This document shows positions 1 through 44,571 of a DNA stretch of 44,571 bases, piece by piece. The stretch's first letter is position 1. Each line of letters starts with the position of its first letter. This DNA is from Sulfurimonas sp. (GTDB lineage Bacteria; Campylobacterota; Campylobacteria; Campylobacterales; Sulfurimonadaceae), in assembly GCA_013791885.1 (NCBI GenBank), contig VMSZ01000074.1, positions 1-44,571 of the forward strand, written 5' to 3'. Both the position numbers and the translations under genes were made by a program. Below the pieces are notes generated by a model that had not been told where the DNA came from, made no database searches, and saw only the letters and a list, made by a program, of their open reading frames with translations.

Positions 1-508
1 TAATTGTTTTACCCCATTTAAATTTTTCTAAAACTAAAGTCTCGTCTATATCGCCTTCTAAATCTTTTCTCGAATTTTTAAATAAGAATATAAGATAAGA
101 GACCATCAGAAGAAGATAGAGGAAACCGTCAAATCTTCCTATTTGCCCATCTTGAACCATTATAAAAAATAAAACAAGAGGCAAAACTACCCATGCACTG
201 TCTAAGGCAAAAAGATCTCTGTTTGGGGACATTTTTTTGGAGATAAAAAAAACGGCACCAAGAACCAGTGTAATATTGAAAATAACACTTCCAACTACGT
301 TTGCAACAGCCATGTCACTTTTACCGTGAGCTGAAGCCATCATAGATGCTGCCATTTCCGGCAGAGATGTTCCAAACGCCACGAGTGTAGCACCGATAAC
401 GAAGTGAGATATATTAAAATGCAGAGCGATTCTTTCTGATTCTTTAATAATAAAATCAGCACCGTAAATCAAAGCCGACATTGCGATTATAAAAATAAAA
501 AAATCCAT
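1..508 (-). CDS. Calcium/sodium antiporter (CaCA/YrbG family), partial
   Basis: This is an inner-membrane cation exchanger that swaps Ca2+ for Na+ or H+. It is cut by the window start, so only about the first 169 residues are present. The start of the protein is hydrophobic and carries the alpha-1 repeat signature GATLVAFGTSLPE at about residues 37-49, which forms the ion-binding site in this family. Several further membrane segments follow. The ATG at 508 lies 2 bases after the ybeY stop, so the two are probably translated from one mRNA. The family call is firm; the transported ion is inferred from the family. Confidence 0.85.
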   Translation of the reverse strand, partial: MDFFIFIIAMSALIYGADFIIKESERIALHFNISHFVIGATLVAFGTSLPEMAASMMASAHGKSDMAVANVVGSVIFNITLVLGAVFFISKKMSPNRDLFALDSAWVVLPLVLFFIMVQDGQIGRFDGFLYLLLMVSYLIFLFKNSRKDLEGDIDETLVLEKFKWGKTI

Positions 509-510
509 AT

Positions 511-930
511 TTATCCTTGTGTACGAACAATTAAGCTTTGTGGTAAATTAAATTTTTTAATAAGAGCTGCTTCTTTTTCCCGCATTTCTCCATTGTCTAC
601 CTCGTGGTCGAACCCAAGAAGATGAAGCAAGCCATGAATGAAGAGCAGGGCAAACTCATCATCACAACTATGTCCAAACTCTTTGGATTTTTCTTCCACA
701 TGGTCTGAAGAGATAACAATACTGCCAAGCGGAGCCATAGGCATATTTACAAAAGGAAAACTGAGGACATCTGTGTCTTTGTCAATATTTCTAAATTCTC
801 TGTTTATCTCACGTATCTCTTCGTTAGAGGTAACAATAAGCTCAATATCTTTTTTTGTAAGAGCATGAGCGACACTGTTTAAAAATTTTTCATTGACTTC
901 AAGCGAAGTTCTGTTATCTAATTCAATCAT
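511..930 (-). CDS. ybeY: Endoribonuclease YbeY (rRNA maturation factor)
   Basis: YbeY is a zinc metalloprotein needed for 16S rRNA 3'-end maturation and 70S ribosome quality control. The protein is 139 aa, normal for the family. The metal-binding signature HGLLHLLGFDH lies at residues 99-109, giving His99, His103 and His109. The exchanger gene follows after 2 bases. A TATAAT-like -10 box sits only about 8 bases upstream of the ATG, and there is no room for a ribosome binding site, so the mRNA may be leaderless. Confidence 0.95.
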   Translation of the reverse strand: MIELDNRTSLEVNEKFLNSVAHALTKKDIELIVTSNEEIREINREFRNIDKDTDVLSFPFVNMPMAPLGSIVISSDHVEEKSKEFGHSCDDEFALLFIHGLLHLLGFDHEVDNGEMREKEAALIKKFNLPQSLIVRTQG

Positions 931-937
931 GGGTAAA

Positions 938-943
938 ATTATA
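938..943 (-). promoter_or_regulatory. Putative -10 box of ybeY
   Basis: TATAAT on the minus strand. The expected transcription start, 6-7 bases downstream, falls at or next to the ATG at 930. No convincing -35 box is visible, which is common in this phylum. Confidence 0.5.
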
Positions 944-1005
944 TCTAACGAGGCTTATAGTTTGTAAAATACCCGTAAGGAGTACTTTAGAATGCATGAC
1001 GAATA

Positions 1006-1215
1006 CTAAGCTGTGATATTAATGCTGTTTCCTATGCCGGTTTTTTGAGCATTCATCAAATCCGTTTGTTCTTTTGCACTCTCTAAAATCTTTAAAATCT
1101 GACGCTCTTGGACTTCCGTCGCCTTTTTTATTGTGTCTGTTTGAGGAGCTTCCGAACTACCCTGTGTTGAACTGCTCTGCGTTGAACTGCTCTGCGTTGA
1201 AGATGATACATCCAT
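1006..1215 (-). CDS. Small Ser/Thr/Gln-rich protein, putative YjfB-type motility protein
   Basis: A 69-aa protein. The N-terminal third is a low-complexity SSSTQ repeat. The rest is a predicted helix (KKATEVQERQILKILES) followed by a GIGNSINITA tail. The helix plus a glycine-rich tail ending in a small-residue terminus resembles the YjfB 'putative motility protein' family, whose role is not defined. Its ATG has an AAGGA-type ribosome binding site just upstream. It stands alone between ybeY and the divergent queC. The family assignment rests on remembered resemblance only. Confidence 0.5.
   Translation of the reverse strand: MDVSSSTQSSSTQSSSTQGSSEAPQTDTIKKATEVQERQILKILESAKEQTDLMNAQKTGIGNSINITA
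1166..1195 (-). repeat. 15-bp tandem repeat inside the small motility-like gene
   Basis: Two exact copies of gttgaactgctctgc (1166-1180 and 1181-1195), followed by a partial third. In frame they encode the SSSTQ/QSSST unit. Because 15 is divisible by 3, copy-number change would lengthen or shorten the Ser-rich segment without a frameshift. Confidence 0.8.
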
Positions 1216-1309
1216 TTGTATATCCTTTTTGAGTTATATTTGCACATTGTAGTATGGAGATGTTTCGTGCAATATTAAAAATCATATTTAGATATGGTAA
1301 AATCAGCTT

Positions 1310-1990
1310 ATGAATTTAAATAATAAAATAAAAAAAGCAATATGCGTTATGAGCGGAGGAATGGACTCCACTTTGAGTGCTTACATGATGAAAAGTGAAG
1401 GTTATGAGATTATCGGTGTTCATTTTAATTATGACCAAAGAACACAAAGCAAAGAACTTTCCTGTTTTGAGAATATATGTGAAGCCATGGGAGTTGAAAA
1501 TAAATATGTTTTAGATCTAAGTTTTTTTAAACAGCTTGGAGCTTCAGCACTTACTGACCATAGTATAGAAGTGCCTATAGGAGGGATTGAAGACGGTGTT
1601 CCAGTCACTTATGTTCCTTTTAGAAATGGAATATTTTTAAGCATGGCAGCTGCTATCGCAGAAAAAGAGGGTGCAAGTGTTATCAGTATCGGAGTCGTCG
1701 AAGAAGACAGCAGCGGCTATCCTGACTGCAGGGAAGAGTACATTACAAGCATGCAGCAAAGTATTAATCTTGGAACAAAAGATGAGACAAAGATAGAGAT
1801 TCGCATGCCTTTAGTCCACCTCAAAAAATCTCAAATAGTGCAAAAGGCACTTGATTTGGAAGTTCCGCTTTCACTTACTTGGAGTTGTTATAAAAATGAG
1901 CAAAAAGCCTGTGGTGTGTGTGACAGCTGCAGACTAAGACTTAATGGATTTAAACTTGCAAAGGCTCAAGACCCAATAGAGTATGATTGA
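1310..1990 (+). CDS. queC: 7-cyano-7-deazaguanine synthase QueC
   Basis: QueC converts 7-carboxy-7-deazaguanine to preQ0 with ATP and ammonia, in the queuosine tRNA-modification pathway. The ATP-pyrophosphatase loop SGGMDS is at residues 15-20. The zinc site Cys193, Cys201, Cys204, Cys207 is complete near the C terminus. Its 226 aa is the usual length. The ATG has no ribosome binding site and follows a TAAAAT -10-like box by only a few bases, so it may be leaderless. The next gene overlaps its 3' end by 8 bases. No other que gene is in the window. Confidence 0.95.
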   Translation: MNLNNKIKKAICVMSGGMDSTLSAYMMKSEGYEIIGVHFNYDQRTQSKELSCFENICEAMGVENKYVLDLSFFKQLGASALTDHSIEVPIGGIEDGVPVTYVPFRNGIFLSMAAAIAEKEGASVISIGVVEEDSSGYPDCREEYITSMQQSINLGTKDETKIEIRMPLVHLKKSQIVQKALDLEVPLSLTWSCYKNEQKACGVCDSCRLRLNGFKLAKAQDPIEYD

Positions 1991-2657
1991 ACTATTATTT
2001 AAAGAGTTAAGAATTGAGCATATATGCAATCCGAAATTAAAAAATAGCTATATTAGTATAAAACCTGTCCATACAGACGGGGAGCAGATCGCAAAAATAG
2101 TAGTAAAAACACCAAAAGTATCCCAAAAAATTCTACATGAACTACTCGCAAACCGAGAAGTTTGGATACGAAAACAGATTCTCAAATTTCAAAAAATAAA
2201 ATTAAAAAAAATAAATCTTGAAGATGAAGTGCTTATTTTTGGTGAAATTTACAGTCTCGATAGTGATGAAGCATCTTGGCTCAGAGAAAAACTTATGACA
2301 ATTCAAACGGATGATATACCAAAAATACTTAAAGCTTATGATGCTTTTTATATGCAACTCTCTAAAAAATATCTTACCCAAAGAGTTGATTTTTTTGCGA
2401 AGACAATGGGTCTGGAATATTCTGAAATAAAATTTAAAAAGCTCAAAAGCAGATGGGGAAGCTGTGACTCAAAAAAGGCGATAACACTTAATACACAGCT
2501 AATGAAAGTCGAAAAAGAGCTTATAGACTACGTTGTCGTGCATGAGCTATCCCACATACGACATATGAACCACTCAAAATATTTTCATGCTCATGTAGAA
2601 AAATATTTGCCAAATTCGATGATACTAAGAAAAACTCTTAAAAACACTCATTTTTAA
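1983..2657 (+). CDS. YgjP-type (DUF45/SprT-like) zinc metallopeptidase
   Basis: A predicted cytoplasmic zinc metallopeptidase of 224 aa. The family hallmark RWGSC is present, followed by HELSH at residues 187-191 and a third likely ligand, His197, in NHS; Glu188 would be catalytic. The N-terminal half is a beta-rich domain typical of YgjP proteins, whose substrate is unknown. It overlaps queC by 8 bases and is therefore probably co-translated, although no functional link with queuosine synthesis is established. Confidence 0.85.
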   Translation: MIELLFKELRIEHICNPKLKNSYISIKPVHTDGEQIAKIVVKTPKVSQKILHELLANREVWIRKQILKFQKIKLKKINLEDEVLIFGEIYSLDSDEASWLREKLMTIQTDDIPKILKAYDAFYMQLSKKYLTQRVDFFAKTMGLEYSEIKFKKLKSRWGSCDSKKAITLNTQLMKVEKELIDYVVVHELSHIRHMNHSKYFHAHVEKYLPNSMILRKTLKNTHF

Positions 2658-2663
2658 GTTGTT

Positions 2664-3797
2664 TTATCTCTCATTCAAAAAATAGCGAAGACTGACGTCG
2701 CTCCACTCTTTGGAAAGCTTCAAATGATTTTCAATAGAAGCATAAACCGTTTTAAAATCACTGTTTTGTACACTTAATTCTTCTATCACTTGAGTCAGGG
2801 CTACTTTACCGGCTGCTATAACATCCTGAGGAAATTGTAAAATTTTTACATCGAGTTCATGAAGTTTTTTAAGTGCGTGTATATTTTCCGAATGAAACTC
2901 ATACGTCATATTTGAATTGAGCTCATTCGCAGAAACTTCAATGATAGCTTTATGCTCAAACGAAAGTTTTTCCCAAGAGTGCTTATTAAAAGTAAGTTCC
3001 AAAATTGAGCCAGGTTCATGCCAGCCGGAGTAGTAGTAAGGCGCAACTTTATAAAAGCCCATTTTAAGATCAAGCGCAGGCCCAACCCATTCTGTCGCAT
3101 CAATGACACCCCGTTCAAGTGAGGTATATATTTCTCCTGCCGGTAAAAGTATAGGATTAACACCAAATTTCGAAAACACTTCTCCGCCAAGGCCCGGAAT
3201 ACGCATTTTAAGCCCTTGCATGTCAGCAAGTGACTCTATAGGCTTTCTAAACCATCCACCCATTTGTATATTTGTGTTACCGCCCATAAAAGGATAAAGA
3301 TTGTATTTTGCATACTGTTCTCTCCAAAGCTCCAGACCGCCGCCAAAAAGCATCCAGGAATTTATCTCCTCTGCTGTAAAGCCAAAAGGAATTCCGCTGT
3401 AGAGAGAAAATGCAGAGTTTTTTCCTTTCCAATAATAAGGACCGGAATGAAATGCGTCTATTTGTCCGCTTGAACAAGCATCAAAAACAGCAAGAGCAGG
3501 GACGAGAGTATTTTTAGGGTAGAGTTTTATCTCTAAAGAGCCGCCACTTACATCTTTAACTCTTTGCGCAAATTTTTCAACATTAGTTCCCATGATAGGA
3601 AAATGAGCAGGCCAGCTTGTAGCCAGTTTTATCATTGTTTTTTTGTTTTTGTTGACATTAACCCGTTTAGACTCATCCTCTTTTGCCGAGGGATGTTTTG
3701 AGTAGTCTATGGCTTCTCTGTTACTTTCATTGCAGCCACTGAGTGCTATAGCGCTTGAGGCAAGTGCCGCTTGTGTTAAAAATTTTCTACGATTCAT
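2664..3797 (-). CDS. TRAP transporter solute-binding protein (DctP/TakP-like), Tat lipoprotein
   Basis: A 377-aa periplasmic binding protein of the TRAP family, which captures organic acids for a DctQM permease. The N terminus is a twin-arginine signal (NRRKFL) ending in a lipobox (LSGC, Cys22), so it is probably folded in the cytoplasm, exported by Tat and lipidated. The DctP fold is recognisable. The segment MRIPGLGG holds the conserved ligand-binding Arg, and WVGP...YYYSGWHEPG resembles 2-oxoacid-binding TakP proteins. A strong AGGAG precedes the ATG. No dctQ or dctM lies beside it. The ligand is inferred, not shown. Confidence 0.85.
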   Translation of the reverse strand: MNRRKFLTQAALASSAIALSGCNESNREAIDYSKHPSAKEDESKRVNVNKNKKTMIKLATSWPAHFPIMGTNVEKFAQRVKDVSGGSLEIKLYPKNTLVPALAVFDACSSGQIDAFHSGPYYWKGKNSAFSLYSGIPFGFTAEEINSWMLFGGGLELWREQYAKYNLYPFMGGNTNIQMGGWFRKPIESLADMQGLKMRIPGLGGEVFSKFGVNPILLPAGEIYTSLERGVIDATEWVGPALDLKMGFYKVAPYYYSGWHEPGSILELTFNKHSWEKLSFEHKAIIEVSANELNSNMTYEFHSENIHALKKLHELDVKILQFPQDVIAAGKVALTQVIEELSVQNSDFKTVYASIENHLKLSKEWSDVSLRYFLNER

Positions 3798-3805
3798 GAG
3801 AGCTC

Positions 3806-4807
3806 CTAAAAATCTAAAGTTAATTGTCTTGGTGCTGTTTGAGCCTGAGATAAAATGGACTTATCTACACCTGCAATGAGGGCAAAATGAAATTTATTTG
3901 TTTTTAATATATCAAAGATGTCCTGCGTTTTCTTGTAAGCATAAACATTATTGTAAGTGCTAAACTCTTCAAGCAGTGTTTGCGGGAGAATATAAATAAT
4001 ATCTGCCCAGTTGGCATTTTTTTGAAGAAAGTTTATTTCTGAAACAATCAGTTCTGCGTTTTTTTCAAAAATTAAAACTTTATCACTTGACCCAAACTCT
4101 TTTTGTTCAAAATTTTTATTGGTAAAGACCGCTTGAAAATGGTCAATTTGTGTAAATTTTCTAAGTCTATAGTTTATTTTAAGTGTTTTCAGAAGATGTA
4201 AAAGTTCTTCCAAATAGGGCACAAAAAATGGAGAGAGGAGTTGTCTTTCATAAAAAATATCATCATAAATAAAAGATGTTTCAAAGAGCGTCTGCTCAAC
4301 TATGTTAATAGACTGCGCAGGAGTAGACGAGAGTGTTCTGATATCAGTAAAAAGGTCTCTGCTGCAAAATGCAGGACAAAAGAGCAGGGTACTTTTTTTC
4401 TCTACATTCCAAAGTAATTTGGATATTGCCCGAATATCAGAATGCAACACGATAAAATTGGGCTCTGTAATGATTCCAAGAGAAAGTTTTAAAATTATTT
4501 CGTTACATTCGTAAGTCGTTACTTCTTTTTCAACTAGGCGAAAACGCAATAACCTTTTTAATGCATCTTCAATACTCTTTACCTGTATCCAAGCAATTTC
4601 ACTGTCGCTCATTTGAACAGGTTTGTCAAAAATAATGCCATAAGCACCATTGAAAATTGCACTCTCAATCTCATCTTCGTTAAACGCAAGAAAAAGATCC
4701 CCGCGTTTAACTACTTTTGCTTCAAAAACAATGTTTTCAAAACTATTTACAAAAGGTTTGTTGATGAGCTTTGCGTGTGTAAGAGCTAGTACGTTTTCAA
4801 GTCTCAT
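3806..4807 (-). CDS. Conserved hypothetical protein with Mur-ligase-like N-terminal domain
   Basis: A 333-aa protein of unknown function. Residues about 25-70 (KRGDLFLAFN...AIFNGAYGIIFDKP) resemble the UDP-MurNAc-binding N-terminal domain of MurE/MurF, where 'GDLFVAL...A...GA' is typical. I see no GKT/S ATP-binding motif of the central Mur domain, so it is not a complete ligase. The ATG overlaps the metG stop by 4 bases (ATGA), indicating translational coupling. Relatives next to metG in Campylobacterota have carried labels such as 'peptidoglycan synthetase' or 'ferrochelatase', which the sequence does not support. Confidence 0.6.
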   Translation of the reverse strand: MRLENVLALTHAKLINKPFVNSFENIVFEAKVVKRGDLFLAFNEDEIESAIFNGAYGIIFDKPVQMSDSEIAWIQVKSIEDALKRLLRFRLVEKEVTTYECNEIILKLSLGIITEPNFIVLHSDIRAISKLLWNVEKKSTLLFCPAFCSRDLFTDIRTLSSTPAQSINIVEQTLFETSFIYDDIFYERQLLSPFFVPYLEELLHLLKTLKINYRLRKFTQIDHFQAVFTNKNFEQKEFGSSDKVLIFEKNAELIVSEINFLQKNANWADIIYILPQTLLEEFSTYNNVYAYKKTQDIFDILKTNKFHFALIAGVDKSILSQAQTAPRQLTLDF

Positions 4808-6753
4808 CCAATAGGTGTGCCCGCTTTTTTAGGTTTTTCCGGTCTTATAAGACATAAACCCTCTTCATCCTTTGCGGCAAGAAGCATTCCCTCAGAGAGC
4901 ATACCCATGAGTTTTGCAGGTTTTAGGTTTGCTACAACGCAAACATAAGTATTAACAAGTTCCTCAGGTGAATAAAATTCTCTAATTCCTGCGACTACTT
5001 GTCTTGGTCTTGCTTCACCGACATCAACTTGAAGTTTTAAGAGTTTTTTACTTTTAGGAACTTCCTCAGCTTCTACAACGATACCCACTTTTAGTGATGT
5101 TTGAAAAAATTGACCAATTTCTATAAGGTTGTCTTCACTCGTGCTTGTCGCTGCGTTTACACTCTCTTTCGTTTCTTTTTTCTCTTCTAGAGGTTTATTC
5201 GGCTGTGCCGCCGGAGCTTCTTCCATAAGAGGTTCTTCAATGCGCGGAAAAAGAGGTGGAACAACTTTAATATTAAATAGTTTTAGTAGTTTTTTGTCTA
5301 ATATAAGCTCTTTGTAACTCTCATTGTTTATCTCAAAATTCAAAGCATCCGCTATGATATTTGTAGTCTGAGGCATGACAGGGTGAAGCATAATGGAAGC
5401 TTTTGCCAAAATATTTGCAACAAGAGCAACTGTAGCCAGAGCTTCATCTTTTTTATCTTCTTTCATTTTTACCCAAGGAGCGTGCTCTTCTATGGCTTTA
5501 TTTCCTATAGAAAATAATCTCCAAAGCTCTTCGAGGTATCTATGTGTTTGTAAATTTTCCATATAAGTATCAAGCGAATCAAGAATAACATTCATCGCAT
5601 CAAGCTCTTTTTTATGAAACTTTTCTACATCAACACTGTCTATTTCAAATTCAGAATATTTACCGCTCATACCGATAATACGGTTTAAAAGGTTTCCTAA
5701 ATCATTACTGAGTTCTGAGTTTATTCTGTCTATAAATGCGCGTTGAGAAAAATCTCCATCTTGACCAAACGGCACTTCTCTCATCATAAAGTATCTTAAA
5801 TTTTCAGCACCATACGCATCTGCTACAACTTTCGGGGCGATAACATTACCTTTTGATTTAGACATTTTTTCACCGTCTCTCGTCCACCAGCCATGTGCAC
5901 CAATATGTTTTGGAAGAGGCAAGTCTAAGCTCATCAAAAACGCAGGCCAGTAAATGGCGTGAAAACGCAAGATGTCTTTGCCTACAAATTGTATTGAAGC
6001 CGGCCAGTAATGCATATTAGCTTCATCTTTACCATAACCTAAAGCAGTAATATAGTTGAGTAGGGCGTCGAGCCAAACATACATAACATGCTTGTCGTCA
6101 TTAAGTGACGCAGGCATTTTTACACCCCATGTAAAAGATGTTCTTGTTACAGAAAGATCGCGTAAGCCGCCTTTTACAAAGTTGATTACTTCGTTTGCAC
6201 GAGAACGTGGAAGTATAAAGTCTGGATTATTTGCATAATGTGAAAGTAATTTATCCTCATATTTTGAGAGTCTGAAAAAGTAGCTTTCCTCTTTTACTAT
6301 ATTTGTACTTCTTCCGCAATCCGGGCAAAATTCACCGTCTATAAGCTGCGTTTCGGGAAAGAAAGTCTCACAACTTACACAGTAGTGACCTTCATAAAAA
6401 TCTTTGTAAATATCACCTTTAGCATACATTGTTTCAAAAGCTTTTTGAACACCTATTTTATGCTCTTCATCTGTTGTACGAATAAATTTATCATAACAGA
6501 TACCAAATTCATCCCATAAATTTTTAAAAGATGTACTGATTTCATCTGCAAATTCTTGAGTCGGTTTGCCATTTTTTTGTGCCGATTCTTCTATTTTTTG
6601 ACCATGCTCATCTGTTCCAGTTAGAAAATAGGTGTCTTCACCTTTTAATTTTTCATATCTTGCCAAAGAATCTGCAATGAAAGTCGTATACGCATGACCA
6701 ATATGCGCTTCGCCATTTACATAGTATATAGGTGTTGTTATATATTTACTCAA
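4804..6753 (-). CDS. metG: Methionyl-tRNA synthetase with C-terminal tRNA-binding domain
   Basis: MetRS charges tRNA-Met and initiator tRNA. Class I signatures are present: HIGH at residues 17-20 and KMSKS near 295. A zinc knuckle (CVSC...CPDC) lies around residue 125. The last ~105 residues are an EMAP-II/Trbp111-type tRNA-binding domain (SLKVGIV...LVVAN-like region), after a Glu/Pro/Lys-rich linker. Its 649 aa matches this two-part architecture. The start is TTG, supported by AAGGA 7-8 bases upstream and by alignment of the MSKYITTPIYY N terminus. Confidence 0.96.
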   Translation of the reverse strand: MSKYITTPIYYVNGEAHIGHAYTTFIADSLARYEKLKGEDTYFLTGTDEHGQKIEESAQKNGKPTQEFADEISTSFKNLWDEFGICYDKFIRTTDEEHKIGVQKAFETMYAKGDIYKDFYEGHYCVSCETFFPETQLIDGEFCPDCGRSTNIVKEESYFFRLSKYEDKLLSHYANNPDFILPRSRANEVINFVKGGLRDLSVTRTSFTWGVKMPASLNDDKHVMYVWLDALLNYITALGYGKDEANMHYWPASIQFVGKDILRFHAIYWPAFLMSLDLPLPKHIGAHGWWTRDGEKMSKSKGNVIAPKVVADAYGAENLRYFMMREVPFGQDGDFSQRAFIDRINSELSNDLGNLLNRIIGMSGKYSEFEIDSVDVEKFHKKELDAMNVILDSLDTYMENLQTHRYLEELWRLFSIGNKAIEEHAPWVKMKEDKKDEALATVALVANILAKASIMLHPVMPQTTNIIADALNFEINNESYKELILDKKLLKLFNIKVVPPLFPRIEEPLMEEAPAAQPNKPLEEKKETKESVNAATSTSEDNLIEIGQFFQTSLKVGIVVEAEEVPKSKKLLKLQVDVGEARPRQVVAGIREFYSPEELVNTYVCVVANLKPAKLMGMLSEGMLLAAKDEEGLCLIRPEKPKKAGTPIG

Positions 6754-6784
6754 TTTATTTCCTTGTTATAATTCATCTGTAATT

Positions 6785-6976
6785 TTAAAATTCAAAGCCG
6801 CCGGTCTCACCTTTGGACATACTGTTGTAAACGGATTTCACATAATCAGAGCGCAGTTCGCAAGTGAAAAAAAGCTCGCAGTCGCTACAGCTTTTGAGCT
6901 CTTTTTCTTTTTGACAAAGTTCTACTTTAAGAATCATCTCATCGAGGTGAACTTCAAATTTATCTTTGTTTTGCAT
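6785..6976 (-). CDS. Small conserved Cys-containing protein
   Basis: A 63-aa acidic protein of unknown function. It has four cysteines, three of them in a CxxCx5C cluster ([11 protein letters not shown]), which suggests metal or disulfide binding. The start overlaps the 3' end of fbp by 17 bases. A similarly placed small gene sits between metS and fbp in C. jejuni as I recall, so it is probably a real, conserved gene rather than a chance ORF. Confidence 0.65.
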
Positions 6977-7805
6977 AAACTTCTTTTACTCTCGCAATTT
7001 CGTATTTCGAACCAAAGAAACATGGTGATGTCCCATGAATGTGGTCATGTGAAAGTTTCATAATATCTTCGTTGACTGCATCAATTGCATCGCCGCCGGC
7101 CATTTTGAAAATAAACGCAAAAGGGAATACTTCAAACAGTTTACGAAGTTTGCCTTCTGGTTTATCGGACGTAGCAGGGTAGCTGAAAAGTCCACCGCCT
7201 TTAAGAAGAATTTGGTGCAAGTCTGGAACCATACCGCCAGAATATCTTAAGCGGTAACCCTCAGCAAAGAAACTGTCTACAAGCTCTTTATGAAATGGCT
7301 TCCAATTTTGCTGCGTTCCGCCGGGAGCATTAAGATTCCCTTTTTCGTTCAAACGGATCTCTTTAACAAACTCAAATTCACCGGCCTGAAGAAGGTAGAG
7401 TTTTGTTTTTGTATCTGCAAAAACCATTTCAACTCTAGGACCATAAACCACATAACAAGAAGCTACCATATTTACAGCACCCCACGTTTTTTCGTAAATA
7501 CCGAAAATTGAACCGACACTGAGATTGACATCAACAAGAGATGAGCCATCGAGCGGATCGTAAGCTATGAAATACTTTCCATCTTCACGAATATGCATTT
7601 CATGCTCTTTCTCTTCACTTGCAATAGTATGTACAGAAGGAACTTTTGAAAGTTCCTCTTCAATGATTAAATCACACTGAATATCTAACTGTAGCTGCGT
7701 TTCCCCAGAACTGTTTTCTTGTTGAGAATAGCCTATATCTTTAACATCTATAGCTTTTTTAATTCTAATTGCACTTCTTTGAATAGCATCAAATATATCT
7801 TTCAT
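6960..7805 (-). CDS. fbp: Class I fructose-1,6-bisphosphatase
   Basis: FBPase hydrolyses fructose 1,6-bisphosphate to fructose 6-phosphate, the committed step of gluconeogenesis. An autotroph fixing CO2 through the TCA cycle needs it to make hexoses. The metal/phosphate site DPLDGSS is present, as is the upstream acidic EEKE segment. At 281 aa it is slightly short for class I. The ATG directly abuts the mobB stop, and the following small gene overlaps its 3' end, so mobB-fbp-small ORF looks like one transcript. Confidence 0.95.
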
Positions 7806-8309
7806 TTACACTTCCTTTGCGTTTTTTAAAATCCACGATATTACATCATCAGGATTGTTTAAATCTAATATGTCAATGCCGCTAGGCAATTCATAATCTT
7901 TTATATTTATACTCTCATCAATTGCTAAAGCATTCATATATGCAAAATAATCTTCGTCAAGAGAATTTCTGAATACACTGATACGAGGAAGAGGGAGATT
8001 TTTCAAACCCTCCACTAATAGTATGTCAAATTTATCGAAAAGTCTTATCATCTCATCAAGTTCTTTATTTTTTTGCGAAAAATAAGTTGTTCTTGTTGGT
8101 GAAGTAACAATAACCTCCGCCCCTGTATCGGAAAACTTATAGCTGTCTTTACCTTCAACATCAAAACGAGCTTTGTCTTTGGGGTCGTGCTTAATAATAG
8201 CAACTTCTTTTTTATACTCATGAATAAGTTTTCTTGCTATTTTTAAAATCAGTGTCGTTTTTCCACTGTTTGAGGGACCTGTAAATGCAACGGCTAATCT
8301 TTTGTTCAA
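7806..8309 (-). CDS. mobB: Molybdopterin-guanine dinucleotide biosynthesis adaptor MobB
   Basis: MobB is a small P-loop GTPase that assists MobA in attaching GMP to molybdopterin, producing the cofactor for nitrate, formate and other Mo/W reductases. The Walker A motif GPSNSGKTT lies at about residues 11-19; the protein is 167 aa, full length. The start appears to be TTG with only a weak GAG upstream. A nearer start would remove the first strand of the P-loop fold. It is directly followed by fbp. Confidence 0.88.
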   Translation of the reverse strand: MNKRLAVAFTGPSNSGKTTLILKIARKLIHEYKKEVAIIKHDPKDKARFDVEGKDSYKFSDTGAEVIVTSPTRTTYFSQKNKELDEMIRLFDKFDILLVEGLKNLPLPRISVFRNSLDEDYFAYMNALAIDESINIKDYELPSGIDILDLNNPDDVISWILKNAKEV

Positions 8310-8396
8310 AGCAAACTCTATATTTTAAATTTTGCTGATTATACAAAAAGGTAGTTTAATAAGATATAATTCATGATAATTTTTTTGGGATGTACT

Positions 8397-8858
8397 ATGA
8401 AATTTTTCTCTATTTCTGCCGTTTTTTTAATCTTATTGAGTGGATGTTCACAAAAAAGCGCTTTTTCAAATTTTGAGTTAAGCCAGGAACAGGAATATTC
8501 GATTTCAAACACACAAAGAGCCAAAATAGTTTCTCCAACTCAAATTGAAGGTGTTTTTACAGCCGTTTATCTTAACAATATTTATCCGCAGAAGTACACA
8601 GCAAATGATTCTTTCTTAATTTTCTTCTATATGAAAGATGAGATTCATCCGAAGGAATTGGCTTTTAAAGCCAATCAAAAAGAAGCGATAAAAATTGAAG
8701 AAGTACAAAACAACGTTGAATTTGCTACTTTATTTGAGATGCAAAGCAGCTGGAACAGTTGCTATTTATTGGAATTTGAGGGCGATGAAAAGAAAGAGAT
8801 CAACTTTGAAGTTAATAGCGGAATATATAAATCAATTCCACTCATATATAAAAAATAA
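8397..8858 (+). CDS. Putative lipoprotein, function unknown
   Basis: A 153-aa secreted protein with a lipoprotein signal peptide ending in LLSGC (Cys17). The mature part is hydrophilic with mixed strand/helix composition, and I recognise no domain. The ATG at 8397 was chosen because it gives a clean signal peptide and has GGGATG upstream; an in-frame ATG at 8373 would add eight residues ahead of it. It is the only plus-strand gene between mobB and yggT. Confidence 0.7.
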   Translation: MKFFSISAVFLILLSGCSQKSAFSNFELSQEQEYSISNTQRAKIVSPTQIEGVFTAVYLNNIYPQKYTANDSFLIFFYMKDEIHPKELAFKANQKEAIKIEEVQNNVEFATLFEMQSSWNSCYLLEFEGDEKKEINFEVNSGIYKSIPLIYKK

Positions 8859-8861
8859 CTA

Positions 8862-8892
8862 AAATTATCTCAGCGTAGAACTAAGATAATTT
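8862..8892. terminator. Putative bidirectional terminator between the lipoprotein gene and yggT
   Basis: Inverted repeat AAATTATCT (8862-8870) and AGATAATTT (8884-8892) with a 13-base loop. It lies between two convergent stop codons and runs into the yggT stop. The stem is AT-rich, so strength is uncertain. Confidence 0.45.
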
Positions 8893-9187
8893 AAACACTC
8901 TGCGCTAAAACTTTAAAAATATAACTAAGTAAAACTATCACAACCTGAAGTGCTATAACAATAACTAGCGGTGCTAAATCTATTCCATTAATGTTTGTCG
9001 TAATTGTTTTTCTAACAATTTTGTATGACGGTTCCGTAATTCTGCGTAAAAACTGAACTATTGGGTTATAAGGATCCGGATTGACAAAACTAAGCAGAGC
9101 AGCAATAATAATGACCCAGATATAAATATTAATAAGACCCGTAAAAAGCCCGCCAAGTTGTAGTATTACTAGACCTAAATCACTCAT
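8891..9187 (-). CDS. YggT family integral membrane protein
   Basis: A 98-aa inner-membrane protein with two hydrophobic segments (about 5-37 and 68-93). Between them is the YggT signature region [18 protein letters not shown], which places a partly polar loop beside the membrane. The family is linked to osmotic tolerance and cell division in some bacteria, but its mechanism is unknown. The ATG overlaps the gltX stop by 4 bases. Confidence 0.9.
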
Positions 9188-10482
9188 TTTACAATCTCTC
9201 CTATATAGTTTTTAAGGTATTTGTAAACCTCTGCAACGTCTGGTCCATGTTCGGCTCCAGTAAGCAGTAAACGCAGGGGTTTAAAAAAGTTTTTACCTTT
9301 GAGGTCCGTTTCTTGTATGATGTAATTTTTAAAATCTTCATATTCTTCGAAATACGGTGCATTTTTTATGCAGTTGCTCATAAGCTCTGCTTGTTCTTTA
9401 AACTCTTGCGGAATAAGTTTTGGTGCAAAAATAGCTTGAATTTTTTCTCTTAACTCTTTTGTAGTACTTGCTTCTTCAAGATAGACTTTGGCAAGTTCAC
9501 CAATCTCTTCATCTGCAAAACCTACATATCTTGAAAGTTCTTTATTGTCCAACATTTTAAGATGCTCTTTATTTACATGTCTAAGCATGTCCATATCAAA
9601 GCGAGCAGGGGACTTTGAAATACTGTTAATATCAAACCATTCTATGGCTTCATTTACTTGAAATATCTCTTTAGGCGGTTTATTTCCTATTAATATTAAG
9701 TAATTTGATATTGCAGCCGGTAAGAAGCCTTGCTCTAGAAGCCATTTAACGCTCGAAGCATCATCGCGTTTACTCATTTTTTTACCACTATCATTCAGTA
9801 TAATTGGCAAATGAGCATACTCAATTTTTTTATCGTAATTTAACGAAGCACGAATATGATCTTGTTTTGGAGTATTACTCATATGGTCTTCTCCACGAAT
9901 AATAAGTGAAATATCTCCAAGCATATCATCAACTGCACAGGCAAAATTGTACGTTGGCGTTTTATCTTGACGCATAATTATAAAACTGTCGACATCAGCA
10001 GGCTCAAAACTCACGTCACCTTTGATATGGTCATGTATGGTAATAGTTTTTTCTGGTTTTTTGATTCTAATAGTAAAAGGATTCATATTGTCTATCACAA
10101 GTTCAGCAGGCAATTCCGCACAAGCATCATCATATCTGTAAGCTTTTTTAGCTTCTTTAGACTCCTCACGTTTCTTTTCCAACCATTCAGGTGAACAAAA
10201 ACAGCTAAAAGCTTTTTTATCGTGTAAAAGTTGTAAAGCCATAGCAGAATGAAAACGTAAGTTCCCGCTTTGATATATTAGTTGAGAGTAGGTGATGCCA
10301 AAAAGATCCAAAATATCGAGTATCTCTTTATCTTTGCCTTCTATATTTCTTTCTTTATCTGTATCTTCAATTCTAACAATTAAGTCTTCATCTCTTTGTT
10401 TTGAAACAATATAGTTAAATAGAGCAACACGTAAATTGCCTATGTGCATATCGCCGGTTGGACTAGGTGCAAATCTGAGCAT
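9184..10482 (-). CDS. gltX: Glutamyl-tRNA synthetase, GluRS2-like
   Basis: A class I synthetase of 432 aa that attaches glutamate to tRNA. The active-site motif reads HIGN (residues 13-16) rather than HIGH, and KMSKR is present. The opening [16 protein letters not shown] and overall length resemble the second GluRS of Helicobacter pylori, which charges tRNA-Gln for later conversion by GatCAB. Campylobacterota usually have two gltX genes, so tRNA-Gln specificity is a reasonable but unproved inference. AGGAA precedes the ATG. A tRNA-Glu gene lies 83 bases upstream on the same strand. Confidence 0.92.
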
Positions 10483-10565
10483 TCTTTTTCCTAAAAATAA
10501 TTTTTTGAAATTCTATCGAATGTTTATTAAAAATAAGGTTTATTGTGATTGTTTTGAAGTGAAAG

Positions 10566-10640
10566 TGGTGACCCCGAGGAGAATCGAACTCCTGTGACAT
10601 GGATGAAAACCATGGATCCTGACCGCTAGACGACGGGGCC
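10566..10640 (-). tRNA. tRNA-Glu (anticodon TTC)
   Basis: A full cloverleaf can be folded on the minus strand. The acceptor GGCCCCG pairs with CGGGGTC (one G-T pair). The anticodon stem CATGG/CCATG encloses a 7-base loop with TTC at positions 34-36. The T-arm is GAGTTCGATTC, and CCA is encoded at the 3' end. It is the only tRNA gene between the receiver-RHH gene and gltX. Confidence 0.97.
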
Positions 10641-10669
10641 ACTTCAGTTGTCTTATTAACTGAGCCGAA

Positions 10670-10675
10670 ATTATA
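10670..10675 (-). promoter_or_regulatory. Putative -10 box for tRNA-Glu
   Basis: TATAAT on the minus strand, about 30 bases upstream of the mature tRNA 5' end. It would give a short precursor leader of roughly 23 bases for RNase P to remove. Confidence 0.5.
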
Positions 10676-10730
10676 TAGACTTTATTCTTAAAAAAATATA
10701 AAATCTATAATAATTTCATGAAATATTTAA

Positions 10731-11279
10731 CTATTCGTAAAAACTTCTTAATGCTCTAATGATTACAGCGTTTTTAGAGATACTTTCAGCCTTTGCATTT
10801 TCATTAACCGACTCATAAAGATCCAATGGAAGAGAGATTGAGAAAGTTTTAGTCTCAATTTTTTTCTTTTTAGCAATAATCGCAACTACATTTGTTAGAA
10901 GTTCAATTATTTTTTTAGTATCTATCGGTTTTTGAATAAAGCTGTTTACACCAACTTCAATTGACTCTGATATTTTTTCAATGTCATTACTTGCAGAGAT
11001 TACAATAATAATCTGACCTGGATTTTCTTCACGAATTTTACGCGAAAGTTCAATACCGTCCATTCCTGACATAATAATGTCAACAAAAACAACATCCGGT
11101 TTTGTTCTGTTAAAAACTTTTAGTGCTTCATCACCATTAAAGCATGAATGAACATCAGCAAAGAAGTTTTTAAAAGTTGAACTTAACAACTCATTGGTAA
11201 CTTTCTCATCTTCCACAATCATTGCAGTCAGTTTTTTTGTCTCTTGTGTAAGTTGTACTAAATCTATATTTGCCATCAT
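10731..11279 (-). CDS. Response regulator with receiver domain and C-terminal ribbon-helix-helix
   Basis: A 182-aa protein. Residues ~15-135 form a complete receiver domain: acidic pair Glu23/Asp24, phospho-acceptor Asp67 (VFVDIIM), Ser95 at the Thr/Ser switch and Lys117 (QKP). After a Lys-rich linker (137-144), residues ~145-182 look like a ribbon-helix-helix unit: strand TFSISLP, then two helices. This suggests phosphorylation-controlled DNA binding as a dimer, an uncommon output for response regulators. No histidine kinase is adjacent. Start may be 11279 or the next ATG at 11276; an AGGAAAA lies upstream. Confidence 0.8.
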   Translation of the reverse strand: MMANIDLVQLTQETKKLTAMIVEDEKVTNELLSSTFKNFFADVHSCFNGDEALKVFNRTKPDVVFVDIIMSGMDGIELSRKIREENPGQIIIVISASNDIEKISESIEVGVNSFIQKPIDTKKIIELLTNVVAIIAKKKKIETKTFSISLPLDLYESVNENAKAESISKNAVIIRALRSFYE

Positions 11280-11304
11280 TTTTTCCTGTTATATAAGTTA
11301 CGGA

Positions 11305-11310
11305 ATTATA
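11305..11310 (-). promoter_or_regulatory. Putative -10 box of the receiver-RHH gene
   Basis: TATAAT preceded by TG on the minus strand, about 26 bases before the ATG. No clear -35 box is visible. The flanking 11320-11380 stretch is very AT-rich with repeated ATTAAC-like words. Confidence 0.5.
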
Positions 11311-11444
11311 CATCAAAATAATTAATATGATTAACAATAACAAACATAACTATTATTAACATAGATATAAGTTCCTATTTGTGGGGTATAAAAATACAAA
11401 AAGAGGGTGTTAAAATATATGAATATTACTATTTGTGAAAGTGT

Positions 11445-11651
11445 TTATTGATTTTTTTTAAATTTCTCCAACCATTCTATGTCAGATTCCTTTAAATTTT
11501 CTTTTTGTGTTAGCAGAGAATCTATTATACTCACCAGAGTATCTTCATCCATAAACTCTAATAAATCAGGATTAATATACGTCTGAGGTATTCCGGAATA
11601 AGAGTTTAAAAGGTTTTGAATATCAATAATAAGCTGTTGTTTTCTTGTCAT
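11445..11651 (-). CDS. Small hypothetical protein, 68 aa
   Basis: I do not recognise this protein. It is 68 aa, charged and predicted almost wholly helical, with no cysteines, signal peptide or membrane segment. Its coding status is supported by a good AAGGA 10-11 bases ahead of the ATG and by normal amino-acid composition. It lies between the receiver-RHH gene and rnpB on the same strand, but more than 160 bases from each, so it is probably a separate unit. Confidence 0.5.
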   Translation of the reverse strand: MTRKQQLIIDIQNLLNSYSGIPQTYINPDLLEFMDEDTLVSIIDSLLTQKENLKESDIEWLEKFKKNQ

Positions 11652-11943
11652 GAACGGAATTCCTTCTAAATAACTATAAATAGTATTTGGTTAACATAAT
11701 GTAAATTCTATTGAAAATGATTGTCTCTCATTTAATAGATGAAACAATAGCACAATTTCAATGTAAAATTCTAGAAAAATACAATTGAGGATAGTTAAAA
11801 GATTCCTTTTGCACATTATGTAAGTGTAATGTAGTCTAAAAACATCTAATTAGGTGCTGATTTTTCTTTGTTTAGTCACTCTACGGACACAACTGTAAAT
11901 AAAAAGTTGATTTAATCCCAGAATATAGGGGTTAATGAGGGCT
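11652..11943. other. Intergenic stretch between the 68-aa gene and rnpB
   Basis: 292 AT-rich bases. Apart from the possible rnpB terminator at 11905-11935, I see no convincing ORF, RNA or repeat. Confidence 0.5.
11905..11935 (-). terminator. Possible rnpB terminator
   Basis: On the minus strand, TTAACCCC (from 11935-11928) can pair with GGGATTAA (11919-11912) with one internal mismatch. It is followed by ATCAACTTTTT. It lies just past the rnpB 3' end, but the stem is imperfect. Confidence 0.4.
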
Positions 11944-12268
11944 AGGTACAACTATAAGCCGAGTTTTGTCTAGATAGCATTAATCTACTGTACCATTTAC
12001 ATAGTACCTCTAGCGAAACAATAGCAATGTAAGACGCTAACCATTTGTTTCTTGCTGCCATGTTGGGTTTTCAAGCTCTCTATATTGCTATAAAGACTGG
12101 TGGTCTCTTACACCGCCTTTTCACCTTTACTACTTAAAAAAGCAGAAGTCTAATCTCTGTTGCACTTTCCCTCGTATTGCTACGGCCATTCGTTAAATGG
12201 AACACTGTCTTACAGCAGCTCGGACTTTCCTCTTGAATGTAAAACTCAAGTCACTATCTGTTGTACCT
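11944..12268 (-). ncRNA. rnpB: RNase P RNA (class A)
   Basis: This is the catalytic RNA of RNase P, which trims tRNA 5' leaders. Conserved blocks are present in order on the minus strand: AGAGGAAAGTCCGAGC (P4 5' side region), GAGGGAAAGTGCAACAGAGA, and near the 3' end ACAAAACTCGGCTTATAG. The ends were set by the P1 helix, where AGGTACAAC at the 5' end pairs perfectly with GTTGTACCT at the 3' end, giving about 325 nt. Any ORF called across it is spurious. Confidence 0.95.
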
Positions 12269-12273
12269 GCGAA

Positions 12274-12279
12274 ATAATA
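12274..12279 (-). promoter_or_regulatory. Putative -10 box of rnpB
   Basis: TATTAT on the minus strand, 6 bases upstream of the predicted rnpB 5' end, the spacing expected for transcription starting at the P1 helix. The -35 region (around 12297-12302) is a poor match. The first palindrome of the neighbouring array begins about 48 bases upstream of this start. Confidence 0.5.
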
Positions 12280-12315
12280 CAAAAAGAATCCTTTATATAC
12301 TATTTTTTAAAACAA

Positions 12316-12423
12316 GAACAAGTGTTCACTTTATGTTTATAAAGTATGAACACTTGTTCTTATTCTTGTAAGCTAAAATTAACAAGTGTTCATATATAAT
12401 TTTATATACATTAACATATGTTC
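12316..12423. promoter_or_regulatory. Array of four operator-like palindromes with exact 32-bp period
   Basis: Four 12-bp inverted repeats of form (G/T)AAC-N4-GTTC lie at 12316-12327, 12348-12359, 12380-12391 and 12412-12423. The first three have cores AAGT, ACTT and AAGT; the fourth has ATAT. Centres are exactly 32 bp apart, about three helical turns, so all face the same side of the DNA. They fill the gap between the divergent rnpB and tetR promoters. The third lies just ahead of a TATAAT at 12395-12400 and the fourth just before the tetR ribosome binding site. The simplest reading is a cooperative operator array for the TetR protein. Confidence 0.75.
12395..12400 (+). promoter_or_regulatory. 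Putative -10 box of tetR, inside the operator array
   Basis: TATAAT between the third and fourth palindromes. It would start transcription near 12407, so repressor bound to either site would block tetR. The -35 region is weak. Confidence 0.5.
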
Positions 12424-12438
12424 ATAAAGGTACGCTAA

Positions 12439-13056
12439 ATGCAAGAAAATAGGACTACAGAGAAGATAATCAGTACAAAAGAGAAGATAATAAATTCATC
12501 CAAAAGACTCTTTTCTGAGCATGGATACAAGGCTACGAGCGTCAGAAAAATAGCTTCAGATGTGGGTATTAGAGAGAGTGCTTTGTATAATCATTTTAAG
12601 AATAAAGAAGATATTTTTTTAACTGTTGCTAAAGATATATTCTCGTCGCCCTTCTCTTTCTCACATGATGAGATTAAAGATGCAGCACTTAAGGGAAAAG
12701 TGTTTTTAAATAAGTATGCCATGCAGTATAAGCTACTTACGTTCGATAAGAACAATGAAAGTATGTTTAGAATACTCTTGATTGAGTTACTACAAAACAA
12801 AGAGCTTAGAGAGCAGTTTATGAGTGAATTTCACGATAAAAATATTAAAGTGCTATCTGAAGGTTTTTTTATAATGATGCAGAATGATTTAATTCGTTCT
12901 TCTGATCCTATGATGTTGTCGTATGAGTTTCTATCCACCCTATTCTACATCAGACTTCAAATAACTCTTATACGTTATGATTCTATATCAACGACAAGTT
13001 TGTCAACACAATTTGAAAAACATGTTGATTTTTTTTGGGAAAGTATTAGAAAGTAA
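12439..13056 (+). CDS. TetR/AcrR family transcriptional regulator
   Basis: A 205-aa TetR-type DNA-binding protein. The N-terminal helix-turn-helix is clear (residues ~12-58: KEKIINSSKRLF, TSVRKIASDVGI, SALYNHFKNKEDIF). The C-terminal ligand/dimer domain is unspecific, so the inducer cannot be guessed. AAAGG lies 9-13 bases ahead of the ATG. The array of four palindromes directly upstream implies autoregulation. No efflux pump, enzyme or other usual TetR target is adjacent: the divergent neighbour is rnpB and the downstream gene is convergent oorC. Confidence 0.92.
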   Translation: MQENRTTEKIISTKEKIINSSKRLFSEHGYKATSVRKIASDVGIRESALYNHFKNKEDIFLTVAKDIFSSPFSFSHDEIKDAALKGKVFLNKYAMQYKLLTFDKNNESMFRILLIELLQNKELREQFMSEFHDKNIKVLSEGFFIMMQNDLIRSSDPMMLSYEFLSTLFYIRLQITLIRYDSISTTSLSTQFEKHVDFFWESIRK

Positions 13057-13114
13057 TATCAAATAATATGTAAGTCTATTCAGATACTATTTAATATTAT
13101 ATTGAGGATTTAAA

Positions 13115-13145
13115 AAAAAGACAACTCTTAATGAGTTGTCTTTTT
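13115..13145. terminator. Bidirectional intrinsic terminator between tetR and oorC
   Basis: Stem GACAACTC (13120-13127), loop TTAAT, GAGTTGTC (13133-13140), flanked by A-run and T-run. It gives a hairpin plus U-tract in both directions, between convergent tetR and oorC. Confidence 0.9.
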
Positions 13146-13157
13146 GAGAGTGATAGA

Positions 13158-13715
13158 TTATTTATCCATTACCGATCTAGCGTATTTTTCACCAAGCTCA
13201 TATGCTTTTTTATTAACATCATGAACTTTAGCTGGTACTTTTGATAACATAGTGTCAATAAGAACTGTTTTATCAATAGCATTCATCATTGTATTTGCAA
13301 TCGCAAGTGCAACAACAGATTGAGTAATAACATTACCAACCTCTTCTTTTGCTATAGTAATAATTGGAATCTCATGAATATGCCATTTTTTTCTATCTTC
13401 ATCCGTTGGATGCACAAGATTAGGGTCAACAACAATTGTCCCCCCTAGTTTTACACCGTCTTTAAATAGCTTGTAACTCATATCTGCAACAGAAAGCATA
13501 AAACCAATTTCACCATCGTTTGCATATGGATAGTAAATTTCTTCATCATCCAATTGAATATCAACAACAGTTGGTCCACCACGTACTTGTGATGTATATG
13601 TTGCAGTTTTTAGTCCGTGACCACCAGTTTTAATTTTAGCTGCTGCAAAAATCTCACCAGCAAGAAGAACACCCTGCCCGCCAACACCTGTAAATCTCAT
13701 TAATGTTTTACTCAT
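13158..13715 (-). CDS. oorC: 2-oxoglutarate:ferredoxin oxidoreductase, gamma subunit
   Basis: The gamma subunit of the enzyme that interconverts 2-oxoglutarate and succinyl-CoA using a low-potential acceptor. In the reductive TCA cycle it fixes CO2. The GVGGQGV motif at about residues 10-16 and the following 'LLAGEIFA' are characteristic. It has 185 aa, standard for a separate gamma chain. It is the last gene of the oorDABC run and ends at a strong terminator. GGAGA precedes the ATG. Confidence 0.94.
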   Translation of the reverse strand: MSKTLMRFTGVGGQGVLLAGEIFAAAKIKTGGHGLKTATYTSQVRGGPTVVDIQLDDEEIYYPYANDGEIGFMLSVADMSYKLFKDGVKLGGTIVVDPNLVHPTDEDRKKWHIHEIPIITIAKEEVGNVITQSVVALAIANTMMNAIDKTVLIDTMLSKVPAKVHDVNKKAYELGEKYARSVMDK

Positions 13716-13724
13716 TGCGTCTCC

Positions 13725-14582
13725 TTATATTTTTTTAGCAAAATCGTCTTGAGTGATTGCTTTTCTTTTACCTTGGTGGAATTTTATTACTTCAGCATAC
13801 ATATCGCAATATTCGTCAGCTTCCGTATCTTGTTTCAATATACCAGTTGGTAAAATATTTAATTGCTCTTCCGGTGTCATTGCATCATATTTTTTCTTAG
13901 GTGCAGTTATGCTTTCAATCCATTTAAGATTGTCCATAGCAGAAACCATTTTGTTCTTACGTCCCAAGTTAATGTGACAGTTTGAAAGAATATCAAGACA
14001 CGCGAAACCTTTGTGTTCCATTGCTTTAATAAAAATCTTTTCAAGTTTTTTAGGATCAAGCATAGATTCACGAGCAACAAAAGAAGCTCCTGCAGCGATA
14101 GCCAGATCACAAGTGTCAAAAGTTGGGTCAATATTACCAGACTTCTGAGAAACCGTCCACATACCTTTTGGTGTAGTTGGAGATGTTTGAGAATTTGTCA
14201 AACCATAGATAAAGTTATTGATAATAATCATAGTTATATCTATATTTCTTCTACAACCGTGAATAGTGTGGTTACCACCAATTGCGAGTGCATCACCATC
14301 ACCGGCAACACAAATAACATGCTTAGTAGGACAAGCCAATTTAATACCAGTTGCATAAGCTACAGTTCTACCGTGTGTTGTATGAACAGTATTAAAATCT
14401 ACATACGATGAAAATCTTCCAGAACAACCGATTCCAGAAACAACACATATATCATCTTGAGGTATACCCATCTTTTCAACAGCTCTTACGAACGCTTTAA
14501 GAATAACACCATCCCCACAACCCCAACACCAAAGTGTCGGCATCTTTTCAAGTCTTAAATATTTATCATAATTAAATGCCAT
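13725..14582 (-). CDS. oorB: 2-oxoglutarate:ferredoxin oxidoreductase, beta subunit (TPP-binding)
   Basis: This subunit binds thiamine pyrophosphate. The N-terminal WCWGCGDG motif and the TPP site GDGDALAIGG...NNFIYGLTNSQ are clear at about residues 18-25 and 94-135. Cysteines in CWGC and in the C-terminal half (CHINLGR) fit the iron-sulfur ligands of beta chains. The protein has 285 aa. It starts 1 base after the oorA stop and is followed by oorC after a 9-base gap. Confidence 0.95.
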   Translation of the reverse strand: MAFNYDKYLRLEKMPTLWCWGCGDGVILKAFVRAVEKMGIPQDDICVVSGIGCSGRFSSYVDFNTVHTTHGRTVAYATGIKLACPTKHVICVAGDGDALAIGGNHTIHGCRRNIDITMIIINNFIYGLTNSQTSPTTPKGMWTVSQKSGNIDPTFDTCDLAIAAGASFVARESMLDPKKLEKIFIKAMEHKGFACLDILSNCHINLGRKNKMVSAMDNLKWIESITAPKKKYDAMTPEEQLNILPTGILKQDTEADEYCDMYAEVIKFHQGKRKAITQDDFAKKI

Positions 14583-14583
14583 C

Positions 14584-15717
14584 TTATAACTCCTTTACTT
14601 TATTTACAATCTCATAAGGAGATATTGGTCTGCCGTTTACTTTAAATAAACCTTCTATGTCAAGTCTTGCTGCAGCACGTTGAATTTCACTGTGGTACTG
14701 ACCAATATTGAGCTCAACAACTAAAACTTTTTCAATTTTGTCAGTATGCTCTTTTATTTTTTCAGCCGGTGAAGGCCAGATAGTAATTGGTCTAAATAAA
14801 CCAGCTTTAATTCCTTCTTTTCTTAAGTGTCTAATAGACTCTTTAGCTGCAAGTGAAACTGAACCATAAGCAATAATCATTATTTCAGCATCATCCATCA
14901 TGAACTCTTCATAAGATTCAAGTTCATCTTTGTGTAGCTCAACCTTGTCTTCTAATCTTTGGATTAGTTTTCTACAAGTCTCAATCTCTTCAGTTGGGAA
15001 GCCTTTTCTATCATGGTGAAGACCTGTAAAGTGGTATCTATAACCCTCAAACATTGGATTTAATACGGCTGGTTGATCTGGCTCACACTCATATGGAAAA
15101 TAATCTTCCGGTGCTCCATCAAATCTTTTTCTTGGAACGATTCCAGCTTTTACATCTTCTGCAGTCGGAAGATCTGCTTTACCGTGCATGTGACCAATAG
15201 TTTCATCTAGTAAAACGATAACCGGTTGCATAAATCTATCTGCAAGATTAAAAGCTCTTACAGTTTCAGTATAACATTCAGCTAATGAACCCGCACATAA
15301 AGTGATTGATTTATAATCCCCATGTGATGGATTTTTTGACTGAAGAATATCACCTTGAGATACACGAGTTGGGAGACCAGTTGATGGACCACCACGCATA
15401 ACATTTACACACACCAAAGGTACTTCTGCCATTTGAGCAAGACCTAAGTTTTCAGCTTTTAAACTCATTCCAGGACCCGAAGTTGCCGTTAATGCACGTA
15501 CACCAGTCATTGCTGCGCCGATTACCGCACATATACCACCAATTTCATCTTCCATTTGTATTGCTACACCACCTACTTTCGGTAAAAGGTCAGAAATTTC
15601 ATGCATTACTTCACTTGATGGTGTTAATGGATATCCACCAAAAAACATACATCCAGCATCAACTGCTGCCATTGCTGATAATTCATTACCAGTCGATATA
15701 ACTTCTCTTGTTGCCAT
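14584..15717 (-). CDS. oorA: 2-oxoglutarate:ferredoxin oxidoreductase, alpha subunit
   Basis: The catalytic partner of OorB. The N-terminal domain contains GNELSAMAAVDAGC and the highly conserved TSGPGMSL...E motif; MRGGPSTGLPTRVSQGD is typical of 2-oxoacid:ferredoxin oxidoreductase alpha chains. The C-terminal Rossmann-like domain starts near residue 275 (IMIIAYGSV). It is 377 aa. The ATG shares one base with the oorD stop (TAATG). The enzyme is essential in C. jejuni and H. pylori, where it runs oxidatively. Confidence 0.95.
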   Translation of the reverse strand: MATREVISTGNELSAMAAVDAGCMFFGGYPLTPSSEVMHEISDLLPKVGGVAIQMEDEIGGICAVIGAAMTGVRALTATSGPGMSLKAENLGLAQMAEVPLVCVNVMRGGPSTGLPTRVSQGDILQSKNPSHGDYKSITLCAGSLAECYTETVRAFNLADRFMQPVIVLLDETIGHMHGKADLPTAEDVKAGIVPRKRFDGAPEDYFPYECEPDQPAVLNPMFEGYRYHFTGLHHDRKGFPTEEIETCRKLIQRLEDKVELHKDELESYEEFMMDDAEIMIIAYGSVSLAAKESIRHLRKEGIKAGLFRPITIWPSPAEKIKEHTDKIEKVLVVELNIGQYHSEIQRAAARLDIEGLFKVNGRPISPYEIVNKVKEL

Positions 15718-16067
15718 TATTTAACTCCTTGTTGGTCAAGCGACATATAATTGTTTGCCACAATTGCTGCTTGGCGTTCTTTTGCTTCATCAGTAAGTTT
15801 AGCAAAGCTAAATCCAGCTGCCTTATACTCTTTTGTATCTGCTACGTAGATTGCAAAATCCGGACACGTAAGTTCACACTCATTACAGCCAATACAAGCT
15901 TCTGGATGATCAATTGAAATCATCGCACCAAGTGTCGACGTAGATTCATATCTCATGCCAAGTACGCCCGAAGGACATACCGACACACAAATATCACATG
16001 CTTTACAGTTGTCTGTATTAACCCATACCGGTTGATTACCTGGGTTTACCATTTCTTTGCTTGCCAT
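15717..16067 (-). CDS. oorD: 2-oxoglutarate:ferredoxin oxidoreductase, delta subunit (2x[4Fe-4S])
   Basis: A 116-aa ferredoxin-like electron-transfer subunit. Two CxxCxxCxxxCP motifs are present: CKACDICVSVCP at about residues 23-34 and CIGCNECELTCP at about 57-68, each ligating one [4Fe-4S] cluster. It precedes oorA with a one-base overlap. GGAGA lies ahead of the ATG. Electrons would pass between the OorAB catalytic site and soluble ferredoxin or flavodoxin. Confidence 0.94.
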   Translation of the reverse strand: MASKEMVNPGNQPVWVNTDNCKACDICVSVCPSGVLGMRYESTSTLGAMISIDHPEACIGCNECELTCPDFAIYVADTKEYKAAGFSFAKLTDEAKERQAAIVANNYMSLDQQGVK

Positions 16068-16095
16068 TTCATCTCCTAAATTATTAAATTACGAA

Positions 16096-16395
16096 TTAAT
16101 TCGCATCATCATCAATATTAAATTTTCCTACAGCACAAGAGACAAAGCTCTTAGCTTTTAGAACAGCTGAGTTTCCTAAAGATATCTCTTCATCGGATAA
16201 AGGATAACCTAGTTTCCTTAAAATAGCTCTAAAATGTGCTGATGACGCCTCGCTTTGGACATCTACTGTTACCTTGCGAGGCTCGCACGAGAGGTCTACA
16301 CCGATACCATCAAAGCCCTCTTCCTCGAGAGCTTTTTTTATGGTATTTGCACAACCTGAACAACGGATATTGTTGACCTCTACCGTATAAAGCAT
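16096..16395 (-). CDS. Heavy-metal-associated (HMA) domain protein
   Basis: A 99-aa soluble protein. Residues 1-68 form an HMA fold with the metal site RCSGC (Cys12, Cys15), as in CopZ/Atx1 chaperones. Residues ~70-99 are an extra tail with Cys87 and an acidic end; Cys37 is also present. The gene starts 2 bases after the sucD stop and precedes oorD by 28 bases, so it sits inside the TCA operon. No copper ATPase or metal regulator is nearby. It could bind Cu, Ni, Zn or an Fe-S precursor; the sequence does not decide. Confidence 0.85.
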   Translation of the reverse strand: MLYTVEVNNIRCSGCANTIKKALEEEGFDGIGVDLSCEPRKVTVDVQSEASSAHFRAILRKLGYPLSDEEISLGNSAVLKAKSFVSCAVGKFNIDDDAN

Positions 16396-16397
16396 AT

Positions 16398-17273
16398 TTA
16401 TTTTTTACTTAAAACTTCAGCTACAGCTTTTCCGATTTCCGCAGGAGAAACAACAACTCTAACACCAGCAGCTTCAAGAGCAGCCATTTTTTCTGCTGCA
16501 GTTCCAGCTCCGCCAGAAATGATAGCTCCAGCATGACCCATACGTTTACCAGCAGGTGCAGTTTGACCGGCAATAAACGCAACAACCGGTTTTGTAATAT
16601 GTTCTTTAATGTAAGCGGCCGCTTGAATTTCAAGATCACCACCGATTTCACCAATCATAACGATTGCGTGAGTATCGGGGTCTGCTTCAAACATTGGAAG
16701 AAGTTGTTTGTATGAAAGACCAATAATCGGGTCTCCACCAATACCAACTGCTGTAGTTATACCAAAACCTTCTTTACACACTTGGTTCGCACCTTCGTAT
16801 GTTAAAGTTCCACTTTTTGATATAAGGCCAACATTCCCTTTTTTGAAAATCATACCAGGCATAATTCCAATTTTACACTCTTCTGCAGTAATGATACCCG
16901 GACAGTTTGGCCCGATAGTCATCATACCATGCTTTGTAGCAAATGCTTTTGCAGCTTGCATATCACGAACTGGAGCGCCTTCTGTAATAATTACAGCAAG
17001 CGTAATTCCAGCATCAGCAGCTTCCATAACAGCATCTGCAACAAATGCCGGTGGAACAAATATCATAGAAACTGTAGCACCAGTAGTTGCAACAGCTTCT
17101 TTAACTGTGTTAAAAACAGGTTGACCTAAATGCTCAGTTCCACCTTTATTTGGTGTAACTCCACCAACAATTTTAGTGCCGTAAGCCATGCACTGTTCAG
17201 CATGAAAAGAACCCTCTTTACCGGTAAAGCCTTGAACGATTACTTTTGTGTCTTTGTTAACTAGTATACTCAT
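16398..17273 (-). CDS. sucD: Succinyl-CoA synthetase, alpha subunit
   Basis: It joins succinate and CoA (or the reverse), coupled to NTP. The CoA-binding Rossmann domain opens with VQGFTGKEG, and the phosphorylated active-site His lies in [10 protein letters not shown] near residue 246. At 291 aa it is full length. It follows sucC by 14 bases with GGAGA ahead of the ATG. In the reductive direction its product feeds OorDABC, encoded downstream. Confidence 0.96.
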
Positions 17274-17287
17274 AAATTATTCTCCTC

Positions 17288-18460
17288 TTACTTTGCTTGT
17301 TTTGCAGCAGCAACTGCTTTTGCAGCACCATCAGCTAAATCTGTAGCAGAAATAACATTTGCAATATTTGCATTTTTAAGAATTTCTGCTGCTTCAGGTG
17401 CATTTGTACCATCTAGTCTTACGATAACAGGAACGTGAACATTTACAAGCTTAGTAGCTTCTAAGATACCATTAGCAATACGGTCACATCTTACGATTCC
17501 ACCGAAAATATTTACGAATATAGCTTTAACATTTGGATTTTTAAGAATAATCTCAAAACCTTTTGCAACAGTCTCTGCGTTTGCGCTACCGCCAACGTCT
17601 AAAAAGTTAGCCGGAGTTCCACCCATGTAATTAATAGTATCCATCGTGCCCATTGCAAGACCGGCACCATTTACCATACAACCAATTTCACCATCAAGAG
17701 AAATATAAGAGAGACCATAACGACTTGCTTCACGCTCATCAGCATCTTCTTCTGAAATATCGCGCATATCTTCGATATCCGGGTGACGTCCAAGAGCGGA
17801 ATCATCAAATCCCATTTTACCGTCAAGTGCCAAGAAGTCACCGCTTCCAGTTTTAATAAGAGGATTGATTTCAATCATTTCAGCGTCATTTTCCATATAT
17901 AGCTTGTAAAGAGATGCTGCAAACTTAATAAATTTACCCTGTTCTTCTTTAGCTAAACCTAGACCAAATGCTAGTTCACGACCGTGATATCCTTGAAAAC
18001 CTACAGCCGGATCAACAGCTACTTTGATGATTTTTTCTGGAGTGTTGTGAGCAACATCTTCAATAGCCATACCGCCCTCAGTAGAAGCCATAATTACCGG
18101 CATCTCTTTCGCACGGTCAAGAACGATACCTAAATAAAGTTCATCTTTAATGTCAGCACCTTCTTCAATGTAAACTTTTTGTACAAGTTTACCTTCTGGA
18201 CCTGTTTGGTGTGTAACTAAAGTCATACCTAAAATTTCAGAAGCCAGTTCTTTTACTTCAGCAATTGAACGAGCTAGCTTAACACCACCGCCAAGACCAC
18301 GGCCGCCTGCATGTATTTGCGCCTTCACAACCCAAATCTTTCCACCTAACTCCTGCGCATTTGTCATAGCTTGAGCTGGTGTATTAGCAATAATACCTCT
18401 AGGCGTTGGAACGCCATACTTTGCAAAAATTTGTTTTGCTTGATACTCATGTATATTCAT
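17288..18460 (-). CDS. sucC: Succinyl-CoA synthetase, beta subunit
   Basis: The ATP-grasp subunit that binds nucleotide and succinate. The N terminus (MNIHEYQAKQIFAKYGVP), the glycine-rich AGGRGLGGGVKL loop, EINPL and the C-terminal GGIVRCDRIA...V.RLDGTN segments are diagnostic. It is 390 aa, normal. GGAGAATAA precedes the ATG. It lies 68 bases after fumC and leads the sucCD pair. Confidence 0.96.
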   Translation of the reverse strand: MNIHEYQAKQIFAKYGVPTPRGIIANTPAQAMTNAQELGGKIWVVKAQIHAGGRGLGGGVKLARSIAEVKELASEILGMTLVTHQTGPEGKLVQKVYIEEGADIKDELYLGIVLDRAKEMPVIMASTEGGMAIEDVAHNTPEKIIKVAVDPAVGFQGYHGRELAFGLGLAKEEQGKFIKFAASLYKLYMENDAEMIEINPLIKTGSGDFLALDGKMGFDDSALGRHPDIEDMRDISEEDADEREASRYGLSYISLDGEIGCMVNGAGLAMGTMDTINYMGGTPANFLDVGGSANAETVAKGFEIILKNPNVKAIFVNIFGGIVRCDRIANGILEATKLVNVHVPVIVRLDGTNAPEAAEILKNANIANVISATDLADGAAKAVAAAKQAK

Positions 18461-18528
18461 TTATTCTCCTTATTTTAAAATGGAAATTACGCTTTCGCGA
18501 CTAAAAATTTATTTTTTTGCACCGGCTT

Positions 18529-19920
18529 TTAGGCCTTTGGTGCAATCATGTCTTCCGGTATAACGTATTTATCAAACTCTTCTGCTGTTAAAAGACCAAG
18601 TTCAATTGCCGTTGCTTTTAACGTAGAATTGTTTTTATGTGCCGTTTTAGCAATTTTTGCCGCATTGTCGTAACCAATATATGGATTCAAAGCTGTAACC
18701 AACATTAAAGAATTGTGTAGATAAAAATCTATCTTATCTGTAACAGGTTCAATTCCAACTGCACAATGGTCATTAAAAGAGACAATTGAGTCACCTAAGA
18801 GACGACAAGACTGTAGAAAGTTATATGCTATAACAGGTTTAAAAACATTCAGCTGAAAATTACCTTGAGACGCACCCATAGAAATTGCAACATCATTACC
18901 AAATACTTGGCATGTAACCATAGTTACTGCTTCCGCTTGTGTAGGGTTTACTTTACCAGGCATGATAGAAGAACCAGGCTCATTTTCAGGAATTTGGATT
19001 TCGCCTATTCCACATCTTGGACCAGAAGCTAACCATCTTACATCATTTGCTATCTTCATCATATCTGCAGCAAGAGCTTTAAGTGCTCCATGAGAATAAA
19101 CCAAAGCATCATGACTCGTTAATGCGTGAAATTTATTTGGAGCAGTGATAAAATCATGACCTGTCAGTTCAGATAATTTTTTAGCAACTCTCTCACCAAG
19201 TTCTGGGTGAGCATTGAGACCAGTTCCAACAGCAGTTCCACCAAGTGCAAGTTCTCTTACAGGCTCAAGTGAATCTTTAGCCATTTTTTCGCACTTATTG
19301 AGCATTTCTACCCAACCGCTAATCTCTTGGCCTAGAGTAATCGGTGTAGCATCTTGCAAGTGTGTACGGCCTATTTTTACAATTGACTCAAATTTTGCAG
19401 ACTTCTCTGTAAGTGTTGCTTTAAGTTTAGCAATTGCAGGAAGCACTCTTGTCTCAACAGCAATAACAGCAGCGACATGCAAAGCTGTTGGATAAGTGTC
19501 GTTTGAAGATTGAGATTTGTTTACATCATCATTCGGGTGTACTAATTTCTCTACTCTAAAATCTCCACCCAAAATTTCAGTAGCACGGTTCGCAAGAACT
19601 TCATTGTTGTTCATGTTAGACTGTGTGCCTGAACCTGTTTGCCATACTACAAGAGGATAGTTTCCATCAAGTTTGCCGGCCAACATATCATCTGCAGCTG
19701 CTGCAATAGCATCTGCTTTTTTGGCGTCTAATTTACCAAGGTCTTTATTTACAAGGGCAACAGCTTTTTTAAGATAAGAGAAAGCTCTTGTAATTTCATA
19801 AGGCATGGTCTCTTCGCCAATTGCAAAATTTTCTATTGAACGTTGCGTTTGTGCAGCCCAATAAGCGTCATTTGGTACTTCAATAGCACCCATAGTGTCT
19901 TTTTCAATACGTTTAGTCAA
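18529..19920 (-). CDS. fumC: Fumarate hydratase, class II
   Basis: The iron-independent fumarase interconverts fumarate and malate. The superfamily signature [11 protein letters not shown] is present, together with [10 protein letters not shown] and [10 protein letters not shown]; the last favours fumarase over aspartase. I chose the TTG at 19920 as start: it has GGAG 6 bases upstream, lies just past the mdh stop, and gives the usual short N terminus ([16 protein letters not shown], 463 aa). An ATG at 19932 inside the end of mdh is possible but lacks a ribosome binding site. Confidence 0.93.
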
Positions 19921-19921
19921 A

Positions 19922-20878
19922 TTATTCTCCATCAAAAAATTTATTTTTATTTAAAGTGTTAATAAGGTCTTCAACAGAAGCACACGAGTTGGCAAACATT
20001 TTCTTCTCTTTTTCATCAAGAGTTACTTCAATGATTTTTTCAGCTCCATTTGCTCCAAGCATAACAGGAACGCCGGAGACAACATTTTCGTGCCCATATT
20101 CACCCTCTAAATAAACAGCACATGCATGTATCTGTTTTGTATCTTTTAGTATAGCTTCAACCATTATTGCAGTTGATTTAGCAGGCGCATAATACGCTGA
20201 ACCAGTTTTGAGGTGTCCTACAATTTCAGCTCCGCCATGACGAGTGCGATCCACTATTTCATCTATCTCAGCTTGACTTAATACATCAGACAGAGGAACA
20301 CCGGCAACAGTTGAATAGCGTGGAAGCGGCACCATATCATCACCATGACCGCCCATAACTGAGGCACGAATTTGCCCGCCGCCATAACCAAGTTTCTCTT
20401 GTATAAATGCAGCCATTCTTGAACTGTCTAAAATTCCTGCCATACCGATAACACGGCTTCTATCAAAACCGCTTTCTTTAAGTGCAACATAGGTCATAGC
20501 ATCAAGAGGATTTGAAACCATAATTATAATTGCTTCAGGAGAATATTTAGCGATACCCTTAATTACATCTTTTGTGATGTTTGCATTAATCATCAACAAG
20601 TCATCACGACTCATTCCGGGTAGTCGTGGGCTTCCGGCGGTTACAACAACTACATCACAGTTTGTTAAGTCAGACATGTCTTCAGCGACTCTTACAACAG
20701 TATGACTTCTCACAGCCGATGCTGCTTGAGACATATCTAAAGCCTTCCCTTTTGCCACATCTATTTTATTGTCACGAAGAATAATTTCATGGCAAGCACC
20801 AAGCATTGCCAAAGAATATGCCACTGTAGCGCCAACATTGCCAGCACCGACTATTCCGACTCTTTTTCCGTGTTTCAT
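19922..20878 (-). CDS. mdh: Malate dehydrogenase (LDH-like)
   Basis: It interconverts malate and oxaloacetate with NAD(H). The Rossmann motif GAGNVG is at residues ~10-15. The substrate loop RLPGMSR carries the Arg residues typical of MDH rather than LDH, and the catalytic His lies in [10 protein letters not shown]. The ATG at 20878 (318 aa) is preferred because AGGGG lies 8-9 bases upstream and the NAD fold then begins at once. The open frame extends 13 codons further upstream without support. Confidence 0.95.
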
Positions 20879-20950
20879 ATAAGCCCCTTGATATTTAGTA
20901 TTTGATATTTTAAACATATATACTTAAAAAATCATCCAAAGACTTTCGCC

Positions 20951-20986
20951 TTTTTTATAAAACCTGCAAAAAAGTTTTATAAAAAA
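20951..20986. repeat. Inverted repeat with two TTTTATAAAA palindromes
   Basis: TTTTTTATAAAAC (20951-20963) and GTTTTATAAAAAA (20974-20986) flank 10 bases. Each arm holds the self-complementary 10-mer TTTTATAAAA. It lies between the icd terminator and the mdh start, so it could be a second hairpin after icd or a site affecting mdh transcription. Confidence 0.5.
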
Positions 20987-21017
20987 AGAGAAATTACAGA
21001 GAGAAATCTCTCTGTAA
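20981..21017 (-). terminator. Intrinsic terminator of icd
   Basis: On the minus strand, 5 bases after the icd stop, TTACAGAGAGA/TCTCTCTGTAA forms an 11-bp stem with a tiny loop, followed by TTTCTCTTTTTTT. This separates icd from mdh transcriptionally. Confidence 0.8.
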
Positions 21018-21021
21018 AAAT

Positions 21022-23196
21022 TTAGATATTGTTAATAATTGCGTTTAAAGTAGCAGATGGTCTCATCGCAGCTTCAGCTTTTGCATCATCTGGATGGTAG
21101 TAACCACCGATATCCTGAGGTTTACCTTCAACAGCTAATAACTCTTCCATAATTTTTGCTTCATTTTCAGTTAAAGCTTTTGCAACCGGAGCAAACTTAG
21201 CAGCTAGTTCTGCGTTATCACCTTCTGCAAGTGCTTTAGCCCAGTATTGAGCTACAAAGAAGTGAGAAGCTTTGTTATCCGGCTCACCAGCTTTACGTGA
21301 TGGCTCTTTATTGTTATCTAAGTAAGCATCATTTGCTTCGTCAAGACCAGCAGTAAGTGCAGCTAGTTTCGCGTCATTGTTTTTTTGACCGATAAATCTT
21401 AAAGACTCAGCAAGTGCTAAGAACTCACCAAGTGAATCCCAACGTAAGTGACCTTCTTTTACAAATTGCTCGACGTGCTTAGGAGCAGATCCACCAGCAC
21501 CAGTCTCATACAAACCACCACCAGCAAGCAATGGAACGATAGAAAGCATTTTAGCAGATGTTCCAAGCTCTAGAATTGGGTACATATCTGTTAAGTGATC
21601 TCTTAACACATTCCCTGTTACAGCGATAGTATTTTTACCTTCTCTAACTCTTGCGTTTGTAAATCTAGTCGCAGCTGTAATATCCATAATTTGGATATCT
21701 AAACCATTTGTATCTAAATCTGCTAAATAAGTATTTACTTTTTTAATCATCTCTGCATCGTGAGCTCTGTTTTTATCTAACCAGAAAATTGTAGGTACGC
21801 CTTCGATTCTTGCTCTCTCAACTGCTAGTCTTACCCAGTCTTTGATAGCAACGTCTTTAGCTCTACTCATTCTCCAGATGTCTCCAGCTTCAACATCAAA
21901 TGCCATAAGCTCTGAACCATCTTCAGCAGTAACTGTTACTTTACCGCCTTCTGCTAGCTCAAATGTAGTTGGATGGGAGCCATACTCTTCTGCTTTTTGA
22001 GCCATAAGACCAACGTTAGCCATAGAACCCATTGTAGCAACATCATACTGACCATTTTTAACACAGTCAGCTACCATCTCTGCATGAAACATTGCGTATG
22101 TAGAATCAGGAATAACTGCTACACACTCTTTAGCATCACCTTTTCTGTTCCACTGCTTACCACCTTCACGAACAACAACCGGCATAGAAGCATCGATGAT
22201 AACATCATTTGAAGCATTGAAGTTAGTTGTACCTTTGTCAGAATCAACCATTGCAATTTCTGGATTATCAGATTCAATTACTGCTTGAAAAGCTGCTTTA
22301 ATTTCTGCTTCTAGTGCATGACCCTTAATCTTCTTTTCTAAATCACTCATACCTTGGTTAGGATTTACGTTTAATGATGCAAATACGTCTGCATATTTTG
22401 TAAACACACCCTGGAAGAATACTTCAAAAGCATGACCGAACATAATAGGATCAGAAATTTTCATCATAGTTGCTTTTAAGTGAATTGACCATAAAACACC
22501 ATTTTTTCTAGCATCATCAATTGTTTTTTGGATAAATGCTCTATATTTAGCAATAGACATAAACGTACCATCTAAAACTTCTTTGTCAACTGCCTTAATG
22601 CTTCCTAGCTCTTTACCGTTTAAAGCGATAGTAATTTTTTGATTTTTGTCCATAGTAACAGACTGCTCATTTCCGTAGAAATCTCCATTACCTTCCATGT
22701 GTGCGACATAAGACTTTGGATTTTCTGGGAATGCTCTCAATTTATGAGGATTTTTCTGAGCAAACTTCTTAACTGCTACTGCAGCACGTCTATCTGAATT
22801 TCCTTCACGTAAAACAGGATTAACTGCTGAACCTAAACAAACATTATACTTTGCTCTAATTGCTTCTTCTTCTGCATTTGCCGGATTTTCAGGGAAGTTT
22901 GGAATATCATAACCTTGCCCTTGAAGTTCTGCAATACAATCTTTAAGCTGACCAACAGATGCTGATACGTTTGGAAGCTTAATGATGTTTCCATCTGGTT
23001 GTAAAACAACTTCACCAAGCTTAGATAACTCATCTTCTGCAAGACCCATTGCTGCAAGAACTCTACCTGCCAGTGAAATATCACTAGTAACTACTTCAAC
23101 GCCTGCTGCCTTAGTAAATGCATTTACGATTGGTAATAACGAATATGTTGCTAAAGCTGGTGCTTCATCAATTTTTGACCAAATAATTTTTGACAT
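21022..23196 (-). CDS. icd: Isocitrate dehydrogenase, monomeric type (NADP)
   Basis: It oxidatively decarboxylates isocitrate, or reductively carboxylates 2-oxoglutarate in autotrophs. Its 724 aa marks the large monomeric type (~740 aa), unrelated in size to the ~420-aa dimeric enzyme. Conserved stretches include KIIWSKIDEAPALATYSLLPI at the N terminus (first part shown), NPHKLRAFP, SDKGTTNFNASNDVIIDASMP and GAGGSAPKHV. GAGGA precedes the ATG. It ends at its own terminator and so is probably expressed separately from mdh-oorC. Confidence 0.96.
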   Translation of the reverse strand: MSKIIWSKIDEAPALATYSLLPIVNAFTKAAGVEVVTSDISLAGRVLAAMGLAEDELSKLGEVVLQPDGNIIKLPNVSASVGQLKDCIAELQGQGYDIPNFPENPANAEEEAIRAKYNVCLGSAVNPVLREGNSDRRAAVAVKKFAQKNPHKLRAFPENPKSYVAHMEGNGDFYGNEQSVTMDKNQKITIALNGKELGSIKAVDKEVLDGTFMSIAKYRAFIQKTIDDARKNGVLWSIHLKATMMKISDPIMFGHAFEVFFQGVFTKYADVFASLNVNPNQGMSDLEKKIKGHALEAEIKAAFQAVIESDNPEIAMVDSDKGTTNFNASNDVIIDASMPVVVREGGKQWNRKGDAKECVAVIPDSTYAMFHAEMVADCVKNGQYDVATMGSMANVGLMAQKAEEYGSHPTTFELAEGGKVTVTAEDGSELMAFDVEAGDIWRMSRAKDVAIKDWVRLAVERARIEGVPTIFWLDKNRAHDAEMIKKVNTYLADLDTNGLDIQIMDITAATRFTNARVREGKNTIAVTGNVLRDHLTDMYPILELGTSAKMLSIVPLLAGGGLYETGAGGSAPKHVEQFVKEGHLRWDSLGEFLALAESLRFIGQKNNDAKLAALTAGLDEANDAYLDNNKEPSRKAGEPDNKASHFFVAQYWAKALAEGDNAELAAKFAPVAKALTENEAKIMEELLAVEGKPQDIGGYYHPDDAKAEAAMRPSATLNAIINNI

Positions 23197-23270
23197 GTTA
23201 TGTCCTCATCTTGATTTTATTTGTTTTCCCAGTTTGTAAGTAAAACTCTCTCAGGAAACTTTCAAGATAA

Positions 23271-23276
23271 ATGATA
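23271..23276 (-). promoter_or_regulatory. Possible extended -10 box of icd
   Basis: TATCAT preceded by TGT on the minus strand, about 75 bases ahead of the icd ATG in a 142-base gap with no gene. No clear -35 box. Confidence 0.35.
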
Positions 23277-23338
23277 ACACTAAGATAGGTAATATTGCTA
23301 AAGCTTTGAGAAACATTCCTCTATATTTGCAATATGTT

Positions 23339-24283
23339 TCATTTGGTAGCATGCTTTATGTTGGCCAAATGTGTAGAATAGTTACATGAAAAATCATGGG
23401 TTCCTTTTTTTGATTTCATAAAATAGAGATAATTTGTTGTGGCGGGAAAGATAGCTGCCCTTATTGCATCAAAGCTTACATTGCAGACAGGAGCGCTTGG
23501 AACGCCGCTGTACTTATATGTATTATAGATGGAGTTATCATTTTTAATTCTTGCCGGAGTAATTTTTATGTGTGAATATTTCCCATAATTGAGCGTACCA
23601 TCCATTTGAAGTTTCATGCCTTTTTTAATTCTGTTGTAAATAACTGAACTTACAAGCGGCATTTCTTCTGTATTTGCAGACTCTTTTTGTATTACAGAAG
23701 CAATTGCTACATATTGAAACCATTTTTTTTCATTGTATGTGCCAAATATCTTTATTGATAGCTCTTTCATCTGCGTTTTAGAGTTTTCCAACAAAATTCT
23801 TATCAGCTCTTTTTCTGTAATACCTAGAGGAAGTTTATATGTATTAGGAACAAAGGCACCTTCTGTAACTTTTGACTGTAAATTATACTCTTGCTCAAGC
23901 GTTTCTCTTTCAAGATTAAAATACGCAGCCAATTCATTCAAAAAAATATAAGTAGTTTCTCCTGGAATCAAAGTAATGTTAATGAGTGCTGCTTTTGCTG
24001 TACTTAATTTGTATAAAAAATCAGCTCTCGTACTTCTTGTTACCGAAAGGTCCACCCAACCACTTTGAGGAGAGCCTATAAGCCGTAATAAATATGAATC
24101 AAGCTTTGTAACATTCAAATTATTTTCTTGCAAATGTGCTATAATCTGATTTATCGAGCCCTGTGGTATGTTAAGTACTTTCTTGCTTTCAACGGGTATA
24201 TTTAGGTAGTACATGACTGACAAAATAATTATCAACGCCATCTCAAAAACATACTTCATAATAGTTAGTTTTATATCTTTCAT
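23339..24283 (-). CDS. mltG: Endolytic murein transglycosylase MltG (YceG family)
   Basis: MltG cuts nascent glycan strands at the inner membrane and helps set their length. One N-terminal membrane helix (YVFEMALIIILSVMYYLNI) precedes a LysM-like region and the YceG domain. The catalytic Glu is in IQKESA, about residue 201, followed by VSSVIYNRIKKGMKLQMDGT. With ATG 24283 the protein has 314 aa; ATG 24259 (306 aa) is also possible, and neither has a good ribosome binding site. The frame upstream of 24283 lacks family similarity. Its 5' end overlaps the divergent AsmA-like gene. Confidence 0.9.
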   Translation of the reverse strand: MKDIKLTIMKYVFEMALIIILSVMYYLNIPVESKKVLNIPQGSINQIIAHLQENNLNVTKLDSYLLRLIGSPQSGWVDLSVTRSTRADFLYKLSTAKAALINITLIPGETTYIFLNELAAYFNLERETLEQEYNLQSKVTEGAFVPNTYKLPLGITEKELIRILLENSKTQMKELSIKIFGTYNEKKWFQYVAIASVIQKESANTEEMPLVSSVIYNRIKKGMKLQMDGTLNYGKYSHIKITPARIKNDNSIYNTYKYSGVPSAPVCNVSFDAIRAAIFPATTNYLYFMKSKKGTHDFSCNYSTHLANIKHATK

Positions 24284-27200
24284 TTTTTTAATACTTTTTT
24301 CTTTATTTATTATTTTACAAAATGGAGTATATGTAGAAGAGATTTCCATTTCAAATGTAACAGTGAAACAATTATACATAAAATGGAATGAAAAATTTGA
24401 TGTTTCCCTTAAAGAACTCGAAGTTACAAGAAATGAAAACTCCACAACGAGCATAAACTACGAAAAAATTCATGGATATTTTTCAAAAATTCCTTTATTT
24501 AACGGTACATTTGAAAAAATAGTTATCAGCCATATCAAATTTGATTCCATTAGTGGTTCATTTAGTTACATAAGCGGTCAAAATGGATTCTTACAACTCT
24601 CATCTGAAACATTTTTACTTAATAGCTCTTTTTGTTTTGAGTCAAACGCTCTAAATATAGAAATACAAAAGCTTTATGACTCAAAGAAAAAGATTGAGAT
24701 GTATGGAGATATCATTCTTGATTTATCAAAATTTGAAATAAACGCAAAGAGCCATATCAATATAAATAATGAAATTTATGCGACAGTTTTTATAAACGCA
24801 GATAGCAAACAACTTCAATATAGTGTGACATCAGAGAAAAAGATAGAAAGAACAGCACATCTTATTGATTTACTGCAACCACCAAAAGAAGTTCGTTACT
24901 GGATTTTGGATGCTATAAAAATGCGAGGAGCCACCCTTCATGAGGCTAGAGGATGGTTTGAATATGACAAGATGAAGGATGCTTATAAAAATCTTAATGC
25001 CAAAGCAACTCTGAACAAACTTCAATATACCTACAATCCAGAGCTAGAGTCTGTACAATCAGAAAAAACTATTCTAGAGTTTACGGATGGTGTTTTGTAT
25101 ATTAAGCCGCAAAAAGCAATCTCTTATTCCCAGCCACTGGGTAAAAGTTGGCTGAAAATAGACTTTACACAAAAAGACGAGCTTTTAACTTTGCATCTTT
25201 TATTTGACGGGGTCGCAAATAGTGACATATTAAAAATTCTCAACAGCTACAAAATACAACTGCCTTTTGTACAAAACAGTGGTTTTGTTTCTACAAATCT
25301 TATGATAGAGGTTGATCTTAGAAGTTTAAATACAAAAACCAAAGGAAATTTCTACACCAAAAAAGCAAATTTTGATTATCTCGGGCTGAATATTGATATT
25401 TCTGATGCATATATACTTCTTCAAAATTATGATGTAAATATTACAAGTATGAAAGCAGACTACAAAAATGTGGCAACGGCAAACGTAACTATGCAATATG
25501 ATGCCAACCAATCGATCGGGGATATAAACTTTAAATTTGAGAAAATACAGTTTGAAGATGCGCTTTTACTTGATAAAAAAACAAGTTTAAATGTCAAGTA
25601 CCACATCTCTCCCGAAGGCGACATTATTAGTGTGAGCAAATCATCATGGAATTACAAAGACAATCACATTAAAATAGATTCTATACGTTTGCCTTTTGAT
25701 TTGAGCAGCTTAAACCTAAGCTTGCCTGCAACACAGATTTCTGTAAACAATATAGCATCAATGTATATACACGGTCCAGTTGATATCAAAAACAAGAAGG
25801 CGGACTTGGGTGTGGATTTACTCTCTCTGTCCTATAAAGAGCTAAAACTTGCACAATCAAGTGCACAAATGCGTTTGCAATATGACGCAAATATTTCACT
25901 CTCTTCAAGTGATAAAATTCTCTTTGCCTTTAAAAACTCAGACCTCACATTGGGTGGTTTTGATTTGCTATTTGACACGAGCGGCGTTAAAATAAAGAAT
26001 GCTTCCATCGATTTCAATGATGCTGTAGAAGTAAACCTTAATGGAAATTATCTCGCGAAAGACGCAAACTATGCATTTTTTATAGACAATATAAACTTTA
26101 AAAATGAGACAATGAAAAATTTGCTTTCTATCGATGAAAAACTTCGTTTAAAACTCAAAATTGATGAAAACAATGTTCTAAGTATCAATGCTGAAGAATT
26201 AGACACAACCTTTAGTCTTGATGATGAAAAATGGATGCTGAAAATAAACTCCATAAAAAATATCAAAAAATACTCCAAAATACTTCAAAAATATAAAGTG
26301 ATAGACGCCAATGCTACTATTTCTAAAAAAGCTATGGATGATGAAATTGTTTTTGATTCTAATATTACTCAGCCATATGCAATTCTTGTTGAGAATGATA
26401 TACCGACACAAAATTATTTTCTCACCGGAACAATGAATACAAAAAGTGAAAAAATAAAACTTAATATTAATAAAAACATAGATGTCTTCATAGGTAACAG
26501 AATAAAAATAAAAGCTAAAGATTGTGGAATAAATATTGATGCAATTCTCGAACTTACAGACAACAATGACTCATCCGAGCCAAATAAGATGAACCTGGTG
26601 CTAAACGCAAGCAATAGTTATCTTTACTTAAGTGAACATAGACGTATTGTTTCTGACTCTATAGATTTACAATATCTCAACAATACCACTACAGCACAGC
26701 TTAAACATGGAAGCGGCAATGCCGGGTTTAAATTAAATGAAGAAACTTTTCACCTGTACGGCAACGGATTTGGCAGTCATTTTATGGAAAATTTATTTGC
26801 TCTTTCAAAATTCAAAGATGGTTCGCTTGATTTCTCTATGAGTGGAACAACGAAGGAATACAATGGAATATTTTATGTTAAAGATACCACGATTATCGAA
26901 TACAAAATACTCAACAATGTCTTGGCGTTTATTAACACAATCCCCTCTTTGGTGACATTTTCTCTGCCATCATACAATACAAACGGACTCTATACAAAAA
27001 GTGCCTATATGAGCTTCAAAGCAAAAGATGATATTTTTTACATTAATGACTTGTATCTTGACTCAGAGGAAGTGGATATTTTAGGAAGAGGCGTTGCAAG
27101 TATTAAACAAAACAACATTGATTTAAAACTCAATTTAAAAACAGATTTAGGCAGCAGTCTTTCTCAGATACCTATAGTCGGGTATCTGCTTTTTGATGAA

Positions 27201-27377
27201 AATTCTGTCTCAACTTCACTCAAAGTAACAGGAGAATTAAGTGATCCGGAAGTGGATTCTTTATTGCCTTCAGAAATAATTGTAGCGCCACTCAATCTCA
27301 TTAAAAGAACTTTGATGTTACCGCAGCATCTTTTACAAAACAACGAACAAAACACAACTCAAACGCAAGAAGAGTAG
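24213..27377 (+). CDS. Large AsmA-like protein (DUF3971 / YhdP-type)
   Basis: A 1054-aa protein anchored by one N-terminal membrane helix (residues ~14-36), with a very long periplasmic part rich in alternating beta strands. The last ~100 residues (GRGVASIKQNNIDLKL...IPIVGYLLF) match the AsmA-like C-terminal domain. Such proteins are thought to form groove-shaped bridges moving phospholipids between inner and outer membrane. TTTAGG lies ahead of the ATG. The first 71 bases overlap the 5' end of the oppositely oriented mltG, and there is no later start that keeps the membrane anchor. Confidence 0.8.
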   Translation: MTDKIIINAISKTYFIIVSFISFIFLILFSLFIILQNGVYVEEISISNVTVKQLYIKWNEKFDVSLKELEVTRNENSTTSINYEKIHGYFSKIPLFNGTFEKIVISHIKFDSISGSFSYISGQNGFLQLSSETFLLNSSFCFESNALNIEIQKLYDSKKKIEMYGDIILDLSKFEINAKSHININNEIYATVFINADSKQLQYSVTSEKKIERTAHLIDLLQPPKEVRYWILDAIKMRGATLHEARGWFEYDKMKDAYKNLNAKATLNKLQYTYNPELESVQSEKTILEFTDGVLYIKPQKAISYSQPLGKSWLKIDFTQKDELLTLHLLFDGVANSDILKILNSYKIQLPFVQNSGFVSTNLMIEVDLRSLNTKTKGNFYTKKANFDYLGLNIDISDAYILLQNYDVNITSMKADYKNVATANVTMQYDANQSIGDINFKFEKIQFEDALLLDKKTSLNVKYHISPEGDIISVSKSSWNYKDNHIKIDSIRLPFDLSSLNLSLPATQISVNNIASMYIHGPVDIKNKKADLGVDLLSLSYKELKLAQSSAQMRLQYDANISLSSSDKILFAFKNSDLTLGGFDLLFDTSGVKIKNASIDFNDAVEVNLNGNYLAKDANYAFFIDNINFKNETMKNLLSIDEKLRLKLKIDENNVLSINAEELDTTFSLDDEKWMLKINSIKNIKKYSKILQKYKVIDANATISKKAMDDEIVFDSNITQPYAILVENDIPTQNYFLTGTMNTKSEKIKLNINKNIDVFIGNRIKIKAKDCGINIDAILELTDNNDSSEPNKMNLVLNASNSYLYLSEHRRIVSDSIDLQYLNNTTTAQLKHGSGNAGFKLNEETFHLYGNGFGSHFMENLFALSKFKDGSLDFSMSGTTKEYNGIFYVKDTTIIEYKILNNVLAFINTIPSLVTFSLPSYNTNGLYTKSAYMSFKAKDDIFYINDLYLDSEEVDILGRGVASIKQNNIDLKLNLKTDLGSSLSQIPIVGYLLFDENSVSTSLKVTGELSDPEVDSLLPSEIIVAPLNLIKRTLMLPQHLLQNNEQNTTQTQEE

Positions 27378-27391
27378 CATAAGAGCTACTC
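27372..27391. terminator. Bidirectional hairpin spanning two convergent stop codons
   Basis: GAGTAGC (27372-27378) and GCTACTC (27385-27391) with a 6-base loop. The stop codons of the AsmA-like gene (27375-27377) and the lolC/E gene (27386-27388) both lie in the stem region. T-rich sequence follows on the plus strand (ATTTCTT). Confidence 0.65.
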
Positions 27392-28588
27392 ATTTCTTAA
27401 AACAGTTAGTATGTCGACTTCGCTTGCTTTTTTAGCTGGATAATACGCAGAAACAACCACAATAACAAAAGCTCCGCTGACAATAAGTAAAAAATCTTGA
27501 AGACTTAGATCAAGAGGCAACGTTGAAGTCGGATAGACATCTTTTGGAAGAGAAACGATATCAAAATTACCCAACACCCATAAACCGCTCATACCAACGA
27601 CGATTCCAGCAAAAATACCGCCTATGCCAATGACTATACCTAAGTACAAAAACACTTTTTTAATCTCTACATTTGTTGCACCAAGAGAAAGAAGTAATGC
27701 AATTTCGCCTCTTCTGTTCATAACAGTCATTAAAAGAGAAGAGATGATATTGATAGAAGCAATTAAAATAATAAGCATCAAAACAATAAAAAGAGAAGTT
27801 TTTTCAAGTTCAAGAGCAGCAAAAAAGTTTTGATTATCTTCCCACCACCCTTTAATACTCACAGTTTGCGGTAAAAATTCTTTTATAAGAAGGATGTCCT
27901 TCTCCGGATTAGGGGAGAAAATATGGATTCCGTCATATTGGTTCGATGGAATGCCAAGTATTGCTTGCAGCGAAGAGAGTGTTGTATAGCTGTATGCCTT
28001 GTCGTAGGCAGATAAACCGGAATCAAAAACACCCTGCACTTCAAAACGCTTAATTTTTGGTGTAACAGCTAATCCGCCCGGCTCGAGGTGAGTAAAAAGA
28101 TACATAAGTTTTTCGCCCATTACAAGGTCAAATTCATCTTTTAAAGATTTTCCGATGAGAACATCAAATTTACCGACAGTCACATTTTTCATAGCTTCAT
28201 GAACAACACTGTTTACTTTTTGCTCATCTTCAAAATTGACACCAAAAATGTATCCACCTTCAAGCTTTGAGCCATTTCTCGTCATAATCGCTGTTTGAAT
28301 ATAAGGACTAAAAGCTAAATGTGGAAATTGTATTTGTAGGTCAATTAAAAGATTTTCATCAACAGAGCCGTAAAATTTCGGCATGACAGTAAGAGGATAG
28401 TTCATAATAGTGAGTTTCTTCTTAAACTCTTTATCAAAACCGTTCATAAGCGCCATAGCAATTAAAAGTACCGCTACACCAAGCGAGATACCTAAAAATG
28501 CCAAAAGAGCTGATAAGAAGATAAACGGCTGCTCTTTGTCAAAACGCAGGAAGCGCTTTACGAGATAGGGTACGATTGAATTCTTCAA
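27386..28588 (-). CDS. Lipoprotein-releasing ABC transporter permease (LolC/LolE type)
   Basis: Inner-membrane subunit of the Lol complex, which extracts lipoproteins for transfer to LolA. One N-terminal helix (~22-46), a large periplasmic MacB-like domain and three C-terminal helices with FtsX-type sequence ([21 protein letters not shown]) fit the family; 400 aa. The start is TTG, overlapping the secA stop (TTGA), and seems to rely on coupling because the ribosome binding site is weak. A single LolC/E-like permease here may form a homodimer, as in bacteria with LolF. The LolD ATPase is not in the window. Confidence 0.88.
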
Positions 28589-31167
28589 GAAGCAAAAACA
28601 CCTTTTTTAGGGCCGCTTTTACCGCAGCATTGTTTATATTTAAGTCCGCTTCCGCATGGACAAGGGTCATTTCTTGCTATTTTTTTCTCAGAAGATGTTT
28701 CATCATCTTCATCTTCATCGGAATGATTGAGATGAAGTCCGAGATTATTTTTTTGATTTTCTTCAGCGAGTTTTGCAGCCAGCCTTTTAGCCTCATCCTC
28801 AGCAGATTCTACTCTAAACTGAATAATCTGTAAAGTTTTAATCGTGTTGAATTTAATATCATTGATAAGCTCGCCAAAAAGTGAAAAACTCTCTTTTTTG
28901 TACTCGACTAAAGGATCTTTTTGGTTGTACGCACGGAGTCTTATTCCTGTTTTCATGCTGTCCATTGCATAAAGATGTTCTCTCCACGCGCTGTCAAGCT
29001 CTTTAAGATAGAACTCTTTCTCTATCTCTTTTCGAATATTTTCATCGACTACACTCATTTTATTGTCATAAGATTTTTTAAGGATATCTGTAAGGGCCTC
29101 AAGAAGCTCATTATACTCATAAGCTGAAAGTTCTTCAATATTTAACTTAAAATTTATGTGTTCAAGTAATAGCTCTGATAGTTTTTTAAGATTAAAATCT
29201 TCTCTTGCTCCGCCATCAAAAATATCTGCCAAAAGGAGTAGATTTTGGACATATTCAACTCTAATATCATCTATTTTTGATTGAATATCAAACTCTTTGC
29301 TTAAAAGTTGATTTCTAAATTTGTATACAATTTTTCTTTGCTCGTTTGCTACATCATCATATTCAACAATATGCTTTCTGCCTTCATAGTGCATATTTTC
29401 AACTTTCTTTTGTGCTTTTTCTACAGCACGTGTCACCATTTTAGACTCTATATACTCACCGTCTTCAACACCAAGTCTTTCCATAATGGACTTAATTTTA
29501 TCAGAACCAAATATTCTAAGAAGTGTGTCCTCGAGAGAGAGATAAAATTGTGTCGTACCTGCATCACCCTGTCTTCCCGAACGTCCACGAAGCTGATTGT
29601 CTATACGGCGGTTTTCATGTCTCTCTGTACCAATGATATATAATCCGCCCAAAGCTTTAACTTCATCGTTTACTTTAATGTCAACACCACGTCCTGCCAT
29701 ATTTGTAGCAATCGTTACAGCGCCTTTTGCACCTGCGTTTTTAATAATTTCACCCTCTTGTTCATGGTTCTTGGCATTCAATACAGTATGTGCTATTTTC
29801 TCTTTTTTCAAAAGAGAATGAAGCAGTTCTGATTTTTCAATAGATGCTGTACCAATCAAAATTGGCTGTCCTGTTTGAGAAAGTTTTTTGATAGTTTCTA
29901 TAACTGCTTCAAATTTCTCTTTTTCAGTTTTATAAATCAGGTCGTTTAGGTCGGCTCTGGTGATTGGAATATTTGTCGGAATGGAAACAACATCAAGCGC
30001 ATAAATTTGTGCAAACTCTGTTGCTTCTGTCTCAGCAGTACCCGTCATGCCGGCTAATTTATCGTACATTCTAAAATAATTTTGGAAGGTAATATCTGCC
30101 AATGTCTGCGTTTCTTCTTTAATAGAAACACCCTCTTTTGCTTCGAGTGCCTGGTGCAGACCTTCTGAGAAACGTCTTCCTTCACTAAGTCTTCCGGTAA
30201 ATTCATCAACTATGACGACTTCACCGTTTCTTACCACATAATCAACATCATTTGTAAAAAGATAATTTGCTTTAAGAGCCTGATCAAGCATATGAGGTAA
30301 TGATGCGTTTTCAGCACTGTAAAGGTTTTCAACTTTAAACAATTCCTCTGCTGCAGTAATTCCCTCTTCTGTAATAAGAACAACCTTGTCTTTCTCGTCG
30401 ACAGTAAAATGTTCATCCTTCTTTAACTTCAAAGCTATCTTGTTTGCATCTTCAAAATCCTGCATTGCTCTGTTTGTCGGGCCGGAGATAATCAAAGGAG
30501 TTCTTGCTTCATCAATCAAAATTGAATCCACTTCATCGACAATTACGAAGTTATGACCTCTTTGTGCCATATTGTCACGAGAATAACTCATGTTATCACG
30601 AAGATAATCAAAGCCAAATTCGTTATTGGTTCCATAAGTAATATCACATGCATAAGCCTCTCTTTTTAAGGCTGCATCATGCATGTCTTCTAAAATAACA
30701 CCAACGCTATACCCGAGGAAACTGTAAAGAGCACCCATTTCTCTTGCATCTCTAGAAGCAAGGTAATCATTTACAGTCACAAGGTGAACACCCTTACCTT
30801 CCATTGCGTTTAGAACAATCGGCAAGGTTGCTACAAGCGTTTTACCCTCACCTGTTTTCATCTCAGCTATTCTTCCTTCGTGAAGAACCATACCACCAAC
30901 AAGCTGTACATCAAAATGTCTCATATTTAAGACTCGTTTTGCAGCTTCTCTTGTAATAGCAAAAGAGTCTGAAAGTACGTCGTCTAACGTTTTTTCTTTA
31001 CTTAAAACGCTCTCTTTTAGTTTTAAAAACTCTAACTTCAGTTCATCATCAGTCAATGACGCATACTTTGCCTCAAGATCATTAATTTTTTTCAGTTTTT
31101 TGAAATATCTTTTTAATTCTCTGTCATTTGACGTTCCAAATATCTTACCCATGAATGCTTGTAGCAT
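28585..31167 (-). CDS. secA: Preprotein translocase ATPase SecA
   Basis: The motor that drives unfolded proteins through SecYEG. Walker A (GEGKTLVA), the [19 protein letters not shown] region and MAGRGVDI in the second ATPase half are intact. A C-terminal zinc motif ([14 protein letters not shown]) for SecB/ribosome contact is present after an acidic linker. It has 860 aa from ATG 31167, chosen over an upstream in-frame TTG at 31173 because AAGG sits 7-10 bases ahead. The downstream LolC/E gene overlaps its stop. Confidence 0.97.
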
Positions 31168-31183
31168 TTGCAACCTTATATGT

Positions 31184-31213
31184 AGTTACTATATAATATA
31201 CTATATAGTAACT
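31184..31213. promoter_or_regulatory. Perfect 12-bp inverted repeat upstream of secA
   Basis: AGTTACTATATA (31184-31195), spacer ATATAC, TATATAGTAACT (31202-31213). It begins 17 bases upstream of the secA ATG. It may be an operator overlapping the secA -10 region or a hairpin in the secA leader. There is no downstream U-run in either direction to make it a terminator. Confidence 0.55.
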
Positions 31214-31319
31214 CTTGAAATAGGTGTTATTTTAGCACACAAAAAATAATAGTAGGCATAAATAAAATAATGAATGCAGAATATATTAATATTAAACAAT
31301 ATGTAAACAGTCACTTAGA

Positions 31320-31325
31320 TATAAT
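31320..31325 (+). promoter_or_regulatory. Putative -10 box of lolA
   Basis: TATAAT, 24 bases ahead of the lolA ATG. The -35 region is weak. AAGGA serves as ribosome binding site at 31340-31344. Confidence 0.5.
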
Positions 31326-31349
31326 TTTTTTAAAATAGCAAGGAACAGC

Positions 31350-31865
31350 ATGCGATATATTTTACTCCCTTTAGCCCTCTTTTCACTCAGTTTTGCATCC
31401 ATTGAAAACATTAGCACCTTTAAAGCAGATTTTGTTCAAAGCGTAACAGACGAAAAAAATAAAGTTCTTCATTATAACGGCAATGTTATTGCACTAAAGC
31501 CGCAAAACGCGCTTTGGAAGTACTCTAAACCCGTAACAAAAGATGTTTATATGAATCCACAGACTATAGTGATTATTGAGCCAGAGATTGAACAGGTAAT
31601 TATTAGAAAGGTAGAATCGAATTTTGATTTTTTCAATATGATAAGCCATGCAAAAAAAATAGGTGAAAACAGATACGAAACATCCTTTCAAAACACAAAG
31701 TTTAATATAAGAACTAAAAACGAGATGGTTGAATCTATAAGCTATAAAGATGAGTTTGAAAATCAGATAGAGATAGTGTTTAAGAACCAAATACAAAATG
31801 AAAGTATAGAAAAAGATCTATTTGTGCCAAAGATTCCAAAGGATTTTGACGTTATAAAAGATTAA
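31350..31865 (+). CDS. lolA: Periplasmic lipoprotein carrier LolA
   Basis: LolA shuttles lipoproteins across the periplasm from the Lol permease to the outer membrane. The 171-aa protein has a Sec signal (MRYILLPLALFSLSFA) and then the LolA opening FKADFVQSVTDEKNKVLHYNGNV (first part shown), NALWKYSKP and a half-barrel pattern of strands. It lies divergent from secA and the LolC/E gene, grouping export functions. No LolB is visible, as is common outside gamma/betaproteobacteria. Confidence 0.9.
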   Translation: MRYILLPLALFSLSFASIENISTFKADFVQSVTDEKNKVLHYNGNVIALKPQNALWKYSKPVTKDVYMNPQTIVIIEPEIEQVIIRKVESNFDFFNMISHAKKIGENRYETSFQNTKFNIRTKNEMVESISYKDEFENQIEIVFKNQIQNESIEKDLFVPKIPKDFDVIKD

Positions 31866-31893
31866 GAATAGTAAAAAAAACTGTCCTACAGCC

Positions 31894-31914
31894 AACGACG
31901 CGCTAGGCGTCGTT
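31894..31914. terminator. Putative terminator between lolA and acnB
   Basis: AACGACGC (31894-31901), loop GCTAG, GCGTCGTT (31907-31914): a perfect 8-bp GC-containing stem between convergent genes. On the plus strand it is followed by ATTTAAAATT; on the minus strand a T-run follows about 14 bases later. Confidence 0.6.
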
Positions 31915-31922
31915 ATTTAAAA

Positions 31923-34508
31923 TTATACAGCTTTAATTGTTACGCCGTATTTCTCTTCAGCTACTGTACGTGCTTCTAAGTGGTAATTTTTAATTTCGTT
32001 AAAGTTCAGGTATTTATATACATCTGCTTCTTTACCTGCAAGCTTTTGTGGAACTATACTCATATATTCTTCTACCGTAGGAATACGCCCAAGTTTAGAA
32101 CACACTGCCGCAAGTTCTGCAGAACCAAGATAAACTTGAGTACCTTTACCTAAACGGTTATCAAAGTTACGAGTAGAAGTCGAGAATACTGTTGAACCTG
32201 GACGTGAGCTTGCCTGGTTACCCATACAAAGTGAACATCCCGGTACTTCTGTTTGTGCTTCAATCGCTTTGAAAACATCATAGTAACCTTCGTTGATAAG
32301 TTGTTGCTCATCCATACGAGTCGGTGGAACTATCCAGAATTTCTCAACTGCAACTTTACCTTCTCCTCGCATAACTTCACCGGCTGCACGGTAGTGACCG
32401 ATATTTGTCATACAAGAACCTAAGAATACTTCGTCAATTTTTTCACCGGCAACTTCGCTTAAAAGTTTTACGTTATCCGGATCGTTTGGACAAGCAAGAA
32501 TCGGTTCAGTAATGTCGTTAAGGTCGATGTTAATTACCGCTGCATACTCTGCATCAGCATCCGGTTGCATAAGTGAAGGATTAGCAACCCATTCTTTCAT
32601 TCGCTCAGCACGGCGTGCCAATGTACGAGCATCTTGGTAACCATCAGCAATCATTGACTCAATAAGAACGATGTTAGATTTCAGGTACTCAACTACCGGC
32701 TCTTTGTTTAAAAGAACTGTACAAGCAGCAGCAGAACGCTCAGCAGATGCGTCTGAAAGCTCAAATGCTTGTTCAGCTTTAAGTTCAGGAAGACCTTCAA
32801 TCTCTAAAATACGGCCGTTGAAAATATTTTTCTTACCTTTTTTCTCAACAGTCAAAAGACCTTCTTTGATTGCATAGTAAGGAATAGCGTTTACAAGGTC
32901 ACGTAATGTGATACCCGGTTGTAATTCACCGCTAAATCTTACAAGTACAGATTCTGGCATAGTAAGAGGCATAGAACCTGTAACACCAGCAAACGCAACG
33001 ATACCAGAACCACCAGGGAAAGAGATACCGATTGGGAAACGTGTATGACTATCTGCACCAGTTCCAACTGTATCTGGAAGAGTCAAACGGTTTAACCATG
33101 AGTGGATAACCCCATCACCCGGGCGAAGTGCAACACCTGAACGGTTAGAAATAAAATCAGGAAGTGTGTGGTGCATTACAACATCAGACGGTTTTGGGTA
33201 TGCTGCTGTATGGCAGAAAGACTGCATTACTAAATCAGCTGAGAATCCAAGTGCTGCAAGTTCTTTAATCTCATCACGAGTCATTGGACCAGTTGTATCT
33301 TGAGAACCAACAGTTGTAGTAACTGGTTCAACGTACATACCAGGACGAACACCGTCCATACCACATGCTTTTCCTACCATTTTCTGAGCAAGAGTATAAC
33401 CCTTACCGCTATCAGCTGGTTGCTCTGCAGTTAAAAACGCAGTAGATGCACCTAAACCTAAAACATTACGAGCTTTAGAAGTTAAGCCACGACCAATGAT
33501 CAATGGAATACGACCACCAGCACGTACTTCGTCAGTAATTGTGTTTGGGTTTAATTTAAATGTAGCAATACATTTGCCATTTTTGTGTGTTTCACCTTTG
33601 TATGGATAAATAGTTACAACATCGCCAGTTTCCATAGCGGTAACGTCCATTTCTAATGGTAATGCGCCTGAATCTTCACAGGTAGCAAAGAAGATTGGAG
33701 CAATAATTCCACCGATTACAACACCGCCAGTTCTTTTATTTGGTACACCTGGGATATCTTCACCCATGTGCCATTGAACAGAGTTAACACCTGATTTACG
33801 AGATGAACCAGTACCAACAACATCACCAACATAAGCAATTGGATAACCAGCTTCTTTTAGTTTGTTAATAGTATTGATCGGGTCTTCCATTTTAGAGACA
33901 AGCATAGAGTTTGCATGTAATGGGATATCTGAACGAGTAAATGCTTCAGATGCCGGAGAAAGGTCATCCGTATTTGTTTCACCAGGAACTTTGTAAACAG
34001 TTACAGTTATCTCTTTTGCAAGTTCTGGTTTATGAGTAAACCACTCAGCATTTGCCCATGAAGTCATAACTTCAGTCGCTGCTGCGTTTCCTGCTTTGTG
34101 TAATTCTTCTACATCATTAAATGCATCATATACAAGCAATGTATGTTTTAGTGCTTCTTTTGCAGCTTCAACAACTTCAGTATTCGCAGAAGTTAAAGAA
34201 TCGATAATAGGCTTAACATTGTAACCACCTAACATCATTCCCATGATTTTAACTGCATGAGCAGGAGATATTCCATTAACAGTTACTTTTTCAGATGCAA
34301 CATCATTTAAAAATGCAGCTTTTACATATGCAGCATCATCAACACCCGGTGAAACGCGGTTTGTAATAAGGTCTAATAAATCCTCTGTACAGTTTACCTT
34401 GATTAATTCTACTACTTCAGCTGTTTGTTCAGCCGACAAAGGGAGTGCCGGTACACCAAGCGCCGCTCTCTCGTGCGTATGTGCTTTATATTCTTCGATA
34501 AATGCCAT
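31923..34508 (-). CDS. acnB: Aconitate hydratase B (bifunctional with 2-methylisocitrate dehydratase)
   Basis: It isomerises citrate and isocitrate through a [4Fe-4S] cluster. The 861-aa length and the order of domains (N-terminal HEAT-like, swivel domain near residues 170-370, then the catalytic part) are those of AcnB, not AcnA. The cluster cysteines are in [13 protein letters not shown] and CSLCMGNQA. It completes citrate-to-2-oxoglutarate with Icd encoded elsewhere in the window. GGAAAT lies ahead of the ATG. It appears monocistronic. Confidence 0.96.
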
Positions 34509-34536
34509 AATATTTCCTGTCTGTTAAATTTGCATT

Positions 34537-34542
34537 ATTATA
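34537..34542 (-). promoter_or_regulatory. Putative -10 box of acnB
   Basis: TATAAT on the minus strand, about 29 bases ahead of the ATG. No well-placed -35 box is visible. Confidence 0.5.
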
Positions 34543-34632
34543 GCTAATAGAATAGCAATCATTTTAACAGTGTTACAATTTGATACATAATATATTTATA
34601 TTGTGCAAGAAGTGTTTATATTGGTAACATAT

Positions 34633-35025
34633 TTAGAGGTTTCTTTTTTCTACTTCTTTTAAAACGTTCTCTTGATCAGTACCTCTGTAGTTGTTTTTGA
34701 GCCAAATCAAATAAGTATCAGGAAGTTCGGCATATGACATTCCTTTATATTGACCAAAACTTATTCTTTGCGATTGTACTTGTTCTATTATATTTTCTAT
34801 GCAAACAACATCTAATTCGAGATGTTGGATTAATGAATAAAACTCAAAAAACTCCACTCTTTTTTGTATACTGAAAGTATAATTTTGAAAATTAAAAATG
34901 CCTTTGCGTTGTTTTACAAAAAGTTCTATTTCTTGTATTTGAGTGACAGTTAAAGACTCCAGATTTTTTACAAAAACGCTGTAGGAGTTTCTATGTTGCG
35001 TGAATTCAAAGATAGCCTTAGGCAT
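34633..35025 (-). CDS. DUF3820 family protein
   Basis: A 130-aa protein of unknown function. The C-terminal part (ISFGQYKGMSYAELPDTYLIWLKNNY, shown in part) is the DUF3820 motif: a short beta-hairpin with 'FGKYKG' followed by 'P..YL.WL'. Family members have been called quorum-sensing-regulated virulence factors in pseudomonads, and similar segments accompany exonucleases. The N-terminal ~75 residues are not recognisable. The ATG shares one base with the ftsK stop, so it is translated with ftsK. Confidence 0.7.
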   Translation of the reverse strand: MPKAIFEFTQHRNSYSVFVKNLESLTVTQIQEIELFVKQRKGIFNFQNYTFSIQKRVEFFEFYSLIQHLELDVVCIENIIEQVQSQRISFGQYKGMSYAELPDTYLIWLKNNYRGTDQENVLKEVEKRNL

Positions 35026-37331
35026 TATAAAATCTCACGCATCCCTTTACTGTTTGGAGAGGAGAGAACACCCTCAGATTCAAGCTGTTCTATTACCCTT
35101 GCTGAGCGATTATAGCCTATTTGAAGTTTTCTTTGCAAGTATGAAATAGATGTTTTTCTGTCGGACAAAATAACACTTCGTGCTTCGTTGTACAAAGGAT
35201 CAAGCTCTTCATAAATTTCTCTTGAAGAGCCCATGTCATCACTCTCTTCTGTCAGAAAGCTTTTGTCATAATTTGGAGCTCTTTGAGACTTAATGAAGTC
35301 AACTATTTTTTCTATCTCTTCTTCTGTACTCCACGGAGCGTGAAGTCGTACAAGCCCGGTTGCTCCCGGAGGTGTAAAAAGCATATCACCACGCCCAAGA
35401 AGTGACTCAGCACCTTGTTGGTCTAGAATAATCTTACTGTCAACTTTTTGCCCTACTCTATACGATATACGAGAAGGAAGATTCGCTTTAATAAGTCCCG
35501 TTACAACATCTACAGACGGTCTTTGCGTTGCAACGATTAAGTGAATGCCAGAAGCTCTCGCCATCTGTGCCAAACGCCCGATAGAATGTTCCACTTCTTT
35601 TCCGCTTGTCATCATAAGGTCGGCTAACTCGTCAATAATTACAACAATGTAAGGGAGATGTTCTCCACCCTCGCGTTTTACTTTTTCATTGTAATTTTCT
35701 ATGTTTTTTGTTCGCGTTTCACTCATACGTTCGTATCTGCGTTCCATCTCCATAACCATATTTGCAAGTGCGACTATGGCTTGTTTTGGTTTTGTGATGA
35801 CAGGTGTTAAGAGATGTGGAATGTCATTATAGATAGAAAATTCCAACATTTTAGGGTCTATCATAAGAAGTCTCAGCTGATCTGGAGAATTTTTGTAAAG
35901 CAATGAAAGAATCATTGCGTTTATACCGACACTTTTCCCGCTTCCAGTTGTTCCCGCTATAAGCAAGTGAGGAAGTTTTTTAAGGTCTGTAATGAACGGC
36001 TTGCCAACAATATCTTTTCCAAGAGCAAGTGTCAGCGGAGATTTTGACTCTTTAAAAAGTTTTGAATCAAGCAAATCTCTCAAAAAGATTGTATCTACCG
36101 TGTCATTAGGGATTTCAATACCAACCACATCTTTTCCCGGAATTGGTGCTTGAATACGGATAGTTTCAGCACTGAGAGCCATTGCTAAATCGTCTTGAAG
36201 ATTTAAAATTTTACTTACTTTTACATTTGCAGCCGGTTTAAACTCAAAAGTTGAGACGACAGGACCGGCATAAGTGCGTACAACATCGCCGTCTATTTTA
36301 AAATGCGCAAGTTTTTCAATAAGGTAACGGATTTTATCATCCACTTCATTTTCGTCTACGCTATGGGAAGTTGCATCGGGCATTTGTAAAAATTTAACAG
36401 AAGGCAGAGTAAAGTTTTTTGGCTTCTCAACCTCTCCTTTTTCTATGTCTTCAAGAAGTTTGGCATTTTCTTCAAGTTCATCAATAATGATTGCGTTTTT
36501 CTGTTCTTTTACTTTGGCAGCTAATTCGACAATACTTTGTTTCTTTTCCTCTTTAATGAGTTCTGGCTCTTCAAATATAGCTTCTTCCTCAATTTTTGAC
36601 GAAAGTTCTTCATTTCTAAGATAAGACGGCTTATCTATCTCTTCTTCAAAAAGTGTTGCCTGAACTGGTTTTACCTGTGCTTCTGTTTTTTTTGGAGCTT
36701 CCTCTTTTTTAGGAAGCTCTTTCTTTTTTATGGCTGTTTCTTTATACGCAGTTGTTGGCCGTGCAGGAGTAAAAGTAAAAAAGTCTTTATTTGGCAAAGC
36801 ATTTTTAAGGAAACTTCCAACAATATGCAGCAGTTCTGAACTGCTTTTATCTAAAATGATTACAACTGAAACAAGGGTGATAATGAGCCAAAATACCCAC
36901 AGACCGAAAACACCAATAAAAGGAGCAAGAAAATCAACAAAATCTGCACCGATTTTACCTCTGAAGTCATCTTGCACAAGAAGCGCCTGCGCTAAAAGAA
37001 TAGAGAACAAAAACAAAAATACAACAAGAGTTACTTCAGCTTTTCTCTGGTTTAACCTGCTGTCTTTGTAGAAAAAATATAAAGGAGCTAAAAGACCAAA
37101 AATATAAATATAGGAAACGTAACCAAAATAGTGGTGGTTGTAACTTGCAAAGAGAGTGCCGTAACTTCCCATCAGGGAACTTTCTCCAAAAATAGTAGAT
37201 GCGCCCAAGTATATCAAAACGCCAAAAAATATAATAAATAGAGTTTCTTTCAAACTTTCATGCCTTAAAATAGATGTTAAATAGTATGGGAAGTATAGCC
37301 AAAAATGTTCCACAAAGGACTTTTTTGGCAT
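35025..37331 (-). CDS. ftsK: DNA translocase FtsK
   Basis: FtsK pumps chromosome ends through the division septum and activates dimer resolution. The 768-aa protein has four to five N-terminal membrane helices (residues ~25-165), a charged Lys/Glu-rich linker to ~290 and the RecA-like motor with Walker A GTTGSGKS and Walker B VIIDELADL. The C-terminal gamma winged helix (SISYLQRKLQIGYNRSARVIE) reads KOPS sites. The ATG has no clear ribosome binding site; it lies 23 bases after flgL. Confidence 0.96.
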   Translation of the reverse strand: MPKKSFVEHFWLYFPYYLTSILRHESLKETLFIIFFGVLIYLGASTIFGESSLMGSYGTLFASYNHHYFGYVSYIYIFGLLAPLYFFYKDSRLNQRKAEVTLVVFLFLFSILLAQALLVQDDFRGKIGADFVDFLAPFIGVFGLWVFWLIITLVSVVIILDKSSSELLHIVGSFLKNALPNKDFFTFTPARPTTAYKETAIKKKELPKKEEAPKKTEAQVKPVQATLFEEEIDKPSYLRNEELSSKIEEEAIFEEPELIKEEKKQSIVELAAKVKEQKNAIIIDELEENAKLLEDIEKGEVEKPKNFTLPSVKFLQMPDATSHSVDENEVDDKIRYLIEKLAHFKIDGDVVRTYAGPVVSTFEFKPAANVKVSKILNLQDDLAMALSAETIRIQAPIPGKDVVGIEIPNDTVDTIFLRDLLDSKLFKESKSPLTLALGKDIVGKPFITDLKKLPHLLIAGTTGSGKSVGINAMILSLLYKNSPDQLRLLMIDPKMLEFSIYNDIPHLLTPVITKPKQAIVALANMVMEMERRYERMSETRTKNIENYNEKVKREGGEHLPYIVVIIDELADLMMTSGKEVEHSIGRLAQMARASGIHLIVATQRPSVDVVTGLIKANLPSRISYRVGQKVDSKIILDQQGAESLLGRGDMLFTPPGATGLVRLHAPWSTEEEIEKIVDFIKSQRAPNYDKSFLTEESDDMGSSREIYEELDPLYNEARSVILSDRKTSISYLQRKLQIGYNRSARVIEQLESEGVLSSPNSKGMREIL

Positions 37332-37354
37332 TTTGCAATATTAAAAATGAAGAT

Positions 37355-39451
37355 TTATAAATAGTTTACCAAACTTAATTTTGAGACTTTTCCTACAGTT
37401 GAGAGCATAGCTTCATAATTAAGTGAAAGCTGTGCCAATTGAAGTGAAGCCTCCGCAAAATCGGTATCTATAACTGAAGAACGTAAAGTCATTGTGTTTA
37501 TTTCCAATACAGAAGTTCTATCGAGTGCATTAGACAGTGCATTAGACTGTGCACCTACTTTTGTGTGTGATCTCGTTACATGATCTTGAAGATCATCTAT
37601 CATTGCAATAGCGTTTTGTATTCCAACATTTCTAGCATCACCCTTTGTCCCATCTGGATATTCTTTTTGGCCTTCAACAGCACGTATTATTTCATCAATA
37701 GCTTTAAAAAAATCAGTTTTTGGATCACGTATTGTAAGAGCATTATTTGCATTAAATCCCATCACAGATGAATCTCCGCCAAAAGTTCCACTATTTGAAT
37801 CAAAAAGAGCTATAGCAGCCTTCGTATTGCTTGATGTTGCATCTGAAAATTGAATTTTACCATCATAACTAAGAGTAGTTTGTGCCGAAAATATTGAACT
37901 AGCTATGGATGCATCATATGCAGAAGAAGTATTTACTGATGGAACATTTCCGCTTACTGCCATATTAACAACATCCATTAGTTGTTGATACGTCATATCG
38001 TCTGCGTTTACAGGCAGCCGAACAGGGCTACTCATATCAAAAATACTAAGATTTGTAGTACCCCCGTCTAAAGAAAAGGTAGAACCGCCATTTGCCGTAT
38101 TTTTGAAATCTATCTGCACATCAAACGCAGCACCTGTTATAGTTGTGCCAACGAGTTTAAATTGCGTTCCATCAAGAGTTCCGGCATTTCCCTGAGATAA
38201 ATCTGCTACTTCTGAAATTTTTGTAGAAGACGTTGCAAAAGCATTTCCATCCTTAAGTACCTGAGATACATTTGAAGAAAGCTTGGAGCCATTTTTAGCG
38301 AACTCTGTTCTATCATACAACAACCCTTCTATATTGCTTGCGGCACCATTTGCAGGTGTGAACGATGATTTTACAAATTCTTTTACATATAAACCGTTTG
38401 GAACACCTGTAGGGTTTATAATTTCAACAAAATTTGTTTCTCCGATATCTAAAGAGTCTATATTCACAACATTGGCCGCGCCCGCACCACTGAAATCAAC
38501 AGCTCCAACTAAATGGAAGTCCAATTTACTTGAACCCTTCATTTTGTCTTGAACAACTATTTCCCCTCTGTCGTTCATGCTTACATTCACTAATTTTAAA
38601 TTAGCCGTATTTCCGTAAGCTTCACCGATTGTATTTAAAAGTTCATCTACCTTTTGATTATCACTCATTGGGGGTATTGCAAGATTAAAGGTACTCCCGT
38701 CACTTTTTGTTCCACGAAGATAAAAATAATAATCATTTGCGGGAGTTGTGCTGTTATCGATATCGCCCATCAAGTCACGAATACTATTTTCTGATGTCAT
38801 ATATGCATCTGCCCCTAAAACAGACACATCGGTAAAGTCTGGATATTTAGCACTTAAATTAAAATTTTGAACATTGCTTGTAACTTCTCGTTTGACACTT
38901 ACGTCTTCACCTAAGAAAAGTTCTGCTCCGCTAAGATTGTACTGCTGTTGTGCCTGTGAACCTAAAAAGGCTTTCAAAGATCCGTCATTTCCATTATAAA
39001 TGCCATCATCACCGATAGGTTTTGTATCAACTGCTGAACCGGAGAAAAGAAACTGCCCGTTTATAGAAGTATTGGCAAGATTTTTAAGATGTTTTTCAAG
39101 GCCCCTTAACTCACTAGCAATTGCACCGAGAGAAGTTGTACTGTGAGCAGCACTCGCTGAACTTACCAAAAGTGCTTTTACCCTATCTAAAGAAGTTCCA
39201 AAGTCATTTAAAACAACATCTGTCTGATTAGAAACTTTATACCCGCTATCAACACTTTTTTTTATTTGCCCTAAAGTGGTCATTTCATTGTCAAGCTGCA
39301 TAGTTTGAGCAAATGTTGCAACATCTTCATTCGCATACTGTATTTTCAACCCTGAAGCTATCTGTTTGTTTACATCAAAAAGTTTACTGTTTAATTTCGT
39401 ATTGTTACTTCCAAAAAGGTTCTCATAATACATACTCGATGTTACTCGCAT
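37355..39451 (-). CDS. flgL: Flagellar hook-associated protein 3 (FlgL)
   Basis: FlgL forms the junction between hook and filament. The conserved termini, which form the paired coiled-coil D0/D1 domains, are clear: MRVTSSMYYENL...NKQIASGLKI at the start, and VLEINTMTLRSSVIDTDFAEASLQLAQL at the end (shown in part). The ~400-residue middle is a beta-rich, variable surface region. At 698 aa it is more than twice the E. coli size but normal for Campylobacterota. The ATG at 39451 has GGAG upstream; an in-frame TTG at 39466 lies before the site. A sigma-54 promoter precedes it. Confidence 0.92.
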   Translation of the reverse strand: MRVTSSMYYENLFGSNNTKLNSKLFDVNKQIASGLKIQYANEDVATFAQTMQLDNEMTTLGQIKKSVDSGYKVSNQTDVVLNDFGTSLDRVKALLVSSASAAHSTTSLGAIASELRGLEKHLKNLANTSINGQFLFSGSAVDTKPIGDDGIYNGNDGSLKAFLGSQAQQQYNLSGAELFLGEDVSVKREVTSNVQNFNLSAKYPDFTDVSVLGADAYMTSENSIRDLMGDIDNSTTPANDYYFYLRGTKSDGSTFNLAIPPMSDNQKVDELLNTIGEAYGNTANLKLVNVSMNDRGEIVVQDKMKGSSKLDFHLVGAVDFSGAGAANVVNIDSLDIGETNFVEIINPTGVPNGLYVKEFVKSSFTPANGAASNIEGLLYDRTEFAKNGSKLSSNVSQVLKDGNAFATSSTKISEVADLSQGNAGTLDGTQFKLVGTTITGAAFDVQIDFKNTANGGSTFSLDGGTTNLSIFDMSSPVRLPVNADDMTYQQLMDVVNMAVSGNVPSVNTSSAYDASIASSIFSAQTTLSYDGKIQFSDATSSNTKAAIALFDSNSGTFGGDSSVMGFNANNALTIRDPKTDFFKAIDEIIRAVEGQKEYPDGTKGDARNVGIQNAIAMIDDLQDHVTRSHTKVGAQSNALSNALDRTSVLEINTMTLRSSVIDTDFAEASLQLAQLSLNYEAMLSTVGKVSKLSLVNYL

Positions 39452-39490
39452 AATACATCTCCGCAAATCGTTTAATTTCTTTTATTTTCT

Positions 39491-39506
39491 AGCAATAAAA
39501 GTTCCA
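39491..39506 (-). promoter_or_regulatory. Sigma-54 (RpoN) promoter of flgL
   Basis: On the minus strand TGGAACTTTTATTGCT: GG and GC are separated by exactly 10 bases, matching the -24/-12 consensus TGGCAC-N5-TTGCW except one base. Transcription would start near 39480, leaving a ~29-base leader. RpoN control of rod and hook genes is established in Campylobacter and Helicobacter. Confidence 0.75.
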
Positions 39507-39570
39507 TACCTCTAAATCGTCCAAACGTTATTTACTTTTAAGTATTAACTCACTATTATTTCACTTCTTT

Positions 39571-39654
39571 GCCAGAGTGGTGGAATGGTATACACGTCCG
39601 ATTCAAAATCGGATGCCGCGAGGCTTAGGGGTTCGAATCCCCTCTCTGGTACCA
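39571..39654 (+). tRNA. tRNA-Leu (anticodon CAA)
   Basis: The acceptor GCCAGAG pairs with CTCTGGT. The anticodon stem TCCGA/TCGGA encloses a loop with CAA at positions 34-36. A class II variable arm (TGCCGCGAGGCT), the T-arm GGGGTTCGAATCCCC and an encoded CCA complete the 84-nt gene. It lies between divergent flgL and flgA. Confidence 0.97.
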
Positions 39655-39747
39655 CAAAGATTTAAATCCTTCTAACAAAAACTTTCTATAAACTACTGAC
39701 AAACATAATCAATATATTAGATATTTTTCCGACAAAAAACTCTGATT

Positions 39748-39776
39748 TTGGGTTCTTATACAAAAAATGTTAGAAT
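39748..39776 (+). promoter_or_regulatory. Sigma-70-type promoter of the flgA-hisS operon
   Basis: TTGGGT (39748-39753) and TAGAAT (39771-39776) with an ideal 17-base spacer. The predicted start near 39783 leaves a leader of about 22 bases to the flgA ATG. Confidence 0.65.
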
Positions 39777-39804
39777 AAGCGAAATTATAGACTAAGCGAT
39801 ATTG

Positions 39805-40674
39805 ATGACACTGAAAATTCTGTTTCTCTTTTTATTCTCCATAAAACTAATTGCAGGTACTGAACTTAAAAATGAATATTATGTCGAGTCTGAAGAAATA
39901 AGACTCTCAAGCATTTTTCCTGCAACTACAAATGATGCCCTGCTCTTTCAAATAACCCAAGGCAGATACACAAAAAGAGTTCAGGCCAAGGAACTGATAG
40001 CTCTGCTTGATTCATACGGCTACAAAGACCTTGAATCTAAAAATGAATATATCCAATTTACCAAGCAGGCACCGCTTGATTTCAAAGCAATAGAAGAAGA
40101 GCTAAAAACACTTTACAGGCAACGCTACAAGCAGATTAAAATTCAAAGCATAGAAATCCATCCGAGGGGTTATCTGGATACTTTACCGCAAGAATACACG
40201 CTTGGCATGCAGTCAAAGAGTCACCTAAAGCGCCAGGGAACTTTCTATATTAAAACAAAGCAGAGTAAAAAAATATTTTTTGATTTCAACATAAACGCAA
40301 CAATCGATGTCTATTTTGCACGTGAGGATATTAAAAGAAATACGGAACTCTCTGCTATAAACACCATAAAAAAGAGTATAATTCTCGACAAATTTCGAGC
40401 CCAGCCACTCCAAAATGTAACAAGTGGCACTGTACAAAGTAAGCAGAACATCAAAAAAAATACTCTTTTAACATCAAGGGATATTGTAGAATTGCAGCTT
40501 GTACGAAGAGGTGAGAGCGTCAGCGTTTTACTTGAAAAGGATAATATGTCCATCTCTTTTTCTGCTGAGGCACTTGAAGATGGTGTTTATGAACAGATTA
40601 TTGAAGTTCAGCAGCAAAACGGCACAAAAATAAAAATAAAAGTTACGGGTAAAAACAGAGGAGAAGTGATTTGA
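39805..40674 (+). CDS. flgA: Flagellar basal body P-ring formation protein FlgA
   Basis: A periplasmic chaperone for assembly of the FlgI P-ring. The 289-aa protein begins with a Sec signal (MTLKILFLFLFSIKLIAG). A SAF-like region in the C-terminal half (VYFAREDIKRNTEL...KSIILDKFRAQPLQNVTSGTV; shown in part) and the closing VLLEKDNMSISFSAEALEDG segment fit ChapFlgA. The ATG at 39805 directly follows an alternative TTG. It heads an operon otherwise made of housekeeping genes, and the ubiX start overlaps its stop. Confidence 0.85.
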   Translation: MTLKILFLFLFSIKLIAGTELKNEYYVESEEIRLSSIFPATTNDALLFQITQGRYTKRVQAKELIALLDSYGYKDLESKNEYIQFTKQAPLDFKAIEEELKTLYRQRYKQIKIQSIEIHPRGYLDTLPQEYTLGMQSKSHLKRQGTFYIKTKQSKKIFFDFNINATIDVYFAREDIKRNTELSAINTIKKSIILDKFRAQPLQNVTSGTVQSKQNIKKNTLLTSRDIVELQLVRRGESVSVLLEKDNMSISFSAEALEDGVYEQIIEVQQQNGTKIKIKVTGKNRGEVI

Positions 40675-41192
40675 AAATAGTTGTGGCAACAAGTGGAGCA
40701 AGCGGTGTAAACCTTGGTCTCAAAACACTTGAACTTCTTCCCGACTCTGTAGAGAAACACTTCATTATGTCAAAAAATTCTCAGATAGTACTGCATAAAG
40801 AGATGAAAAATATCACCACACATAACAACGACAATATCGCTGCAAGTATCGCCTCAGGCTCTTTTGGTGTAGATGCCATGATAATTGCCCCTTGCAGTAT
40901 GAACACCCTCGCAAAAATTGCCTGTGGTATTTCTGACAATCTTATTACAAGATGCGCAAGCGTCATGATAAAAGAGCACAAAAAACTCATTTTAGCTCCA
41001 AGAGAGATGCCTTTTTCTGCTATTTCCCTTGAAAACATGCACAAACTTGCTTCGCTTGGAATTATCATAGCGCCCCCCGTTATGGCGTATTATTCCGAAC
41101 AACAGACACTCGATGAGATGGAGAATTTTATTATCGGCAAGTGGTTTGACTTGCTTGGAATAGAAAATAATTTATATAAAAGATGGAAATAA
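40671..41192 (+). CDS. ubiX: Flavin prenyltransferase UbiX
   Basis: UbiX makes prenylated FMN, the cofactor for UbiD-type decarboxylases used in quinone and aromatic acid metabolism. The FMN-binding ATSGASG motif lies at residues 6-12, and the PCSMNTLAKIACGISDNL region is diagnostic; 173 aa. The start is TTG, overlapping the flgA stop by 4 bases, with AGGAGA 7 bases upstream. No later start would keep the first strand. No ubiD-like gene is in the window. Confidence 0.92.
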   Translation: MKIVVATSGASGVNLGLKTLELLPDSVEKHFIMSKNSQIVLHKEMKNITTHNNDNIAASIASGSFGVDAMIIAPCSMNTLAKIACGISDNLITRCASVMIKEHKKLILAPREMPFSAISLENMHKLASLGIIIAPPVMAYYSEQQTLDEMENFIIGKWFDLLGIENNLYKRWK

Positions 41193-41231
41193 TATTGATA
41201 AGAATTAAAACTCAATACAAGAAGGCAATAA

Positions 41232-41732
41232 ATGTCAACTGGTAAAAAAATTGCACTTTATCCGGGAACTTTCGATCCTATTACAAACGGACATTTTGAC
41301 ATTATAGAAAGAGCGCTCAGTCTTTTTGATGAAGTAATCATTGCTGTTGCCATATCTGCGGATAAAAAACCTATGTTCACGCTTGATGAGCGTATTATGA
41401 TGGCAAATGAGGCAACTAAACATTTACAAAATGTCAGAGTCTTGGGCTTTGATAACTTAACAGTTGAATTAGCAAAAACTCATGATGCGAGTATTCTGAT
41501 TCGCGGACTTCGTGCTGTAAGCGATTTTGAATATGAGTTACAGCTTGGTTATCTTAACAACTCTCTTGATGACACAATTGAAACAGTTTACCTTATGCCA
41601 AAACTCCAACATGCGTTTATAAGCTCTTCAATCGTACGAAATCTTTTAAAATTTAATGCCAAAACAGAGCACCTTCTTCCTGCAGAAGTACAAAAAATCA
41701 TTGGAAGTATGACTTCATGTACGTTGCAATAG
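41232..41732 (+). CDS. coaD: Phosphopantetheine adenylyltransferase CoaD
   Basis: It transfers AMP to 4'-phosphopantetheine, the penultimate step of coenzyme A synthesis. The nucleotidyltransferase motif TNGH is at residues ~18-21 (PGTFDPITNGHFDII), with RGLRAVSDFEYE and the C-terminal ISSS motif. At 166 aa it is normal. AAGG precedes the ATG. Its 3' end overlaps tmk by 16 bases. Confidence 0.96.
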   Translation: MSTGKKIALYPGTFDPITNGHFDIIERALSLFDEVIIAVAISADKKPMFTLDERIMMANEATKHLQNVRVLGFDNLTVELAKTHDASILIRGLRAVSDFEYELQLGYLNNSLDDTIETVYLMPKLQHAFISSSIVRNLLKFNAKTEHLLPAEVQKIIGSMTSCTLQ

Positions 41733-42301
41733 AAGGCATAGATACGGCCGGTAAAAGTACGCAGATAGCTGCTTTGACTGAGCATTTTCCAAACGCAGTC
41801 ATCACAAAAGAACCCGGTGGCACTGAGCTTGGCAAAGAGATACGTGAGATAGTTTTAGGTGCAAAAGCTAAAAGCAAAAAAGCGGAATTTCTACTTTTTT
41901 TGGCTGACCGGGCTGAGCATATAAAAGAAGTTGTCCAACCAAATACAGGTAAGATGATAATCTCAGACAGAAGTGCCGTCAGCGGAGTCGCTTACGCTCT
42001 TATACAAGGTGAAATAGGAAAAAGTGATTTAGTCTCATTGAATAATTTCGCAACAAACTGTACTTATCCTGAGAAAGTTTTTTTGCTGCGTTTGACACAA
42101 GAAGAATTGGAGTTTAGACTCTCACAAAAAGAACTCGACGGCATTGAGCTTCGTGGAAGTGAATATTTGCTGAATATACAAAACGCCATCATAGAAGCTG
42201 CAGAACTTCTCAAAATTGAGCTTATAGAAATAGATGCGACACAAGACAGAGAGACCATAACACAACAAATACTAAACAATATGAAGGATAGAAATGATTA
42301 G
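41717..42301 (+). CDS. tmk: Thymidylate kinase
   Basis: It phosphorylates dTMP to dTDP. The P-loop reads EGIDTAGKST at residues 6-15; most family members have DGAGK, so Thr-Ala replaces the usual Gly-Ala pair. The SDRSAVSGVAYA segment matches the DR/Y motif, and the LID region is short; 194 aa. It overlaps coaD at its start and hisS at its end, so the three are tightly coupled. Confidence 0.95.
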   Translation: MYVAIEGIDTAGKSTQIAALTEHFPNAVITKEPGGTELGKEIREIVLGAKAKSKKAEFLLFLADRAEHIKEVVQPNTGKMIISDRSAVSGVAYALIQGEIGKSDLVSLNNFATNCTYPEKVFLLRLTQEELEFRLSQKELDGIELRGSEYLLNIQNAIIEAAELLKIELIEIDATQDRETITQQILNNMKDRND

Positions 42302-43505
42302 CTCGTTACGAGGAATGAACGATATTTTAGCTGAGGATTATGAAAGGTTTACCTACTTTATAAACACTGCCACAGAAGTGGCAAAAAAATATGGTTTTCA
42401 CTTTATACAAACTCCCCTTTTGGAAGAAACGGCGCTTTTTAAACGCAGTGTCGGCGAATCAAGCGACATAGTCGGAAAAGAGATGTACCAGTTTATAGAT
42501 AAAGGTGAAAATGATGTCTGTCTTCGTCCTGAGGGAACAGCAGGTGTTGTGCGTGCCTTTGTACAGAAGAAACTTGATAAAGCTGGAGGCACTCATAGAT
42601 TTTATTATCACGGGCCGATGTTTCGTTATGAGAGACCTCAAAAAGGCCGTCTAAGACAGTTTCATCAGTTTGGAGTTGAGAGTTTCGGAGTAGACAGCGT
42701 TTATGAAGACGCAAGTATGATTATGATGGCAAGTGACATTTTAAAAGCCCTTGGCATAGGCTACAGACTGCAACTCAACTCTTTGGGTGATCAAAACTGT
42801 ATGCCTGCGTATCGTCATAATCTCATCAACTTTATTGAAAGTTGCGAAGATGAGATATGTGAAGATTGTCAGAGAAGAAAAATCACAAACCCTATCCGAG
42901 TTTTAGACTGTAAAAATGAAAAATGCCAAAGTTTGTACGTAAACGCACCGAAACTATTGGACAATCTTTGCGCGGGTTGCCAGAGTGATTTTGATAAACT
43001 CAAAATAATTTTGGATCAAAATGATATTAAATATGAAATAGACACAAATCTTGTACGCGGACTAGATTATTATTCAAAGACTGCGTTTGAATTTGTAAGT
43101 GACAACATAGGTTCTCAAAGTGCTATAACAGGTGGCGGACGTTATGACAGACTTGTAGAATTTTTGGATGGAAAAGCAACTCCTGCTGTTGGTTTTGCTA
43201 TGGGAATTGAGCGTTTAATGGAACTTATCGTTATGCCGGAAGTTAAACGCGAAGGCTATTATTTGGGTGCTATGGATGACGAAGCCATAGACATTGTTGT
43301 AGGGCTGGCTCACAAAAAAAGACAAAACGAAAAGGTCAATGTCGAGTACAAATCTAAAAACCTCAAAAACCATCTCAAAGGCGCAGACAAGGTAAACGCA
43401 AGATTCTGCTGCGTTATCGGGACAAACGAGATGAATGAGGGCACTATCTGGGTGAAAGATTTAGAAAACAAAACAGAAGAAATAATTAAAATGGAAGCAT
43501 TTTAA
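42294..43505 (+). CDS. hisS: Histidyl-tRNA synthetase
   Basis: A class II synthetase of 403 aa. Motif 2 (FRYERPQKGRLRQFHQFG), the histidine signatures LVRGLDYYSKT and the motif 3 region GFAMGIERL are present. An insertion with several cysteines (CEDCQRR, CKNEKC, CAGC) lies at about residues 182-230 and probably binds zinc. The short C-terminal anticodon-binding domain follows. AAGGA precedes the ATG, which overlaps the tmk stop by 8 bases. Confidence 0.96.
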   Translation: MISSLRGMNDILAEDYERFTYFINTATEVAKKYGFHFIQTPLLEETALFKRSVGESSDIVGKEMYQFIDKGENDVCLRPEGTAGVVRAFVQKKLDKAGGTHRFYYHGPMFRYERPQKGRLRQFHQFGVESFGVDSVYEDASMIMMASDILKALGIGYRLQLNSLGDQNCMPAYRHNLINFIESCEDEICEDCQRRKITNPIRVLDCKNEKCQSLYVNAPKLLDNLCAGCQSDFDKLKIILDQNDIKYEIDTNLVRGLDYYSKTAFEFVSDNIGSQSAITGGGRYDRLVEFLDGKATPAVGFAMGIERLMELIVMPEVKREGYYLGAMDDEAIDIVVGLAHKKRQNEKVNVEYKSKNLKNHLKGADKVNARFCCVIGTNEMNEGTIWVKDLENKTEEIIKMEAF

Positions 43506-43609
43506 TTGAGTAAATTCAATATGTCTGTATTGTCTTGTAACCAACATAGTATAAACTGTGTTGAAGTTCAAAAACATTTTCATTCAAAACTATATTTATA
43601 AGGAAAAAT

Positions 43610-44571
43610 ATGAAAAATTATGGTCTCAGTATATGGTCTAACAATAATTTTATAATAGAAGACGGCGAGCTTAAACTCAACTACAAATGTATGCCTTCTC
43701 TTTTTCAAATAGCAAAAGAAATACGTCAAAATGGAGATATCAAAGGTCCTATACTTTTAAGATTTCCCCATCTTATAAAAAGACAAATCAAAAGTTTGTA
43801 CTCTTACTTTGAAAAAGCAATTCAGGAAAATGAATACAAAGGCGGTTTTCATGCTGTTTTTCCTTTAAAAGTAAATCAGTATCCACATGCCGTTGAAGCT
43901 GTAACATCGCAAGGTTCGCACTATAACTATGGTCTTGAAGCCGGTTCAAAAGCCGAACTTATTCTTGCCATGAGTAAAACACCAAATGGTGCACCTATTA
44001 CGGTTAATGGATTTAAAGACAAAGAGATGATTACTCTTGGTTTTATAGCGGCACAAAGCGGCCATAACATCACTATCACTATCGAGGGTTTAGGTGAGCT
44101 TGAGACGATTATTGAGGTTGCCCAAGAGTGCAAACTCAAAGTTCCAAATATCGGTATTCGCGTGAGACTTCACAGTGCAGGAAGCGGTATTTGGGCAAAA
44201 AGCGGTGGAATGGACGCAAAGTTTGGACTTACTTCTACTGAGATTATAGAAGCTATAGCACTCCTAAATCAGGCAGACCTTTTACAATACTTTACAATGA
44301 TTCACTTTCACATCGGTTCTCAAATGTCTGACATTGCACCGCTCAAACGTGCGCTTCGTGAAGCCGGAAATATTTATGCTGAACTTAAAAAAATGGGTGC
44401 AGCTTCACTTGACAGCATCAATATCGGTGGTGGTTTGGCTATAGAATACGACCAGCATACACAATCAAAATCTCGAAACTACTCAATTGAGGAGTTTTCA
44501 AACAGTGTTGTGTTCTTGCTTCGTGAGATTATGGATGCAAAAAATGTTAAACATCCTGATATATTTACAGA
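43610..44571 (+). CDS. speA: Biosynthetic arginine decarboxylase, partial
   Basis: SpeA converts arginine to agmatine for polyamine synthesis. About 320 N-terminal residues are present; the gene runs off the window. The opening YGLSIWSNNNF, the PLP-lysine strand VFPLKVNQ, and HIGSQMSD and NIGGGL of the alanine-racemase-like barrel identify it. AAGGA lies ahead of the ATG. It follows hisS by 104 bases and may have its own promoter there. Confidence 0.93.
   Translation, partial: MKNYGLSIWSNNNFIIEDGELKLNYKCMPSLFQIAKEIRQNGDIKGPILLRFPHLIKRQIKSLYSYFEKAIQENEYKGGFHAVFPLKVNQYPHAVEAVTSQGSHYNYGLEAGSKAELILAMSKTPNGAPITVNGFKDKEMITLGFIAAQSGHNITITIEGLGELETIIEVAQECKLKVPNIGIRVRLHSAGSGIWAKSGGMDAKFGLTSTEIIEAIALLNQADLLQYFTMIHFHIGSQMSDIAPLKRALREAGNIYAELKKMGAASLDSINIGGGLAIEYDQHTQSKSRNYSIEEFSNSVVFLLREIMDAKNVKHPDIFT

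Follow-up and report, generated by a model that had tools for sequence, protein, structure and literature searches.

A helically phased operator array and its adjacent TetR-family gene accompany dif in several Campylobacterota families and may act at the chromosome terminus

In a Sulfurimonas sp. contig of 44,571 nucleotides (the whole of the stretch analysed, hereafter the window), four evenly spaced palindromes lie in the gap between the RNase P RNA gene rnpB and a divergently oriented tetR gene, raising the question of what such an array serves and to which of its neighbours it belongs. The features concerned, in window coordinates, are as follows.

11689–11716, minus strand: dif site of the XerCD type, 28/28 identical to the published Sulfurimonas denitrificans dif
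11939–12269, minus strand: rnpB, class A RNase P RNA (Rfam RF00010, 223 bits), placed between dif and the array only in Sulfurimonadaceae, and in most of these
12316–12327, no strand assigned: operator site 1, GAACAAGTGTTC, which recurs in relatives
12348–12359, no strand assigned: operator site 2, GAACACTTGTTC
12380–12391, no strand assigned: operator site 3, TAACAAGTGTTC, immediately before the probable -10 of tetR
12395–12400, plus strand: probable tetR -10 element TATAAT, as read from the sequence
12412–12423, no strand assigned: operator site 4, TAACATATGTTC, between the probable -10 and the start codon
12439–13056, plus strand: TetR-family protein of 205 aa (Pfam PF00440, TetR_N), the presumed binder of the array

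The first-pass annotation described four (G/T)AAC-N4-GTTC palindromes between rnpB and tetR, with centres at 12321.5, 12353.5, 12385.5 and 12417.5 and three steps of exactly 32 bp, and this description proved correct. Judged by counts, single sites are only mildly enriched in the 44.6-kb window, where KAAC-N4-GTTC gives seven strand matches at five places against an expectation of 2.5, and three of 100 shuffles reach seven. The clustering of the palindromes exceeds chance: none of 400 first-order Markov simulations produced three equally spaced sites (steps of 13–59 bp) or packed more than two sites into 120 bp. Genome-wide, the 12-mer KAACANNTGTTM is present at 31 places, four of them in the array (15 for the reversed control), and pairs of KAACANNTGTTM-type cores are found in the array only. 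The annotation had also taken the sequence between the sites to be free, which is true only in part, as TATAAT abuts site 3 and the interval from site 2 to site 3 has a recurrent TAAG-like stretch. Comparison of relatives' sequences additionally shows that AT..AT flanks outside the 12-mer are often conserved.

Retention of the palindromes in relatives that keep tetR was the outcome on which the annotation had staked its reading, and such retention is what we observe. Using the strict pattern (G/T)AAC-N4-GTT(C/A) and 105 genomes for which protein and profile surveys gave both a tetR ortholog and the sequence of its locus, we found at least two sites upstream of tetR in 103 (four in 88, three in 13 and two in 2). 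The two genomes lacking sites are G274, whose tetR frame contains stop codons, and G332, in which the copy is displaced; array and gene are present together or absent together across genomes, with G332 the one clear exception besides the broken G274 frame. A second, partly overlapping set of 80 contigs gives a similar picture, with at least two sites in 79 and at least four in 70; one locus (L099) has a five-site array. The unit is far from universal in the class, and among 397 genomes of at least 97% completeness an ortholog is present in 71, representing 16 of 67 genera, with none at E≤1e-25 in the other 326.

The spacing of the sites varies among these genomes only by whole helical turns. 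The 290 steps shorter than 60 bp are of 21 (2 instances), 22 (12), 31 (29), 32 (178), 33 (14), 42 (32) and 43 bp (23), so that the three classes of 21–22, 31–33 and 42–43 bp correspond to two, three and four turns, and no half-turn step occurs among the 290. Two longer steps, of 63 and 87 bp, span a degenerate site, and 11 bp have been added between sites 1 and 2 in L089, L122 and, from the other set, L020. Three turns are the rule in most Sulfurimonadaceae (family f1), four in most of the Sulfurovum-type family f6, and two in three of four genomes of genus g18 in family f18. At a period of 10.5 bp the vector length is 0.96 over all steps (0.93 when each distinct value is counted once); no probability is attached to this phasing because the genomes are related. 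The proposal that protein is bound on one face of the DNA is strengthened by these natural changes of spacing, and cooperative binding to the array is plausible on the same grounds.

The encoded protein scores 55.6 bits against PF00440 (cut-off 24), placing it in the TetR/AcrR family, and its fold matches TetR structures over residues 9–205. The leading structure matches by Z are EthR entries (5mym_B, Z 18.4, rmsd 4.1, 193 residues aligned), although rows within 1 Z are to be regarded as tied. The fold is that of an ordinary TetR, similar to ligand-binding repressors, and none of the matches listed hints at a partner; RefZ and SlmA are absent among the structure matches listed, which excludes neither. 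Orthologs are 43–79% identical to the window protein (alignment A1), with 35 invariant columns, 15 of them in residues 13–59 and 20 in the effector domain (87–200), and per-residue conservation is higher in the DNA-binding domain than in the effector domain, as in any TetR. GAAC-N4-GTTC is also the LexA/SOS box of Gram-positive bacteria. The LexA model TIGR00498 exceeded its cut-off in none of six genomes, five of which gave weak, partial matches.

The placement of the array at the tetR promoter, as originally proposed, is supported by the position of the operators in or beside the core promoter. In the Sulfurimonas loci site 3 abuts TATAAT, and CATATATAAT after site 3 recurs in most of those compared; in the Sulfurovum-type (f6) and f10 loci a near-perfect promoter, TTGAC/TATAAT, has its spacer occupied by the last operator. 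A consensus promoter scan missed the tetR promoter, including its probable -10, TATAAT. With operators so placed, autorepression is the obvious reading, following the usual logic of TetR repressors: the four palindromes would be the operators of the adjacent TetR, whose dimers would line up next to one another along one face of the DNA at whole-turn steps and shut off their own promoter. Both the binding of the palindromes by TetR and the repression of its promoter are predictions from sequence.

As the array lies within ~200 bp of tetR, autorepression alone could explain it. The main rival to the terminus role proposed below is therefore a plain ligand-responsive autorepressor that happens to lie beside dif and may control a few genes through weaker single sites, a possibility we consider real although rather unlikely. 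It gains from the operators lying in the core promoter, with the last site filling the TTGAC–TATAAT spacer in Sulfurovum-type and f10 loci, and from the similarity of the fold to the ligand-binding EthR, FrrA and QacR. It accounts less readily for the arrays with 42-bp steps, in which the other three sites are ~42, 84 and 126 bp upstream of the promoter one. Nor is there another clear target. A genome-wide search for single sites had been proposed as a way to a regulon; of the 27 further places inspected 26 are over open frames of at least 80 codons, one of these (C53:47655) overlapping the start of its frame, and the sole site free of an open frame (C62:3389) is in a terminator-like stretch. 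In 14 genomes, three pairs of sites, all of them poor, were found away from the array. One contig, C51 of the window's genome (G000:C51, 63,974 bases), carries four of these 27 single sites, at 2379, 3823, 18777 and 37105, all inside frames.

The first-pass annotation raised the possibility that rnpB itself is regulated from the array. The layout appears to invite this, since rnpB is divergent and adjoins the array in 63 of 69 Sulfurimonadaceae genomes, with site 1 mostly 50–57 bp from the rnpB 5' end, but that distance varies from about 41 to 83 bp and the arrangement does not extend beyond the family. With a nucleotide profile built from Sulfurimonas, rnpB adjoined the array in 0 of 36 genomes of other families, three of which (G074, G270 and G444) have less than 450 bp of upstream sequence; Rfam likewise found no rnpB at the loci of 14 of these 36. 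Across 16 representative loci, 14 of them outside f1, Rfam identified a single rnpB, downstream of tetR in an f1 locus (L227). At least two sites are nevertheless kept in 35 of the 36 other-family genomes and in five of the six f1 genomes in which rnpB is not adjacent. As the sites persist in these 40 genomes, the array is independent of rnpB, and we reject regulation of rnpB as the reason for the array; that TetR controls rnpB from these sites seems to us very improbable, and the best explanation treats rnpB as a bystander. A conserved CCTTTA word (window 12290–12295), which reads TAAAGG on the rnpB strand and is unlike the usual -35, precedes the rnpB 5' end by ~21–26 bases and is at the same place in most Sulfurimonas loci compared. 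In genome G029, CRISPR-DR4 repeats (L071:3035–3543, minus strand) lie upstream of tetR and beyond rnpB.

The position of tetR on the chromosome points to a different neighbour. In 25 of 26 genomes with a measurable position (families f1, f4, f6 and f18, a few of them in two contigs) tetR is 46–55% of the way round from dnaA, the exception being G274 with its interrupted frame. This proximity to the half-way point drew attention to dif, the site at which chromosome dimers are resolved and one that the annotation had not included. The window dif lies just past rnpB, ~0.6 kb from the array, giving the order dif, rnpB, array, tetR. It is assigned on its 28/28 match to the S. denitrificans sequence in Tables 1 and 2 of PMC2731167 and on the position of orthologous loci opposite dnaA, and a whole-genome search with the dif pattern finds this one place only. 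In G031 the GC skew in 10-kb steps changes at tetR from mostly positive to mostly negative, with the cumulative peak 22 kb from tetR and not exactly at it.

To gauge the linkage we used an unbiased set of 58 genomes, in which at least 2.2 kb upstream of tetR was covered or the whole genome was searched. A dif of the XerCD or XerH type is located no more than 2.1 kb upstream of tetR in 46 (21 of f1, 16 of f6, 7 of f18 and 2 of f4), is 3.7–80 kb away in nine, and was not found in three (G049, G274 and G303). A larger count, 79 of 91, is biased towards matches, as short contigs entered it only where dif was seen, and the smaller set is used in its place. Among the 46 close cases the distance from dif to tetR ranges from 168 bp to 2.1 kb, and that from dif to the array from about 75 bp to more than 1 kb. 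No dif was seen downstream of tetR, many loci having less DNA covered downstream than upstream. Where both lie on one stretch (78 genomes) the orientation is constant in 68 of 68 classical dif sites and nine of ten difH sites (it is inverted in G109). In f4 and f18, difH is found without mismatch 168–256 bp from tetR, and beyond it a similar recombinase-type protein is encoded in all four XerH-type representatives, the one tested (L162) being a PF00589 tyrosine recombinase. Two dif positions published in PMC2731167 fall beside tetR as well: 1001399 in Nitratiruptor SB155-2, with tetR starting at 1001240 in G114, a genome of equal length, and 1186929 in Sulfurovum NBC37-1, with tetR starting at 1187719 in G330, likewise of equal length. 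Larger displacements occur in G375 and G450, in which dif is inverted and about 80 and 21 kb from tetR respectively, and in G332 (contig C69; L257, L261), which has an open tetR frame with no array 67 kb from dif and could be explained by rearrangement or by misassembly of the bin.

The survey started from tetR. Many relatives have dif but no tetR; in eight of these, at least 5.9 kb of sequence on the side where tetR would lie is free of operator sites. A ninth (G021, L273) also keeps dif and is excluded from this count, its contig ending on that side. Comparison of neighbours over ~6 kb upstream of tetR (4.0 kb for L147, 1.6 kb for L164) and 2.2 kb downstream showed that TetR is the only protein common to all 14 representative loci, from five families, with the next best shared by four and each of the next-best neighbours confined to one family or to the XerH-type families. 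A 2009 survey of dif states that the site lacks any evident gene context of its own, except for xerH beside many difH (PMC2731167). Within Sulfurimonadaceae, a protein with an unusual pairing of response regulator receiver and ribbon-helix-helix domains (PF00072 + PF01402) also stays near dif; it is encoded at 10731–11279 on the minus strand of the window, ~410 bp from dif, and a homolog is within ~4 kb of dif in seven of the nine tetR-less relatives.

If tetR encoded a plain autorepressor, its adjacency to dif would be old synteny, in a region that is rarely rearranged or whose low gene dosage suits the gene. Across families, however, tetR has no companion gene in the neighbourhood of dif, so that passive synteny would have to have spared tetR alone. 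In a tree built from 51 TetR proteins, every family represented by at least two rows falls on one side of a branch (weakly for f1, 86/73; f3 is a single genome on a long branch), and f18 and f4, both of the XerH type, sit nested among the XerCD-type families. From this we infer that the linkage to dif has outlived a change of the dif system itself.

Could the regulator instead have been left behind by an element that integrated at dif? Insertions there are suggested by one-armed dif remnants with a full dif further off, as in G262 (L228), where the two are 10.5 kb apart, and by one-armed remnants near tetR in L105, L120 and L127, for which a far dif was not seen. G087 has two dif-like sites (C9:136592 and 147250) 10.7 kb apart. 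Elements integrated at dif and lying between dif and tetR are probable in these five cases (L105, L120, L127, L228 and G087), but the inserted DNA is between dif and tetR and does not include tetR itself. The gene has moreover been inherited vertically over several families, with 43–79% identity to the window protein, and we give the relic explanation hardly any credence.

Proximity to dif raises the further possibility that the bound array is an accessory to Xer recombination, shaping the dif synapse or directing the reaction as ArgR and PepA do at cer. At classical dif sites the array faces what we take to be the XerC arm. The gap to the first site is ~75–120 bp for difH in f4 and f18 and ~77 bp for dif in L152–L154, a scale comparable with that of the accessory sequences at cer, which span ~180 bp (PMC5357621). 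Yet the distance varies widely, rnpB intervenes in most Sulfurimonas, the gene and array accompany two different recombinase systems, and relatives have dif without them, all of which leave the idea improbable. ColE1 cer with ArgR/PepA offers a parallel, in that a transcription regulator binds next to the Xer core, as TetR would here, but cer is a plasmid site with accessory sequences of set length (PMC5357621), whereas here the site is chromosomal and the fixed distance to the recombination core is not found, dif and tetR being 168 bp to 2.1 kb apart.

Other known systems offer partial parallels. RefZ of Bacillus subtilis is a TetR-family member, as is the window protein, and recognises near-palindromes at a conserved chromosome position, and an RBM placed between -35 and -10 allows it to repress (PMC6657595). 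RefZ has five dispersed single sites, two per arm and one near oriC, whereas here there is one tight array at dif; RefZ is the second-best NCBIfam match (residues 14–171), with 45.5 bits to NF037937 against a cut-off of 180, well outside the family. The nucleoid occlusion factor SlmA is also of the TetR family, but the window protein reaches only 31.7 bits to NF007015 (cut-off 120). SlmA sites are dispersed and avoid the terminus. MatP of Escherichia coli is a DNA-binding protein of the terminus region, as the candidate TetR would be, although it is not a TetR protein. Its matS repeats number 23 over 800 kb (PMC3330122), many dispersed sites as against one array of about four here. A MatP-like organiser with many terminus sites is not what we find, 400 kb around tetR in G031 containing the array and one further site. 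EthR, QacR and Tn10 TetR share the TetR fold of the window protein and have their operators, one or two, over their own promoter and beside the gene they control. We know of no autorepressor of this type that is tied to dif.

We therefore return to a role at the terminus. The tie of the unit is to dif, rather than to rnpB or any other gene seen, and such a role is the simplest reason for it. Gene and array would form one heritable unit, kept beside dif in several Campylobacterota families, and the bound array would constitute a nucleoprotein landmark, loosely comparable to RefZ or MatP on their respective sites, through which segregation, division or dimer resolution would be coupled to the dif region. 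That this is an autoregulated, dif-linked TetR-array module acting at the terminus, with rnpB a bystander, is a reading to which we give about an even chance. Among the literature matches listed, no paper describes a TetR protein next to dif, or this array. Somewhat more tentatively, a Campylobacterota terminus system not previously described may be represented here, in which a dedicated TetR has its only strong binding place in a phased array locked to dif and marks the region for segregation, division or dimer resolution, whether XerCD or XerH is the recombinase. The helical spacing of two, three or four turns constitutes a natural experiment on such an array, and a regulator gene and array that accompany dif across families and recombinase types point to an unstudied partner of the terminus.
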